From a candidate division WOR-3 bacterium (GTDB lineage: Bacteria > Hydrothermota > Hydrothermia > UBA1063), in assembly GCA_039803545.1 (NCBI GenBank), contig JBDRYS010000001.1, positions 623,866 through 687,865 on the forward strand: DNA of 64,000 bases, in the 5' to 3' direction. Under the pieces are notes generated by a model. The model did not search any database. It saw only the letters and a list, made by a program, of their open reading frames with translations, and was not told where the DNA came from. Positions within the stretch are counted from its first letter, which is position 1. Each line of letters starts with the position of its first letter. Positions 1 to 64,000 of this stretch are shown piece by piece. The position numbers and the translations under genes are program-made.

Positions 1-1663
1 TTGAAAAGGTGGAAACATCAAATTCACCAGCCCCTAAGTACTCGTAATAACTTTCCACGAGACCATCGATTTTGGGATTGATATAAGATACTGCCAAGAC
101 AGAAGGGGTAATACTTTGAATCTCCTTTTTGATTGGTTCTTCAAGGAAATCGGGAACCTGGAGATTTGCAAGTTCGAGCGCTCTTTTTAAATGCTTTCTA
201 AAAAGTTCATCAAACTCCCTAAAATACAGGGTAAAATTGTCGTCTCCATACCACCAAAACCAGTCAGACCCCTCGGCACACATCAATTCCTCTTCTGCCT
301 GTGGGTTTAAATGACCTTTTAACATCGATTTAACCTGCGCTAAATATTTCCATGCCCTATTCTTCTCTTCATGCCCTACCCAGGTGGTAAAGTCTCCCCG
401 GATCCAGGAACCTGGATGCAGATAATGTAAAGGCTCCGCCCCCTCCTCTGCTACTTCACTGAAGGTAGCGGTTTTTATACGGGTGCATTTGTTCAAAAGA
501 CTGTATAATGTTTCTAGAAATTTAAGACCCCCATTGGGATAATTATCCCATGGGTTTTCACCATCGAGAATTATAGACACTATCCTATCCTCAACCTTGG
601 AGAGGTCTCTTAACCTTTCAAAAAGGTCCAGGGCAGCTTCTACCTCACCCTGTCTTGTATATTCGAAGCCTATTTTGTCTGAAAGGATCCGATCCCTGAA
701 AAAAATCTTTATACCATTTACGAGATAAGGCTTGTAAATCTTTTCTCTATCAAGGGTTCTGAGAGATTTGAAAAGGATTTCCTCGTCCGTTGCAATCCAT
801 TTAATTCCGTACTCCCTGTAAATATCTACAGTGTCCATAGAAACCGAGCCTTCCGCAGGCCACATACCCTGGACCTTTACCTTCATTGTTTCAGCCATGA
901 ATTGAACTGCCTTGGCTACTTGCCTCTTTGCATTTTCAGGTTCAGAAAAGGTAAAGTCGGGCTTACGGGTATTAGGGTTTGAAATTTCTGCATTCTTAGA
1001 ATTGCAAATTACAGGGAGAATCGGATGGTAATAAGGAGTCGTTGATATCTCAATATGTTTAGATTCGTGCAATTCTCTATAAAGATCAACGGTCTTTTTA
1101 ATCAGCGGAACCATCTCCTGGTAGAGCAGTTTGACATCTTCATCGCTGTATTTTTGGCCTTTCTTTCCAAGTTCTTTTAAAACGGGATGATTCTCGATAA
1201 TCAAGGGACTTACAGCACTAAATAGCCAGTAAAACTTCAAATCACGAAGATCCTGAAGGGTAAAATATTTCCACCGGGACTCAATTTCATGGGGTTTCCC
1301 CCTTTTTCTTAAAAGATAGTAATAACGGGGATATGGCCTAATTCTGGTCTTTTCGCTTACGTTAAAGAAATGAAAGAGGATAAATTTAATCTCTTCTTCC
1401 GTTAAAGAATCTGCAGGCTTTAACGCAAGATTTGTAAATTTGCACTCTGCCTTGCCTTCCGCATAGTCAAGAAGTTGCTCAATAAGAACGGGGACAAGGT
1501 TAAAGGTTACCTTAACTTCATCAAACTTTGAAAGAATATAAGGCATCTCATAGTACTCTCTCAGGGCATGCTGAAGGACCCAAGGCAAATAGTATACACG
1601 TCTGCCATTTTCATTCACAAAATAGGCAGGCTGGTGCATGTGCCAGAGGAAAAGTACCCTCAT
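1..1663 (-). CDS. Glycoside hydrolase family 57 protein (alpha-amylase type), C-terminus beyond window
   Basis: Reading the minus strand from an ATG at 1663 gives 554 uninterrupted codons that run off the left edge, so the gene is partial. The start is MRVLFLWHMHQPAYF, the typical GH57 opening with the HMHQP motif. Further on are GMWPAEGSVS (Glu271, expected nucleophile) and ILDGENPWDNY (Asp367, expected acid/base), followed by RGDFTTWVG, the layout of the COG1449 alpha-amylase/alpha-mannosidase group. These enzymes act on alpha-glucans by a retaining mechanism. No signal peptide is seen, so it is probably cytoplasmic and used in glycogen or maltodextrin turnover. The ATG overlaps the TGA of the out-of-frame tail of the upstream gene (ATGA), implying translational coupling to the sugar-nucleotide enzyme. 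The exact substrate cannot be told from the sequence. Confidence 0.9.
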   Translation of the reverse strand, partial: MRVLFLWHMHQPAYFVNENGRRVYYLPWVLQHALREYYEMPYILSKFDEVKVTFNLVPVLIEQLLDYAEGKAECKFTNLALKPADSLTEEEIKFILFHFFNVSEKTRIRPYPRYYYLLRKRGKPHEIESRWKYFTLQDLRDLKFYWLFSAVSPLIIENHPVLKELGKKGQKYSDEDVKLLYQEMVPLIKKTVDLYRELHESKHIEISTTPYYHPILPVICNSKNAEISNPNTRKPDFTFSEPENAKRQVAKAVQFMAETMKVKVQGMWPAEGSVSMDTVDIYREYGIKWIATDEEILFKSLRTLDREKIYKPYLVNGIKIFFRDRILSDKIGFEYTRQGEVEAALDLFERLRDLSKVEDRIVSIILDGENPWDNYPNGGLKFLETLYSLLNKCTRIKTATFSEVAEEGAEPLHYLHPGSWIRGDFTTWVGHEEKNRAWKYLAQVKSMLKGHLNPQAEEELMCAEGSDWFWWYGDDNFTLYFREFDELFRKHLKRALELANLQVPDFLEEPIKKEIQSITPSVLAVSYINPKIDGLVESYYEYLGAGEFDVSTFS

Positions 1664-1831
1664 TGTTCCTTAGCTTTCTCGATAATCCTCTTATAGGTCT
1701 TTAAAACCTTTTCCAATTCCTCTTTATCTTTAAACTGTGCATATATGCTTATAGAAGGATGATACTCCTCCGGCCTTATCAAAATCCATCCACTATCTTT
1801 AAAGATCTTAATGCCATCTACAAAGAGGCAT
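1660..1831 (-). pseudogene. Out-of-frame C-terminal tail of the NTP-transferase/phosphohexomutase
   Basis: In the -1 frame relative to the gene ending at 1818, the minus strand reads KCLFVDGIKIFKDSGWILIR and continues to IIEKAKEQ with a TGA at 1660-1662. This is the normal C-terminal domain of phosphohexomutases (the D-G-I-K and G-W-x-L-x-R signatures), 57 codons long. One extra A in the AAAA run at 1831-1834 would join it to the main frame, giving a protein of about 835 residues and restoring an ATGA overlap with the GH57 gene. The separation could be a real mutation, an assembly or sequencing indel in a homopolymer, or, less likely, recoding. It is not a separate gene: it has no start codon or ribosome site of its own. 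Confidence 0.8.
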
Positions 1832-4166
1832 TTTCTCCCTTGATGGATTCCGCAATTTCTCGCATGACGGTCCCTTTTTTCTCAAAAGAACATGGGATTC
1901 TCTCTTGATAAATTTCAAAAGGAGGAATACTTCTGGAAAGTTCTGCAATGTCGATTTTTGAAGAGGAGACAATTTCAAGAATCCTCCCAAAGGCAAACAT
2001 TGGATCTGAAACGCAGTGTAACTCAGGGAATATCAAATGCCCTTCTCCAGTTCCCGCGAAAATAACATCGTGCTTACCCGCCTCAATCTCCGATATACGG
2101 GAAGACGACTGAACAAATTTTATCTCAACACCACTTCTTTCACAAACTTTTGCTACTTCATCAGGAACAAAGGGCGGTAGGACAACGGTTCCTTTAAGAC
2201 CCGCACTAATGACAAGGTATAGGACAAAAACAAGCAAATCTACTCCACTCCAGACTCTACCTGTGGGGTCAAACAGGGCAAGCCTCTCACCGCCAGGATA
2301 AAAGTAGACACCAAGGTCATATTTCAAATTTACTATCAAATGGGAGATTCGCTCTAAGGAACGTTTTAAATCTTCCTCGTTTTTTGGCTTTCGCTCAACA
2401 TCAATATGGGCATTAAGGCTTATATATTCAATGAGAAATTCATTAACGATATAGGGGAAAAAGTCGGCAATCTCACCGTGGGCATAGTCAAAAACCACCT
2501 TCAAGGGTGTTCCCTTTATTACATCGAGATTTAATGACTTGAGGTAAGATTCCCGATAAAATTCGAAAATCCTGTTTTCAACTACAATCTGTCCCGCTTC
2601 ACTGTAATGTGCCCTTCGGAAGTCTTCCCTATAGAAAACCCTTTCGATAGATTTAGCAAAGTCTGGTGAAATTTGAAAAGCGTTAGAATCAAAAAATATG
2701 ATATCCGTTGAAGGGGGATCGTCAGGAGTCTGCCTGAAATATACACCTCCGATTTCACCAAAGGTACTGAGTTTGAATCTCAAAATGGGCAATGGAATCA
2801 TCTGGGCGTCTTTGATATTCACACCGCTGGCTCCAAGACCACCAATAAAAGCGCGTCTCAAATTCCGTGCAGAGGGGCTGGCATCCCGCCCCAAAATAAC
2901 CCACGAATTTCTGGTCAATAAGGCACCATACGCCGCACCGAGTTTCGCGCACATCTCTGGAGTAAGTTCCACATTGGTCAAACCAGTAATCTTTGACCCC
3001 TGGAAGAGGGACCTTTTCCACTTTTCACCCCACACCACATTAGAAATCACCACCGCTGAGTCTTCAACGATCTTCCGAGGCCAGATTTTAACATTCTCCC
3101 TAACTACCGCATTTTTCCCGATAATGCATTCATCGGCAATAACTGCCCCCTCATTAATCTCAGCTTCGTCGAGCACGCTCACTCCGTTCATCAAAACGGC
3201 ACCATGTATCTTTGCGCCTCTTTTTATATAGACGTTATCCCAGATTATTGAATCAACTATCTCCACTCCCTGCTCTATCACACAGTTATTCCCAATCGAA
3301 GACCTCTGTATTTTGCATCTATCACCGATAGTAGTGTTTTTACCTATAATAACAGTACCCTTAAAATCAACGTCTTCACCTATTTTAACATCCTCTCCAA
3401 CTCGTACATCGCGACCCACAAGGTCCAGTTTCGTCCCTTCAATAGCAATATTCACCTTACCATCAAAAACATCATAGTGGGCATAACGGTAGGCATCGGG
3501 GTCTCCGATATCTCTCCAGTACCCTTTTCCGATAAAGCCATAGAGTGGCTTTCCCTCCTTTAGAAGCAATGGGAAAAGGTCCTTAGAGTAGTCAAAGGCG
3601 TTCCCCTTTGGGATATAATTGAAAACTTCCCTATTTAGCAAATAGATACCGGTGTTTATTGTATCAGAAAAGACCTCTCCCCATGTTGGCTTTTCAAGAA
3701 ATTTGACAATCCTGGAATTCTCATCAGTGATTACGATACCAAATTGCAACGGATCGGCAACCCTGGTGAGTCCAATGGTAACCATTGACTTTTTCTTTTC
3801 ATGAAAATCCATCATAGCTTTAAGGTTATAATCGGTAAGTAGATCACCGCTTATTACAAGAATCCTTTCCTCATCACCAAGGTATTCCTCAGCCATTTTG
3901 CAGGCGCCAGCAGTACCGTAATCCTCCTGAGGTACTACATAGGTAATCTTAACCCCGAAATCAGAGCCATCCCCAAAGTAGTTCTTTATAACCTCGGGCT
4001 GGAAATAAAGGAGCATGATAAGATCTTCAATTCCGTGTTTTTTAAGGTGCGAAACAATCCTTTCAAGGATCGGTTTGTTTACCAGTGGCAACATAGGTTT
4101 AGGTATACTCATAGTTAAAGGTCTTATCCTTGTACCAAAACCGCCTGCCATAACAATACACTTCAT
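1818..4166 (-). CDS. NTP-transferase / left-handed beta-helix / phosphohexomutase fusion (mannose-1-phosphate guanylyltransferase-like)
   Basis: Residues 1-230 are a sugar-nucleotide transferase domain with GGFGTRIRPLT and the downstream K of the PKPMLPLVNKP segment. About 250-370 form hexapeptide (left-handed beta-helix) repeats. From about 390 on is a phosphohexomutase-like region. Such proteins make GDP-mannose or a related NDP-sugar for envelope glycans. The mutase part lacks the TASHNP phosphoserine loop: the matching place reads GGVYFRQTPDDPPSTDIIFF, so mutase activity is doubtful, as in related proteins that keep the domain without the serine. The reading frame stops early at 1818 with NASL; the natural tail lies in another frame (see 1660-1831). 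A good promoter lies 25 bp upstream of the ATG. The nucleotide and sugar specificity are not determined by what is visible. Confidence 0.85.
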   Translation of the reverse strand: MKCIVMAGGFGTRIRPLTMSIPKPMLPLVNKPILERIVSHLKKHGIEDLIMLLYFQPEVIKNYFGDGSDFGVKITYVVPQEDYGTAGACKMAEEYLGDEERILVISGDLLTDYNLKAMMDFHEKKKSMVTIGLTRVADPLQFGIVITDENSRIVKFLEKPTWGEVFSDTINTGIYLLNREVFNYIPKGNAFDYSKDLFPLLLKEGKPLYGFIGKGYWRDIGDPDAYRYAHYDVFDGKVNIAIEGTKLDLVGRDVRVGEDVKIGEDVDFKGTVIIGKNTTIGDRCKIQRSSIGNNCVIEQGVEIVDSIIWDNVYIKRGAKIHGAVLMNGVSVLDEAEINEGAVIADECIIGKNAVVRENVKIWPRKIVEDSAVVISNVVWGEKWKRSLFQGSKITGLTNVELTPEMCAKLGAAYGALLTRNSWVILGRDASPSARNLRRAFIGGLGASGVNIKDAQMIPLPILRFKLSTFGEIGGVYFRQTPDDPPSTDIIFFDSNAFQISPDFAKSIERVFYREDFRRAHYSEAGQIVVENRIFEFYRESYLKSLNLDVIKGTPLKVVFDYAHGEIADFFPYIVNEFLIEYISLNAHIDVERKPKNEEDLKRSLERISHLIVNLKYDLGVYFYPGGERLALFDPTGRVWSGVDLLVFVLYLVISAGLKGTVVLPPFVPDEVAKVCERSGVEIKFVQSSSRISEIEAGKHDVIFAGTGEGHLIFPELHCVSDPMFAFGRILEIVSSSKIDIAELSRSIPPFEIYQERIPCSFEKKGTVMREIAESIKGENASL

Positions 4167-4190
4167 AACGACACTCCTGTGTTACTGTAA

Positions 4191-4219
4191 ATATTAAAAG
4201 CAATATGAACAATAATCAA
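4191..4219 (-). promoter_or_regulatory. Sigma70-type promoter of the sugar-nucleotide enzyme gene
   Basis: On the minus strand TTGATT (4219-4214), a 17-bp spacer and TAATAT (4196-4191) lie 25 bp before the ATG at 4166. A GGAG ribosome site (in ACAGGAGTG) follows before the start. Inferred from consensus only. Confidence 0.5.
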
Positions 4220-4299
4220 GTGGACAGCGAGATTTGACACTATAATGCCGCGCAAAAAGCTTTAAAAATTTTACTTTTCTAATTACTTTCCAGTCTCTC

Positions 4300-4669
4300 T
4301 TACTCTTGGGATTTCTTGTTTAAAACCTCCAGGATCTGTCTCAAAAGTTTACCTCTTCCAAGGACTCTGGAGGTGGCGTTTCTTTTTCCTCACGATTTCC
4401 TGGAGTTTTTGCATTGGGAAAACTGCTGCAAAGTAAATGGCTGCTGAAACAAGTAGAAAATTGGTAGTCGCATTAATAAACTTTACAATTTGCATAGGCC
4501 CGCGCATTATAGCAGAAAAGTCAGACTTTTTTAGATGGCACAAATCAAAGGAGTTAGTACATCTGCCATTAAGGGGTTAACGACCTGCCCGAAGGAGCTA
4601 CCAATTATGACTGCGTCCGCAAGATCTACCACACTTCCCCGCATTATGAAATTCTTGAAACTTTTTCAC
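4300..4669 (-). pseudogene. mscL: Decayed large-conductance mechanosensitive channel (mscL)
   Basis: Three frames of the minus strand between 4669 and 4300 together spell an MscL protein. From a GTG at 4669 it begins KKFQEF, then shifts frame to IMRGSVVDLADAVIIGSSFG and QVVNPLMADVLTPLI, which matches the MscL TM1 signature (MRGNVVDLAVGVIIGAAFG in E. coli). A stop follows, then MQIVKFINATTNFLLVSAA and IYFAAVFPMQKLQEIVRKKK, the MscL TM2 and basic tail. A further shift gives ETPPPESLEEV and KLLRQILEVLNKKSQE, the cytoplasmic helix. At least three frame changes and an in-frame stop are needed, and the loop between TM1 and TM2 is mostly missing. No single sequencing error explains this, so the gene is dead. 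No other gene is visible in 4167-4748. Confidence 0.85.
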
Positions 4670-4748
4670 CCCAATCACACCTTTTAAGCACATCAAATAG
4701 ACAAAAATGAAAACTTCAAAAAACTAAACGACTTCCTATGGAAATTTG

Positions 4749-5132
4749 TTATTTAGCGGTCTCTTTCTTTCTCTGAAGCAGCTTTTTAATTTCGTTTTTC
4801 AACTCCGTAGGATCACCTGATTTCACTACGTAGGCATCGGCGAACCAGGCGGTATACTCGTCCTGATAGGAACTATAAGCTGTAAACAGGATAACGGGGA
4901 TGTCCTTCTTTTTCTTTTCTTTCTCAAGGCTTTCAAGAACTTCAAGCCCTGACTTTCCCTTCATCTTAATATCGAGGATGACAAGGTCTACCTGCTCTGT
5001 TGATATCTTATAAAGGGCTTCTTCAGCATTTTCCGCCGTTACCACATCATACCCTTCTCTCCGCAGCATCTCTCCATATACCGCCCTTATATCAGGCTCA
5101 TCGTCCACCAATAAAATTCTGTAATTAGCCAT
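4749..5132 (-). CDS. Stand-alone response-regulator receiver domain (CheY-like)
   Basis: The 127-residue protein is a single receiver domain: acidic pair D10/D11, phosphoacceptor D54 in VILDIKMKG, the conserved T of LFTAYSS and the K of YVVKSGDP. There is no output domain, so it must act by protein contact or within a phosphorelay. It lies 12 bp downstream of rtcB on the same strand and probably shares its transcript. No histidine kinase is present in the window, so its partner is unknown. A GGGGAAAT-type ribosome site precedes the ATG. Confidence 0.9.
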   Translation of the reverse strand: MANYRILLVDDEPDIRAVYGEMLRREGYDVVTAENAEEALYKISTEQVDLVILDIKMKGKSGLEVLESLEKEKKKKDIPVILFTAYSSYQDEYTAWFADAYVVKSGDPTELKNEIKKLLQRKKETAK

Positions 5133-5144
5133 TTCCCCTCCTTT

Positions 5145-6593
5145 TTATCCTTTAATAACCGCTATAGGGACCATCCTTGCCACTTTCTTAGAAATCCCTG
5201 CATTGTGAACCACATCGACCACCACGTCAACATCCTTGTAAGCATCGGGAACCTCTTCGCTCAAAGTCTCCATAGAATGAACCTTCACAAGGATACCTTG
5301 TCTTCGTAGCTCCTCAATTATATTTCTTCCCCTTGTTTGTCTTATAGCCTCACTCCGGGAAAGGACCCTTCCTGCGCCATGTGCCGTTGAGCCAAAGGTT
5401 TCTTCCATCGCCCTTTGGGTTCCAAGAAGTATGTAAGAGGCAGTTCCCATATCACCGGGGATTAAAACAGGCTGGCCTATCTCCTTATAAACTGCGGGAA
5501 CTTGAGGGTGCCCCTTCGGAAACGCTCTTGTAGCACCCTTTCTGTGAACAACAACCTTTTTAACCTGCCCATCCACCACATGGTCTTCAACCTTAGCGAT
5601 GTTGTGAGCAACGTCGTAAATGATCTGCATACCCAGTTTTTCTGCACTCTCGCCAAGGACTTTTTCAAAGGACTCCCTTATCCAGTGGGTAATAAACTGC
5701 CTATTTGCCCAGGCAAAATTGGCAGCACATACCATTGCACCAAAGTAGGCCTGCCCCTCAGGGGACTTGAAAGGCACCGATGCCAGCTGTCTATCGGGTA
5801 CATTAATGCCATACTTATTCATTGCATTCTGAAGCTGCCTAACATAATCGTCGCAAATTTGGTGGCCAAAACCCCTGGAGCCTGTATGGATCATGATTGT
5901 AATAGTACCTTCCTCAATCCCTATGATTTTTGCTGCCTCCCTATCAAAGATCCTCTCAACCACCTGGATTTCAAGAAAATGATTACCCGCACCAAGAGAC
6001 CCAAGCTGAGGAAGTCCCCTTTCGATTGCCCTCCTTGAGACCTTGTCAGGATTTGCACCGCTCATTGCCCCACCTTCTTCAATCCTCTCCAGGTCTTCCT
6101 TCCAGCCAAAGCCCCGTTCCACTACCCAGCGGGCACCATTGAGCATCACATCCCTCAATTCCTTTTCTGTGACTTTGTAAATTCCACCCTTACCCACACC
6201 TGCAGGGACATTGTGGAAAACAGCATCCAGAATCTTTTCCAAATGTTTTTCAATATCCGATTTCTTCAGATTTGTTCTTAGTATTCTAACTCCACAGTTT
6301 ATGTCGTATCCTACTCCACCAGGTGAGATTACCCCCTCTTCCACATCGAAGGAAGCAACTCCGCCAATGGGGAAACCATATCCCCAATGGATATCCGGCA
6401 TAGCAATGGAATACTTTTGAATCCCGGGAAGACAGGCTACGTTCGCTACCTGCTCAGGTGCATTGTCCTTCTTAATGGAGTCCAGAAGTTTCTCAGAAGC
6501 ATAAATGATACCTGGAACCCTCATGCACCTTTTATAATCTTGACTAATCTTCCACCTAAAATTGTCAATTTTTTCCAACCTGCCTTCCCACAT
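5145..6593 (-). CDS. rtcB: RNA-splicing ligase RtcB
   Basis: RtcB joins RNA 2',3'-cyclic phosphate (or 3'-phosphate) ends to 5'-OH ends using GTP and Mn2+. The 482-residue length is normal for the family. Diagnostic segments are SPGGVGYDINCGVR (metal-binding Cys), GSLGAGNHFLEIQ, HTGSRGFGHQ and, near the end, the HGAGRVLSR segment holding the guanylylated histidine. No archease or RtcA gene is adjacent; instead it sits 3 bp downstream of an aminotransferase and upstream of a receiver-domain protein. In bacteria RtcB is mainly an RNA repair enzyme, and this one is probably cytoplasmic and constitutive. Confidence 0.97.
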   Translation of the reverse strand: MWEGRLEKIDNFRWKISQDYKRCMRVPGIIYASEKLLDSIKKDNAPEQVANVACLPGIQKYSIAMPDIHWGYGFPIGGVASFDVEEGVISPGGVGYDINCGVRILRTNLKKSDIEKHLEKILDAVFHNVPAGVGKGGIYKVTEKELRDVMLNGARWVVERGFGWKEDLERIEEGGAMSGANPDKVSRRAIERGLPQLGSLGAGNHFLEIQVVERIFDREAAKIIGIEEGTITIMIHTGSRGFGHQICDDYVRQLQNAMNKYGINVPDRQLASVPFKSPEGQAYFGAMVCAANFAWANRQFITHWIRESFEKVLGESAEKLGMQIIYDVAHNIAKVEDHVVDGQVKKVVVHRKGATRAFPKGHPQVPAVYKEIGQPVLIPGDMGTASYILLGTQRAMEETFGSTAHGAGRVLSRSEAIRQTRGRNIIEELRRQGILVKVHSMETLSEEVPDAYKDVDVVVDVVHNAGISKKVARMVPIAVIKG

Positions 6594-6596
6594 ATT

Positions 6597-7811
6597 TCAC
6601 CTCCGCGAATTGTATACTTCCAAAGCCGTCCCTAAAATTCTAATTGCATCTCTCAATTTATCCTCTTCCAAGACATAGGCAATTCTAACCTCATCCACTC
6701 CCTTACCAGGCGTTAAGTAAAAGGATTCAGCAGGGGCTACCATCAATGTCTTCCCATCAACATTAAAATCTTTCAAAAGCCAAAGTGCAAAGTCTTCCGC
6801 ATTTTCTACAGGGAGTTTCACAACGGTGTAAAAGGCACCCTCGGGTTTTCTTGCCTCAATTCCGGGAATTTTCGCGAGTTCGTCAAAAACCGCATTCCTT
6901 CTCTTTTCATATTCTGCTATCATAGGTCCTATAAATTCATCGATATGCCTAAATCCGTTGACTGCTCCCCATTGCTCTATGGTAGGTGGGCATAGTCTTG
7001 CTTGACCCATCTTTAAAAAGGCTTCAAGAAATTCTTTATTTTTCGTAACTATAAAGCCCACACGGGCACCACAAGCGCTAAACCTCTTAGAGATTGAATC
7101 AAGAACGATTAGTTGATCATGTACATCTTCAAATTTTAATGTTGTCGTAGGCTTACGCCCATCAAAGGCGAACTCCCTGTAGACTTCGTCCACAAGCAGA
7201 TATAACCCAAATTCCTTTACCACTTTTATAACATTCTCAAATTCTTCATCTTCATAAATTGTACCCGTAGGATTGTTGGGGGAGCAAAGGAGGATGGCCC
7301 TGGTTTTATCAGTCACCAATTTTTTTATGACTTCATAGGATGGCAGATGAAATCCATCTTCCACCGAAGTTGGAATAGGCCTTAAGAATATCCCAACTTG
7401 CTGGGCAAATCCTTGATAATTGGTATAAAAAGGCTCCGGCACCAAGACCTCATCTCCATAGTCACCCACCAAGAGAAAGGCAAATAAAATCGCTTCAGAA
7501 CCTCCTGTAGTTATAAAGACCTCAGAAGGCGATACTTTAACACCGAATCTTTCAAAATAATGGGCAATTGCCTCCCTCAACTCAGGAATACCATCGGAAG
7601 GACCATAGGGGAGAACGGGGTCACTAAAATTTCTTATTCCTTCAAATATTTGCCTTGGCGTTGGAACATCTGGCTGACCTATATTTAGATGATAGACAGT
7701 GATACCTTTCTTTTTTGCCTCCACTGCGTATGGATAAAGCTTCCTGATTGGTGAAGCCTGCATCTCCTTCGCCCTATTGGAAATCCTTAACGTATTTTTC
7801 TTAATGGACAT
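6597..7811 (-). CDS. Class I/II PLP-dependent aminotransferase
   Basis: This 404-residue fold-type I aminotransferase has the N-terminal HLNIGQPDVPTP, the SPNNPTGT cofactor/substrate motif, LVDEVYREF (Asp contacting the pyridine nitrogen) and SISKRFSACGARVGF, containing the Schiff-base lysine. C-terminal is the arginine segment DEVRIAYVLEE. It resembles aspartate/aromatic aminotransferases of thermophiles; the amino-donor preference cannot be read from the sequence. The ATG is preceded by GGAGGAATTT. It appears to be the first gene of a minus operon with rtcB and the receiver protein. Confidence 0.9.
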   Translation of the reverse strand: MSIKKNTLRISNRAKEMQASPIRKLYPYAVEAKKKGITVYHLNIGQPDVPTPRQIFEGIRNFSDPVLPYGPSDGIPELREAIAHYFERFGVKVSPSEVFITTGGSEAILFAFLLVGDYGDEVLVPEPFYTNYQGFAQQVGIFLRPIPTSVEDGFHLPSYEVIKKLVTDKTRAILLCSPNNPTGTIYEDEEFENVIKVVKEFGLYLLVDEVYREFAFDGRKPTTTLKFEDVHDQLIVLDSISKRFSACGARVGFIVTKNKEFLEAFLKMGQARLCPPTIEQWGAVNGFRHIDEFIGPMIAEYEKRRNAVFDELAKIPGIEARKPEGAFYTVVKLPVENAEDFALWLLKDFNVDGKTLMVAPAESFYLTPGKGVDEVRIAYVLEEDKLRDAIRILGTALEVYNSRR

Positions 7812-7832
7812 AAATTCCTCCTTTCATGCATA

Positions 7833-7861
7833 AATTTAAGCCAATTTGTGCGAACTGTAAA
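7833..7861 (-). promoter_or_regulatory. Possible promoter of aminotransferase-rtcB operon
   Basis: Minus strand TTTACA (7861-7856), 17-bp spacer, TAAATT (7838-7833), 22 bp before the ATG at 7811. Each hexamer is a moderate match, so this is tentative. Confidence 0.35.
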
Positions 7862-7911
7862 GATACAAATTGAGAAACTTGAACTCCCATTGAAAATGCT
7901 GTAACCTTTAA

Positions 7912-8829
7912 GTGAAATTAAAGAATATGAATTTGCCGAAAAAATTTTTTGAGATTGCCGCGCAAAACGCTGTAGATAGCATCTATTTTTTATCCCCTGA
8001 AAGACAAATTCTCTTCTGGAACAAATCGGCAGAAACGCTGACAGGATATAAAGCGAGGGAAGTCGTAGGAAGATATTGCTATGATAACATTTTAAGACAC
8101 ATAGATGAAAAAGGTAACAACCTGTGCACGGGCAAATGTCCCGTAGTGAAAGCAGTAGAAACGGGGAAAATTCAGGAAGCTGACGTTTTTCTTCACGATA
8201 AGCAAGGGGCAAGGATTCCAGTTCACGTGGTAGTTTACCCCGTAAAAAACACCGAAGGTAAAGTCATAGGGGCAGTAGAGAGATTTAACATAAACCTTGG
8301 GACATCATTAACCCTTGAAAGTATAAAAAATTTAGAAAAAGAGGCCTTTCTTGACCCCTTAACAGCGATACCAAACCGGAGGTATTTGGAGAAAAAGTTG
8401 AGGGAGGCCTTCAAAAGATATCGTTACGACGGGAAAAAGTTTGGAGTTCTTTTTATTGACCTCGATAACTTCAAAGGTATAAATGACAAATTTGGGCATC
8501 TTTGCGGGGACAAGGTATTGAAAGCCATCAGCCAGACAATTTTGATGAACATCAAACCTATAGATACTGTGGGAAGATACGGCGGAGACGAGCTTGTAGT
8601 TATTTTACAGGATGTAACTAAGTCAAAACTTAAAAAAATCGCAGAGAAACTTTGGAGACTTATAAAAAGTTCAGAAGTAACTTGCGAGGGTCAAGAGATA
8701 TCGGTTTCAGCCTCCATTGGAGGCGCTGTAGTTCGAGAAGATGACAGTTTCTATAGAATATTAAAAAGGACTGATAACTACCTCCAACGAGCAAAAGCGA
8801 GTAAACCTTCCATTTTTATAGGGGATTAA
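7912..8829 (+). CDS. PAS-GGDEF diguanylate cyclase
   Basis: The 305-residue soluble protein has an N-terminal PAS domain (about residues 10-130, with ILFWNKSAETLTGYKAREVVG and two cysteines in CTGKCPVVKA) and a GGDEF domain with the active motif GRYGGDELVVI and the metal-site aspartate in FIDLDNFKGIND. It should make cyclic di-GMP in response to a signal bound by PAS. The inhibitory I-site position reads KPID instead of RxxD, so product inhibition may be weak. The frame starts at GTG 7912, with an in-frame ATG at 7927; neither has a strong ribosome site. The end overlaps the stop of the convergent GGDEF gene by 4 nt. Confidence 0.9.
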   Translation: MKLKNMNLPKKFFEIAAQNAVDSIYFLSPERQILFWNKSAETLTGYKAREVVGRYCYDNILRHIDEKGNNLCTGKCPVVKAVETGKIQEADVFLHDKQGARIPVHVVVYPVKNTEGKVIGAVERFNINLGTSLTLESIKNLEKEAFLDPLTAIPNRRYLEKKLREAFKRYRYDGKKFGVLFIDLDNFKGINDKFGHLCGDKVLKAISQTILMNIKPIDTVGRYGGDELVVILQDVTKSKLKKIAEKLWRLIKSSEVTCEGQEISVSASIGGAVVREDDSFYRILKRTDNYLQRAKASKPSIFIGD

Positions 8830-10460
8830 GCCTTTGCTTTTGAATTTTTCGCTTCATAAAGTCTCGAATCAGCAATCTTAAGGAGATCTTCTAAACTATT
8901 ACCCTCCCCAATCGCAGCAATTCCATAAGAAAAAGACAGCGTAAATTCTTTTCCCTCACAGACTATCTTTTCGCTTAAGAATTGGTCTCTAATTTTTCCT
9001 ACTACCTGCTCTGCATCTCTCCCTGATGTTTTATAAAGCAAAATAACGAATTCATCTCCTCCATAGCGAATAATATGATCATCCTTTCTAAGTGAACTTG
9101 TCATCTTTGAAACCATCTTTCTCAATACACAATCCCCCAAAAGATGTCCAAACTGGTCGTTAAATTCTTTAAAGCCATCAATATCAATGAGGCAAACGGT
9201 ATAAAGTTCTGGCACAATTTCCCTGATCTTCCAAAGAAATCTCCTGTTCAAGGCACCTGTTAATGGGTCCCTCATCGATTCCATTTCCAGAAACTCTGCC
9301 CTTCTTTTTTCCAAAACGAGCCTACGGTATAGAGTGGTAAAATCATTCACTATGTAAGAAACATTGATCAAAAGGAATACTGGTAACACAAACTGCGTGA
9401 GCAGAGGAACTGGCGAATTAGTGATTAAAACGTAAACATCCCTGAAAACATAGAGTAGTAAAAAGAGCACTGCGTAAAAACTTAAAGTTGTCAGAAAATC
9501 TGATGATTTGGTTTCGGGTGGCACCAAAGCCCTTTTAAAAAATAAAAGCAGGATAAAAGCCATACTCAGGAAAACCGTCACATCCAATTTGAGGTAAGTA
9601 CGACGCACGATAACGCTGTCGTTTTTGGTTGCGAGCAGAAGGAGGGAAAGCACCGCATTGATAATTACAAGAACATACCCAGCATTCCTCAGTGCCCCCT
9701 TATAGCCAAATTCATAAATAAAACCGAGGGCATACAATGACATTGATAAGTAAAGGCTAGAAACCACGATCTTTTTGTAAAAAGCATATGGCAAAGGTAA
9801 ATAGGGAATGTAGAGGTAATCAACAAGATAAAGGGCAAAAAGGATAAGTGAAATTCCGACAACTGCCCTGTGTTTTCTTAAGCCAATCATGAAAGGCAAA
9901 AGTATCATAAAAATCCCAAGGACCACAAAGACACTTATATAAAACTGGTTCAAAACCTGATTTAAAAACCCCAATAAAATGTAACGAGTCTTGGCATACC
10001 TTAGATCACCTACAAAAATAGGGTAAAAGACCCCAACAGTATTCTCAGTTTTAACCACTAATTTCACCTCGTTGGAATCACGTTGTAAGTCCTTTTCCAT
10101 CAGAAAGAGTTCAGGCTTATTCCACCTAAGCGAAGCAAGACCCAGTAAATTTCCAGACGTCCCTATGAGATGGCCGTTAAGATAAACTGCTAAATAATTT
10201 CCATCAATGAAAGGAATGAAGATAGAAGGTCTATTACATTGAACTCTTCTCAAATTGAATCGAAAAATGTGAGTCCCTGGTGATTCTGAGAAGAAAGGTA
10301 CCGAAATCGTCGAATCGCCACTTTGAAAAGAAGATACAAATATACAATCTCCGCACCCTATACTTCTTGTATCGTAGAGTCTCTCAAACAATTTAAAAGT
10401 CGCAGCTGATAATAGCACAACTACAAACGAAGCCACAATTCTTATGCCAATCTTTCCCAT
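8826..10460 (-). CDS. Membrane-bound 7TM sensor diguanylate cyclase
   Basis: The 544-residue protein has an N-terminal membrane anchor, an extracytoplasmic jelly-roll-like domain (about 30-160, 7TMR-DISM-like), seven hydrophobic helices (about 165-365), a short linker helix and a C-terminal GGDEF domain. The active motif is intact (RYGGDEFVILLY), as is FDQ-type LIDIDGFKEFND, and the inhibitory I-site is present as RKDD. It therefore should make cyclic di-GMP in response to an external ligand and be product-inhibited. It lies 14 bp downstream of the nitroreductase on the same strand. The sensor ligand is unknown. Confidence 0.85.
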   Translation of the reverse strand: MGKIGIRIVASFVVVLLSAATFKLFERLYDTRSIGCGDCIFVSSFQSGDSTISVPFFSESPGTHIFRFNLRRVQCNRPSIFIPFIDGNYLAVYLNGHLIGTSGNLLGLASLRWNKPELFLMEKDLQRDSNEVKLVVKTENTVGVFYPIFVGDLRYAKTRYILLGFLNQVLNQFYISVFVVLGIFMILLPFMIGLRKHRAVVGISLILFALYLVDYLYIPYLPLPYAFYKKIVVSSLYLSMSLYALGFIYEFGYKGALRNAGYVLVIINAVLSLLLLATKNDSVIVRRTYLKLDVTVFLSMAFILLLFFKRALVPPETKSSDFLTTLSFYAVLFLLLYVFRDVYVLITNSPVPLLTQFVLPVFLLINVSYIVNDFTTLYRRLVLEKRRAEFLEMESMRDPLTGALNRRFLWKIREIVPELYTVCLIDIDGFKEFNDQFGHLLGDCVLRKMVSKMTSSLRKDDHIIRYGGDEFVILLYKTSGRDAEQVVGKIRDQFLSEKIVCEGKEFTLSFSYGIAAIGEGNSLEDLLKIADSRLYEAKNSKAKA

Positions 10461-10474
10461 ATTAAATACCCAAC

Positions 10475-10963
10475 CTATTCAATGACTCTGTAAAATTCCC
10501 TGGCTGGCTTCCTCGGAGGGGCTGCAGGAATCTCCATAGGCCACCCAAGGGGAGTAACCGTGGCCACATAGTGATCCAGAGGCACACCGATTTTTTCTTT
10601 AACTTCAGGCCTGTCCATGTCAGCAATCCAACAGGTCCCTAAACCCAGGGTCCAGGCAGCTAACATAAAATGATAAGCAGCAATGCAACCATCCTGCACG
10701 TAGCGCCTTGACTTTGACGGATCAGAACAAATTGCCACAGCATAAGGCGCTTCAAGGATTGGCCTTGCAGGTTCTCTTATGTTGCCGAGAAACTGAATTA
10801 TTTCGGGGTTCTTAATCACTATGAAATAGTAGGATTGTGAATTCCTGGCCGTGGGAGCCCATCTACAGAGTTCAAAAAGTTTTTCGAAAATTTCATCGGG
10901 AATAGGATCTCTTTTGTATTTCCTTATACTCCTTCTTTCGACCAATAACCTCTGAGCGTCCAT
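10475..10963 (-). CDS. Nitroreductase-family FMN oxidoreductase
   Basis: A short (162-residue) nitroreductase-fold protein: it starts MDAQRLLVERRSIRKYK, the FMN-phosphate binding RRSIRKY motif, followed by WAPTARNSQSY and, near the C-terminus, GLGTCWIADM and TPLGWP. Such proteins reduce quinones or nitro compounds with NAD(P)H using FMN, but the natural substrate is rarely known. I chose the ATG at 10963 because the family begins at this point; an in-frame TTG at 10981 would add six residues. It diverges from serS across a 100-bp gap. Confidence 0.85.
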   Translation of the reverse strand: MDAQRLLVERRSIRKYKRDPIPDEIFEKLFELCRWAPTARNSQSYYFIVIKNPEIIQFLGNIREPARPILEAPYAVAICSDPSKSRRYVQDGCIAAYHFMLAAWTLGLGTCWIADMDRPEVKEKIGVPLDHYVATVTPLGWPMEIPAAPPRKPAREFYRVIE

Positions 10964-11023
10964 GCCTTTATTATGTAGCAAAACTTACTTAAAGGCAAGA
11001 TGTTTTTAGAAGCCTGTTTTACT

Positions 11024-11052
11024 TTGAACTTCCATGCACTAAATATTAAAAT
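11024..11052 (+). promoter_or_regulatory. Promoter of the serS operon
   Basis: TTGAAC (11024-11029), a 17-bp spacer and TAAAAT (11047-11052) are followed by a strong AAAGGAGG at 11063-11070 and the serS start at 11077. The short leader (under 20 nt) leaves no room for a T-box or other riboswitch. Confidence 0.65.
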
Positions 11053-11076
11053 TAAACCTGCTCAAAGGAGGTTCAA

Positions 11077-12351
11077 TTGATTGATCGAAAGTTGTTGAGA
11101 GAAAATGCAAATTTATTGAGAGAGGCCCTTACAAAAAGAAACTATGACACTGGAATTTTAGAAGAATTAATAAGACTGGATGAAGATACACGTACCCTGC
11201 GAAAAGAAATTGAAACTATAAGAGCGGAAAAAAATAAAATTAGCAAGGAGATCTCCAGGGCAAGGAGAGAAAATTCAAATCCCGAACAACTGTTAAATCA
11301 GGCAAAGGAAATCGACACAAAACTCGAAGAACTCGAAGAAGTATTAGAAGAAAAGGAAAGGATTCTAAACGAAAAGATATTGTACTTGCCCAACATTCCT
11401 CATGAATCATGCCCTGTGGGTAAAAGCTCAGAAGATAACGTAGTAGTAAGGCAACACGGTAAGCTAAGAGAATTTAGTTTTACACCTAAGCCTCATTGGG
11501 ATATTGCCGAAAATCTCAAGATCATTGATTTTGAGAAGGCAGGTGAAATTTCAGGGTCACGATTCGCAATTTACAAAAACGAAGGTGCAGAACTAGAAAG
11601 GGCGCTGATCAACTTCTTTTTAGATCAAAACAAGAAAAAAGGTTATGAAGAAATACTACCACCGACCTTAGTGAAAGAGGAATCGATGTATGTTTCGGCG
11701 CATTTACCAAAATTTAAAGAGGAAATGTATTACATCCCGGAAGATGAACTCTTTTTAATTCCAACGGCCGAAACAGTCTTAGCGAATTTGCATCGAGATG
11801 AGATTTTAAACGAAGAAGAACTTCCAAAATATTACATGGCCTATACCCCGTGTTACAGAAGGGAAGCAGGATCTTACGGGAAAGATGTGAGAGGAATTAT
11901 AAGAGTACATCAATTCAACAAAGTGGAACTCTTTAAATTCACCAAACCTGAAGATTCCTATGATGAGCTGGAAAAGATGGTTCAAGATGTTGAAGATCTC
12001 TTAAAGTTATTAGGGATCCCTTATCGCGTCGTTTTACTTTGCACCGGCGATATGGGCTTTGCCTCATCAAAAACCTACGATATAGAAGTTTGGGCACCTG
12101 GTGTTGGAAGATGGTTGGAGGCTTCATCCTGTTCTAACACAGAAAGCTTCCAGACAAGAAGGGCCAAGATGAGGTTCAGAAGAAAAGATGGCCGAATTGA
12201 ATATCCTCATGCTTTAAACGGTTCAGGACTTGCAACGCCGAGGGTCTTTATAGCAATCCTTGAAAATTTCCAGAGAGAGGATGGAAGTGTAGAAATTCCT
12301 GAGGTGCTGAGACCCTACATGGGGGGTAAAAATGTCATCCTACCAAAATGA
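11077..12351 (+). CDS. serS: Seryl-tRNA synthetase
   Basis: A 424-residue class II synthetase that charges tRNA-Ser (and tRNA-Sec where present). The first ~100 residues form the long antiparallel coiled-coil arm that grips the tRNA variable arm. The catalytic core shows motif 2 around [21 protein letters not shown] and motif 3 as [20 protein letters not shown]. The start is TTG, set by the AAAGGAGG ribosome site seven bases upstream. It is the first gene of a seven-gene plus-strand run; the next gene begins inside its last 20 bases. Confidence 0.97.
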
Positions 12352-12916
12352 AAGGGAAGAAATTTTACGAGTTTTAAAAATTTTATATGAAAAAGATTTC
12401 ATCCAGGCTAATGTGGGCAACATTAGTGTAAAGGTAAGCGAGACAGAAATTCTTATCACGCCCCGCGGTAAAAGGAAAGCCGAATTAAACCCAGAAGACA
12501 TTCTTCTCGTTGACATAAACGGGAATGTGATTGAAGGCACACTGATTCCATCTATTGAATTGAGGACCCATCTCGCCTGGTACAGGGTTAGACCCGACAT
12601 TCGTGCGATCATCCATGCACATCCTCCCTACACCACCGCTGCGTCTTTCTATACTCCGGTGGAATCAAAACCATTGATGACAGAATTGGCTGACATTCTT
12701 GGACAGAAACTCCTCTCCATACCTTATAAAAAGGCAGGCTCTCCGGAACTTGAAGAAGACGTCGCCGATAAAGGTTCAACGGAAGGGGTCTATATTTTAA
12801 TACTTCAAAAACACGGGGTCCTTGTTGCAGGAAAAGACCTGATTGAAGCACTAAACCGACTGGAACTCCTGGAATTCGACACCAAAATTAAAATTTTAAA
12901 GGAATTGGTAATATGA
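12332..12916 (+). CDS. Class II aldolase/adducin-family protein
   Basis: The 194-residue protein has the family pattern: GNISVKV near the N-terminus, the zinc-binding pair in [11 protein letters not shown], the acidic residue in PSIELRTH matching the catalytic Glu of fuculose-phosphate aldolase, and a later zinc histidine in [10 protein letters not shown]. Members cleave sugar phosphates such as L-fuculose-1-P, epimerize ribulose-5-P or dehydrate methylthioribulose-1-P; which applies here cannot be decided. It overlaps serS by 20 nt and alaS by 4 nt (ATGA), so it is firmly embedded between two tRNA synthetase genes and probably translationally coupled to both. Confidence 0.85.
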
Positions 12917-15516
12917 AGTGGAGTTCTAACAAGGTCAGGGAAACTTTTCTGCAATATTTTAGAGAACGAGACCACGTTATAGTCCCCAGTTCTTCATTAT
13001 TACCCAAGAACGACCCAACCCTTCTCTTTACCAACGCGGGCATGAACCAGTTCAAACTCTTCTTCCTTGGGGTCGTTAAACCACCTTTTACCCGCGCTGC
13101 CTCTTGCCAAAAGTGTTTAAGGGCTGGTGGAAAACACAATGACCTCGATAACGTCGGCTTTACCAAAAGGCACCATACCTTTTTTGAGATGCTCGGGAAC
13201 TTTTCCTTCAATGATTACTTCAAAGAAGAAGCCATTAAATTTGCCTGGGAACTTCTTACAGAGATATACGGACTCGAAAAAGAAAAACTCTGGGTTACGG
13301 TATACAGGGAAGATGACGAGGCATACAATATCTGGAAAGATATCATTGGCGTGCCTGCAAATCGAATCGTAAAGCTTGGCGAAAAAGACAACTTCTGGGA
13401 AATGGGTGAACAAGGACCTGCAGGGCCTTGCTCAGAAATTCTCTACGATCTCGGAGAAGAGGCCGATCCTAAACAAAAGACACCTGAAATGGAAGGAGAA
13501 CGCTTCCTTGAAATCTGGAATCTCGTATTCATGCAGTACAATAGAAATGAAAAGGGTGAACTGGAAAAGCTGAGCACTAAAAACATTGACACAGGAATGG
13601 GGCTCGAAAGACTCCTACGGGTTTTAAATGGTGCAGATTCCAACTTCCATACAGATCTTTTCATGCCCATTATCGAAGAGGTGGAAAGGATAACTGGGGT
13701 AAAATACTCCTGTGACGAGCGAGGAAGCGCACACAGGGTATTAGCAGACCATTCTCGTGCTTTGACCTTTGCTATCTCTGACGGGATCTACCCATCCAAT
13801 TACGGTAGAGGTTATGTATTAAGAAGGATTCTCCGTAGAGCGCACCGTTTTGCCCAGAAGATTGGATACGGAGACAAGCCCATAGTTTACAGATTGGTCC
13901 CCGTAGTAGTGGAAATAATGAAAGACGCCTATCCTGAATTAACGGAAAGAAAAACGGAATTGGAATTTATCATTAAAAGAGAAGAAGAAAGATTTATTGA
14001 AAACATTGCCAGAACCCTTCCGAAGCTGGAGCAGGAAATCGAAGATGCTAAGCCATCGGGTGTCTTGAGCGGTAAGGTGGTATTTAAATTCTACGACACT
14101 TATGGACTCCCTCTCGATTTAATCGAAGAGTATGCCAAGGATGCGGGGCTCTCAATAGATTGGTCCTCCTTTGAAGAGGAGATGGACATCCAGAGAGAAA
14201 AGGCAAGAAAAACGGAAATATTCAAAGTGGATTTGCCCGAGGAATGGGTAACTTTCAGAGAAGGTCAAGTGAAATTTGTAGGTTACGAAAAACTCGAAAC
14301 CCTCTCAAGAATTCTAAAATACGGGTTCAAAGGCGGGAAAATATACATAATAACCGAAGAAACGCCTTTCTACGCGGAAAGTGGAGGTCAAGTTGGTGAC
14401 AAGGGATTTATAGAAGGGGAAGGTCCTGAAGGGCATTTCTTCGTCGAGGTTTTAGATACGAAAAAGTTAGAAAATCAAATTATACATATTGGAAAGTTGG
14501 TTGAAGGTAAGATTCAAGATGTAGAGGTCAGGTTAGTTGTTGACGAAAAACTCAGGAAGGGTGCTCAAAGAGCCCATACCGCAACTCACCTTCTCCATGC
14601 TGCCCTACGAGAAGTTCTTGGTGAACACGTAAGGCAAGAGGGTTCCTTGGTGGAACCTGATAGGCTGAGATTTGACTTTTTACATTTCTCAAAACTAAGA
14701 AAGGATGAGATTGAAGAAATTGAAAGAATTGTTAACACAAAGATCGTTGAAAATATTCCTGTTGTGATAAAATACCTAAAATATGATGAGGCAGTTAAAG
14801 ATGGCGCAATGGCGCTTTTCGAGGGGAAATACGGTGAAATCGTTAGGGTAATTTACATCGGCGATTTCTCGCGGGAGCTATGTGGCGGTACCCATGTGGA
14901 AAGAACCGGAGACATAGGATTTTTCAAAATAGTAAAGGAAGAGGCCTCCAGTGCCAATATTAGAAGGATTGAAGCCTACACAGGGCTCAAAGCCCTTCAA
15001 TATGTTCAGAAAATGGAGGAAACAATTATAAGTTCAGCCGAATTGCTATCTACTACTCCGGATAAGCTGACTGAAAAAATTGAGAAGAACCTCGAGCTTA
15101 TGAAATCCTTAGAAGACGAAGTTAAAACTTATTTGACCAAATGGGCGGACCTAAAAGTTAAAAAAATTTTGGAAAAGCCATTAAAATTCAATAACTTTTT
15201 AGTTTTTGCAGAATATGTTAAAAACGCGGATATACATGCGCTGAGGGCCTTAGCTGATAGAATCAGAGTAACCCAAGACCATGGAGTTGTGATCCTGATT
15301 GGCAGTAGAGAAAACAACGTCTCCTTCATGGTAGAGATTCTTGGGAACATTGAAGGTATTGATGCATCAAAACTGGTGAAAATTATCGGAAAACATATAA
15401 AAGGTGGTGGCGGTGGGAGTAAAACAAAGGCTGAAGGCGGTGGCAAGGACCCTTCAAAAATAGGAGAAGTTTTAGATCTGATAAGAACAGGAAAACTTTT
15501 TACTCAGGAGGTTTAA
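12913..15516 (+). CDS. alaS: Alanyl-tRNA synthetase
   Basis: This 867-residue class IIc synthetase contains the aminoacylation domain (N-terminal; TNAGMNQFK, GNFSFNDYFK, NIDTGMGLERL), the editing domain with the HTATHLLH zinc motif and CGGTHVERTG near residue 660, and the C-terminal oligomerization/C-Ala domain with the glycine-rich KGGGGGSKTKAEGGG. All elements needed for charging and proofreading are present. Its ATG overlaps the aldolase stop. AAGGTTTAATA-type spacing of only 2 bp separates it from the next gene, so they are cotranscribed. Confidence 0.98.
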   Translation: MKWSSNKVRETFLQYFRERDHVIVPSSSLLPKNDPTLLFTNAGMNQFKLFFLGVVKPPFTRAASCQKCLRAGGKHNDLDNVGFTKRHHTFFEMLGNFSFNDYFKEEAIKFAWELLTEIYGLEKEKLWVTVYREDDEAYNIWKDIIGVPANRIVKLGEKDNFWEMGEQGPAGPCSEILYDLGEEADPKQKTPEMEGERFLEIWNLVFMQYNRNEKGELEKLSTKNIDTGMGLERLLRVLNGADSNFHTDLFMPIIEEVERITGVKYSCDERGSAHRVLADHSRALTFAISDGIYPSNYGRGYVLRRILRRAHRFAQKIGYGDKPIVYRLVPVVVEIMKDAYPELTERKTELEFIIKREEERFIENIARTLPKLEQEIEDAKPSGVLSGKVVFKFYDTYGLPLDLIEEYAKDAGLSIDWSSFEEEMDIQREKARKTEIFKVDLPEEWVTFREGQVKFVGYEKLETLSRILKYGFKGGKIYIITEETPFYAESGGQVGDKGFIEGEGPEGHFFVEVLDTKKLENQIIHIGKLVEGKIQDVEVRLVVDEKLRKGAQRAHTATHLLHAALREVLGEHVRQEGSLVEPDRLRFDFLHFSKLRKDEIEEIERIVNTKIVENIPVVIKYLKYDEAVKDGAMALFEGKYGEIVRVIYIGDFSRELCGGTHVERTGDIGFFKIVKEEASSANIRRIEAYTGLKALQYVQKMEETIISSAELLSTTPDKLTEKIEKNLELMKSLEDEVKTYLTKWADLKVKKILEKPLKFNNFLVFAEYVKNADIHALRALADRIRVTQDHGVVILIGSRENNVSFMVEILGNIEGIDASKLVKIIGKHIKGGGGGSKTKAEGGGKDPSKIGEVLDLIRTGKLFTQEV

Positions 15517-15518
15517 TA

Positions 15519-16703
15519 ATGGATATATTCAAAAAATGCTATGAATTCAAAGAAGCGGAGAAAGCAAAACAATTAGGCTACTATCCTTATTTTCATCCTG
15601 TCTCTTCCGCTGAGGATACAGAAGTAGTGGTGGATGGCAAAACCCTTGTAATGTTGGGGTCCAACAATTACCTTGGGCTCACCACCCATCCTTACGTAAA
15701 GAAAAAAGCCCAGGAGGCTATTGAAAAATACGGTACAGGAAGCTGTGGTTCAAGATTCTTGAACGGAACTCTTGATATTCATGAAGAACTTGAGGAAGAA
15801 CTGGCAAAATTTGTTGGGAAAGAAAAGGCACTGGTCTTCAGCACTGGTTACCAAACAAACCTCGGGATAATGTCGGCACTCCTTGGCAAACACGATGTCG
15901 TGGTCCTTGACAAGTGGGATCATGCAAGTATTGTAGATGGTACAAGGCTCGGCTATGCCCATGTTTTAAGGTTTAAACACAACGATATGGAACATTTAGA
16001 AAAGATTTTAAAAGCCATTCCCGAGGAGAGGGGCATCCTGATCGTAGTAGATGGCGTTTTCAGTATGGAAGGCGACATTGCAAATCTACCAGAACTCGTG
16101 AAAATAAAGGAAAAATACGGAGCAAGGTTAATGGTTGATGATGCCCATTCCGTTGGCATATTGGGAAAAACAGGGGCTGGAACCGCCGAACACTTTGGTT
16201 TAACGGAGAAAGTAGACTTAATAATGTCGACTTTCAGTAAGTCCTTCGCTTCCATCGGTGGTTTTGTTGCAGGAGATGCAAAAGTAATTGAATATATTAA
16301 ACATTTCGCAAGGCCAATGATTTTCAGTGCTGCCTTAGCTCCGGGTCAGGTAGCTGCTGCCAGAGCAGCTCTCGAAATTATGAAAAATGACCACGAGAGA
16401 AGGGAAAACCTCTGGAGAAACACAAAGTTCTGGCACAACGGTTTGAGAAGCCTTGGATTTGACATTGGAGAAACCCAAACCCCAATTGTACCTGTAATCA
16501 TAGGCGATGATATGAAGACCTTCATGTTCTGGAAAAAACTTATGGAGTATGGGGTATACACCAACCCCGTTATAACCCCCGCTGTTCCACCTGGAAGACA
16601 GCTTATAAGAACAAGTATTATGGCAACACACACCATTGAACAACTGGAGAGAGCATTAGAGGCCTTTAAGAAAGCAGGCCGAGAGCTGGGACTCATCTCA
16701 TAG
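15519..16703 (+). CDS. Alpha-oxoamine synthase, serine palmitoyltransferase-like
   Basis: A PLP enzyme of the family that condenses an amino acid with an acyl-CoA (8-amino-7-oxononanoate synthase, glycine C-acetyltransferase, serine palmitoyltransferase). Visible are GSNNYLGLTTHP, YGTGSCGSRFLNGTLDIHEE, VDDAHSVGILG and the cofactor lysine in STFSKSFASIGGFV. The tyrosine-rich N-terminus (GYYPYFHPVSS) and the GSCGSRFLNGT variant look most like bacterial serine palmitoyltransferase, the first step of sphingolipid synthesis, which would suit a two-membrane bacterium. No biotin genes are near, arguing against BioF. Glycine C-acetyltransferase remains possible because no threonine dehydrogenase or ceramide gene is in view to settle it. 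The start at 15519 follows a CAGGAGG site. Confidence 0.75.
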   Translation: MDIFKKCYEFKEAEKAKQLGYYPYFHPVSSAEDTEVVVDGKTLVMLGSNNYLGLTTHPYVKKKAQEAIEKYGTGSCGSRFLNGTLDIHEELEEELAKFVGKEKALVFSTGYQTNLGIMSALLGKHDVVVLDKWDHASIVDGTRLGYAHVLRFKHNDMEHLEKILKAIPEERGILIVVDGVFSMEGDIANLPELVKIKEKYGARLMVDDAHSVGILGKTGAGTAEHFGLTEKVDLIMSTFSKSFASIGGFVAGDAKVIEYIKHFARPMIFSAALAPGQVAAARAALEIMKNDHERRENLWRNTKFWHNGLRSLGFDIGETQTPIVPVIIGDDMKTFMFWKKLMEYGVYTNPVITPAVPPGRQLIRTSIMATHTIEQLERALEAFKKAGRELGLIS

Positions 16704-16713
16704 AATTTCTGGA

Positions 16714-17835
16714 ATGTTTAAAGTCTCATTAGTAGTAGGTGCGAGACCAAACTTCGTTAAGGCGGCTCCACTTTTTTATGCTTTGAAAAAAATCCCATCC
16801 ATTGAAGTCGAATTAGTCCACACAGGACAGCATTACGATGTGAATATGTCTGATGTTTTCTTCAGCCAATTAGAATTGCCCATCCCCGATGTTAACCTTG
16901 AAGTCGGTTCCAAATCCCATGGTAAACAGACAGGTGAGATGTTGATAAAACTTGAAGAGCATTATACCAGCTCCAAGCCTGATTTGGTGGTCGTCTTTGG
17001 TGATACCAATTCGACCTTAGCAGGTGCACTATCCGCTGTAAAACTTGGAATAAAAGTTGCCCATGTTGAAGCGGGTGTGAGAAGTTTCGATATGACAATG
17101 CCGGAAGAAGTAAACAGGATTCTCGTGGATAGAATTTCCGATCTACTCTTCATCCCTGACAAATACGCTAATTCGAATCTAAAAAAGGAAGGCATACCGC
17201 AACATAAAATCTTTCTCGTTGGAAACATTGTAATTGATACTCTCGTGAAATATCAAGGTAAAGTGGAATCCATCGAAAAAGATGTACTGAATAAAGCGAA
17301 GTTGAACCCCCTACAATACGCCGTTGCAACGATACACAGGGCTGGAAACGTTGACGAAGAAAAAAGATTAAAGGAAATTATGAACATCTTAGAAAGATTG
17401 GCTCAAAAAATACCCATCGTCTTCCCAGTTCACCCAAGGACAAGGAAAAAAATCGAGGAAATGGGATATAAACCTGAAAAAGGGCTCAAATTCCTTGAAC
17501 CTCTCGGATACCTCGAATTCATTGCCCTCTTAAAAAATTCCAGAATAGTCCTCACCGACTCAGGGGGCGTGCAAACGGAATCTACTTACCTTGGCATTCC
17601 CTGCTTAACCCTTCGAGAAAATACTGAATGGATTATTACCCTTAAAAAGGGCACCAATCACCTTGTAGGATACGATATTGACCTTATAGAAAGAATCGTC
17701 GACAAAATCCTGAGCGGAGAACCAAAGGGTGAAAAGGTTGCGAGAAAACCATCGAAAATTGAATTTTGGGATGGGAAAACATCGGAAAGAATATCTGAAA
17801 TAATCAGCAATTTTCTAAAGGAGCAAAGCCATTAA
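16714..17835 (+). CDS. wecB: UDP-N-acetylglucosamine 2-epimerase (non-hydrolysing)
   Basis: The 373-residue protein interconverts UDP-GlcNAc and UDP-ManNAc for envelope polysaccharide. It has GARPNFVKAAPL at the N-terminus, HTGQHYD, VVFGDTNSTLAG, HVEAGVRSFDMTMPEEVNR (catalytic acids and His of the family), TIHRAGNVD and, near the C-terminus, LTDSGGVQTESTYLGIPC. It stands between the palmitoyltransferase-like gene and murJ, pointing to envelope synthesis. Its final bases (AAAGGAG and CATTAA) supply the ribosome site and start codon of murJ. Confidence 0.95.
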   Translation: MFKVSLVVGARPNFVKAAPLFYALKKIPSIEVELVHTGQHYDVNMSDVFFSQLELPIPDVNLEVGSKSHGKQTGEMLIKLEEHYTSSKPDLVVVFGDTNSTLAGALSAVKLGIKVAHVEAGVRSFDMTMPEEVNRILVDRISDLLFIPDKYANSNLKKEGIPQHKIFLVGNIVIDTLVKYQGKVESIEKDVLNKAKLNPLQYAVATIHRAGNVDEEKRLKEIMNILERLAQKIPIVFPVHPRTRKKIEEMGYKPEKGLKFLEPLGYLEFIALLKNSRIVLTDSGGVQTESTYLGIPCLTLRENTEWIITLKKGTNHLVGYDIDLIERIVDKILSGEPKGEKVARKPSKIEFWDGKTSERISEIISNFLKEQSH

Positions 17836-19339
17836 GTTCAAGTCCCTTTTACAATTTGCAATTGCAACCTTTGTTTCCCGAATTCTCGGATTTATCAGGG
17901 ATGCATCGATCGCATACTTAGTAGGCGCAGGGAGATTTGCAGACATATTTAACGTAGCCTTTAGAATTCCAAATTTTCTGAGGGATATGCTGGCGGAAAA
18001 CGCAATGCAAACAGCCTTTGTACCAAATTACGTAAGGGCCTTAGAAAAAAACGAAGACCCAGATCACTTCTTAAACTTAATATTCACCATCTTTTTATTC
18101 GCATCGCTCCTAATCACTGTTCTTGGTATTATTTTTTCAAAGCAGATCGTGCTCGTTACTGCATACGGCTATACCAGCATACCCGAAAAGTTTTATAAAA
18201 CCGTTGAAGTCACAAGGATAACCTTTCCTTACCTTATTATCGTTTCTATTTCCGCCCTCTTTCAGGCTGTTTTAAATTCGAAAAACGAATTTTTCCACCC
18301 TGCACTTTCCCCTGCCTTATTCGGCCTCGGAATTATTGTAATTACAATCGCTGCAAAATACTTTATCCCAGTAGAAGAATATACGAGAGTGCTTGGATAT
18401 TCTGTCCTCTTTGGTGGCCTGCTGCAACTTTTATACTTAGCACAAAGGCTCGAGGTGCACCGCATTTACCCGAAACTTACCTTTAATTTCCACCATCCAT
18501 ATTTAAGGGATTTTGGAAAGTTACTCATCCCCGTTTTAATAAGCGTTGGTTTTTCTAAGATTGCACCCTTTATAAACACTCTTATAGCAACTTTTTTAAG
18601 AGAAGGCTCAATTTCTTATCTGACCTACGCCTATCGTTTGATGCAGGTACCGGTAGGCCTCTTTGCAGTGGGACTACAAACGGTCTCGATGCCTTCCTTT
18701 TCACGGATCGTCGCAAGGAACAAAGAAATTAGAGAAGCTTTATGGAAGTCTTTCTTCTATGCAGTGTTCTTAACCCTTCCCTCCTCTATTTTCATGATGT
18801 TTTACTCCGGTGAAATAGTTCAAATACTCTTTCAAAGAGGCGCCTTTACATATCTTGACACTCTCAACACCACCCAGGCCTTGATTTTATACACACCACA
18901 CGTATTCGCTATCGGTGTATCAAAGATATTTCTAAACTATTACTTCTCTAAGGGAGAAATCAAGATTCCCAATATAAGCGTGGCTCTCGGGACCATAGTA
19001 AATATTACGATAGCACTTACACTCTCAAAATACCTTGATTTTCCAGCCCTTGCCCTTGCCGTATCTGCTGGGATGTCAACGCAGGCACTCTTTTTGACTG
19101 CAACGGTCTCTAAAGAGAGCCCTATGACGCCGGAATATTTACAGAAAGTAATCAAGGTTATGGTGGCAAGCTTAATTTCCCTTTTACCATGCTATTTCAT
19201 ACACTTGCGTACCCCCTTACAAAGGCTTACCGCAGGCTTTTTCCTTTATACCGCAACCTTTCTCTTAATCGCTTACCTTTGGGACTTCCTACCAGAAATA
19301 AAAGGTACTAAAAAATTTGAGGAGCAAAAGTTAAAATAA
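17831..19339 (+). CDS. murJ: Lipid II flippase MurJ (MviN), ATT start codon
   Basis: MurJ moves lipid II across the inner membrane for peptidoglycan synthesis; this protein of about 502 residues has roughly 13-14 hydrophobic helices. The first ATG in frame (17987) would remove TM1 and the family's N-terminal signature. Upstream of it the frame is open and reads IKFKSLLQFAIATFVSRILG then FIRDASIAYLVGAGRFADIF, which aligns with E. coli MNLLKSLAAVSS...SRVLGFARDAIVA. The frame is closed by TAA at 17816, and between it and 17987 there is no ATG, GTG or TTG. An AAAGGAG site at 17817-17823 stands seven bases before ATT at 17831, which overlaps the wecB stop. I therefore place the start at ATT, a rare initiator known from infC. 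Confidence 0.85.
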   Translation: MKFKSLLQFAIATFVSRILGFIRDASIAYLVGAGRFADIFNVAFRIPNFLRDMLAENAMQTAFVPNYVRALEKNEDPDHFLNLIFTIFLFASLLITVLGIIFSKQIVLVTAYGYTSIPEKFYKTVEVTRITFPYLIIVSISALFQAVLNSKNEFFHPALSPALFGLGIIVITIAAKYFIPVEEYTRVLGYSVLFGGLLQLLYLAQRLEVHRIYPKLTFNFHHPYLRDFGKLLIPVLISVGFSKIAPFINTLIATFLREGSISYLTYAYRLMQVPVGLFAVGLQTVSMPSFSRIVARNKEIREALWKSFFYAVFLTLPSSIFMMFYSGEIVQILFQRGAFTYLDTLNTTQALILYTPHVFAIGVSKIFLNYYFSKGEIKIPNISVALGTIVNITIALTLSKYLDFPALALAVSAGMSTQALFLTATVSKESPMTPEYLQKVIKVMVASLISLLPCYFIHLRTPLQRLTAGFFLYTATFLLIAYLWDFLPEIKGTKKFEEQKLK

Positions 19340-19346
19340 TAGCATT

Positions 19347-21107
19347 ATGGAGTTAACAAGGCTAAGGGGAAAGGAATTAAAAAAGGCACTATTAGCTGGA
19401 ATCATAAAAGTTCAAGACCTTAAAGATGAATTAAACAAGATCAACATTTTCCCTGTTCCCGACGGTGACACTGGGACTAACCTCGCTGAAACCCTTGCGG
19501 GTGGTGTAAACATCCTAATCGAGTCTTCAAGTCTCAAGTTGTGTGAAATAGTAAGAAGATTCGCAGAGGCAATTCTTTTTACCTCTAAAGGCAACTCAGG
19601 TACAATTTTGTCTCAGTTTTTTACTGGATTTGCCGAGGCTTTGAAAGGAAAAGAGAGCATTACCACCTCGGAATTTGCTGAAGCATTAAAACACGCAACA
19701 GACACAGTCTACGCCTCCTTAGAGAAACCCGTAGAGGGAACTATCATAACGGTGATGAGAGAAGTTGCCGAATACGCTGTGGAAATTTCCGAGAGGGAAA
19801 GGGATTTTATCAAATTCTTAAGGCTGCTTCTGAATAAGGCAGAAAAGTCCTTAGCCAGAACCCCTGATTTGCTTCCAAAACTCAAAGAGAAAGGCGTCGT
19901 GGACTCCGGAGCCTTTGGTTTTGTTTTAATTTTAAAAGGTATTGTGGAGTACATAGATACAGGCAAAATCGAACTCAGCAAAGTCCCTTCAAAAGAGACC
20001 CGAAAAATAATAGAAGAAGAGAACATAGAACATAGATACTGCACAGAAGCAGTTATCAAAAGTGAAGGACTCGACAAGAAAAAACTGGCCCTTATTCTCG
20101 GGGCCCTGGGAAGTTCCCTCTTGATTGCAGGTGCTGGGGGACTTTTCAAAATTCACATCCATACTAATTGGCCTCACAAGGTCTTTGAAGCTCTGAAGGG
20201 AAAGGGCATCATACTAAAACAAAAGATTGATGATATGATAGAGATGAATCTAAAGGCCAGAAAGAAAAAATTTGGCGTGGTTGTGGATTCAACAGCGGAC
20301 ATACCTCTCGATATCGCCCAGGAGTTCGGGATAAATATAATTCCACTACAACTCATTATGAATGGGAAAACCTATCTGGAAGGGATTGAGATTGACAAAA
20401 AACAGGTCCTTGAACTTTTGGTAGAAGGCAAAACCCGACTCTCTACCTCTCAGCCTGACCCAATTTCCATTGAAAGAACAATAAAGGAAGCACTTTCAAA
20501 ACACGAAAAAATTATGATCGTAACCCTTAGTTCCCAACTATCTGGAACCTTCAACGCAATAAGAATAGTAGCTTCAAAACACCCAAATGTATACCTTTTC
20601 GATGGAAAAATGGCATCCCTCGGTACAACCCTCCTCGCGCTCAGGGCGCTGGAAAAATTTGAAGAGGGTTATGACATCGAGAATATTTTGGAATACCTCA
20701 GGAAAGTTCAAAAGAAATCGCTTTTCATCCTCACTTTGAAAACCGTGAAATATCTTATGAAATCTGGTAGAATTTCTAACCTCAAAGGCGGAATTGCTGA
20801 GCTAATGCAAATAAAACCTATTATCGCAGTAAATTCTGAAGGTAAACTGGAAAACATCGGAACAGCCTTAGGAGAAGAAAAGGCATTTAAAAAGATCGTC
20901 AAAATTGCAAAGGAAAGACTTAATCCTTTCCAGACTTATGACTTTGGAATCGCGTACGTTGGGAAAAGTGAATTTGTTGAGCGTTTAGAGGCCTTCGTAA
21001 GATCAGAATTTTCAGTCAGAAAACTAATTGTAAATGAGGCTGGACCTTTACTCTCCCTTCATGTAGGTCCCGGTGCTTATGGTCTTGTCGCTCTGCCGGT
21101 GTTCTAA
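19347..21107 (+). CDS. FakA-FakB fusion: DhaL/DAK2 kinase domain plus DegV fatty-acid-binding domain
   Basis: Residues 1-200 are a DhaL-type kinase domain with the Mg-ATP aspartates in VPDGDTGTN (D39, D41). The middle domain keeps the FakA zinc ligands as RYCTE (C232) and KIHIHTN (H270, H272). From about 307 to the end is a DegV/EDD domain (VVVDSTADIP, LSTSQPDP, SGTFNA, GPGAYGLV). In Firmicutes FakA phosphorylates fatty acids carried by a separate FakB (DegV) protein for use in phospholipid synthesis. Here enzyme and carrier are one 586-residue chain, so acyl-phosphate production in cis is the likely job. It follows murJ by 7 bp and ends the serS operon, 4 bp from the convergent nadD stop. 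Confidence 0.85.
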   Translation: MELTRLRGKELKKALLAGIIKVQDLKDELNKINIFPVPDGDTGTNLAETLAGGVNILIESSSLKLCEIVRRFAEAILFTSKGNSGTILSQFFTGFAEALKGKESITTSEFAEALKHATDTVYASLEKPVEGTIITVMREVAEYAVEISERERDFIKFLRLLLNKAEKSLARTPDLLPKLKEKGVVDSGAFGFVLILKGIVEYIDTGKIELSKVPSKETRKIIEEENIEHRYCTEAVIKSEGLDKKKLALILGALGSSLLIAGAGGLFKIHIHTNWPHKVFEALKGKGIILKQKIDDMIEMNLKARKKKFGVVVDSTADIPLDIAQEFGINIIPLQLIMNGKTYLEGIEIDKKQVLELLVEGKTRLSTSQPDPISIERTIKEALSKHEKIMIVTLSSQLSGTFNAIRIVASKHPNVYLFDGKMASLGTTLLALRALEKFEEGYDIENILEYLRKVQKKSLFILTLKTVKYLMKSGRISNLKGGIAELMQIKPIIAVNSEGKLENIGTALGEEKAFKKIVKIAKERLNPFQTYDFGIAYVGKSEFVERLEAFVRSEFSVRKLIVNEAGPLLSLHVGPGAYGLVALPVF

Positions 21108-21111
21108 TCTA

Positions 21112-21681
21112 CTAACGATACAATCCCTTCCTTAAAATATAATCAGAAACCCTTTCCGGGACAAAGAATCTTATACTTTTGCCCTGTTTAACCCTTTCCC
21201 TTATTTCCGTTGAAGAAATGTCAATGAGCCTTTCGTCCAAAAAAATGACTTTCTCTGAGAATATGGGCTTGAGCTCCCAGCCAGGTCTTTTCAAAACAAT
21301 AAAATTCACCATTTCAAGAAGCCTGTCATAATTATACCAGCTTGGCAAAGCTCGATACTGGTCCGCACCGATTATTAAATAGAATTCTGCCTCGTTAAGT
21401 TTTTCTTTCAATTTTTCCAGCACATTTACAGTATAGGATGGGACAATATTCTCCACAGCTTCAAAATCTGAAGCCTCAAAATATTCAAAGCCGGACGTAG
21501 CGAGCTTAACCATATTAAAGCGATCATCAAAGGAGGCATAGGTTCCTTTGTGGGGCGGCTTGTAATTCACTAAAAAGACAATTTTGTCCAATTTCACATT
21601 CTCCCAAACATCTTGAGCAAGAATAATGTGTCCAATATGAATGGGATCAAAGGCACCACCAAAGATACCTATTTTTTGCAT
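21112..21681 (-). CDS. nadD: Nicotinate-nucleotide adenylyltransferase
   Basis: The 189-residue protein makes deamido-NAD from nicotinate mononucleotide and ATP. It has the nucleotidyltransferase motif GIFGGAFDPIHIGHI at the start, LIIGADQY in the middle and ISSTEIRERVKQG near the C-terminus, all classical NadD features. It overlaps the end of the upstream lipoprotein gene by 13 nt and so belongs to the MFS-bamD-nadD minus transcript. Confidence 0.95.
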   Translation of the reverse strand: MQKIGIFGGAFDPIHIGHIILAQDVWENVKLDKIVFLVNYKPPHKGTYASFDDRFNMVKLATSGFEYFEASDFEAVENIVPSYTVNVLEKLKEKLNEAEFYLIIGADQYRALPSWYNYDRLLEMVNFIVLKRPGWELKPIFSEKVIFLDERLIDISSTEIRERVKQGKSIRFFVPERVSDYILRKGLYR

Positions 21682-22415
21682 GATTTTTCGATTGCCTTTG
21701 CTAAGATCTTGATACTCTTTTGAAAACCTTTATCCTTTAAGTTTCCAATATCGTCAAAGAGAACCCTCGCTGAATCACACTCTTTCCTTAATAAATAACT
21801 CCTTACTTTTAGGATTTTCGCCGCAGTAATCAGACTGTCATCCTCAGGAAACTCTTCAAAAACAAGATCTATGTAAACATCGGCGGCCCTTGGTTGGCCA
21901 ATCTTTAAATAAGTATCTGCTATGTATAAATATTTCAGACCCTTACGCCTGTATAGTGTCTTCTCGAGTTCTCTTGCCTTTGCCATCTCTGGAGAATCGG
22001 GAAACCTGCTCTTAAACTCTTCAATATACCTCTTGGCCTCGTTGATGGATTCTGTATCCCTTGAGATCGTCTTACTTTTTTCCATATAGCACTCTGCTAA
22101 CTCCAAGTAAGAAACCGCCACATACTCACTGGTAGGAAAGGTATTGATTAAAAAGATATATTCAGTTATTGCATCATCGTAGTTTTTCGCCTCTTTATAG
22201 CTTTTGGCAAGGTAATATTGAGCTGCGTCAACGCTGTCACTGAGCGGATATTTAAAAACAAACTCCTTGAAGAGCTCCGCAGACTGATTGTACTTCTTCT
22301 TATCAAAATATTCTTTAGCTCTTCTGAAAAGGTAATCTGAAGTTGCAGGAGGCTGTGCCTTCTTTGCTTGACAGGACATAGAAAATAACAGCGCCAATAA
22401 AATTAACTTTTTCAT
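21669..22415 (-). CDS. BamD-like outer-membrane assembly lipoprotein (TPR)
   Basis: A 248-residue protein that starts with a lipoprotein signal (MKKLILLALLFSMSC, lipobox Cys15) and consists of TPR-like helical repeats (YLFRRAKEYFDKKKYNQSAE, AAQYYLAKSYKEAKNYDDAI), the architecture of BamD/YfiO, which binds BamA and helps insert beta-barrels. The lipidated start and TPRs support an outer-membrane periplasmic location. Other TPR lipoproteins cannot be excluded. It sits between the MFS transporter and nadD. Confidence 0.75.
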   Translation of the reverse strand: MKKLILLALLFSMSCQAKKAQPPATSDYLFRRAKEYFDKKKYNQSAELFKEFVFKYPLSDSVDAAQYYLAKSYKEAKNYDDAITEYIFLINTFPTSEYVAVSYLELAECYMEKSKTISRDTESINEAKRYIEEFKSRFPDSPEMAKARELEKTLYRRKGLKYLYIADTYLKIGQPRAADVYIDLVFEEFPEDDSLITAAKILKVRSYLLRKECDSARVLFDDIGNLKDKGFQKSIKILAKAIEKSCKK

Positions 22416-22452
22416 GCTGACTCCTTTCCTTGATTATAAAGGAAAGTGTGCG

Positions 22453-23622
22453 TCAATTAAACTTTACCTTCATAAATATAAGGCTGGATAAAAGGCCGAA
22501 GGAGGCAACCGTACCCCAGATCAAAATGGGAGTCTTAAGGAACATATCAATTAAAACTCCACCGATAAAGGGTGCTACCGCCCATGAGAGACCTTCAATA
22601 AACCCGAGAAAACCTATATATAGACCCCTCTTGTCTTCTGGCGCCATTGCCGAAGTTATAGTGGTCAAAAGGGGCATAGCCAGCATTTCACCGAGGGTCA
22701 AAAGGACGACTCCAACCGCAAAGTTTACAAAATTCCTTGAAAAGGTAAAATAAAAATACCCCACAGAATATAGAAGCGAGCCAAGGATCAAGCCCTTTTT
22801 GTACCCAACGTAATCAACAATTTTGATAATGAGCATCTGGAAGAAGACCACCATAAAACCATTGATACTGTAAAGATAACCGATCTGAACGTTATCCAGA
22901 CCCTTAGACTTGGCATATACAGAGAGGGTAGAGATAAGCTGGCCCATGAGAAGAGAAAGAATGAAAGTTCCGGCGATAAATACAATGAAATTTTTGTGTT
23001 TGAAAACTTCACCAAAGGAAACTTCCTTTTTAACATCAACATTGACACTTTCTCCCTTAGAGGAGACAAGGTACACAATCAAGAAAACACAAATTATTTG
23101 GAGCAAAAAAGAGGCAAAGAAAGTTAGAGCGTATGAATAGCGAGAAATAAATCCACCAATGGATGGACCAATGGCAAACCCCAAGTTACCTCCCACTCTT
23201 ATCACGCTGTAGGCAAAAGGCCTATCTGGCTCATCGATATTTTTCGCCACAAAGACATCGGAGGCAGACATAAAAAAGCTGGCTCCACCAGAGTTGAGTA
23301 GAAAGAAAAAGAAAAACAAAAGTGGATTCGCCTTTAGTAGAATCAAAATTGAAAAACCTAAAAAGCCTGTTGCCCTGAAAAGCAAACCAAGTTTCATCAC
23401 GGTATCAGTGGGCAGGGTATCAGACAGTTTACCAGCGTAAAATCTTAGAAAGGATCCCAGTATAGACGCAAAACCGATAATAGAACCAACGAGGCTCATG
23501 GGCACGCCCCGTACGTTGTAAAGATAAATGCTTAAAAAGGGAATACTGATCGCATAGCTTGCAGATTGCAATCCACGAATCACCGCAAGGCTATAGAGTT
23601 TAAACGCAGTCTGCTTCTCCAC
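22453..23622 (-). CDS. Major facilitator superfamily transporter
   Basis: The 389-residue protein has 12 hydrophobic helices in two six-helix halves; the loop between TM2 and TM3 carries the basic/glycine pattern RFYAGKLSDTLPTDTVMKLG of MFS proteins, repeated as DYVGYKKGLILGSLLYS in the second half. It resembles drug or sugar efflux carriers; the substrate is unknown. The start is GTG (23622). No Shine-Dalgarno is seen and a TACAAT -10-like box lies at 23634-23629, just ahead of the GTG, so the transcript may be leaderless. Confidence 0.85.
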   Translation of the reverse strand: MEKQTAFKLYSLAVIRGLQSASYAISIPFLSIYLYNVRGVPMSLVGSIIGFASILGSFLRFYAGKLSDTLPTDTVMKLGLLFRATGFLGFSILILLKANPLLFFFFFLLNSGGASFFMSASDVFVAKNIDEPDRPFAYSVIRVGGNLGFAIGPSIGGFISRYSYALTFFASFLLQIICVFLIVYLVSSKGESVNVDVKKEVSFGEVFKHKNFIVFIAGTFILSLLMGQLISTLSVYAKSKGLDNVQIGYLYSINGFMVVFFQMLIIKIVDYVGYKKGLILGSLLYSVGYFYFTFSRNFVNFAVGVVLLTLGEMLAMPLLTTITSAMAPEDKRGLYIGFLGFIEGLSWAVAPFIGGVLIDMFLKTPILIWGTVASFGLLSSLIFMKVKFN

Positions 23623-23675
23623 ATGATTATTGTAAGGCAGATTGTTCGTATTATGAACTAATCGAGGGATGACTA

Positions 23676-23704
23676 TTTACTTTTCGGTCTTATGCAATTA
23701 TAAT
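23676..23704 (+). promoter_or_regulatory. tmRNA promoter
   Basis: TTTACT (23676-23681), a 17-bp spacer and a perfect TATAAT (23699-23704) stand about 20 bp upstream of the mature tmRNA 5' end at 23725. A short 5' leader would be removed by RNase P. Confidence 0.65.
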
Positions 23705-23724
23705 ATACTTGTTCTTACTCAAGA

Positions 23725-24074
23725 GGGGGTGTATTGGATTCGACAGGGCCGGTTTGAATCATAGAGCGCATGCCGGGGTGTGGCCACCTCGTTAATAAGG
23801 CCACAAAAAACAACTGCCAACTACAGCTACGCATACGCTGCTTAATTAAAGCAGCCGTCCCTTTTCGGGGTGCTCCTGCCCGAAAAGAGGGCGTGATACA
23901 CAGGAGCTGGACTCGGGCCCACGCCTTCAGGGTTCGGGTCGAGAACCAAGAAGGCTATCCCTCAAAGCACCTGCCTGTCGGTGCGAGAGGGAGAAATTCA
24001 AAGACAGGCTAAGCATGTAGGGCTCTATGGTTCAAGGCCCCTGGACGCGGGTTCAATTCCCGCCACCTCCACCA
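23725..24074 (+). ncRNA. ssrA: Transfer-messenger RNA (tmRNA)
   Basis: The 350-nt RNA rescues stalled ribosomes. The 5' end GGGGGTG pairs with CACCTCC before the encoded ACCA at 24071-24074, forming the tRNA-like acceptor stem; the 5' ATTGGATTCGAC and the 3' GGTTCAATTCCCGCC T-arm are standard. Pseudoknot 1 (GGCCACCTCG/…GGCCACA) is followed by AAAAACAACT and the resume codon GCC at 23816. The tag reads A-N-Y-S-Y-A-Y-A-A and ends at TAA 23843-23845, followed by the helix GCTGCTT/AAGCAGC. The tag ends YAYAA instead of the common YALAA. It is a single-piece tmRNA with no permutation. Confidence 0.97.
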
Positions 24075-24307
24075 GTCTTATTTCCGGACCAATTAAAAAA
24101 TCCTAAATTTTTAAAAACATCACATTGAACTGTAAAAATTTATAGCTCTACAACTTTTTTAGACCAAACTGGTTTCGATGATTCAAAAGAATTTTGAAAA
24201 GCGAGCCCCCGTTAGACTTCAAAAGTTTAAAATCAATAAACTCAAGAAAACTCCCACCGAAGAGAAAACTTAGGAATTTTAAAAAACTTGTCTTAGATTA
24301 ATAAATT

Positions 24308-24336
24308 GGGGCCGCCCCGTTTCACGGGGCGGCCCC
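24308..24336. terminator. Strong GC hairpin between tmRNA and the RND operon
   Basis: A perfect 12-bp inverted repeat (GGGGCCGCCCCG, loop TTTCA, then its complement) stands 37 bp downstream of the RND transporter stop on the minus strand and about 230 bp downstream of tmRNA. Neither side has a clean T-run (AATTTATT on the minus side), so it may be a bidirectional terminator or an RNA-stabilizing end. The rest of 24075-24373 shows no ORF, RNA or repeat that I recognise. Confidence 0.5.
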
Positions 24337-24373
24337 AGTTCCAATTAATCAAAGCCTCCGACAAGCCAACTCT

Positions 24374-27300
24374 TTACTCTTCCCTCTTCGCCTTGATTTT
24401 CTCAAAATAGGCATAAATCACCGGTACAACGAAAAACGTCATAATTGTTGAAGCGGTGAGTCCGCCAATCATGGCCACGGCCAAGGGTTGCCTTAAAGCG
24501 CCACCTTCCGTATGACCAGACAAAGCCATTGGTATTAATCCAAAAATAGTAGTTAAGTTTGTTATAAGTACAGGCCTTAATCTTACGACTGAACCTTGAA
24601 TAACCGCTTCCAGCGGATCAACGCCTTTTTCCCTTAGCTCCTTATAGAATGTCAACATGACAATCGCCTGGTTTACCACAACACCTACGAGAATCAAAGC
24701 GCCAACCATTGAGGAAACCGAAATTGTAGTGCCTGATATCCACAGAGCCAGAACCACACCGATGAAAGCAAGGGGAATAGTTAGCATAATAATTATCGGA
24801 TCTTTTAAGGATTCCAGTTGGGCCGCCAAAATCATATAAACGAGAACTATTGCTGCAAGGATAGATATTCCAAGGTTCTTTATCATATCCTGAACCTGCT
24901 CAAACTCGCCCTTAATCTGTAAGCTGTAGCCTTCCGGAAGAGAAAGCTTAAACAGCCGATCCCTAATTTCAGTGAACACCTCGCTTTTCTTTCTACCCTG
25001 AATATCAGCAAGAACTTTTATGACCCTCGACTGGTTCTCATGATCAATTTGTACTGGCCCATAATCATAGGAAAAATCTGCTATTTCCTTCAAAGGAATT
25101 ACAGCCCCTGTCGGAGTCAGTATGGGGAAGTAATAGAGCTTTTCGACATTTTCTTTCAAATAGGTCGTATCGGCTTTCAAAACGAGATTGTAATCCTTCC
25201 CCCTCAATCTTAATTTTGTTGTGGTCATTCCCTGGAGGGCGATCTGGAGTTCCCTCTGAATTTGAATGGGAGTAAGCCCAAAGTACGCCGCCTTGTCTCT
25301 AAGAATATTCATTCTTAATTCAGGTTTCGCCTTTTTAAGTGAAATCTCAACGCCTGTTATCCCTTTGATTTTTCCAATCTCTTCAGCCACTCTGTTTGCA
25401 AGGGATGATAGTTCTTCAAGGTCTTCACCATAAAGAGAAATTTCCACCGGTTTACCTGCGCCCCCAAAGACCAAAATATTAACAAGATCCATAGACTTTA
25501 CAGTAGCGCCCTGATAAACGGGTGCTTTCTCTAAAATCTCATTTGCGATCTGCATTGCGCTCTTCTTTCTTTTTGAAGCGTCAACAAGTCTAATAAGTAA
25601 TGTTGCAGAGTTGCTCCCCTGCGAGGTGCCAAACATCATCCCTGTTTCCGAAGATCCACCTGTCGCCATTACTCTCTGAACTTCAGGGTATTCTTTAGCA
25701 ATATCAATAATCTGATCCACGTAGTGCTCCGTCTCCTTAAGATTGGTTGCCGGAGGAAGTTCAATGGAGATTACTGCAGTTCCCATATCCATTGGAGGCA
25801 AAAATTCTTTATCAATGAATTTAAGAAGGGGAATGGAAGCCAGGAACAGAACAATAGTGCCGATTAAAACGAGGCCTCTTTTTGGCAAAACGAAGTTTGT
25901 AAGCAATTTCTGGTAAAACTCTCTGATAGGAGTAAACCAGTAACGCTTTCTCATTTCTTTAAGGGCGACCGTCTGAGTAATGTAGCTTGAAGTTATTACC
26001 GGAATAATCGTTACAGCAACAAGAAGTGAAACCAGAAGAGTAATAGTAACAGTTACTGCAAGGGGTTTTGTGAACTGTCCTATCAAACCGCCAATATAAA
26101 TGAGGGGAAGGAATACTACAATATTTGTTAAAGTTGACGCAGATATTGCGGTCCAGACCTCCTCAGTACCGCTAATAGCGGCACTATACCTGTCTTCACC
26201 GAGCTCTTCGTGTCTGAAAATATTCTCAACTACTACAACGGCCGCGTCCACTAACATTCCAACACCCAGTGATATTCCTGCAAGGGTCATCATATTGAGA
26301 GAATAGCCTAAGAAATAAAGAATTGTAAAAGATATGATAACCGAGAAAGGAATTGCTAAACTGATGATAACCGTTGGCCTAAGATCGATGAGGAAAAGGA
26401 AAATCATCAATGCAGCAAGAATTGCACCAATAATCCCGCTGTTTATAGTCTCTGAAGCAGATTTTGTTATAAAACGTGACTGGTCAAATCCCTTTTCCAG
26501 TTTTATATCCTTATACCATTTCGAAAGCCTGCTGATCGCTTTATCCACCCGCTGGACAACTTGAACCGTGTTTGCACCAGACCTCTTATAAACAGAGACA
26601 ATTATAGCTTCATTTTTGAAGGACTTCGCAAAGCCCAGCCTTTCCGACTCTGTGGAATATACCTTTGCAATATCCTTTAAGAATACAGGAAGTCCATTTT
26701 TCCTGAAACCAACCACCTGATTTTCCAGGTCTTTTACTCCACCGTACTCTCCTATGGTCCTTATCAAGAGTGTCTTCTGTCTTATATCGACCTTCCCTGA
26801 CGGAAAGTTGAAATTGTTAAGCTGGAGCATCTGTGAAATCTGGGAGAAGGAAACACCAGCCTCAATGAGCTTTGGTATGTCTACTTCGACCCAGTACTCA
26901 ATATCCCTTCCACCAAGAACATCAACTGTCGCAACGCCCTCGACCCTTTCAAGATAGGGTGCTATATCATCCTCAAGGAGCTTCTTAAGTTGGGTCAACG
27001 TGTATCTGTCAGAGGTAGCAACGTAACGAGCCACTGGCATCATTGAGGCATCAAACTTAAAAACAATCGGCTTTTGGACATCCTGTGGTAAATACCTTTC
27101 AATTAGACCGATTTTGTCTCTAACTTCTTGAGCTGCAAAATCCAGATTCGTTCCCCATTCAAACTCCACTATAACTAATGATATGCCTTCTAAGGACTGG
27201 GAAGTTACCTTCTTTACGCCAGAGACCGTCGAAACCACGCTCTCTATGGGTTTTGTTACTAACTGCTCAATATCCTCCGGAGCAACGTTTTCATATCGAG

Positions 27301-27439
27301 TAACGACAGTCACTGCAGGGTAGGTCATCTGAGGCAGAAGGTCAAGGCCCATCCTCGATAGTGAAACTGCACCGAGAACTAAAAGGACGCCAATGAACAT
27401 TAAAATCGTTACAGGATGCCTGACAGAAAATTTAATCAT
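24374..27439 (-). CDS. RND efflux transporter (AcrB-like)
   Basis: The 1021-residue inner-membrane antiporter has two repeats of one plus five helices with two large periplasmic loops. It begins with KFSVRHPVTILMFIGVLLVLG, and the porter regions and the GDTPISVS-like segments are in place. In TM4 the proton-relay motif reads LVDAAVVVVENI: one aspartate is kept and the second of the AcrB D-D pair is alanine, as in several non-proteobacterial HAE members. It is the last gene of the TetR-TolC-adaptor-RND operon. Exported compounds cannot be predicted. Confidence 0.92.
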   Translation of the reverse strand: MIKFSVRHPVTILMFIGVLLVLGAVSLSRMGLDLLPQMTYPAVTVVTRYENVAPEDIEQLVTKPIESVVSTVSGVKKVTSQSLEGISLVIVEFEWGTNLDFAAQEVRDKIGLIERYLPQDVQKPIVFKFDASMMPVARYVATSDRYTLTQLKKLLEDDIAPYLERVEGVATVDVLGGRDIEYWVEVDIPKLIEAGVSFSQISQMLQLNNFNFPSGKVDIRQKTLLIRTIGEYGGVKDLENQVVGFRKNGLPVFLKDIAKVYSTESERLGFAKSFKNEAIIVSVYKRSGANTVQVVQRVDKAISRLSKWYKDIKLEKGFDQSRFITKSASETINSGIIGAILAALMIFLFLIDLRPTVIISLAIPFSVIISFTILYFLGYSLNMMTLAGISLGVGMLVDAAVVVVENIFRHEELGEDRYSAAISGTEEVWTAISASTLTNIVVFLPLIYIGGLIGQFTKPLAVTVTITLLVSLLVAVTIIPVITSSYITQTVALKEMRKRYWFTPIREFYQKLLTNFVLPKRGLVLIGTIVLFLASIPLLKFIDKEFLPPMDMGTAVISIELPPATNLKETEHYVDQIIDIAKEYPEVQRVMATGGSSETGMMFGTSQGSNSATLLIRLVDASKRKKSAMQIANEILEKAPVYQGATVKSMDLVNILVFGGAGKPVEISLYGEDLEELSSLANRVAEEIGKIKGITGVEISLKKAKPELRMNILRDKAAYFGLTPIQIQRELQIALQGMTTTKLRLRGKDYNLVLKADTTYLKENVEKLYYFPILTPTGAVIPLKEIADFSYDYGPVQIDHENQSRVIKVLADIQGRKKSEVFTEIRDRLFKLSLPEGYSLQIKGEFEQVQDMIKNLGISILAAIVLVYMILAAQLESLKDPIIIMLTIPLAFIGVVLALWISGTTISVSSMVGALILVGVVVNQAIVMLTFYKELREKGVDPLEAVIQGSVVRLRPVLITNLTTIFGLIPMALSGHTEGGALRQPLAVAMIGGLTASTIMTFFVVPVIYAYFEKIKAKREE

Positions 27440-27442
27440 AAC

Positions 27443-28282
27443 TTATTTCCCTCCAATTTCAACATGTGCGCCATCGTAGAGGCCTTCGGCTCCAAGAGTT
27501 ACAACAAAATCACCCGGCTTAAGATCCCCTTTCACCTCTGCTCGTCCTTCGCTTACAATACCAACCTCGACAGGAATTTCTTTCGCTATGCCATCCTTGA
27601 CAGCATAGACGACGGTTTTATTACCCTTCTGCACCAGAGCAGTTTCAGGTACGATTAAAACCTGAGATTTTCTTCTTACGACAATTTTAACCTTTACAAC
27701 GGAACCGTACTCAAAAGCATTTTCATTTAGAGCAATCCTCGCTTTCCCTGTGAAGCTCATTGGATCAACCCCCTGAGACCTCGTAACTACTTTTCCTGCA
27801 ACAACCTTATTATCACGAACTGCATAGGCGAGGGATCCAACTCGCACTTTGCCCAAATCTTCCGAGGAAAGCCCAACTTCAATAGCCTGCTTCTCAGATA
27901 CGATATAGGCAAAGGGCTGCGTCTGCAAAGCCATCTGCCCTACCTTACCATTTATCAAGGTAATAATCCCATCAATCGGAGAAGTAATCTGCAAGTATTC
28001 AGTCTTCACACCGGGTATTTCTCTATCAAGAAGGGCAATCACTTCGTCTTTCTTCACCCTATCACCTTCATTTTTCAATATGCTAACAACTCTTCCAGGC
28101 ATTACGGGAAAAACTGGAGCCTCTTCCAATCCAGTAACTCTACCGTATGTATAAATATACTCGCTAATTTCGCCAAGCTTAACCTTATCAGCTTTCACAA
28201 GAAATTTCCTTACACTTTCACTTTGGGCATGAAGAACCCCAAGAATCAGAAGAGACATTACAATTTTATTAAAAACCTTCAT
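27443..28282 (-). CDS. RND periplasmic adaptor (membrane fusion protein) without coiled-coil hairpin
   Basis: A signal peptide (first ~20 residues, ending VLHAQS) precedes a lipoyl half-motif (PGRVVSILKNEGDRVKKDEV), only about 12 linking residues (DREIPGVKTEYLQ), then the second lipoyl half (ITSPIDGIITLINGKVGQ), a beta-barrel and a membrane-proximal domain. Usual AcrA-type adaptors have a 60-100 residue alpha-hairpin between the lipoyl halves that contacts TolC; here it is absent and the protein is only 279 residues. Borrelia BesA is a known hairpin-less case. It lies between the TolC and RND genes with 10- and 3-bp gaps. Confidence 0.88.
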   Translation of the reverse strand: MKVFNKIVMSLLILGVLHAQSESVRKFLVKADKVKLGEISEYIYTYGRVTGLEEAPVFPVMPGRVVSILKNEGDRVKKDEVIALLDREIPGVKTEYLQITSPIDGIITLINGKVGQMALQTQPFAYIVSEKQAIEVGLSSEDLGKVRVGSLAYAVRDNKVVAGKVVTRSQGVDPMSFTGKARIALNENAFEYGSVVKVKIVVRRKSQVLIVPETALVQKGNKTVVYAVKDGIAKEIPVEVGIVSEGRAEVKGDLKPGDFVVTLGAEGLYDGAHVEIGGK

Positions 28283-28292
28283 AGCTACCTCC

Positions 28293-29609
28293 TTATTTTA
28301 TTCCTTTCAAGGTTTTTTCCAGGTCCATTGCCTTAAAGATACAATCCGCAAGAGACTGTAATAGCAACGTCCTCTGAGAAAAATAGTTGGTTTCAGCATC
28401 AACAAAATCAAGTTGCGTAGCAAGCCCCCTCTCATATTGCGTCTTAACTGTGTTATAAAGGGCTTCAGCCACCCGAAGATTTTCTTTCTGAGCCTCATAC
28501 TTCTCTAAAGCTATCTTTAAGTTCCTCTTTGCTTTCTCAAACTCGAGAACAGCAGCATTCTTTTGATACGCCATCGTGTAAGAAAGGGCCTTCTTCTGAT
28601 AGTAAGCCTCTTGCATCTGATAATTACCCTTTAAACCGTCAAAGATAGGGAAAGATAAACCGACGGTAAAGGCCCAGTAGTCTTTCCATATATTTTCAAA
28701 GCCAAAGGGTTTTTGCATAAGATAATTGAAGGAATAAAAGACGCTGGGAAGATTGGCTGCAGAATAGTTTTTCATTGTTAAATCAAGAATCTTTTCTTTT
28801 AGGGCAAGGCTTCTTAAATCGTACCTTGAGTCTACATTGAGCTCTGAACCGAGAAGGGTGTTGAAGTAAGCTGTGTCAATGGTAAGAGAATCCACGAGTA
28901 CTATCTCGACAGAGTCAGAAAGGCCTATGACCAATCTTAGCATATCAAGAACATCTCTATAAGACCTCTCAGCATCCATCACCTGAACCCTGTTGTTCTT
29001 ATATTTAGCCTCGGCTTGGAGAAGTTCCACTTCCGTTGCAGTTCCAACGGAGTATTTTCTTTTAGTTGTCTCATAATGTTCAAGGAGCTCTTCATCGACC
29101 TTTTTTGAGAGATTGACAAACTCCCTCATAACCAACGCATAGCTGTAGAGTTGTTTAATCTGGAAAGCCAAATTTTCTGAGCTCGCAGAGTCAGACAGAA
29201 TCTTATCGTAGAGATTTAATGCCGCAATTTTGTAGGTTCTCAGGAGAGTCCCCCAGGTAAAAATGACCTGGCTTATTCCCAGGTTTATATTGTAATTGTC
29301 CTTTTGACCGAAGGGGATCGAAACACTATGACCAACGGGGATGAAGGCACCAGAGGGAGTTCGTACAAGACTATCGAGCTGAAAGCTTTTCATCTCCTGA
29401 ACAATGGATACCCTTCTATAGCTTGCATCCAGCTTTACCTGAGGTAGAAAAACTGAGCGAGCCTGCAACTTTTGAGATTCAGCAGCTTTGACCTGTGCCT
29501 TTGAAGCCTGGAGAAGCGGACTACTTTGAAGTCCTATTTCTACTGCACCTTTTTGAGTGAGGTACAGTGTATCACTTATGGAAATTATAAGAAGAATTAG
29601 CGCAACCAT
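28293..29609 (-). CDS. TolC-family outer-membrane efflux protein
   Basis: After a short signal peptide the 438-residue protein shows two copies of the TolC repeat: long amphipathic helices (SPLLQASKAQVKAAESQKLQ and, in the second half, KNAAVLEFEKAKRNLKIAL) with short strand segments (LPQVKLDASYRR, LPSVFYSFNYL). The late signature KTQYERGLATQLDFVDAETN is typical of the family. It should form the trimeric outer-membrane channel of the adjacent RND pump. It lies 11 bp downstream of the TetR gene. Confidence 0.92.
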   Translation of the reverse strand: MVALILLIISISDTLYLTQKGAVEIGLQSSPLLQASKAQVKAAESQKLQARSVFLPQVKLDASYRRVSIVQEMKSFQLDSLVRTPSGAFIPVGHSVSIPFGQKDNYNINLGISQVIFTWGTLLRTYKIAALNLYDKILSDSASSENLAFQIKQLYSYALVMREFVNLSKKVDEELLEHYETTKRKYSVGTATEVELLQAEAKYKNNRVQVMDAERSYRDVLDMLRLVIGLSDSVEIVLVDSLTIDTAYFNTLLGSELNVDSRYDLRSLALKEKILDLTMKNYSAANLPSVFYSFNYLMQKPFGFENIWKDYWAFTVGLSFPIFDGLKGNYQMQEAYYQKKALSYTMAYQKNAAVLEFEKAKRNLKIALEKYEAQKENLRVAEALYNTVKTQYERGLATQLDFVDAETNYFSQRTLLLQSLADCIFKAMDLEKTLKGIK

Positions 29610-29620
29610 AGTGCACTCCT

Positions 29621-30193
29621 TTACTTTTTAATAAATGCCCTTTTAAAGATTGAAAACACTTCCTCTTCGACGCTTTCAGAAAGCGTCCCCTCTATTACAC
29701 TATTAAAAATGGGCCTCACAACCATGCCCACGAAAGCATTAGATAAGACCTCTACATTCCCTTCGTAGGCAATCCCTTGTTTGATTGCATCTTCAAACAG
29801 ATCTTTTATAAACCGCGTAAATTCTTTCTGTTCCTCAATAATTGCGTTTTTTATCCTCTCGTTCCACAAGTTTGCCAATGGTATTTCATACATCATTCGT
29901 ATGATAAAATCTCTGTTTTCGTCGATTAGCAACACAAGGGTTTTTATAAGCGCCCTAATTTTATTTTCAAAAGAATTCTGAGTCTCAAGAGCCTCTTTTA
30001 GCCTCTGAATGAAGTATTTAATACCTTCTTTTATCAAGCACTGATAAAGATCCTCCTTGGACTGGAAATAGAGATAAAGGGTTCCCTTCGCTACCCCAGC
30101 CTCCTTAGCGACATCCTCCATTTTGGTCTCGTAGAACCCCTTTTTACCTAAGACGTCCCTTGCTGCAATAAGTATTTTTTCCCTTGTTTCCAT
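29621..30193 (-). CDS. TetR/AcrR-family repressor of the efflux operon
   Basis: The N-terminal helix-turn-helix (METREKILIAARDVLGKKGF, then MEDVAKEAGVAKGTLYLYF) is a standard TetR domain, followed by an all-helical ligand domain. I chose the ATG at 30193 because a possible in-frame ATG at 30223 would overlap the operator and add ten residues not seen in the family. The gene is first in the operon with tolC, the adaptor and the RND pump. The 8-bp-arm dyad just before it is the likely autoregulatory operator. The inducer is unknown. Confidence 0.92.
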   Translation of the reverse strand: METREKILIAARDVLGKKGFYETKMEDVAKEAGVAKGTLYLYFQSKEDLYQCLIKEGIKYFIQRLKEALETQNSFENKIRALIKTLVLLIDENRDFIIRMMYEIPLANLWNERIKNAIIEEQKEFTRFIKDLFEDAIKQGIAYEGNVEVLSNAFVGMVVRPIFNSVIEGTLSESVEEEVFSIFKRAFIKK

Positions 30194-30204
30194 ATTTACA
30201 CCCC

Positions 30205-30254
30205 TGACTGACCAGTCAGTCATATACTATGGATGTAGAAAAATAAAATGTCAA
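30205..30254 (-). promoter_or_regulatory. TetR-family operator over the efflux-operon promoter
   Basis: TGACTGACCAGTCAGTCA at 30205-30222 has 8-bp inverted arms around a 2-bp centre, the usual shape of a TetR/AcrR operator. On the minus strand TTGACA (30254-30249), 17 bp, CATAGT (30231-30226) places the transcription start (near 30219) inside the dyad. Binding should block initiation and hence repress the whole operon. Confidence 0.75.
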
Positions 30255-30304
30255 GTAAGCCACGTAAACCTTTCTATAAGAGCGGGATAGCTGAGCACTA
30301 AAAG

Positions 30305-32119
30305 CTAAGCAGCACTCTTACTTATTATCTCGTCAAGTTCCTGACCTGTAATAGTTTCCTTCTCAAGGAGATAATTTGCTACTTGATGAAGTAGCTCCAT
30401 TTTTGACCTGAGAATTTCCACTGCCTTATCAAAGGCATTTTTTACAATCTCTTTTATCTCATTATCAATCAATCTGGCAGTCTCTTCTGAATAATACTTT
30501 CTCACACCAAGCTCTCTACCGAGAAAGATTTCCTCTTCTTCCTTCCCGAGAGTTACAGGTCCAATCTTTTCCGACATTCCCCAATCGGTAACCATTCTCC
30601 TCGCGATCTCGGTAGCCTTTGAGAGATCATCGGCCGCACCGGTGGATTCTTCGTTAAATACAAGAAGTTCTGCTGCTCGGCCACCAAGAAGTACAGATAG
30701 CTGGGTCAGAATGTAAGACCTGGTATAAAGATACCGGTCTTCACTGGGGAGAGATTGGGTCGCTCCTAAGGCCCTTCCATGAGGAATTATAGTTATTTTA
30801 TGAACAGGATCAGCACCTGGCAAAAACTTAGCAACAAGTGCGTGGCCCGTTTCATGATAAGCAATCCTTTTCTTTTCCTCCTCAGAAATAACCATACTTC
30901 TTCGCGCGATTCCCATTATTAATTTGTCCTTGGCCTCTTCAAAGTCCTGCATTTCAACTACTTGCTTGTTCTTCCTCGCAGCAAGAAGAGCAGCCTCATT
31001 GACAAGGTTAGCCAAATCAGCACCAGTAAAACCTGGTGTAGATTGAGCAATTAACTTAAGGTCCACATCGGGGCCAAGGGGGATCTTTCGCGTATGTATC
31101 TTTAAAATCTCCTCTCTGCCCTTAACATCCGGAATGGGGACATAAACTCTTCTATCAAACCTCCCCGGTCTCAAAAGCGCAGGGTCAAGGATATCAGGCC
31201 TATTAGTAGCCGCCATGACAATAATACCTTCCGAAGAGTCAAATCCGTCCATCTCCACAAGAAGTTGATTTAGGGTCTGCTCCCTTTCATCGTGTCCACC
31301 ACCAAGTCCTGCACCCCTAAGTCTTCCAACGGCATCAATCTCATCGATAAAAACTATACAAGGTGCATTAGCCTTAGCCTGCTCAAAAAGGTCTCTTACC
31401 CTTGCCGCTCCAACACCTACGAAAAGCTCTACAAATTCAGAACCAGAAATTGAAAGAAAAGGCACTCCTGCCTCTCCCGCAACTGCCTTTGCCAGCAAAG
31501 TCTTACCGGTACCAGGCGGTCCAACAAGCAAAACACCTTTGGGAATCCTCGCACCGATTCTTGCAAATTTATGAGGGCTTTTCAAAAACTCAATGATCTC
31601 CTGTAGCTCGATTTTAGCTTCATCACAACCTGCAACATCATTAAAGGTTACTTGAGGCTTTGATTCCTTCAGGACTTTCACTCTGCTCTTTCCAAATCGA
31701 ATTGCTTCTCGCTGACTTGCATTCATCTGTCTAAAAAAGAAAAACCAGAAAAAGGCAAGCATTAGAAGCCAGGGAATTGAACCCGCAATCAAATTCCAGC
31801 CAAGGCTTTTTTCCTTAGAATAAACTTGAACATTTTTCGAGGCAAGAAGTTTAACAAGCTCTGCATCCTCAAAGGGCAATGTAACCTTAAATCTCAAGTA
31901 TTCTTTGTTGTCAACTTTAAAAGGCTCTTTAAAAAGACCTTCCACGCTCTTTCCAGATATAAGAACCTGGGATACATTACCCTTATCAACCTGGGTATAA
32001 AAATCGGTAAAGGATATTTCTACAATGTCCTTTTCCGATGAAAGGTAATTGTAAAGAGTCAAAAACACAAGAAAAATCAATATCCAAACAACCAAATTTC
32101 TAACAATGTCACTTTTCAT
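30305..32119 (-). CDS. ftsH: ATP-dependent zinc metalloprotease FtsH
   Basis: A 604-residue inner-membrane protease: two N-terminal helices flanking a periplasmic domain (about 10-125), an AAA+ module with [10 protein letters not shown] and [10 protein letters not shown], and an M41 peptidase domain with HETGHALV (zinc site) and the later acidic ligand in the ...[19 protein letters not shown] segment. It degrades short-lived and misassembled membrane proteins. It overlaps hpt by 11 nt, giving the familiar tilS-hpt-ftsH order of many bacteria. The C-terminus is the usual helical tail. Confidence 0.98.
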
Positions 32120-32666
32120 TATTCTCCACCTCTCTTATTTCCTCCGGCATAAGTTCCCTTATGTAAGGGAGATTTCTATATTTCTCGGCGTAATCAAGGC
32201 CGTATCCTACAAGAAATCTATCCGGGACCTCGAATCCCACGTAGTGTAGCTCTATATCCACCACCCTTCTCTCTTTCTTGTCTAATAAAACGCAAACTCT
32301 TAAGCTATTCGGCTTTCTTCCCTCCAACAATTCGATCAGATACTTCAGGGTCAACCCACTGTCACAAATATCCTCCACGAGGATTACATCCCTACCCTCG
32401 ATTGAAGTGGAGAGGTCCTTCAAAATCTTCACAATACCAGAAGTCTTTGTAGATTTTCCATAGCTCGAAACGGCGAGGAAATCAACCTCTAAAGCCATAT
32501 CCTTTAACTCCCTTATTAGATCGGCAAGGAAAATAAAAGACCCCTTTAATACGCCGACAAGAATAGGAACAGTGGCTTCGTAGTCTCGTCTTATTTGTGA
32601 AGCTATTTCCTTAATCCTTTTCTTGATTTGTTCTTCAGTTATCAAAAATCCAGTATTCTCCTTCAT
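32109..32666 (-). CDS. hpt: Hypoxanthine phosphoribosyltransferase
   Basis: The 185-residue protein salvages hypoxanthine and guanine with PRPP. It has the PRPP loop VILVEDICDSGLTLKYL, the upstream VGVLKGSFIFLADL and the flexible-loop SSYGKSTKTSG, with the late VGYGLDYAEKYRNLPYI hood. It is in the standard place between tilS and ftsH, overlapping tilS by 32 nt, so the genes are translationally coupled. Confidence 0.97.
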   Translation of the reverse strand: MKENTGFLITEEQIKKRIKEIASQIRRDYEATVPILVGVLKGSFIFLADLIRELKDMALEVDFLAVSSYGKSTKTSGIVKILKDLSTSIEGRDVILVEDICDSGLTLKYLIELLEGRKPNSLRVCVLLDKKERRVVDIELHYVGFEVPDRFLVGYGLDYAEKYRNLPYIRELMPEEIREVENNEK

Positions 32667-33951
32667 GGATTTTCTTTACCTCCAAAAAAATGTCGCCTAC
32701 GACCTCCTCCTTTCTAAAACCGGGGACCCACAGAATTTGGCCTTTACTTTCAAAAACGGGATAATATCGTCTCTTCCAGGCCTCTACTCCCTTAGAATAA
32801 AATAAATCGGAAAGTTTCTTTCCATTGTAAACATCACCCTCTTTCCAGGCCCTAATTGTAAGAGGAAAGTCAGCCTTTCTAAAACCCATCACAAAAGTAC
32901 CCGCTGAAAAACTTTGAGAACGCTCTATCGCAAGGTTGAAATCGTAAAGTTTTAAAGGTAAATCTTCCAAATCAATTTGCAGTTCTGGGAACCTCTTCTC
33001 TTCAGGACCAACAAAGATTTCCTTTGAACTCGCAAAAACTTGAAAACCTCTCACTTTTCCAGACTTCCCTTGATTTATTATACTTTCAAAGTTTTCCACT
33101 TCCTGAAAACTCAAATTTAACCTCCGCTGAATAAAAAGTTTTTGCAGAAAATAATGATAATTTCTAAACTTCGAACAATCAATTAAAGTGGCCCATGGAA
33201 AGGTGTTCTTAAGGGCCTCCTTTTCCATCCTTTCCAGTTCGATTTCGAGAAAATTAGTAAAATCCACCAAAATTTCTGCAGTTTCCCTTATTTTGTCAAA
33301 GGACCCTGGCCTAATGGTCTCCAAATAAGGGATAAGTTCCAATCTTATGCGGTTCCTCAAATAAGTTGTCTCAAGGTTTGACGAATCTATTACATAAGGA
33401 ACTCCTTTCGACTCAAGGTATTGTTCAATTTCTTTCCGGGTTATAAATATCAAAGGTCTAATAATTCTTCCACGCACAGGCGGAATTCCTTTTAATCCCA
33501 TAACCCCCGTGCCCCTCAAAAGGTTGATGAGAAAAGTCTCGACGGAATCTGAGGCAGTGTGAGCGAGAGCAATTTTATCAAAACCACCCTTTTCCAAATA
33601 TTCATTGAACTTTTCATACCTGAGCCTCCTCGCAGTCTCTTCAATGGATTCTCTATCTCTTTTTAAACTCCTGACATCTACTCTTTCAATAAACAAATCC
33701 ATCATCTCCTTACTGCAAAATTCCTTGCAAAAGGCCTCGTCTCTAAAAGATTCTTCACCCCTGAGCATGTGGTTCACATGAAGACAGCTAAAGCCTATAC
33801 CAAAGTAGTCCCTAACTTCCTTCAGGATTTCCACAAGGAAGACAGAATCAGGCCCCCCTGAAAAACCCACTAAAATTTTATCCCCTTTCTGAATCATATT
33901 GTACTTCTTCACGGCCTTAATGAATTTTTCGAGAAGAATGGGATCCATCAA
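32635..33951 (-). CDS. tilS: tRNA(Ile)-lysidine synthase
   Basis: TilS makes lysidine at C34 of the AUA-reading tRNA-Ile. The 438-residue protein has the PP-loop LVGFSGGPDSVFLVE near residue 28, LAHTASDSVETFLINLLRGTG, RGIIRPL-type segments, and a C-terminal TilS domain ending in GWKRR-like WKRRYYPVFE. The PP-loop and HTASD signatures are specific. It begins immediately after the stop of the beta-barrel gene. Confidence 0.95.
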   Translation of the reverse strand: MMDPILLEKFIKAVKKYNMIQKGDKILVGFSGGPDSVFLVEILKEVRDYFGIGFSCLHVNHMLRGEESFRDEAFCKEFCSKEMMDLFIERVDVRSLKRDRESIEETARRLRYEKFNEYLEKGGFDKIALAHTASDSVETFLINLLRGTGVMGLKGIPPVRGRIIRPLIFITRKEIEQYLESKGVPYVIDSSNLETTYLRNRIRLELIPYLETIRPGSFDKIRETAEILVDFTNFLEIELERMEKEALKNTFPWATLIDCSKFRNYHYFLQKLFIQRRLNLSFQEVENFESIINQGKSGKVRGFQVFASSKEIFVGPEEKRFPELQIDLEDLPLKLYDFNLAIERSQSFSAGTFVMGFRKADFPLTIRAWKEGDVYNGKKLSDLFYSKGVEAWKRRYYPVFESKGQILWVPGFRKEEVVGDIFLEVKKIHEGEYWIFDN

Positions 33952-35289
33952 CTAAAAAGCCACCTTAAACACATCAGGCTTAAAATAAAGGAAGGCACCA
34001 AAGGAACTGGAAAGCTTATATTTCCAATCTAAAAAGAAACCTGCATAAATGCATTTTCTTTGATAGCCAAGCATTGTGAATAGCTCTCTTTCCACTTTAC
34101 CTGTAGGGAAAGGCATATTCTTGGGATAGCCGCTATTTTCCCAATGCTCTTTTAAAGTTCCCTCTCCCTTATTCAATTGAGCAACCCTCAGAATCACATA
34201 ATCATCATTATTGAACTTTCTCAAATAGCTAAAATAAAAATCCAGGAGGTCATTTCCTCTTGGATAGCCAATCGGGAGCCCCATAAATTGCCAGGCATTG
34301 GTATCAGATACATGGGTGTAGGTAAAACGAGGGATAGCCACAAAAGAAAATCTCAAGAAGGAGCAGGAGTTAGGTGAAGCCTCCACCCCGGCACAGATTC
34401 CGTATTTGCTCGTCCCTCCCTTGAAGACGATAAAATCATCGTTTAGAAAATCTAAAAAGACACTAACCTTTTTACTAAAGTTAAGCTTACAGGCAATGCC
34501 ACCTAATAGGTTATCGGAATTAGAAATGCCTCTTCTCTGTCTTTCGTAATAAAGGGAAACGGGATTAAAATACTTGAAATAATCCTTTCCTGTATGGGAT
34601 ACGGCTTCATAAAAAGTTACCATGAAATTGCTAAAGGGTTTCCACTCTAAGGTTTGATAAGAAATGGTCTTCTCAGGAAAGGTATCCTGGGTAACGGCAA
34701 AGGCTGAAACTACCTGAAATTTACTGAACCGGAAATTTAAGCGGTATACATGGTCTAATGGGTAGCAAAGCCCACTAAAGAGTAGACCTTCGCCTATCAT
34801 TACATTATTTCTACCCACAAGAATACCAAAATTATCATTGGCATATTTGATGTAAGCCTTTTCAACATTTATATCAAAAAGGCTTGTGCCACCCACGATT
34901 GGCTGTTCATCAAAACTATAGAGGTTATACCTATTATCTGACAATGGTTCGTAAAAATTGAATTTGTATGGGGTTACGAAATTGAAGAAATTGACTCGTG
35001 TATAAACCAGGATGCTGTCAAAACGAACCCCGGCATCGAACTCGAGATCAAGGTAACTATTGGTATAATTTACACTACTTTTTGTTATGTTTACCAATTT
35101 TAAGCCCGGACTAAATTTCAGAAAGGGCTTGTTATCAGCGGTATCGTCGAAGGTCCAAACATAAGTATCAGTGCCCTTTAACAGAAAGTTTCTCCTAAGC
35201 TCAAAAAACTGAACAGAATAGTCCTTCAAAAAAACCGGATCATAAAAAGAAAAATTCAAAAGGAGGACAAGGAAAAAATTGATGCTCAT
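33952..35289 (-). CDS. Predicted outer-membrane beta-barrel protein (Wzi-like)
   Basis: I do not recognise a firmly named family. The 445-residue protein starts with a hydrophobic segment usable as a signal peptide and then shows many alternating aromatic/polar stretches (YTNSYLDLEFDAGVRFDSIL, FDFLNDDFIVFKGG) and ends with phenylalanine (KPDVFKVAF), as outer-membrane barrels often do. The middle segment NNVMIGEGLLFSGLCYPLD recalls capsule-assembly Wzi proteins. It overlaps the small upstream gene by 4 nt and abuts tilS, so an envelope gene is embedded in a housekeeping operon. Confidence 0.6.
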   Translation of the reverse strand: MSINFFLVLLLNFSFYDPVFLKDYSVQFFELRRNFLLKGTDTYVWTFDDTADNKPFLKFSPGLKLVNITKSSVNYTNSYLDLEFDAGVRFDSILVYTRVNFFNFVTPYKFNFYEPLSDNRYNLYSFDEQPIVGGTSLFDINVEKAYIKYANDNFGILVGRNNVMIGEGLLFSGLCYPLDHVYRLNFRFSKFQVVSAFAVTQDTFPEKTISYQTLEWKPFSNFMVTFYEAVSHTGKDYFKYFNPVSLYYERQRRGISNSDNLLGGIACKLNFSKKVSVFLDFLNDDFIVFKGGTSKYGICAGVEASPNSCSFLRFSFVAIPRFTYTHVSDTNAWQFMGLPIGYPRGNDLLDFYFSYLRKFNNDDYVILRVAQLNKGEGTLKEHWENSGYPKNMPFPTGKVERELFTMLGYQRKCIYAGFFLDWKYKLSSSFGAFLYFKPDVFKVAF

Positions 35290-35606
35290 AAAAGCATGTC
35301 AAAGGGGTCGAACCCAAAATCAACCACTTCTTTCATTCTATCACCATCGGGGACAAAAACTCCGACAAATCGACCATCTCCCAATCTGAAAAGCCTAACA
35401 AGATCATAGTCGGTACCAGAGTGGGAGCTTAAGATATTTCCAAACTCCACGATATCTTCATCGAAATTACTGTTATTATGATTGCCCTTGGTACAAAAGG
35501 TTACTGTCAACCGATAACTTTCAACTTTCATCAATTCGGCTTTTAACCTCAAATCTCTCTTACTATTAAACTCCTCTATAACTTTCTCCACCGAAACTCC
35601 TGCCAT
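35286..35606 (-). CDS. Hypothetical 106-residue protein
   Basis: No family is recognised. The protein is charged and soluble, with an N-terminal helix (VSVEKVIEEFNSKRDLRLKA) and a mixed C-terminal half with GTDYDLVRLFRLGDGRFVGV and DGDRMKEVVDFG; no signal peptide or membrane helix is seen. Its own promoter and a GGAG ribosome site precede it, and it overlaps the beta-barrel gene by 4 nt. It is probably a real gene because of the coupling. Confidence 0.65.
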   Translation of the reverse strand: MAGVSVEKVIEEFNSKRDLRLKAELMKVESYRLTVTFCTKGNHNNSNFDEDIVEFGNILSSHSGTDYDLVRLFRLGDGRFVGVFVPDGDRMKEVVDFGFDPFDMLL

Positions 35607-35631
35607 ATCATACTCCTTAGGTAACTAAATA

Positions 35632-35660
35632 ATTTTAATGCTAAATCACCTTGAATTCAA
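35632..35660 (-). promoter_or_regulatory. Promoter for the hypothetical - barrel - tilS - hpt - ftsH run
   Basis: Minus strand TTGAAT (35660-35655), 17-bp spacer, TAAAAT (35637-35632), 26 bp before the ATG at 35606. The -35 box overlaps the stop of the upstream DUF3857 gene. This could allow expression independent of the upstream genes. Confidence 0.55.
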
Positions 35661-37399
35661 TGTTTACGTTCGAGAATAACCACGTGTGTCGACCAAAAAT
35701 CTTTAACTTCAGGTGTCCCATTGATTTTAATCAAATCGCTATAGCCAATATACCTTTTCAAATACCTGATACGCTGTTGTATCGTGACCCTGTCTTGGTC
35801 AACCTTCAGATCTCTTTCCAGGGATAGATTTCTATCCGAATAAGAAACGGATGGAGGAACATACTTTATTATGTACCCATTGGGTATTTTGACAATGAAG
35901 CAAACTTCTCTTTTTAAAACATTCCGAAAGCCCAAATAGAAGCCATTTCTAAATAACTCGGGGTCGATTTTGGGCATTTCCGGGATGTTTAAAATTAGAT
36001 ATCTTCCACTCTGTGAACCAATGCTCTTTAACCTGACTTTCCCGTTAATATAATAGGGTTTCTCTACATCCTTCTGGTTTCTTAGAACAGCCTTAAAATC
36101 TTTGATAACACCATATTCAGCAAACTCATTAGGCGAAACAAAGTTTTTTATGTTTTCAAGCTCTTCCTCCTCTTCACTCCAACTGCGGGAGAAGGAGCCG
36201 AGAAACCTATAAGAAGGGATCCACTTGGAAAACGAGATCAATTTTTTGGGAATATTAACAATTAGTGTTTCAGCGTACACATCTTTTCCTTCCACTTCCT
36301 GAACAGAATAGCTATTTAAGTCGGGGGAAAGTACAATCGCAACATGGCCTTCGTAAGGGGTGCTCAGTATCTTTTTTTCTCCCTGAAAGGGATATAAAAA
36401 GCTTTTACCATCATAAAGAATTATACTTTCTATGGCTGACAAAGCAGGAATTACCTTTAAAGTGTCAAACCCATAACGCAATACAAAAGCAGGGGAAAGC
36501 CCTTCAAAGGAGGAGATGAGTTTTAAAATTTCCTCGGGATAGGTCATAGAATTAAAGGATGCAGAACGTTCCCTATTTAAAGGAACATATCCCTGGATCT
36601 TGAAGCTTTCATCTTCAGGTGAATTTATCTTTTTACTTAGTTCTTCAAGCCGGCAAAGATCAAATTTCTGTGGTTTTATAGACTCAATCCTTTTGTAGTG
36701 TGCCAGCAAATAATGGGCTAAGGAATCCCATGTGGGAAAAGTAGAAAAGATCACATAGGGCGATATTAAATATTGTGGAGGGTATCCACCCCATCGGTTT
36801 CTAAAGATTTCAGGGAGATCTTTAACTTCAAACTCATAGATTCTACACCCTGATGAGTCTCTTAATCTTTCGGAATGGTCGTAACCCTCGACATTACCTT
36901 TCTGAAACCTTAAACCTGCATCAGGACTAAAGTAAAAAACCATTTTGCTATATTCAACGGGTATAGTAGTCCTGAAATACTCGATTCCATCAACATATTC
37001 GAAATTTCGCACAGTTCTCTCTATGCAATATTCGATAGTTGAACCAGGTTTAATAGAGACAAAGGAAATGTGAAGCTCTTTTCTGCTTTTAAGGAAAGGA
37101 TAAGCATCAATGGTGGGATCTGCCACTCTGTTTATAGCATTCTCAGGAACGTTTATCGTGTCACCATCTGGACTAATAGTGCGAGCATAAATTATTTTGA
37201 TATTCTCTGTTGAATCGTCATAAGGGAAAACCAAAGTACCGAACTCTTCTTTTGCATCCTCGGTCTTTATCAAGATCTTCTTCTCTTCTTTTATAGTTAG
37301 CAAACTGTCCCCAAGCCGGTATTCCTTGTAGCTGTACTTTACAAGATCTCCTCTACCTGCAATAAATTGCCCAAACAAAATTATATAAAAAAGCACCAT
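35657..37399 (-). CDS. DUF3857-domain secreted protein lacking a transglutaminase triad
   Basis: A signal peptide (MVLFYIILFGQFIAG) precedes a DUF3857 beta-sandwich (about 20-190, with KYSYKEYRLGDSLLTIKEEK and VPENAINRVADPTIDAYP). The part where a transglutaminase domain would lie contains no Cys-His-Asp set; a single C in the SVFYSPDAG region is not placed like it. It follows the related 633-residue gene by 3 bp and looks like its non-catalytic paralogue. Likely periplasmic; function unknown. The pair may form an envelope complex. Confidence 0.7.
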   Translation of the reverse strand: MVLFYIILFGQFIAGRGDLVKYSYKEYRLGDSLLTIKEEKKILIKTEDAKEEFGTLVFPYDDSTENIKIIYARTISPDGDTINVPENAINRVADPTIDAYPFLKSRKELHISFVSIKPGSTIEYCIERTVRNFEYVDGIEYFRTTIPVEYSKMVFYFSPDAGLRFQKGNVEGYDHSERLRDSSGCRIYEFEVKDLPEIFRNRWGGYPPQYLISPYVIFSTFPTWDSLAHYLLAHYKRIESIKPQKFDLCRLEELSKKINSPEDESFKIQGYVPLNRERSASFNSMTYPEEILKLISSFEGLSPAFVLRYGFDTLKVIPALSAIESIILYDGKSFLYPFQGEKKILSTPYEGHVAIVLSPDLNSYSVQEVEGKDVYAETLIVNIPKKLISFSKWIPSYRFLGSFSRSWSEEEEELENIKNFVSPNEFAEYGVIKDFKAVLRNQKDVEKPYYINGKVRLKSIGSQSGRYLILNIPEMPKIDPELFRNGFYLGFRNVLKREVCFIVKIPNGYIIKYVPPSVSYSDRNLSLERDLKVDQDRVTIQQRIRYLKRYIGYSDLIKINGTPEVKDFWSTHVVILERKH

Positions 37400-37402
37400 A
37401 CC

Positions 37403-39304
37403 TTATTCTCCTTTTAAAATCAGCCAAAGGCTTTCATTTTCCTGAAAATCTCTATAATCTCTGTACATTGTCCTGACTTCATCCGGAGAGTATTGCCTTT
37501 TGTCGAACCTAAGCATAGTTGACACCAGGTACCAATCTTGGATCCCGTTGTTCCCTGCAACATTTTTTAGTTCCTTGGTGGCTCTCTCATCGGCCTTTTG
37601 ACTCACGAATTCTAACCGGTAAGAATTCTCTTTACCAAGAACCTGACGTTTTACAAAAGGTTCCTCCACTTTGCTGTAAGGTATATACTCTGTCACTTCA
37701 ACCGATTGGGGAAATCTGATCTTGAAATCCAGTTTCCTTTCCAATGTTAAGAATTCTAAGAAATAGACAAAACTCTTGCCAATTTTAAAACTTACTGGCC
37801 TGTAAAGCTTGAAATCAGGCGTCTTAACAATCTCATTAAAAACTTTGCCAAAAATCTGCACTTTGAAATAATCGAAATAATCCTGAGGCTCTGTAAAGCT
37901 AAGAGAATCGATCACCAGGGTGCCGGTATAAACATTACTCAAACTGTTACGGACAAATCTTTCGATCCCTTTTCTGCCGCCCTGTGCAATTCTACGAAAC
38001 TGCTGATCAAAACCACCATTAAACTTCATTAGATAATTAAAATAAACAGTATCCCCTTTTATATCAGTAAACAGGAAAATTGAGACCTTATTGCTGTCAG
38101 AAGAGGACAAGGGAATCGTCCTCAGAGTATCTCCCTCTTCCCTTGACACCAAAACACTTTGCCCACCTTCCGATGCTGGCATCAAGTCTCTTCCACCAGC
38201 CCCAATCGTTGGATCCAGATATTCGTAGTCATTCCCTTTCTCCAAAGCCACAATAGCGTGATTAGTCTGATCTGCGGGGATATTCTCCATCCTCATTCCC
38301 GCTGCTGTGGTTGCATAATATGCTTTAAAACCTTGAGCTCTGAGGAGTGCAACAAGCAGAGCGGCCTTATCTTTACAAACCCCCGATCTCTTCTCGAGAG
38401 TCAAGGAGGCCGGGTGGGGTTCATACCCTTCCATCTCCGATTCCATCAAACCGAGATACCTTATTTCATCCGCTACAAAATAGAATAGTTTCCTTATTTT
38501 CTCATTTTCGTCGGTAATCCCCTGGCATAGGCTGTCAGCAAAACTTTTTACCCTCTCATCAGGAGTAACATTGGGCTCCGCTCTTTGGAATTCAATGCGG
38601 GACATTTCCCTCCAGGAAGGGATGTTAGTTACAATAAGCTTTGGCAGGTAGTCATATTGACTTGGCGAAAAAGGCTCCGACTTATATGGTTTAATGTTTT
38701 TCAGGTAAAACACGTGAAGTCTTTTCCCATCCCTATTCAGGATACGGTGCTTAATTTTACCATTGAAAATTCCATATCTCACAGGCTTTTCCTTTAATTC
38801 CTCCAGCACGTAAACTTTCTTTTTTATCGGGACCGGTGACCCAAAGAGCATTATCTGATTAAAATACCCTAAATAGGGCGTCTTATATTTTTCACTGCCC
38901 GTTGGCCCGAGCCAGTTTCCTCCATATTTTCTTACTTTACTCTCAAGGATATCACCCTTCTTCAAATCTTTGACTTCAAGAATTTTTTCTCTTTCGCCCC
39001 AGAAAATAGTTCCACCAAGATCAGGTGGTGCTAAAACATCAACAATGTTCTTCGTATCCAGATACAATGTGTCTTTACCCCTTATAATCCTCACGTAATC
39101 AAAATCAGCGGTGTTATAGTAAGGGGTGTAAGAAACAGTTAAAGAACTTAATCCTTCAGGAACCTGGTCGCTTAAAATTTTGTATCGAAGATATTCGAAC
39201 CTCTCACTGATCCCACTCTGATAATAGACTTCATAAGTGGAATCAAGCTCCACGACATATCCAAACTTCACAAATATAAACAAACTCAAAAATAGCTTAA
39301 GCAT
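37403..39304 (-). CDS. DUF3857-transglutaminase-like secreted protein
   Basis: After a signal peptide (MLKLFLSLFIFVKFGYV) a DUF3857 domain (about 20-230) leads into a transglutaminase-like core with C310 in RSGVCKDKAALLVALLR, H349 in TNHAIVAL and D364 in YLDPT, the complete Cys-His-Asp triad. A beta-rich C-terminal domain (about 400-630) follows. Such proteins are common in Bacteroidota-like envelopes and may cut or cross-link peptides; the substrate is unknown. It lies between the V-ATPase operon (38 bp upstream) and its non-catalytic paralogue. Confidence 0.85.
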   Translation of the reverse strand: MLKLFLSLFIFVKFGYVVELDSTYEVYYQSGISERFEYLRYKILSDQVPEGLSSLTVSYTPYYNTADFDYVRIIRGKDTLYLDTKNIVDVLAPPDLGGTIFWGEREKILEVKDLKKGDILESKVRKYGGNWLGPTGSEKYKTPYLGYFNQIMLFGSPVPIKKKVYVLEELKEKPVRYGIFNGKIKHRILNRDGKRLHVFYLKNIKPYKSEPFSPSQYDYLPKLIVTNIPSWREMSRIEFQRAEPNVTPDERVKSFADSLCQGITDENEKIRKLFYFVADEIRYLGLMESEMEGYEPHPASLTLEKRSGVCKDKAALLVALLRAQGFKAYYATTAAGMRMENIPADQTNHAIVALEKGNDYEYLDPTIGAGGRDLMPASEGGQSVLVSREEGDTLRTIPLSSSDSNKVSIFLFTDIKGDTVYFNYLMKFNGGFDQQFRRIAQGGRKGIERFVRNSLSNVYTGTLVIDSLSFTEPQDYFDYFKVQIFGKVFNEIVKTPDFKLYRPVSFKIGKSFVYFLEFLTLERKLDFKIRFPQSVEVTEYIPYSKVEEPFVKRQVLGKENSYRLEFVSQKADERATKELKNVAGNNGIQDWYLVSTMLRFDKRQYSPDEVRTMYRDYRDFQENESLWLILKGE

Positions 39305-39343
39305 GGGAAAACCTCACAATTGTAAGTAGCGTGAGGAAGTTTA

Positions 39344-40753
39344 TCAACTTCCCGCCTTCTTCAAATACTTTTCGATGAATTGAGGCCTTATCCTCTTCAG
39401 CTCCGACGTTGGGAACATAGATAGCAATTCCCACCCAAGGTCAAGGGTCTCCTCGATGCTTCTATCTTCAAATTCCCCTTGACCGACGTACCTTTCCTCA
39501 AAAAGATCAGCAAATTTGAAATAAATCTTATCAATTTCTGAAAGCGCACCTTCACCGAGAATAACTGCCAATTCTTGAACTTCCTTACCCCTCGCATAGC
39601 AGGCGAAAAGCTGGTTGAAAACATCCGCATGATCTTCCCTTGTCTTGCCTTTTCCAATACCCTTATCCTTTAATCTTGAAAGCGAAGGCAATACATCAAT
39701 AGGTGGGTAAATCTTCTTTCTGTGAAGGGTCCTTGAAAGGATAATCTGTCCCTCAGTGATGTATCCAGTAAGGTCTGGAATGGGATGGGTTTTATCATCC
39801 TCGGGCATCGTGAGGATTGGGATTAATGTAATAGAACCTTTTTTACCTTTAATTCTACCAGCTCTCTCATAAATCGTTGCCAGGTCAGTATAAAGATATC
39901 CAGGATACCCCCTCCTTCCGGGAACTTCCTTCCTCGCCGCCGAAATTTCACGCAGCGCTTCGCAGTAATTTGTCATATCGGTCAAGATAACAAGCACGTG
40001 CATGTCTTTCTTGAAGGCAAGATACTCCGCAGTTGTTAAAGCAACTCTTGGGGTTGCTATTCTTTCGATCGCAGGGTCATCTGCAAGGTTAATAAAGAGA
40101 ACTGCCCTTCCAATAGCTCCGGTGTCTCTGAAGCTTTTTATAAAGAACTCGGCTTCCTCAAAAGTAATTCCCATCGCTGCAAAGACCACCGCAAAGCTTT
40201 CTCCCTCTCCCCTCACTTTTGCCTGCCTTGCAATCTGTGTAGCGAGCCTGTTGTGAGGCAAACCAGAACCTGAGAATATCGGCAGTTTCTGTCCCCTTAC
40301 AAGAGTATTTAATCCGTCAATTGCGGATATACCTGTCTGAATGAACTCATTTGGATAATCCCTGGCATAAGGGTTTATAGGGGCTCCATTGATGTCCGCC
40401 CTCTCTTCTGGAACAACCTCGGGACCGCCGTCAATGGGACGACCGAGACCATCAAAAACCCTACCCAGCATGTCTAAGGAAAGATTTATTTCAAGACCTT
40501 TTGCAAGGAACCTTATAGAAGTTTTAGGAATATCAATCCCGGAAGTACCTTCAAAGACCTGCAAAAGGACCTTGTCCTCTTCAACCTGTAAAACTTCGCC
40601 TCTACGTCTTTCACCGGAAGGTAGCTCAATCTCCACAAGTTCTCCATATTTTACCCCACGAACTCCTTCAACAAGCATTAACGGGCCCGAAATATTTGTA
40701 ACGGTATTAAACTTAGAGAGCCTCTTCCTAACTAACTGGCTGTCTAACTTCAT
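39344..40753 (-). CDS. atpB: V-type ATPase subunit B
   Basis: The 469-residue non-catalytic nucleotide-binding subunit of the V1 head. It has [20 protein letters not shown] at the N-terminus, [20 protein letters not shown], the degenerate P-loop region [16 protein letters not shown], and the arginine-bearing [17 protein letters not shown]. It overlaps subunit A by 26 nt. It is the last gene of the ATPase operon here: the D gene that normally follows B is absent. Confidence 0.97.
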
Positions 40754-42485
40754 AATCCATCTCCTTTAACAATTTTTCAATCTCCTTTAATTCTTGTTCA
40801 GAGAAATACTTCATCCTTGCTACCTTTTCCCAGATGGGTCTTTTCCTCAAATCTCTAACCGTGGCTTCACCCTTAGCGATAATCTCCTTACAAAGGTCGT
40901 AGAGTTTCAAAATGACTTTAAGCATGAGGTATTGCTTCTTAATGGAGGCAAAGGTATCTACCTCATGGAAAGCGTTTTGATGCAAGAAATCCTCGCGTAT
41001 ACTCCTTGCAATTTCAAGAAGCAATTGGTCATCTTGAGAAAGCGCTTCTGCACCTACGAGTCTAACAATTTCCTCTAATTCTGCTTCCTTCTCAAGTATC
41101 TTCATTGCTTCAAGGACCATGTCATAAAAATCAGGGGCCACATTCCTTTCATAGTAAGCTTTCAAATCCTCCCTATAAAGTGAATAGCTTGTCAACCAGT
41201 TAATCGCAGGAAAATGCCTTCGATAAGCAAGTTTATCTTCGAGACTCCAGAAAACTTTAACAACTCTCAAAGTTGACTGAACTACTGGATCTGAAAGATC
41301 GCCTCCCGGTGGAGAGACTGCACCTATAACTGTAAGAGAACCTTCCCTATTCTCACTTCCAAGACACGTAACTCTTCCTGCCCTCTCATAAAAACTGGCA
41401 ACCCTCGCTGCGAGGTATGCAGGATAACCTTCCTCACCGGGCATCTCTTCCAAACGCCCTGAAATCTCTCTCAACGCCTCAGCCCATCTGGAAGTAGAAT
41501 CGGCCATAAGGGCCACTGAATATCCCATATCTCTGAAATACTCTGCAATAGTAATACCGGTATAAATGGACGCTTCCCTTGCAGCCACTGGCATGTTAGA
41601 TGTATTGGCAATTAGAACTGTTCTTTTCATCAGTGGTTCACCGCTATAAGGGTCTTTTAGCTCTGGGAACTCAATAAGTACATCCGTCATCTCATTTCCT
41701 CTTTCACCGCAACCAATATAAACAACAATATTCGCATCAGACCATTTAGCAAGCTGGTGCTGGATGACCGTTTTACCCGAACCAAAAGGTCCTGGAACGC
41801 AAGCAGTCCCTCCCTTGGCAATGGGGAAGAAGGTATCAATAACCCTTTGACCAGTAAACATAGGGGCATTAGGTAAATGTTTTTCTTTATAGGGCCTTGG
41901 AATCCTGACGGGCCATTTCTGCATCATCCTGATCTCGTGCAAATTGCCCTCTTTATCTTTCACTATTGCGACAACGTCTTCGACAGTAAATACACCTTCC
42001 TTAATCTCTTCAATCACACCATTTATTCCCGGTGGAATCATTATCTTATGTTTCACTAAAGTGGTTTCATCAACCTCGCCTATAATATCCCCTTCCTCTA
42101 CAATATCACCCTTTTTCACCTTGGGAACAAAAAACCACTTCTTATCTCTTGGTAAAGCAGGTACATGGATACCCCGTGAAATGAAATCGCCTGATAAAAT
42201 CTTTATTTTATCAAGAGGCCTTTGAACACCGTCAAAGAAAGACTCAATAAGCCCGGGACCGAGCTCAACCATTAAAGGATAACCCGTTCCATAAACGGGA
42301 TCACCAGGACCTACTCCATGGGTATCTTCGTACACCTGAATATACGCTCTGTCCCCCTTTAATTCGATAACTTCACCCAAAAGTTTCATTTCTCCAACAT
42401 AAACAACATCATACATCTTGGTTCCAAGCATCCCATCGGCTACCACAAGGGGACCGGAAACTTTAACAACCCTTCCAGCTTTCAT
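40728..42485 (-). CDS. atpA: V-type ATPase catalytic subunit A
   Basis: The 585-residue catalytic subunit carries the P-loop [14 protein letters not shown], the non-homologous bulge insertion (about 110-190, with [13 protein letters not shown]), Walker [20 protein letters not shown] and the [11 protein letters not shown] catalytic region. It hydrolyses or makes ATP with subunit B in an A3B3 head. Length and motifs are standard. Confidence 0.98.
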
Positions 42486-42495
42486 TTTCTACCTC

Positions 42496-42804
42496 CTAAA
42501 AGATATCAATGCCAATGGCCTTAAGTAAAATTGATCTCAACTTTTCTCGCGCCTGGCCAGTACTACCACCTGCACCAGGTATAAAAGTAATTGCAGGTGA
42601 TGCCTGTTCCCTCACGCTTTCCACGATCTCTTGAACACTTTGAAAATAATCCTCTTCTATAAAAATCAAACCATAATTCTCAGAAATAAGACTTTTTAAT
42701 GCTTCCTTAGCTTCTTCTCCGGTGTTACACACTCTGTATTCCATCCCTATTGCCTTTAGAGGGAAAACGGTCTCATATTTTCCAAGGCAAATTACCTTTT
42801 TCAT
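42496..42804 (-). CDS. atpF: V-type ATPase subunit F
   Basis: A 102-residue Rossmann-like central-stalk subunit. The start KKVICLGKYETVFPLKAIGMEY and the later YGLIFIEEDYFQSV and PAITFIPGAGG match the bacterial/archaeal V-type F family. It is coupled to subunit C by a 4-nt overlap and precedes A by 10 bp, the usual C-F-A order. The partner subunit D that it normally binds is not encoded nearby. Confidence 0.9.
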   Translation of the reverse strand: MKKVICLGKYETVFPLKAIGMEYRVCNTGEEAKEALKSLISENYGLIFIEEDYFQSVQEIVESVREQASPAITFIPGAGGSTGQAREKLRSILLKAIGIDIF

Positions 42805-43820
42805 AACACCTCCGGAATTCTTTCTATTACAAGCTCCTTGGGCAGCTGGTTCAGTTTCGATACCATAATCATTCTGAGCAAAGATATTTCGTTTTTCTTC
42901 CTGAAAAAGTATGATATCAAAACCTCCACCCCGAGGTCCTTTTTAGATGCCTCTTTTATAAGCCCATTCAAGTAATTAGAGATATCCTTTTCCATTTTTA
43001 CAAAACTCCCTGACTTCTGATAAAGGGAATATCCTGGCTGAAGAACTTGGTAATAAACGGTTTGTCTCACTTCGTATAGAAGGGTATTAAAGTCAGGAGC
43101 TTTAAGGAATAATTCCCTTGGTAAGTAACCAGCGTCAAGAAGCACATTTTTCAGAATGGATAATTTACCCATTCTCTCAAGCCTGAGAAAGGATAACATA
43201 TTCTTGAGGTCAGCACTTAGGTTGTAATAAACTCTTAAAAACTCAAAACCAGAAGAGTTGACAAAATACCTGTACATCACATTATCAATAGCAGCATCAA
43301 TCCTGAAAATTTCTTTTGACTCATAATAAGAGTCAACGGCGCTTTCGTACGCATCGTAAATCTCTTTTGAAAGCATTTCGCCTTTACCAGATTCCAGCGC
43401 AACTTTGAAAAGGGTTACAGGGTAATAGGAGTACTTAGAATATGAATAGGAAAAATCACGCTCAAATATAAGGGACTTCACCAACACTTTTAAGTTCAAA
43501 AAATCATAAGGTAACCTTAAATCCTTGACTAAAGAAGGTTCAACCGCTAATTCAGAAATCAGGGACAGAAGTTTTTCGTTTTCTTTTTTGAGGAGGATTT
43601 CAAAGTCCGACGGCTTGTGTATATCACTTAAGTACTTAGAATAATCGGTATCCTGGAGCATCTTGAAAAGTTCTTCTATATCTTTAGAGGAAGCCAAACG
43701 TTCAAATCTAACCCGATCAAACAGTTTAGTCTCGAGGGCTTTTACTCTTCCACAGGCATAAGCGTATTCAGGATTATCCCTTCCAAAGGAAGGATACTTT
43801 GTAAAAGGCAGTCTTAGCAT
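42801..43820 (-). CDS. atpC: V-type ATPase subunit C (central-stalk socket)
   Basis: An all-helical 339-residue protein beginning YAYACGRVKALETKLFDRVRFERL, the family signature, with a second conserved stretch ISYFFRKKNEISLLRMIMVSK at the C-terminus (normally LxxYxxxKxxEVxxLR). It links the central stalk to the membrane rotor. It is followed by F at a 4-nt overlap and preceded by E at 3 bp. Confidence 0.9.
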   Translation of the reverse strand: MLRLPFTKYPSFGRDNPEYAYACGRVKALETKLFDRVRFERLASSKDIEELFKMLQDTDYSKYLSDIHKPSDFEILLKKENEKLLSLISELAVEPSLVKDLRLPYDFLNLKVLVKSLIFERDFSYSYSKYSYYPVTLFKVALESGKGEMLSKEIYDAYESAVDSYYESKEIFRIDAAIDNVMYRYFVNSSGFEFLRVYYNLSADLKNMLSFLRLERMGKLSILKNVLLDAGYLPRELFLKAPDFNTLLYEVRQTVYYQVLQPGYSLYQKSGSFVKMEKDISNYLNGLIKEASKKDLGVEVLISYFFRKKNEISLLRMIMVSKLNQLPKELVIERIPEVL

Positions 43821-43823
43821 AAT

Positions 43824-44399
43824 TTAGAAAAACAAGATATTGGAAACGTGAACTTCTGTTTCTTCCTGCAAAATTTCCATTAACTTTTCTATCGATGCAT
43901 CAATTGTAGAGTGGGATCCTTTCGCAATAAATCCACCGCTGATTTTTACCGGTTTTTCAGAAATTCTTAAGTTCCAGCCTTTTTCCCTGTTTAGTTTCTC
44001 AATAAAATCCTTAGTGATCACAGGCTCGTTCTCTGACACAAAGATTTCCTCATCACCATTAAGATCAACAATTTCAAAGAGTCTCTTCACGATCTCACTA
44101 TAAATACCCTTGTCTTCAAGAATGTGTCTTTGGACCTTTCCGTATATCTCCTTCAAAATATCCCTTTTAACCTTTGCAATCTCAACGTTCGACTTTATCT
44201 CATAATCGGCGATAAGGGCATTTAGCCTTTGGATAACCAGCTTTTCCTTTTCCTGTTGAGCCTTTGCAAGAATTTCTTTGACCCTATTATCCGCATCTTG
44301 AAGAATTCTGTCTCTTTCAGATATTGCTTTATCCAGAATTTCACGCCTTTTAAGGTCAGCTTCTTCTTTTATTTTATTCAATATTTCTTGAAGGCCCAA
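43824..44399 (-). CDS. atpE: V-type ATPase subunit E (peripheral stalk)
   Basis: 191 residues with an N-terminal coiled coil (LQEILNKIKEEADLKRREIL through about 90) and a C-terminal globular domain (ISGGFIAKGSHSTIDASIEK). It forms the stator stalk with the H/G-type subunit encoded at the head of the operon. The GGFI motif before the C-terminus is typical of the family. Confidence 0.9.
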   Translation of the reverse strand: MGLQEILNKIKEEADLKRREILDKAISERDRILQDADNRVKEILAKAQQEKEKLVIQRLNALIADYEIKSNVEIAKVKRDILKEIYGKVQRHILEDKGIYSEIVKRLFEIVDLNGDEEIFVSENEPVITKDFIEKLNREKGWNLRISEKPVKISGGFIAKGSHSTIDASIEKLMEILQEETEVHVSNILFF

Positions 44400-44410
44400 T
44401 ATCGACCTCC

Positions 44411-44881
44411 TTAGACCCTGATTCCAATTAGTATAAATATTGTTGCAAGAAGCCCGAGAACGGCATAGGTCTCTACCAGACCTGCATAAATCACAGGCTG
44501 CATTGAAGATTCCGGCTTCTTCGCTGCCATTTCAACACCTGCAGTGCACACTTTACCCTGATGGATCGCCGAGAAATATCCAAGAAAAGTCACAGGAATA
44601 ACGGCGAGAAGGATTTGGAGACCTTGCATAAACTCGAGAGGTTTAACCTGCCCAAGAAGTCCAACTTTAATAATGACAAGGAGGGCAGCAATAAATCCAT
44701 AAAAACCCTGTGTACCCGGAAGCGCAACTAATAGGAACAACCTTCCAAACTTGCTCGGGTCTTCAGACAACACACCTGCGGCTGCTCTGGCCGTCATTCC
44801 TACACCGATCGCTGAACCAAGGCCTGGTAAAAAAGTCGCCAGTCCAGCACCAAGTATTGATAACCAAAGTCCTGCAGTCAA
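44411..44881 (-). CDS. atpK: V-type ATPase subunit K (membrane rotor ring), predicted sodium-binding
   Basis: The 156-residue four-helix (double-hairpin) proteolipid carries the residues that bind Na+ in Enterococcus hirae NtpK: L54, T57 and Q58 in ALPGTQGFYGF, Q108 in AIHQGKV and E137 in GLVETYAVLG (NtpK L61, T64, Q65, Q110, E139). The surrounding blocks align almost letter for letter. Hence a Na+-translocating ring is predicted; H+ cannot be excluded without experiment. It lies between the I and E genes. Confidence 0.93.
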   Translation of the reverse strand: MTAGLWLSILGAGLATFLPGLGSAIGVGMTARAAAGVLSEDPSKFGRLFLLVALPGTQGFYGFIAALLVIIKVGLLGQVKPLEFMQGLQILLAVIPVTFLGYFSAIHQGKVCTAGVEMAAKKPESSMQPVIYAGLVETYAVLGLLATIFILIGIRV

Positions 44882-44882
44882 C

Positions 44883-46853
44883 TTACACCTCCTGTTTTTT
44901 AATTTCTACAATTTCAGTGTATTTCCCTTCCCACTTCAATGGAAGGAATGGTGTTCCTCCATCATCATAAAATTGTTTGAAAAATTCAACATATTGCAAA
45001 CGTAGAGGATGAACAATAGAACCAAGAATATTTATCGCAAAGCTAAACAAATGACCGAAGACAAAAACAATCGGACCTAATATATAACCAACAATTGGGA
45101 TCTGCCAGACAAGCAAAGTTAAAATATTAATCGCCATTGCAATTCCCGAAGAGGTAAGACCAAGAGCCATCAAACGAACATAAGAGAGAAGATCTCCAAT
45201 AAAACCTACTCCATTGTATACATTATAGGCACCTTTAATAATGCGTATGATGAAATTCCTGCTATGTCTCGAACTAAACAAGACCATAAATAAAACAAAG
45301 AGCAAAGCAACCCCTTTCACTGCATTGTTTAATAACGGGTTTGAAACCTTTCCTGCAAAAAGCCCCATATACGCAAGGGAGAGTAAAATCACAATCCAGG
45401 CGATGGGCTGAGAAAGGGCACCAAGGGTATCACCCTCTTTTATTCTCTTATAAGCGTTTACTGCAAGCCCTACATTTATTTGAATGAATCCTAAAGCAAT
45501 TGTCAATGCGAAAAAGGTCATTACGTCGGTCATGGGATCAAATAGCATCATCTTTTTCCGGAAAGCATTAAGGGGTCCAATATTAGCTCGTTCAAAGAAA
45601 TCACCAAACCAACCACCAGTTAAAGCCCCAAAGATCATCGAAACGATCCCGCCACTAAACAGAATCCACAAAAGAGGAGCCGAAATTTTTAGTTTTCTCA
45701 TTAACCAGATCGAGAAAATAGCAAGAAGAAGTCCATAAGCAGCATCACCGTAACAAATACCAAAGAATAGAACAAAGAATGGAGTTATCAAAGCAGTGGG
45801 GTCGGGATCTATATAGGACGGAAGTCCATACATCCTCACCAATCCCTCAAAGGGCTTAAAAATCTTACTGTTTTCTAATTCAACGGGAAGTTCTTCACCG
45901 TCCTCCAAATTTACTACCTCATAATAAGCGGTTTCAAACTCAGAAAAAATTTTGTCAAGTTTCGAGAGATCTCTTTCTCTCACAAAGCCTTGATAGACTG
46001 AAATACAGGCGGTCTTAAGCCCTCGATTATCTGTCAATTCCCTATTATATATTGCAAGGTAATAGTCGTGAAGTACAAGAAGAGAATCATAATGCGCAGA
46101 GACCTTTTCTATCGCTTGCTTCAAATTTTTCTTTTCCTCTTCAAGAACTTTGATTCGATTGTCAATTTCTTCAAGAATATCTGCAGGACGCCCCGTATAA
46201 CCGTGAAACTCGATCTGCTCAAACTCTTTTTCCTGCAATATAGGACGAACTAAATCTTCATCTTTCGTATGGTAAACTATAACAACATAGGCCCTCTTCC
46301 CATCATCAGAGACGAGCTGGTAAGCCAAAGGATAATCCTCAAGAGACGGGAGTTTATTACTGGGAATAGAACCAGGGAGCATTATGAGTTCATTTGTACT
46401 TTTAATTTCTTCAAGATTGTAATTCAGGTTTACCCAGGGCAAAATAAAATTCCTCTGTGCAATTAGATTAGATTCCTCCTGAGCCAGCTGAGCCAATTCC
46501 TGTTCTAAGGTCTCAACCTGAACTAAAATTGTACCAGGCTCAACACAGTTGGCAATTTTGAAAAACTCTTTCTTCTCAAAGGCTTTCTTTGCTTCGTATA
46601 AGCTTTCAATTAACGACTTCTTTTTCGCGAAGCTCTCAAGAAAATTTATGGCATTGGAAAGCCTTGTGATAACCGCTTCAAGGTGAGATTCAAACTCAAC
46701 TTCAGACAAATGAGTAACACCAAATTCCTCTTTTAAATCCTTTCTTATTTCCGTGAAGTGAATGAGTCCCTCGTCTTGAAGCCGTTCCAGTAACTTCTCC
46801 CTCTCCGAATAATGGACGTAAAAAACAACCTTCTTTAAAGGTATTTTAGCCAT
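44883..46853 (-). CDS. atpI: V-type ATPase subunit I (membrane stator)
   Basis: The 656-residue protein has a cytoplasmic N-terminal half with coiled coils (about 1-330) and a C-terminal membrane half of seven to eight helices beginning around PFFVLFFGICYGDAAYGLLL. The conserved arginine near SYVRLMALGLTSSGIAMAIN is the one that faces the rotor ring in the family. It forms the ion half-channels and anchors the stator. It lies 2 bp upstream of K. Confidence 0.95.
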   Translation of the reverse strand: MAKIPLKKVVFYVHYSEREKLLERLQDEGLIHFTEIRKDLKEEFGVTHLSEVEFESHLEAVITRLSNAINFLESFAKKKSLIESLYEAKKAFEKKEFFKIANCVEPGTILVQVETLEQELAQLAQEESNLIAQRNFILPWVNLNYNLEEIKSTNELIMLPGSIPSNKLPSLEDYPLAYQLVSDDGKRAYVVIVYHTKDEDLVRPILQEKEFEQIEFHGYTGRPADILEEIDNRIKVLEEEKKNLKQAIEKVSAHYDSLLVLHDYYLAIYNRELTDNRGLKTACISVYQGFVRERDLSKLDKIFSEFETAYYEVVNLEDGEELPVELENSKIFKPFEGLVRMYGLPSYIDPDPTALITPFFVLFFGICYGDAAYGLLLAIFSIWLMRKLKISAPLLWILFSGGIVSMIFGALTGGWFGDFFERANIGPLNAFRKKMMLFDPMTDVMTFFALTIALGFIQINVGLAVNAYKRIKEGDTLGALSQPIAWIVILLSLAYMGLFAGKVSNPLLNNAVKGVALLFVLFMVLFSSRHSRNFIIRIIKGAYNVYNGVGFIGDLLSYVRLMALGLTSSGIAMAINILTLLVWQIPIVGYILGPIVFVFGHLFSFAINILGSIVHPLRLQYVEFFKQFYDDGGTPFLPLKWEGKYTEIVEIKKQEV

Positions 46854-46856
46854 AAA

Positions 46857-47162
46857 TCAAGAAAGTTTACTTAACAAAAATTCAATGGCCGTTTTCTCTT
46901 TTCTCTCGGCCCTGTTTTTCAATTCCTGTACCTCAACTACCAACTCCTTTTCTAATTCTTTTATCTTCTCTTGCGCCTGTTTCTGGGCCTCTTCCTCAAC
47001 CGTAAGGAGAATTTCCTTCCTTTTGCTTAAAGCTTCTTCAATCCTCTGCGTTGCCAGTCTCTGGGCTTCACTTATGATTAGATTCGCCTCTTCCTGAGTT
47101 TTCTTAATCATTTCTTCGGCTTCCTTCTCGGCATCCTTGATCTTTTTGATAATATCCTCCAT
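46857..47162 (-). CDS. V-type ATPase peripheral-stalk subunit H/G
   Basis: A 101-residue almost continuous coiled coil (EDIIKKIKDAEKEAEEMIKK through about 90) rich in E and K, the form of V-type H/G stalk subunits that pair with E. It is the first gene of the ATPase operon, 3 bp before I. An AGGAGG ribosome site precedes the ATG. Position and composition give the call; sequence alone would be low-complexity. Confidence 0.8.
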   Translation of the reverse strand: MEDIIKKIKDAEKEAEEMIKKTQEEANLIISEAQRLATQRIEEALSKRKEILLTVEEEAQKQAQEKIKELEKELVVEVQELKNRAERKEKTAIEFLLSKLS

Positions 47163-47179
47163 AGGACCTCCTGTACTAA

Positions 47180-47207
47180 ATTTTAAAACAAAACCTTAAA
47201 AATTCAA
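47180..47207 (-). promoter_or_regulatory. Promoter of the V-ATPase operon
   Basis: Minus strand TTGAAT (47207-47202), 16-bp spacer, TAAAAT (47185-47180), with GGAGG before the ATG at 47162. The 99-bp gap is shared with the divergent GH57 gene, for which I see no convincing promoter on the plus strand. Confidence 0.6.
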
Positions 47208-47285
47208 AATACGCACTAAGGTGCTCATAATAACGAGCGTTTAAAAAACCTTAAACGGGCTTTGGGGTTTGAATATTTACATGCG

Positions 47286-50200
47286 ATGGAACATAATAAA
47301 TTCATGCTTTTGACGTATCTGTTAATAAAGGTACTGTTGTTAAGTGGAACCGCAAAAATAGCCTTCCTACACCATGGAAATCAACATTTTTCCGACAACG
47401 GTGCCTATGTTCTAAGGCCTGGAGATTACGGTTACAATGGCAACTCTTTCCATCGAACCCTCGATACTCACGAATATTACAATTGTCCCATTGACATCCA
47501 CATCTCGGGAACCCTTACCCAGTCCTACACCTGGATGCAAAATGACAGGGGGTTATTAAATAGACTTCGTGGAGACCTGGTCTATATCGTGGGAGGAACA
47601 TATGCAGAGCATATAATGCCCTATGTCGATAGCAGTTTAAACAAATTTTCCCTCTGGTATGCAAAAACCCTTTACGAAAACTCGATTAAGGGAGTGGGAT
47701 GGCCGGATTATCCAAATGTGATATGGATTCCAGAGAGGGTTTTCAAATCAGAACTATTAATGCCCTACTCTTTAATAAAGGTTCTAAACGAAGAATATGG
47801 GAAATACGATTCACAAGGGAGATACCTTGCACCATGCATTGTGTTAGACGATAACGTCCACGAGTGGTTTTCTCACACCTATCCTAATGGAACGGAATGT
47901 CATAATTCAAGGAAGGTACACCGGATGTTTGACAACGAGGGTAACTATGTGTTTGTTGTGTTCATACAAAAGGTTGCACGGGACCAGATGGTATGGAACG
48001 ATGTCTCCAATCCCTCAAACCCTCTGCATCAGTTACTATTGTCCCTTGCAAACGATCCAGATCAAGAACAATTAGTGATATACGGTGATGATTGGGAAAA
48101 GGCAGCGGGAGTTGCAGGATGGGACTTCGGTAACCCGGGAGCACCAGCCTCCAGTTACGACTGGAATATCAGATTCATTAAACAACAATCCTGGATTCAG
48201 CCTGTTCACATAGCCGAAGCCGTAAAATGGTGGGGGGTTGACAAAATTTATGATAACGATCCCAATAATGACCCCCCAGTAATTACTATCAATTATGCAG
48301 CTTATCAGGAACTTCACGATTGGACCGGTGGTAACTATGACAACTGGTATAATGATTTTAAAAACACAAGAGGCTGGGGATGTGAGTATGGTCCAGATTT
48401 AAACGGAAACGGAGTGACAGGGGATTACGAAGACTTGTGGAAATTTGCCTACAACAAGCTCATGAACGTTCCCGACAACGAGTTTGCTAAACTGGGCTGG
48501 ACTACCCTCTCGTCTATGCTTTACGAAACTGCATGGCACACGGGCCCTGGCGGCTATTTGGTTTTTTGGGGAAAAAATCTTTGGAACCACGCAAGGTACG
48601 GAGGAATCTTTTCCTACGGTGCAATCTGGCTTGACTCTTTGAGATTTCAACAAGTTCCTAAAATAGACAGTTTAGACCTTGATGCAGACGGCGTTAAAGA
48701 ATTCACTATTTATAATGACAAAATGTGTTTGATTTTTGACAGAAGAGGTGGACGTGCCCTTGCGGTCTTCACATCGGATACATCTTGTGTCGTAGGCAAT
48801 CTGATGAGTAATTGGAGTGGTGAAGGCGATTATAATGATGGGGGTCATCCAGGCCTTTTAAACGATTCTCAGGGTGAAAATTCATGGTTTGACGTGAATG
48901 TTTCTTACTCTGGAGACACGGCGATTCTTACTTTTACTGAAAGATACGACTGGAGCGGGAATCCTCAAAGCGACTTAAGGAAAACAATAAAGATTACACC
49001 TAATAAAAACTTCATTTCCGTCACGTATAATTCCACATACACCAACTGGACTAAGGCAGGTGTAACTCCTTCCCTTTACAAACAGATACTCAAAGGCTAC
49101 AATATGAGGCCGATTTACGGGGTGAGTCAGAATGGTTGGACTTACGGAGGATACGAAAGCCTTTACGATTCAGTAAAAGCGGTTTTCCTATATCCTTCAG
49201 GCACTGGTCTAACCTTCAACTTCCTCGGTAAGATGTCTTCAGGCGCGGAGCTCATTGAAATTGGAGGAAAAAACGGTGCTTATACTATTTACTTCTACGC
49301 AGGAAAAGGTAGTCCTGATATAGACCTTACAGGGCCGGGAGATAGAGAAGGGCCAAGAATCTGGAATACCACTTTTAGCCCAAATTTCAACATTCTTGAG
49401 AGCGATAGTGTTCTTGTGACAACTAACGTCTTAGACCCCTCTGGAATACTCGGTGTGTGGGTTAGATACACAAACAATAACTGGCAGAGCTTTACAGACC
49501 TTCAAATGTTACCTGATGATGGGCTCGGTAGAGATTACAACGGAAATCATGAACCAGACCCTTCTCTTTATGGTGTTTTCATCCCGCCACAGCCAAATGG
49601 GACAAGGGTGTACTTTGCAATTCGGGCTAAAGACAACTCCCCTTATCAAAATGAAAGCTGGGACAACAACAATGGACAAAACTATTCATACACTGTTGGA
49701 TTTCAGGATTTTGTGATGGATGGGGCACTTGATAGGGTTGCCGTGCTTTTATCGCAGAACGAGAATATGCACCTTTATGGATATTACGATAGAAACACGA
49801 AGAGGCTCTACGTGGCAACGGAGTCGGCAGGCAATGCATCAGCTAATCAATCAGGCTACTTTTACAACGACCATTTCATTTTCATCTCCTTTAACCCAAG
49901 CGCTATGGTAAACGCCCCTTGGGCAAAGCAGGGACAGGTTGGGAGGTTTAACTTTTTCCTTGCCGACGAAGACAACAATGATTTTGTTGGCTGGTTTGAT
50001 TCAACGGGAACTCTAATTACAGACACAGTAAATTTTAAATGTGCATCTTATGTAAGTGACCAGGGATACCTCGAAGGAGTAATAAACCTTTCACCCTTTG
50101 GCAATCCAAGTGTAATTTACATTGCGGTGGGTTCCTACGCAACTCAAGATGGTGGAACTCTCCAGTGGCAGGTACCAATGCCAAGAACCCAAAACGGCGA

Positions 50201-50522
50201 TATCGAATCGGACGAATATTACCAACTTCTCCTTGACTCATCCTATGTGGGTGACAGCCTGAGTTCGAAAAAAATAATAGTAAGTTCCATTGTAAAAGCG
50301 GGCCAGCCTTTAAAATTAAGGTTGTCATCTTCAATTCCAGGCACCATATCCTGCACAATATACAACGCCTATGGTGGAGTCCTGAAAAAGATAGAAATTC
50401 CGTTGAATAGTAAAAACTTCAACACCTCCATTCCTTTTGAAAATGCAACCCCTGGAGTATACTTTATCCAGATACACACTGACAACTTTGAAACAACCCA
50501 AAAGGTAGTGGTAGTCCGATGA
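47286..50522 (+). CDS. Secreted glycoside hydrolase family 57 protein with DOMON-like and T9SS-like C-terminal domains
   Basis: After a signal peptide (hydrophobic stretch TYLLIKVLLLSGTA) a GH57 core contains FLHHGNQHF, NVIWIPERVF with the probable nucleophile Glu (codon 47733-47735) and QLVIYGDDWEKAAG with the probable acid Asp. A beta-sandwich follows (about 460-690), then a DOMON/glucodextranase-C-like domain (about 820-980, DGALDRVAVLL, NFFLADEDNNDFVGWF) and a C-terminal Por/T9SS-like sorting domain (SKKIIVSSIVKAGQ ... VYFIQIHTDNFETTQKVVVV). It should degrade external alpha-glucans. An in-frame TTG at 47262 is possible; ATG 47286 gives the better signal peptide. The ribosome site is weak. 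Confidence 0.85.
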   Translation: MEHNKFMLLTYLLIKVLLLSGTAKIAFLHHGNQHFSDNGAYVLRPGDYGYNGNSFHRTLDTHEYYNCPIDIHISGTLTQSYTWMQNDRGLLNRLRGDLVYIVGGTYAEHIMPYVDSSLNKFSLWYAKTLYENSIKGVGWPDYPNVIWIPERVFKSELLMPYSLIKVLNEEYGKYDSQGRYLAPCIVLDDNVHEWFSHTYPNGTECHNSRKVHRMFDNEGNYVFVVFIQKVARDQMVWNDVSNPSNPLHQLLLSLANDPDQEQLVIYGDDWEKAAGVAGWDFGNPGAPASSYDWNIRFIKQQSWIQPVHIAEAVKWWGVDKIYDNDPNNDPPVITINYAAYQELHDWTGGNYDNWYNDFKNTRGWGCEYGPDLNGNGVTGDYEDLWKFAYNKLMNVPDNEFAKLGWTTLSSMLYETAWHTGPGGYLVFWGKNLWNHARYGGIFSYGAIWLDSLRFQQVPKIDSLDLDADGVKEFTIYNDKMCLIFDRRGGRALAVFTSDTSCVVGNLMSNWSGEGDYNDGGHPGLLNDSQGENSWFDVNVSYSGDTAILTFTERYDWSGNPQSDLRKTIKITPNKNFISVTYNSTYTNWTKAGVTPSLYKQILKGYNMRPIYGVSQNGWTYGGYESLYDSVKAVFLYPSGTGLTFNFLGKMSSGAELIEIGGKNGAYTIYFYAGKGSPDIDLTGPGDREGPRIWNTTFSPNFNILESDSVLVTTNVLDPSGILGVWVRYTNNNWQSFTDLQMLPDDGLGRDYNGNHEPDPSLYGVFIPPQPNGTRVYFAIRAKDNSPYQNESWDNNNGQNYSYTVGFQDFVMDGALDRVAVLLSQNENMHLYGYYDRNTKRLYVATESAGNASANQSGYFYNDHFIFISFNPSAMVNAPWAKQGQVGRFNFFLADEDNNDFVGWFDSTGTLITDTVNFKCASYVSDQGYLEGVINLSPFGNPSVIYIAVGSYATQDGGTLQWQVPMPRTQNGDIESDEYYQLLLDSSYVGDSLSSKKIIVSSIVKAGQPLKLRLSSSIPGTISCTIYNAYGGVLKKIEIPLNSKNFNTSIPFENATPGVYFIQIHTDNFETTQKVVVVR

Positions 50523-51115
50523 AAAAAAATTTGCCCAATATAATAAGTATTGTTAGAATCCTCCTTAGCTTTTTAACTCTTTACCTTTTGGACCTGGGGA
50601 GGTATGGGACAACCTTCACAGCGTGCATATTAATCGTAGTCATAATTTTCACCGACTTTCTCGATGGTTTTCTCGCAAGGACCCTGAAGGCAGAATCGGA
50701 AATCGGTGCCATCCTCGACATAACTGGCGACAGAATCGTAGAATTCATCTTCTGGATCTTCTTCGCGTCGAAAGGATTAATCTCTTTTTGGTTTCCAGTG
50801 ATTGTTATTACCAGGGATGTCCTCGTCGACACTATAAGAAGTTCGGCCTTTAAGAAAGGCGTAAAACCTTATGAAATGCACAAAAACAGGATAGCAAACT
50901 TCATTGTAACATCGGGCTATTTTAGGACAGGATATGCGCTGTCGAAGGCGATTGCCTTCACCCTTCTGGGGGTGGACCTATTAACAATCCATGGAAAGTT
51001 ATCTTTCAACATCCATGGTTTCGCCCTTGCCTTTGCCTGGCTCTCTCTCCTAATCTGCATAGTGCGTGGGCTACCCGTGATTCTGGACGCCTGGCCATAC
51101 CTTAAAAATAAATGA
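50519..51115 (+). CDS. CDP-alcohol phosphatidyltransferase family protein
   Basis: A 198-residue membrane protein of six hydrophobic segments carrying the full motif D-x2-D-G-x2-A-R-x8-G-x3-D-x3-D (seen as DFLDGFLARTLKAESEIGAI then LDITGD). It transfers a phosphatidyl group from CDP-diacylglycerol to an alcohol, e.g. glycerol-3-phosphate (PgsA) or inositol phosphate. The acceptor is not clear. It overlaps the GH57 stop (ATGA) and the HAD gene by 4 nt, so they are coupled; dephosphorylation by the HAD enzyme would suit a PgsA/PgpB-like pair. Confidence 0.85.
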   Translation: MKKNLPNIISIVRILLSFLTLYLLDLGRYGTTFTACILIVVIIFTDFLDGFLARTLKAESEIGAILDITGDRIVEFIFWIFFASKGLISFWFPVIVITRDVLVDTIRSSAFKKGVKPYEMHKNRIANFIVTSGYFRTGYALSKAIAFTLLGVDLLTIHGKLSFNIHGFALAFAWLSLLICIVRGLPVILDAWPYLKNK

Positions 51116-51738
51116 ACAAGGCTTGTTTTTTCGACCTCGATGGTACTTTGATACCCAATCCCTCCTCAGAAACAAGATTTCTAAAAGTACTTTTTAGAAA
51201 AATCCCCCTCTCACCCTCAGGAATAATAATCTGGTTTCTGGAATCTTTGTTCAAATACAAGAACTTCAAAAATTCAAAGGCATACTATCAAGGAATAAGG
51301 GTTAAAGACTTGCAAAAAATCCTGGAAGCAAGTTACAATCAAATAATAGAAGCAATCTCGGAGAAGGCAAAAAATCATGTAGAACAGAGAAGGAAAGAGA
51401 ATTATAAGCTTTTTATTATCACAGGGGCCCCTGATTTCATCGCTCGAGTAATAAATGATCATTTAAAATTTGACGGATATTACGCCTCGTTCCTTGAAAT
51501 TAAAAATGGAAAGTATACTGGTAGAATAAAGGGAATGGTCCCCTTCGGTAAAAATAAGGAGACCATTATGAAAGAAATAGCAAAAAGGGAAAATATTGAC
51601 CTTACCCTTTCCATTACTTACGCAGACCATCATGCAGACATACACTTTCTTGAAGCTGCTGGAAAGTTTTACGCGGTAAATCCAACGAAGAAACTGAGAA
51701 AAATTGTTCTAAAGGACCAGATTTTGATTTGGGACTAA
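51112..51738 (+). CDS. HAD-superfamily (subfamily IB) phosphatase
   Basis: 208 residues with motif I FFDLDGTLIP, motif II in LFIITGAPDFIARVI, a conserved lysine around KGMVPFGKNKE and motif IV SITYADHHADIHFLEAAG. The layout fits HAD-IB (SerB/PSP-like) and phosphatidylglycerophosphatase-type enzymes. Its coupling to the phosphatidyltransferase suggests the phosphate removed belongs to a phospholipid intermediate such as phosphatidylglycerophosphate; this is inference. It meets the convergent gene with a 4-nt stop overlap. Confidence 0.8.
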   Translation: MNKACFFDLDGTLIPNPSSETRFLKVLFRKIPLSPSGIIIWFLESLFKYKNFKNSKAYYQGIRVKDLQKILEASYNQIIEAISEKAKNHVEQRRKENYKLFIITGAPDFIARVINDHLKFDGYYASFLEIKNGKYTGRIKGMVPFGKNKETIMKEIAKRENIDLTLSITYADHHADIHFLEAAGKFYAVNPTKKLRKIVLKDQILIWD

Positions 51739-52961
51739 GTTTTTAATCTCTTTTTCTGAGCGGAAGGTAATAGTATGTTATTCAATATCAACCTGTATCC
51801 TGGGGAGTTTTTATATCTCGCAACATCAGTGGGAGGATCTCCAACGAAGTGCTGAAAATCCTCTGGATCGTGTCCCCCTAAGAAGCTAAAAAATCCCTTA
51901 CCCAGCTCACCATAAAGATACTTGACATATTCGGTACCCAGGACATCAGCAAGAACCACCGTGTTCTTCTTTAACTTACTCCTCCTGAAACCCGTATCCT
52001 GGCCCAGAAAATCCTTTATGACCGTTTTGTGATTTTGGGTAAGGATGCAGGGAATAAGGTCTGTTTTGGGGGAAAACTGGTGCAGAACAAAGTATGCGTT
52101 CTCTTCGCCCAGTTGTGCCACCTCCTGGGTCATATCCACATCAGAATGTTCATAGATGTAGAATTGAGGAAAAAGTTTAAAATCCTTGAATGCCATAGTT
52201 TTTGAATAGTCCAGTTTGGAATTACAATCGGGGTCAAAGGGAGTCCCGTCAAAGGGAACATCAAGAATATCAACACCTTCTGAGGCAAGAGCAATATCAA
52301 GAGTGATCGGAGCAGAACACATCGCAAAGAGGTACTTACCCTCATTTACAAAGTTATAGAAGGTTTTAGCAACCGCCCTTTCCAGTTCCGCAACACTTTT
52401 AAATCCGAGCTTTAAGGCCAGTGATTTCTTAAATTCTACCTGCTTTCTGTACCAATCCGCGTTTCCGTAAGTAGCATAAAACTTTCCGAATTGACCAGTA
52501 AAATCTTCGTGGTGCAAATGAACCCAATCAAAATCCTTAAGGCGTCCACTTAGAACCTCTTCATCATATATCCTCTCATAAGGAATTTGTGCATACTCAA
52601 GGAGCATAATCACTGGGTCATCCCAGGGTTCATAATATGGAGGCGCGTAAACAGCAATCTTTGGTGCATTTTCGAGGATAACAAACTCAAAGTTTTCATT
52701 TTTAGAACGTTCTTTAAGGTCAACCACTTCTTCTTCGGGCATTAATTCGTAGGAGACCCCTGTAATGGATAGAAGTTCGCGGACAATTTTCGTATCCTCG
52801 AGGATAAAAGAGCCTCCACGGTAATTCAGTATCCACTCGGCTTTGACTCCAGCACGTAGAGAGTTATATACCACCCCGTAGGCCCTAAGGTGGTCAAATT
52901 GGGATCCGTCCATCGGAATAAAAATGTAATAGCTAAGAAAAATTGCCAATAGAAAACTCAT
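51735..52961 (-). CDS. Conserved secreted protein of the family often labelled 'asparagine synthetase B'
   Basis: The 408-residue protein begins with a signal-like hydrophobic stretch and YIFIPMDGSQFDHLRAYGVV, continues with AEWILNYRGGSFILED, DFDWVHLHHEDFTGQFGKFY, GGHDPEDFQHFVGDPPTD and ends SPGYRLILNNILLPSAQKKR. This matches proteins of Bacteroidota-like bacteria that databases call 'asparagine synthetase B', but it has no N-terminal Cys nor the PP-loop of AsnB, so that name is probably wrong. Histidine-rich HLHHEDF and GGHDPED suggest a metal or hydrolase site in a class I glutamine-amidotransferase-like fold. It overlaps sdaA by 4 nt. Confidence 0.7.
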   Translation of the reverse strand: MSFLLAIFLSYYIFIPMDGSQFDHLRAYGVVYNSLRAGVKAEWILNYRGGSFILEDTKIVRELLSITGVSYELMPEEEVVDLKERSKNENFEFVILENAPKIAVYAPPYYEPWDDPVIMLLEYAQIPYERIYDEEVLSGRLKDFDWVHLHHEDFTGQFGKFYATYGNADWYRKQVEFKKSLALKLGFKSVAELERAVAKTFYNFVNEGKYLFAMCSAPITLDIALASEGVDILDVPFDGTPFDPDCNSKLDYSKTMAFKDFKLFPQFYIYEHSDVDMTQEVAQLGEENAYFVLHQFSPKTDLIPCILTQNHKTVIKDFLGQDTGFRRSKLKKNTVVLADVLGTEYVKYLYGELGKGFFSFLGGHDPEDFQHFVGDPPTDVARYKNSPGYRLILNNILLPSAQKKRLKT

Positions 52962-54163
52962 TTCTTCTTTTTGTCTCTCCAGTGGAGTGCAAGTCCACCT
53001 TTGGCAGTCTCCTTGTATGCCGATGGTAGGTCCTTACCCGTCTCCATCATCGTTTTCAATACCGAATCAAAGGAAATCATGTGTCTTCCATCAGAGAGTA
53101 GCGCGTAAACTGCACATTCTAAGGCCCTCACAGCAGCAACAGCATTCCTCTCGATACAGGGAATTTGAACATACCCAAGGACCGGGTCGCACGTTAGACC
53201 AAGATGGTGCTCGATTCCCATTTCGGCAGCATATTCTATCTGGAATATCGTTCCACCAAGAATCTGCGTCGCTGCGGCAGCAGCCATAGCACAAGCAACC
53301 CCGATCTCACCCTGACACCCTACCTCTGCCCCCGAAATTGAAGCATTTTCTCTGACAAGTGCCCCAATAAGGCCAGCGGTAGCAAGGGCCCTTAGAATCT
53401 TCTCTTCAGGAAGATTGTATTCCTCTTTTAAAAAGAAGAGCACAGCAGGAACAACACCACTGGAACCACAGGTAGGAGCAGTAACAATCAAGCCCCCAGC
53501 TGCATTCTCCTCCGCAACAGCCAGAGCATAAGAGAAAATCTTTCCCTTTGTATAGTTTATGTTTTTTGAATTAATCGCTTTTATGTAATAAGACCATGCC
53601 TTCCGGGGAAGATGTAACTCTCCAGGTAGGACACCTTCATTTTTTAAGCCACGACTTATTGAATCCTCCATTACCTTCCAGATTTCTTTAAGATAATCCC
53701 AGATCTCTATCCCCTCATTGATCTCAACAAATTCCCACAAACTTCTTCCATTGGATTCACACCAATCTAAGACTTCCTCCATGGTACCTGAGGGATAAAC
53801 ATCGTTTTTCTTGTAGAAATCATCTTCTGTTTTTACGATTCCGCCACCAACGCTGTAATAGACTTTCTCGGCTACAAAATTTCCAATTCTATCAAAACCT
53901 TCAAACTTTAAAGCATTAGGATGAAGAGTCATATAGACATCCGGTTTCTCGATAATTTCAAGATCACCATTAAAAGCTTTTTTCAGTGCCTCCTTAGTAA
54001 GATGCCCTTTCCCGGTGGCGGCAAGGCTTCCGAAAAGAGTGACTTTTAAAGATACCACATCGGGAAATTCCCTCAAGAAAAGCCTAAGAGCCTCAACGGG
54101 CCCCATGGTATGGGAAGAGGAAGGGCCATATCCAATCTTTAAAATAAGCTTAATCGACTCCAT
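52958..54163 (-). CDS. sdaA: L-serine ammonia-lyase (iron-sulfur, single chain)
   Basis: The 401-residue enzyme deaminates serine to pyruvate. The beta part starts GPSSSHTMGP; the alpha part has TAPTCGSSGVVPA and the [4Fe-4S] cysteines C283 (GCQGEIG), C325 (LTCDPVLG) and C336 (IPCIERN), whose spacing (42 and 11) equals that of known enzymes. The oxygen-sensitive cluster suits an anaerobic lifestyle. A TATAAT lies at 54180-54175, so the start site would be only about 5 nt before the ATG, with no ribosome site seen: the mRNA may be leaderless. Confidence 0.95.
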   Translation of the reverse strand: MESIKLILKIGYGPSSSHTMGPVEALRLFLREFPDVVSLKVTLFGSLAATGKGHLTKEALKKAFNGDLEIIEKPDVYMTLHPNALKFEGFDRIGNFVAEKVYYSVGGGIVKTEDDFYKKNDVYPSGTMEEVLDWCESNGRSLWEFVEINEGIEIWDYLKEIWKVMEDSISRGLKNEGVLPGELHLPRKAWSYYIKAINSKNINYTKGKIFSYALAVAEENAAGGLIVTAPTCGSSGVVPAVLFFLKEEYNLPEEKILRALATAGLIGALVRENASISGAEVGCQGEIGVACAMAAAAATQILGGTIFQIEYAAEMGIEHHLGLTCDPVLGYVQIPCIERNAVAAVRALECAVYALLSDGRHMISFDSVLKTMMETGKDLPSAYKETAKGGLALHWRDKKKK

Positions 54164-54174
54164 GTCTTTGAAAA

Positions 54175-54207
54175 ATTATAAAACTCAGAAAATGGATTAA
54201 AAATCCA
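54175..54207 (-). promoter_or_regulatory. sdaA -10 box and nearby inverted repeat
   Basis: TATAAT on the minus strand at 54180-54175 lies 11 bp before the sdaA ATG. About 13 bp further upstream is TGGATT-AAA-AATCCA (54193-54207), a 6-bp-arm dyad that could be an operator. No clear -35 hexamer is seen. Confidence 0.4.
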
Positions 54208-54234
54208 AAGCCAAGGATAAATTGTTTAGTTAGA

Positions 54235-54272
54235 AGTCAAATTTTGACTGACCACCAATTTTAACCTAAAAT
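54235..54272 (+). promoter_or_regulatory. MarR promoter with overlapping operator dyad
   Basis: TTGACT (54244-54249), 17-bp spacer and TAAAAT (54267-54272) precede AGGAGG at 54289-54294 and the ATG at 54302. The -35 box is the right arm of the perfect dyad AGTCAAA-T-TTTGACT (54235-54249), the likely autoregulatory MarR site. Confidence 0.65.
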
Positions 54273-54301
54273 AGTTAGCAATACGAACAGGAGGCTTAGT
54301 T

Positions 54302-54742
54302 ATGATAGAAAGAGAAGTTGAAAAGGTCATGAGGGAAGTCTATTCCCAGATAACGAAGGAAGGTAGAACGGCATTAAAAGAGATCAACCTCACACCGCCT
54401 CAATTCAACCTGATGGTTCACCTTTACTTTTGTGGACCACTCAACCAAACTAACCTGGCAAAAGACCTGTATCTCGCAAAAAGTACCATCTCAGGTATCG
54501 TTGAAAGACTGGAAAAGAGAAGATTTGTAAAAAGAGGGAAGGTTGAGGCAGATCGAAGAAGTGAAATTGTAATTCTGACCCCTCAGGGGGAAGAAGTAAT
54601 CCAGAGGGTTATCGATAAAAGAGTTGACTTTTTAAGAAAGCTTATGATGGATTTTACGGAAGAAGAAAAGGAAAAATTTCTTGAACTCCTAACAAAAATG
54701 AAGAATAAACTGCCGGAGTATTCCTCTGCCAAAAAATGTTAA
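54302..54742 (+). CDS. MarR-family transcriptional regulator
   Basis: 146 residues with a winged helix: NQTNLAKDLYLAKSTISGIV (recognition helix) and VEADRRSEIVILTPQGEEV (wing with the D-R-R motif), flanked by dimerization helices. It probably represses its own operon through the dyad at 54235-54249, including the DUF401 and ABC exporter genes. The stop overlaps the next start by 7 nt. The inducer is unknown. Confidence 0.93.
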   Translation: MIEREVEKVMREVYSQITKEGRTALKEINLTPPQFNLMVHLYFCGPLNQTNLAKDLYLAKSTISGIVERLEKRRFVKRGKVEADRRSEIVILTPQGEEVIQRVIDKRVDFLRKLMMDFTEEEKEKFLELLTKMKNKLPEYSSAKKC

Positions 54743-55875
54743 AAAACAGACGGATTCTTTCCACCACTTTATTTATATTCGGCTTAGCACTGACATTCGC
54801 CCTATTTGGACATTTTAAAGTTTCAGACACCCCCAAAATTTTTAACTACACATTCTTTAATCTTTTGATTCTTGTGATCCTTGTTCAGGCAATTACATCC
54901 ACTTTCAAAGTTAAGAACTTTCATTTGAAGGTACTAAAACTGATCTCATCTCTTTCCGGCGACATCAGATTTTCATTACTTGTGCCGCCCATTATCTTTG
55001 GACTTTTGCCAATGCCTGCGGGCGCAATGCTAACGGCGGACCTCAGCAGAAAGGTGGGTGAAGAACTTAAAGCGGAAAGGAAATGGGTATTTTTCTTTAA
55101 TTACTGGTTTAGGCACGTCTGCGAATTCTCCTGGCCCTTATACGGCGCGTTAATCATTGCAGCGGGCCTTGCCAATATTCCCGTCAAGGACTTCCTTGTA
55201 TCAACACTACCCTATATGGGGCTCGCCCTCCTTATCGGTCTATTTTTCCTCTTTACAAGAGTAAAAGGAAATGGAAATGGTGAAAAAGTAAAGGCTAAAG
55301 GCTCCGAAATAATAAGATACTCAATCTCTGCCCTTTGGCCTGTAATTTTAATAATCACCTTAACTTTCATGAAAGTGGACATGAAAATAACCCTCCTTGT
55401 TGTTCTCCTATTGCTCTTCCTTTTCGAGAGAGTGGAATTCAAAGAAATAATCTACACCGTTAAAAATTCAATAATTTCAGAGATAACTCTCATCGTCCTC
55501 GTTGTCTTGATTTTCAAAGGAGTAGTAGAAAATACAAGTATTCTTAGCAGTTTTGCAAATTTTTTATCAATGCATAATGTACCAACTATCGTCCCCGTTA
55601 TAATTTTACCAATGATCATGGCCATTTTAACAGGTATCACCTCCGCAGGGATCGGCGCTACAGCACCAATTTTATCAATATTATTTGCCCAAAATCCTGC
55701 ATTCCCCTATGTGGCTTATATTTCCGCCATCGCTGGCGTCTTGCTCTCACCCTTCCATCTATGCCTTATAACTACCAAAGAGTACTACAAAATCTCCTTC
55801 AAGGATGTTTACTCAACGATCCTTTTACCAGTTGGAGTAATTGAGACAATTGCAATCCTTAGAGGCTTACTATGA
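54736..55875 (+). CDS. DUF401-family membrane protein
   Basis: The 379-residue protein has about 9-10 hydrophobic helices and the DUF401 pattern with LPMPAGAMLTADLSRKVGEE and FNYWFRHVCEFSWPLYGALI; the latter half holds ITSAGIGATAPILSILFAQN. The family belongs to the ion-transporter clan of citrate/carboxylate carriers, but no member I know of has a proven function. It lies within the MarR operon, upstream of the ABC pair by a 4-nt overlap. Confidence 0.75.
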   Translation: MLKNRRILSTTLFIFGLALTFALFGHFKVSDTPKIFNYTFFNLLILVILVQAITSTFKVKNFHLKVLKLISSLSGDIRFSLLVPPIIFGLLPMPAGAMLTADLSRKVGEELKAERKWVFFFNYWFRHVCEFSWPLYGALIIAAGLANIPVKDFLVSTLPYMGLALLIGLFFLFTRVKGNGNGEKVKAKGSEIIRYSISALWPVILIITLTFMKVDMKITLLVVLLLLFLFERVEFKEIIYTVKNSIISEITLIVLVVLIFKGVVENTSILSSFANFLSMHNVPTIVPVIILPMIMAILTGITSAGIGATAPILSILFAQNPAFPYVAYISAIAGVLLSPFHLCLITTKEYYKISFKDVYSTILLPVGVIETIAILRGLL

Positions 55876-57599
55876 AAGGGATACTGAAGAGGCTCTGGAA
55901 GTACAAGCTATCTATCTTCCTCGGAATTTTTAGTCTCCTTATTGTTGATGGAGCACAACTAATCATCCCGCTTGTCATTAGAAAAAGCATCAATCTGATC
56001 CAATCTGGCCACGCTACAATGATGATTCTTGGCAGATACGCACTCTATATCCTTGGATTGACGCTAATTATCGCCATACTAAGATTCTTCTGGAGATACT
56101 TCATTATGGGAACGGCAAGAAAGGTGGAAAGGGACATCCGAGAGGAAATATATTTTCATCTTGTTAAACTTTCAGCAAATTTCTTCAACAAAGAAAGAAC
56201 TGGCGAACTCATGGCCCTCGTAACTAACGACACTGATGCTGTCAGAATGGCAGCAGGTATGGGACTTGTACAGATTACCGACATAATTGTCTATTCAACA
56301 TTCTCCCTGGCAATAATGTTCAAGATTTCGCCAATGTTAACAATCTATGCCTTGTTGCCATTGCCACTTATAAGTCTCCTTATATCCTTTTCTGGTAGGC
56401 TAAACTACAAATATTTCAAAGAAGTACAAGAAACTTTCTCCTACCTCACTGAGAAGATAAGGGAGTCCATAGTTGGAATTCGTGTTCTTAAGGGATTTTC
56501 GCAGGTGGATGGCCAAATTAAAGACATCGCAGTCACCAATGAAATATACTTTAAAAATAATATGAAACTCGCAAAAGTTTCGAGCCTATTTGAACCTGGC
56601 ATCCAGTTAGGTGCGACTTTATCTTTTGCAATTCTTTTATTTTTCGGAGGAAGAAAAGTTATATTAAACGAAATTTCCCTTGGAGACTTCGTGGCCTTCT
56701 CCAGCTATCTCGGAATGATGATCTGGCCAATGATTGCTATAGGCTTCCTGGTCAATATGCTACAACGTGGTTCGGCCTCCATGGATCGTATTGAAAGAGT
56801 ATTAAAGGTTGAACCTGAAATCAAAAACCCACAACTACCCAGAAAAGTAAAAATAGAAGGAAGCATAGAGGTTAAAAATCTAACCTTTTCTTACGTTGAA
56901 GGACGCCCTGTCCTTATAGATATCAACTTTACCCTCAGGAAGGGGCAAAAACTCGGAATTATTGGAAGAACAGGATCGGGAAAGAGCACCCTTTGTTACC
57001 TCATACCGAGGGTCTTTGATCCACCAGAAGGTTCAATTTTTATCGAAGATGTAGATGTAAGGTATCACGATTTAACCAATCTTAGAAATGCCATTAGTTT
57101 TGTCCCACAAGAAAGTCTCCTATTCTCAGCTACTATAAGAGAAAATGTAGCCTACGGAAAGACAGACGCTACCGAGGAAGAGATTGTAAAGGCACTAAAA
57201 CTCGCTGAAATATACGATGAAGTTATGGAGATGCCAAATGGCCTTGATACCTTAGTAGGAGAAAGGGGGATCACCCTATCTGGTGGGCAAAAGCAAAGAA
57301 TAGCTATAGCAAGAGCCATCGTGAAAAATGCACCTATCTTCATAATCGATGACGCTCTATCAGCGGTAGATACTGAAACTGAAAATAGAATTCTTGAAAA
57401 TCTAAGGGAATTTTTAAGCGATAAAACTACGATCATTGTTTCTCACAGAGTTTCAGCTGTTATGGATGCAGATGAAATCATCGTTTTAGAGGACGGTAAG
57501 ATTGTTGATAGGGGAACCCACGAAGAATTAATATCCCGAGAAGGTTTTTACAAACATATCTTCGAACTACAAAAACTGGAGGAGGGACTTGTTCGGTAG
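55872..57599 (+). CDS. Heterodimeric ABC exporter subunit, degenerate catalytic site (TM287-like)
   Basis: 575 residues: six helices (about 15-315) and an ATPase domain with IIGRTGSGKSTLCYLI, signature TLSGGQKQRIAIARAI and Walker B IFIIDDALSAVD, where the second acidic residue is D494 instead of the catalytic Glu. The following partner has a full Glu. This asymmetry is that of heterodimeric exporters such as TM287/TM288. It exports hydrophobic compounds or lipids in the family; substrate unknown. The start overlaps DUF401 by 4 nt. Confidence 0.93.
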   Translation: MKGILKRLWKYKLSIFLGIFSLLIVDGAQLIIPLVIRKSINLIQSGHATMMILGRYALYILGLTLIIAILRFFWRYFIMGTARKVERDIREEIYFHLVKLSANFFNKERTGELMALVTNDTDAVRMAAGMGLVQITDIIVYSTFSLAIMFKISPMLTIYALLPLPLISLLISFSGRLNYKYFKEVQETFSYLTEKIRESIVGIRVLKGFSQVDGQIKDIAVTNEIYFKNNMKLAKVSSLFEPGIQLGATLSFAILLFFGGRKVILNEISLGDFVAFSSYLGMMIWPMIAIGFLVNMLQRGSASMDRIERVLKVEPEIKNPQLPRKVKIEGSIEVKNLTFSYVEGRPVLIDINFTLRKGQKLGIIGRTGSGKSTLCYLIPRVFDPPEGSIFIEDVDVRYHDLTNLRNAISFVPQESLLFSATIRENVAYGKTDATEEEIVKALKLAEIYDEVMEMPNGLDTLVGERGITLSGGQKQRIAIARAIVKNAPIFIIDDALSAVDTETENRILENLREFLSDKTTIIVSHRVSAVMDADEIIVLEDGKIVDRGTHEELISREGFYKHIFELQKLEEGLVR

Positions 57600-59658
57600 T
57601 CACGGTCACGGTGAACAAGCAGAAGTAACAGGAAAATTTTTCGATAGAAAGGTACTCAGAAGAACCCTTCAATTCGTAAAGCCTTACAAAAAGAATCTGG
57701 TTTTAGCCTTTTTATTTTTAATGATAACCAGCGCTATTCAGATCGCCATACCTGCTATTAACAGAAGGGCAATTGACTTCTATATCCTTCCATCCTACGT
57801 AGAGCTTACCGACACGACTTTAATCAAGAAATACAACTTAGAAAAATATGTAGTGCGGTTGGAGAACGGAAAGGTCTTGATAAGAAGACCAGCCCTTTCA
57901 AGGGTAATTTCCGCAGAACTCGAAAGAGTAAGGGCCTTTGGAACCACGCGATACATTTTAACAAGGAACATAATCCCAGGGAAAGAGAGCCTATTCGTAA
58001 AAACCTTAAATGGACTTTACGCCGTTGAGCAAAGCAAAATCAACATATTCTCAAAACTCCAGTTACTCCAAATTCGAAAGGAAGACATCCAGGAAGTCTA
58101 TAAACTTGCAACATTCCTCGTATTACTGTTATTTTTATCCTTTATCTTCTCCTTTTTGCAGGGCTACACCCTCCAGTACGTGACCCAAAAGGTTATGTAT
58201 GATATGAGGATGGCTATAACAAAGCATCTTTTGAACCTTCCCCTTTCCTACTTCGACAAAAACCCTACTGGCCGCTTAGTAACAAGGGCTACCAACGATG
58301 TTTCTGCTATTGCAGAAATGCTTAGCTCGGTCTTAATCTACCTCATAAAGGACTTCCTTGTCATTATCGGAGTCGTGATAATTATGATCAAAATGAACTT
58401 AAAACTTACCCTCCTGGTTCTAACAGTATCTCCAATTCTCCTTATCGTAACGATAGTGTTCCGATTAAAACTGCGAAACGCCTTCAGAAAAGTGAGGGCC
58501 AAGCTGGCGCAACTTAACGCCTTCTTACAGGAAAGCATCTCGGGAATAAGAATAATTCAAATTTTCAACCTCGAAGATGTTGTAAAAGGAAAATTCCAGA
58601 AGCACAATAAGGAATTATTCGACGCGAATATCGAACAACTTTATGTTTTCGCAACCTTTAGGCCCATCATTGATTTTCTAAGGGCAGTTACCGTCGCCCT
58701 TGTTATCTGGATTGGTGGTGGAGAAGTTATCAGGAATATGTTAACCTTCGGTTCATTGGTTGCCTTCTTATCTTACATCGATATGCTATTCCAGCCTATC
58801 GTAGAATTTTCAGAAAAATATAACATAATGCAATCAGCAATGGCTGCGGGTGACAGGATTTTTGAACTCCTGGACGAGCCCTTAGAGTTTAAAGGAAAAG
58901 GCTTACGAAAGGAAATCAGGGGTAAAGTGGAATTTAAGAACGTCTGGTTAGCTTATAACTCTGGAAATTGGGTCCTGAAGGATATAAGCTTCATTGTGAA
59001 CCCCGGAGAAACTTTGGCCATCGTCGGTCCAACGGGAGCAGGGAAAACCTCCCTTATATCTGCGATCTTTGGATTCTACCCCTACCAGAAAGGTCAAATA
59101 CTTATCGACGATATTCCACTGGAAGAATACGACCTTGATTATCTTAGATCCCAAATGGGATTGGTGCTACAAGATGTTTTCATTTTTTCTGGTGAACTTA
59201 AGAAGAACATCACATTGTACAATGAGAAAATTGGCGATGAAAAAGTTATAGAAGCAGCTAAAAGTGTTTATGCCCATACCTTCATTGAAAAACTGGAAAA
59301 TGGATACTCCACAATCCTCGGAGAAAGGGGTGCCTCCCTCTCCGTCGGTGAAAGGCAACTCCTCTCCTTCGCAAGGGCACTGGCCTTTAACCCTAAGATT
59401 CTCGTGCTTGATGAAGCAACCGCAAATGTAGATTCATACACTGAAAAATTGATTCAGCAGGCGATCAAAAAAGTCTTAAAGGGCCGAACTTCCATTGTAA
59501 TTGCCCATAGATTATCAACCATAAGGGATGCTGACAAAATTATTGTAATTTACGATGGAAGAATTGTAGAAGAAGGTAATCATGAATCGCTAATAGAGAA
59601 AAGAGGGATGTATTACCACCTATATATGCTTCAGTTTGCCAGAACTTCAAACTCGTAA
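57589..59658 (+). CDS. Heterodimeric ABC exporter subunit, catalytically competent (TM288-like), with extracytoplasmic insertion
   Basis: 689 residues: Walker [16 protein letters not shown], signature [16 protein letters not shown] and Walker [13 protein letters not shown] with E609. A stretch of roughly 90 residues between TM1 and TM2 (about 65-165, [16 protein letters not shown] ... [13 protein letters not shown]) is longer than the usual short loop and would lie outside the membrane. The start is TTG at 57589, set by GGAGGG six bases upstream, overlapping the partner's stop by 11 nt. Confidence 0.9.
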
Positions 59659-59673
59659 AATCGGGAGGTGATA

Positions 59674-60489
59674 ATGAAGCCATACAAGGGTATTGCTCTA
59701 ACAATTGCAGGAAGCGACTCGGGAGGTGGAGCAGGTATCCAAGCAGATCTAAAGACCTTTGAAGCCTTTGACGTTTATGGGATGAGTGTAATAACCGCTC
59801 TAACGGCACAAAACACCTACTCCGTCACGGGAATTTATCCCGTTACCCCTGAGTTTGTAAAACTTCAGATAGAAACAGTTTTTGAAGACATAGTTCCCGG
59901 AGCGGTAAAAACTGGCATGTTGTTCACAAAAGAAATAATAGAAGTTGTTGCTAAATGTATGCGAAAATACAATGTGGAAAAATTAGTAGTAGACCCCGTT
60001 ATGGTAGCGAAGAGTGGAGCAAAACTGCTAAGAGACGATGCAATCGATGCCCTTGTAAAGACCCTGTTACCTACTGCATTCCTTGTGACCCCTAATATTC
60101 CAGAAGCCGAAATAATAGCAGAAATGAGAATTTCTTCGGAAAAGGATATGATAAAAGCCGGCGAAAAAATTCTCTCAAAGGGGCCAAAATGGGTTTTAGT
60201 CAAAGGCGGACATTTAGACAGCGAAGAAGTAATTGATATCCTCGTTGGGAAAGAAGGCCATTTCAAATTTAAAGATGAAAAAATCCAAACCACTTCAACC
60301 CATGGAACGGGATGTACCCTTTCCTCAGCAATAGCTGCACTTTTATCTATGAATTACAGTGTTCAGAAGGCGGTATGCATAGCAAAGAGATACATTCAAC
60401 AGGCTATCAAAAATGCTCCGCCCATCGGACACGGACATGGGCCTTTACGCCATAAAACTGAAATTGAATTTGAATCAACCTGTTTTTGA
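59674..60489 (+). CDS. thiD: Hydroxymethylpyrimidine (phosphate) kinase
   Basis: The enzyme phosphorylates HMP and HMP-P for thiamine synthesis. The start [20 protein letters not shown], the [15 protein letters not shown] region and the late [14 protein letters not shown] anion hole are diagnostic. I use the ATG at 59674, with GGGAGG at 59663-59668; the in-frame GTG at 59668 overlaps that site. No other thiamine gene is in the window. It ends with a histidine-rich [10 protein letters not shown] segment. It sits between the ABC pair and the OGG2 gene. Confidence 0.95.
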
Positions 60490-60515
60490 CATTAAAATCT
60501 ATTCAAAGTTAAAAC

Positions 60516-61151
60516 ATGAATGAAATAGAGAATCTTAAAAAGCTTTATGAGAAGCTTAAAAAACAGATAGAACAAAGACTGCAAGAGTTCACCGCTAAAA
60601 AAAACGATAACGAAATTGAGATTTTAAAAGAATTTGTGTTCTGCACTTTAACACCCCAATCAAAGGCAAAGGTCTGCTGGCAAGCAGTTGAAAATCTCTT
60701 TAATAACAAGGTCTATGTAAATCCAACGGAAGAAAACATAAAAAAATTCCTGAAGGGGGTCAGATTCCCTAATAACAAAGCAGAATTTGTCGCCAACAAC
60801 CTCAGAAAAATAAAAGAGGACCATTTCGATCTCAAAAAATTTGTAAATTCCTCTACCCCTTCACAGGAAAAGAGAATGTTTCTCGTTAAAAACTTCAAAG
60901 GTTTTGGCATGAAGGAAGCAAGCCACTTCCTCCGGAATACGGGGCACTTCGACCTTGCTATCCTCGACAGGCATATCCTTCGTAACCTTCTTGAACTCGG
61001 GGTTATCGAAAAAGTTCCAGAAAGCTTAAGCACAAAAAACTATTTAGCGATAGAAGAGAAAATGAAGGATTTTTCAAATCAAATTGGCATTCCTTTCGCC
61101 CATTTAGACATGCTTCTATGGGCGAAGGAAGCCGGGGAGGTTTTTAAATGA
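60516..61151 (+). CDS. ogg: 8-oxoguanine DNA glycosylase/lyase, OGG2 type
   Basis: The 211-residue protein removes 8-oxoguanine and nicks the abasic strand. The helix-hairpin-helix shows KGFGMKEASHFLRNTG with the catalytic K133 and FDLAILDRHIL with D151, as in OGG2 enzymes of Thermotoga and methanogens; the C-terminal LDMLLWAKEAGEVFK matches the family's terminal lysine region. It overlaps the Fur gene by 4 nt. OGG2 enzymes are typical of thermophiles and anaerobes. Confidence 0.92.
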   Translation: MNEIENLKKLYEKLKKQIEQRLQEFTAKKNDNEIEILKEFVFCTLTPQSKAKVCWQAVENLFNNKVYVNPTEENIKKFLKGVRFPNNKAEFVANNLRKIKEDHFDLKKFVNSSTPSQEKRMFLVKNFKGFGMKEASHFLRNTGHFDLAILDRHILRNLLELGVIEKVPESLSTKNYLAIEEKMKDFSNQIGIPFAHLDMLLWAKEAGEVFK

Positions 61152-61582
61152 AAAACGAAATTACAGAAAAGGCAAAAAATATTTTAAAGAAACACGGAAT
61201 TCAGCCCTCTGTTCAAAGAATAAAAATTCTCGAATATCTGTTAATAAACAGAACCCACCCTTCCGCTGATGAAATTTACAGGAGTCTCAGCGCTGAACTC
61301 CCAACCCTTTCGAAGACTACTGTATACAACACCATCGAAACGCTTGTGGAAAAGGGGATAATAAAGCCTTTAAATATAGATTCAAGGGAACTTAGAGTGG
61401 ACGCAATTATCGAACCTCACGCCCACTTCCGCTGCATGGAGTGCGGCAAAATCTACGACGTCGAAATAGAAATGCCTGATTATATCAACAAAAAGGTGGG
61501 AGATGGTCACCTTGTAAAGGCTCAAGATCTTTATCTCGAAGGCATCTGCAATAGCTGTTTAAAAAAGAGTGAGAGAAAATGA
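61148..61582 (+). CDS. Fur/PerR-family metalloregulator
   Basis: 144 residues: an N-terminal winged helix (PSVQRIKILEYLLINRTHPS, LSKTTVYNTIETLVEKGIIK) and a dimerization domain with CMECGKIYDVE and CNSCLKK, the two structural zinc pairs. The H-x-H-F segment EPHAHFRCMEC contributes regulatory-metal ligands. Its place upstream of the flavoprotein genes and downstream of ogg suggests a peroxide-sensing (PerR) role, but Fur or Zur cannot be excluded. Overlaps are 4 nt on both sides. Confidence 0.9.
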   Translation: MKNEITEKAKNILKKHGIQPSVQRIKILEYLLINRTHPSADEIYRSLSAELPTLSKTTVYNTIETLVEKGIIKPLNIDSRELRVDAIIEPHAHFRCMECGKIYDVEIEMPDYINKKVGDGHLVKAQDLYLEGICNSCLKKSERK

Positions 61583-62568
61583 GCGAAATAGCGATTTACT
61601 TTTCGGGCACAGGCCATAATGAAAAGATAGCCTACGAGATCGCAAGTTTAAAAGGCATTGAGATTGCAAAGATCGAGGATAGTTTAAAGAGGAACTTTTT
61701 TAGAGACTCCTTTTATGCTCTGACAAAGAAAAATGTTCCATTCAAATTATCTACAGAGCTAAGTACTGAACACGATGAAATTTATTTATTAACGCCCGTT
61801 TGGGCTGGTCATCTTCCCGCTCCCGTGGTGAGTTTCCTCAGGAAATACTCTGAAAATTTAAAAAACAAAATAATCACTCTAATTTCGGTATCAGGGTTTG
61901 GAGAAAAGAACGCAAAGATAGTTGACCAGATTTACAAAATAACTGGCAATAAGCCAGAAAATTTCCTCTTTTTAAAGGATTCAGAACTGGAGTTAGGTGA
62001 ATATAAGAAAAAACTTGAAGCCTTTTTGCAAAAAAAAGGAGCATTAAATATGAACCCTTTTGCACTTACAAAATTAAGTTACGGCCTCTACATTGTAGCA
62101 ACAAAAGAGGGTGAAAAAATAAATGGGCAAATAGCCAACACAGTCTTTCAAGTCACTGCAGAACCGATTAAAGTTGCAGTTGCCCTTAATAAACTAAATT
62201 TAACCCATGAAATGGTTTCAAGGACCGGCAAATTTTCCGTTTCGGTGCTAACACAGGAAGCCCCCTTTACCTTCATCGGAAAGTTCGGCTTTAAAACAGG
62301 AAGAGATGTAAATAAGTTTGAAAGCGTAAATTATAGAATTTCTGACAACGGCTTACCAATAGTTCTTGACTACACCTGTGCTTACATAGAATGTAAGGTA
62401 GTAAACAGCTTTGATGCCGGAACACACACTATCTTTCTTGGAGAAGTTATTGACGCCGACATATTATCAGAAAATCCACCGATGACCTACGATTATTATC
62501 ATAAAGAAGTCAAGGGGAAAACCCCCAAAACGGCTTCAACCTACATAAAAGAGGAAAAGAAGGAGTAA
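61579..62568 (+). CDS. Flavodoxin-like / flavin-reductase fusion protein
   Basis: Residues 1-155 are flavodoxin-like with the phosphate loop FSGTGHNEKIA and LLTPVWAGHLPAPVVSF. From about 165 on is a split-barrel flavin reductase domain (LSYGLYIVATKEGEKINGQI, ANTVFQVTAEPIKVAVALNK, FIGKFGFKTGRD, YHKEVKGKTPKTASTY) like the first part of the Moorella high-molecular-weight rubredoxin, Hrb. The rubredoxin domain of Hrb is missing. Next to a flavodiiron protein, it probably passes electrons from NAD(P)H to it. The ATG overlaps Fur by 4 nt. Confidence 0.9.
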   Translation: MSEIAIYFSGTGHNEKIAYEIASLKGIEIAKIEDSLKRNFFRDSFYALTKKNVPFKLSTELSTEHDEIYLLTPVWAGHLPAPVVSFLRKYSENLKNKIITLISVSGFGEKNAKIVDQIYKITGNKPENFLFLKDSELELGEYKKKLEAFLQKKGALNMNPFALTKLSYGLYIVATKEGEKINGQIANTVFQVTAEPIKVAVALNKLNLTHEMVSRTGKFSVSVLTQEAPFTFIGKFGFKTGRDVNKFESVNYRISDNGLPIVLDYTCAYIECKVVNSFDAGTHTIFLGEVIDADILSENPPMTYDYYHKEVKGKTPKTASTYIKEEKKE

Positions 62569-62571
62569 AAA

Positions 62572-63756
62572 ATGGCGGTAAAGAAAATAAAAGAAGGGCT
62601 TTATTTAATCAACACTCTACACTGGGAAAGGAGGCTCTTTGACGAATTAATACCATTACCCGATGGCACTACCTACAATGCATACCTGATAATCGGGGAG
62701 CATAAAACAGCCCTTATCGATACCTCTGATACCTTAAAGGCTGAAGAATTCCTAAGGGATTTGGACACAATCGGGATAAAGAAAATAGACTACATCGTAT
62801 CGAACCATGCAGAGCAGGATCATTCGGGCGCAATCCCTTCAGTCCTCGAAAAGTTTAAGGAAGCCGTTGTGGTAACAAACGAAAAATGTGCCGAACTCCT
62901 TAAAACACACCTTCAAATACCATCCCAAAAGTTCTTAGTAATTAAAGAGAATGACACCATTGACCTCGGTGGAAAAACATTAAAATTTATTATGACTCCC
63001 TGGGTTCACTGGCCCGAGACTCAAACCACGCTGCTCCTCGAGGACAAAATAGCCTTTACCTGCGACTTCTTTGGCTCTCACCTTGCAACTACAGAATTCT
63101 TAAACAATGGTACTCCCGAACTCTACAAGGCTGCAAAACGATACTATGCCGAAATAATGGCGCCTTTTAGAAATATGATCCCAAAGAACATTGAGAAAAT
63201 AGAGGACTTTGGACCAGAAATGATCTGTCCAAGCCACGGGCCGATCCACACTAACCCACGATTTATAATAAATGCATACAAAGAATGGGCTTCCAGCAAG
63301 GTGAAAAACCTGGTGCTACTCCTTTATGTTTCAATGCATCACAGCACAGAAAGGGCGGTAAGATTCTTGGAACAAAAACTCATTGATGAGGGTGTTAATG
63401 TAAAGGTCTTTGGCTTACCAGTGGCTGACACAGGCGAAATAGCTATGGCTCTATTAGACGCAGCTACTCTTATCATTGCAACTCCAACCGTTCTTGCGAG
63501 TGCCCACCCACTTGCAATTTATTACACCTATCTCGCCAATGCCCTTAGACCAAAAACTAAATATCTGGCTATTGTAAATTCCTATGGATGGGGTGGAAAA
63601 ACCGCTGAAGACCTAAAAAATATTTTCTCCAACTTTAAAGGCGAAATTATTGATGTGATTTCTTTCAAAGGCTTACCCGATGAAAAAGCATACGAATCCC
63701 TCCAAAAACTGGCAAAAACCGTAGGTGAAAAGCACAGGGCTGAAGGGCTAATATAG
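62572..63756 (+). CDS. fprA: Flavodiiron protein (FprA type; O2/NO reductase)
   Basis: The 394-residue enzyme has a beta-lactamase-like diiron domain with H79, E81, D83 and H84 in SNHAEQDHSG, H146, D165 and H222 in CPSHGPIH, all canonical ligands, then a C-terminal flavodoxin domain (LVLLLYVSMHHSTERAVRFL, TPTVLASAHP). It reduces oxygen (to water) or nitric oxide in anaerobes without added rubredoxin domain. It is coupled to the flavin-reductase fusion, its likely electron donor, and to Fur/PerR. Confidence 0.95.
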   Translation: MAVKKIKEGLYLINTLHWERRLFDELIPLPDGTTYNAYLIIGEHKTALIDTSDTLKAEEFLRDLDTIGIKKIDYIVSNHAEQDHSGAIPSVLEKFKEAVVVTNEKCAELLKTHLQIPSQKFLVIKENDTIDLGGKTLKFIMTPWVHWPETQTTLLLEDKIAFTCDFFGSHLATTEFLNNGTPELYKAAKRYYAEIMAPFRNMIPKNIEKIEDFGPEMICPSHGPIHTNPRFIINAYKEWASSKVKNLVLLLYVSMHHSTERAVRFLEQKLIDEGVNVKVFGLPVADTGEIAMALLDAATLIIATPTVLASAHPLAIYYTYLANALRPKTKYLAIVNSYGWGGKTAEDLKNIFSNFKGEIIDVISFKGLPDEKAYESLQKLAKTVGEKHRAEGLI

Positions 63757-63758
63757 AA

Positions 63759-64000
63759 TTAACGAATTCTTATCCATTTATCCTTGAGCTCAGGCGAAAG
63801 CTTTTCGATGACTTCATAGGTTTTGGAATCATGGAAGTATCCTGAAGCATAAGGGATTTCATCTTCGTATCCTAAGGTTCTTGACAATGAAAACATCAGG
63901 GCTTCCCTCACATACTTTCCCACAATACCAGCAAACATAATGGGTAAATACTTTTGGTCACCATTCATTATAAAATAGAGACGCCTCGAGCCCTTAATTT
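63759..64000 (-). CDS. Partial protein, possibly RNase HII-like
   Basis: The frame is open from the right edge through 63759, 79 residues plus stop, so only the C-terminus is seen. It reads KGSRRLYFIMNGDQKYLPIM then FAGIVGKYVREALMFSLSRT and GYFHDSKTYEVIEKL. The stretch A-G-I-V-G-K-Y-V-R-E followed by a G-Y-x-H-D element resembles the conserved C-terminal part of RNase HII relatives, but I cannot confirm this. The convergent neighbour ends 2 bp away. Confidence 0.4.
   Translation of the reverse strand, partial: IKGSRRLYFIMNGDQKYLPIMFAGIVGKYVREALMFSLSRTLGYEDEIPYASGYFHDSKTYEVIEKLSPELKDKWIRIR

Follow-up and report, generated by a model that had tools for sequence, protein, structure and literature searches.

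The K gene in the window (the whole 64,000-nucleotide stretch of WOR-3 DNA analyzed here) encodes, with a probability of about 0.82, the rotor of a sodium-coupled V-ATPase of the NtpK kind, which would work reversibly in a Na+ cycle throughout the WOR-3 phylum. The residues, fold, gene set, conservation, and co-occurrence are observations; the ion, the direction, and the coupling are deduced from them.

The K frame is a single 156-aa ORF on the minus strand, with AGGAGGT upstream of its TTG start codon; the plus-strand translation is riddled with stops. The coordinates proposed for this gene in an earlier note on the same DNA stand, and its strand is corrected here to minus. A phmmer search of PDB sequences gave NtpK of Enterococcus hirae (2bl2) as the top match of K (6.3e-34), the next being at 2.7e-4. 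In this alignment, L54, T57, Q58, Y61, Q108, and E137 of K lie opposite the NtpK site residues (Table 1). The NtpK site also comprises L61, T64, and Y68. The numbering of Q65, Q110, and E139, and part of the ligand roles, follow the available portion of PMC2359735. In the same phmmer output, the human H+ proteolipid carries hydrophobic residues at the T and Q places, with the T/Q pair missing, and the Thermus proteolipid carries Leu and Phe at the Q and Y places. Comparison with NtpK and the Thermus proteolipid, which the earlier note had suggested, thus matches K to the NtpK site.

K is a four-helix duplicated hairpin of the PF00137 family with one carboxylate, located in hairpin 2, the ligands L, T, Q, Q, and E, and the supporting Y. 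A Thermus-type two-helix rotor is a single hairpin with its own carboxylate, and K has two hairpins with Gly in the first. Because Gly56 occupies the hairpin 1 carboxylate position, every four helices share a single ion site, which is also the NtpK arrangement. Each K subunit would accordingly hold one site, predicted to bind Na+ through Glu137, Gln108, Thr57, Gln58, and the Leu54 carbonyl.

The predicted structure of K (pLDDT 96.2) has 2bl2 as its best PDB match (TM 0.89), and the modelled fold superposes on NtpK with a Z score of 22.9 and an rmsd of 1.1 Å over 149 residues at 43% identity; at the level of the fold, the structural modelling that had been named as a possible refutation agrees with NtpK. 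A four-helix K was found in 109 genomes of the phylum. Excluding the partial K of one genome (G092), 108 proteins were retrieved and aligned, the window's own included (105 distinct sequences), and all six site residues are complete in every one. Identity to the window K falls as low as 49% in this set, and just 23 of the 156 positions never vary; the chance that six random positions are all invariant is about 6e-6. The nearest named relative is UBA5631 (89%), and the named relatives include many candidate division WOR-3 MAGs, for which NCBI gives the phylum as Caldifarciminota. The claim that L, T, Q, Q, and E all occur in K in matching contexts is thus borne out by both the NtpK alignment and the conservation.

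K is the third gene of an operon that runs leftward in the order 101-aa stalk-like protein, I, K, E, C, F, A, B. Subunit I is closest to Enterococcus NtpI (3.8e-59 vs. 8.7e-18 for Thermus), and its Arg560 (codon 45174-45176) and Arg618 (codon 45000-45002) align with Arg residues of NtpI. The bacterial V-ATPase set of I, K, E, C, F, A, B, and D plus the stalk subunit H/G is complete, with E under the cut-off, H/G assigned by position only, and D elsewhere. The D gene lies about 560 kb from the operon, beside a probable lgt gene. It was not found in the 4.7 kb that follow B in a genome of the same genus (G053, L146) and directly follows B in one of the same order (G046, L147). Beyond the end of the operon, and on its strand, come two DUF3857 proteins in tandem, one of which has a transglutaminase core (window 35657-39304). 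Divergent from it lies the gene of a 1086-aa secreted protein that, as read by eye, resembles a glycoside hydrolase and has a sorting-like domain at its C-terminus (window 47262-50522).

Table 1. V-ATPase genes and ion-site codons of K (window positions unless stated otherwise)
Feature	Position	Strand	Basis or remark
Rotor subunit K, NtpK-type, 156 aa, four helices, one carboxylate	44411..44881	-	TTG start
Leu54 codon (NtpK Leu61, backbone ligand)	44720..44722	-	alignment
Gly56 codon (hairpin 1 carboxylate position, empty likewise in NtpK)	44714..44716	-	alignment
Thr57 and Gln58 codons (NtpK Thr64, Gln65)	44708..44713	-	alignment
Tyr61 codon (NtpK Tyr68, supports Glu)	44699..44701	-	alignment
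Gln108 codon (NtpK Gln110)	44558..44560	-	alignment
Glu137 codon (NtpK Glu139, ion-binding carboxylate)	44471..44473	-	alignment
First operon gene, 101 aa, coiled-coil-like, probable peripheral stalk subunit (H/G)	46857..47162	-	position and sequence reading; no Pfam match
Stator subunit I (a)	44883..46853	-	nearest to Enterococcus NtpI
Subunit E (peripheral stalk)	43824..44399	-	PF01991, slightly under cut-off
Subunit C (d)	42801..43820	-	PF01992
Subunit F	42496..42804	-	PF01990
Catalytic subunit A	40728..42485	-	
Subunit B	39344..40753	-	D not next in operon
Subunit D	G000:C1:66047-66619 (L001:1468-2091)		outside window, same contig, single copy

The genome (1.67 Mb, four contigs, 99% complete) was searched for possible sodium partners. 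It has one RnfD/NqrB gene, inside a full Rnf set in which RnfA, B, C, D, E, and G all score above the curated cut-offs of the TIGR rnf models. RnfG (L039:6438-7388) is 316 aa long and is covered by the rnfG models only up to residue 178; its other half contains a second GAT flavin-site-like motif, and RnfG may be a tandem duplicate. In a further locus (L038:7981-18390), a Rex-like regulator precedes Mrp-type antiporter subunits, after which come Nuo/Mbx-like subunits and a flavoprotein carrying ferredoxin domains. We take this redox complex to resemble Mbx/Mbs. Its large subunit has a single Cys in each of two metal motifs (C69, C366), which suggests that the complex is not a normal NiFe hydrogenase.

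The single membrane pyrophosphatase has Ala477 at position 12.46, Glu247 at 6.53, and Gly251 at 6.57 (numbering from the available text of PMC10897367). According to the accessible parts of PMC10897367 and PMC9408878, Ala at 12.46 (K+-dependent) together with Glu at 6.53 and no Glu at 6.57 marks a Na+-PPase or Na+,H+-PPase, and K+-insensitive enzymes have Lys at 12.46. The enzyme is therefore predicted to be a K+-dependent pyrophosphatase that pumps Na+ (or Na+ and H+). The Glu position by itself was rejected as proof, since the K+-insensitive H+ pump 8b37 also carries Glu; only the combination with Ala12.46 is informative. Two symporters of SSF, the symporter family searched, are present, and the OAD beta subunit, another Na+ pump, was not found in the genome. 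Among the Na+-coupled partners looked for, then, Rnf, the pyrophosphatase signature, the Mrp-type complex, and the symporters were recovered and OAD beta was not. With the site conserved across the phylum and this partner set present, the sodium bioenergetics predicted in the earlier note gains support, and as a prediction from sequence it most likely describes a cell that runs its energy economy on sodium ions.

Judging from relatives and signature residues, Na+ would be exported by Rnf and the Na+-type pyrophosphatase, and probably also by the Mrp-type redox complex. The returning Na+ most likely drives ATP synthesis by the V-ATPase. No second PF00137 gene was found in the 99% complete genome; as K is the only rotor gene found, the ATP pool would be tied to the Na+ gradient through the V-ATPase. 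In reverse, the complex may act as an ATP-driven Na+ pump, as suggested by the reversible E. hirae enzyme, which in liposomes carried out Na+-driven ATP synthesis at about 3.2 Na+ per ATP (available part of PMC12018189).

The direction could differ from this. As in Enterococcus, the V-ATPase might serve a fermenting cell solely as a Na+ exporter driven by ATP and make no ATP there, a reading that bears on direction alone and shares ground with the Na+ interpretation. One carboxylate per four helices is also found in E. hirae, whose enzyme works as a pump (PMC12018189, available part), and with such a rotor fewer ions are moved per ATP, as befits a pump. However, with Na+ as the driving ion, the E. 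hirae enzyme does synthesize ATP (PMC12018189, same portion). E. hirae also has an F-ATPase (a title cited in PMC2359735), whereas no other rotor gene was found here, and Rnf would already export Na+. A purely exporting role is therefore a serious but unlikely alternative to a reversible, Na+-coupled V-ATPase.

The distribution of rotor types was surveyed in 147 genomes of the phylum. A rotor match was obtained in 130, with a four-helix K in 109 and only a two-helix K in 21; the other 17 had none. RnfD/NqrB was found in 111 genomes and COX1 above the cut-off in 18. The two never occurred together (0/147), in agreement with the accessible part of PMC12542636. Genomes with only the four-helix rotor (n = 105) carried Rnf in 99 cases and COX1 in none, and those with only the two-helix rotor (n = 21) carried COX1 in 17 cases and Rnf in none. 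The four genomes with both rotors (G011, G023-G025) lacked Rnf, and one had COX1; among the 17 without a rotor match, 12 had Rnf and none had COX1. Six four-helix-only genomes gave no Rnf match (G008, G009, G026, G072, G074, G132), five of them being less than 90% complete. In these counts, G092 is scored as four-helix, and G055 and G066, with COX1 below the cut-off, as lacking COX1. G050 is scored as four-helix only, its second rotor match being of an archaeal-like type on a 4,466-base contig that is possibly contamination. The genome with both rotors and COX1 but no Rnf (G011) may likewise be contaminated (5%, 410 contigs). Fisher tests of rotor type against Rnf and COX1 gave about 1e-18 and 1e-17, values for related genomes that are not independent, since the two-helix-only genomes all belong to families f6-f11 of the window's class. 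They may represent one or two events. The sodium-type rotor and its set of partners are a general feature of the phylum.

Two separate V-ATPases occur among the WOR-3 genomes, one sodium-type and one Thermus-like with a two-helix rotor. In a tree of A subunits, the two rotor types are split by a branch with 100/100 support (19 rows vs. 62), indicating that the whole complex differs; an in-place swap of the rotor alone was rejected on this ground. Three genomes of family f5 (G023, G024, G026) have one A subunit on each side of the branch, so this family holds both complexes. The A subunit of the two-helix type, about 53-59% identical to the window A, scored 767 bits with Thermus and 625 with Enterococcus (G027), and the window A scored 722 and 777, respectively; archaeal A subunits outscore both references, slightly to clearly, for either type. 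The two-helix K adjoins an I gene in 15 of 15 loci (L144, L228-L241), with no A or B there, and the next gene is E in the single locus checked. Families possessing the Thermus-like enzyme thus have I and K in a cluster of their own, joined by E where this was checked, and A elsewhere in the genome. Inspected by eye, all 25 two-helix rotors retain a helix 1 Gln and a helix 2 Glu-Thr, and at the positions of NtpK Q65 and Y68 none has Gln or Tyr; four of them, from family f7, have Thr at the Q65 position.

A full switch from Na+ to H+ in the oxidase lineages was tested through their pyrophosphatases and rejected on that evidence, as these enzymes do not show the standard H+ signature. In the two-helix-only genomes (20 of 21 readable; G045 has no pyrophosphatase), Ala12.46 is present in 20/20, Glu6.53 in 16, Asp6.53 in four, and Glu6.57 in none. 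These enzymes keep either the Na+-type signature or Asp, which does not support a clean ion switch. Asp6.53, an unusual gate residue, is found in family f8 pyrophosphatases (L318, L319, L321, L322), whose genomes carry the two-helix rotor and COX1. We tentatively propose, while holding the scenario to be somewhat doubtful, that WOR-3 was ancestrally a sodium-cycle group with a reversible, Rnf-fed NtpK-type V-ATPase, and that one lineage acquired a whole second V-ATPase, of the Thermus-like kind. After an intermediate state with both enzymes (f5), this lineage would have dropped Rnf together with the sodium enzyme and adopted oxygen respiration. If so, a rotary ATPase type and a redox pump were exchanged as a set within one bacterial class.

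The ion itself might also be read differently, in that the rotor keeps its Na+ ligands yet is driven mainly by protons, or by both ions, in its natural habitat. Na+-type rotary ATPases carry H+ when Na+ is absent (PMC2359735, in the part available), and the authors describing the WOR-3 isolate sy37 view its V-type ATPase as serving as an H+ pump (PMC12285271, accessible text). Nevertheless, sy37 is one of the oxidase group, in which the other V-ATPase is probably present. The Na+ ligands, at least partly lost in H+-only enzymes, are invariant in all 108 K genes, and the pyrophosphatase bears a Na+-type signature. A mainly proton-driven or dual-ion rotor is therefore improbable. That the resemblance to NtpK reflects chance or lineage without a working ion site is hardly credible: although many residues would match anyway at this level of identity, those of the site are invariant while most K positions vary, human and Thermus proteolipids differ precisely there, and the fold matches NtpK.

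A sodium site of a known kind helps explain how energy is made in a poorly known phylum. Together with its partners and the two-ATPase pattern, this site yields a direct, testable sodium hypothesis, for which isolate sy37 offers a natural contrast. A literature search on WOR-3, sodium, and proteolipid, covering chiefly non-subscription papers, found no article, and the accessible portions of PMC12285271 and PMC12542636 do not give ATPase ion ligands for WOR-3.

Among known systems, the V-type Na+-ATPase of E. hirae shares with the present one the duplicated hairpin, the single carboxylate, all site residues of NtpK, the context of the stator Arg, and the operon content. It differs in that the WOR-3 rotor is 43% identical, D lies outside the operon, no other PF00137 rotor is found, and Rnf is present in the genome. 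The Thermus-type V-ATPase (6qum, 8yy1) belongs to the same superfamily, and a Thermus-like enzyme occurs in related WOR-3 families; unlike the window K, however, its two-helix K is a single hairpin with its own carboxylate and lacks Gln and Tyr where NtpK has Q65 and Y68. In Thermotoga maritima, Rnf exports Na+ and an F-type Na+-ATP synthase takes it back (PMC7414866, available part). The WOR-3 system likely works in the same way, with a V-type enzyme and an NtpK rotor in place of the F-type synthase.
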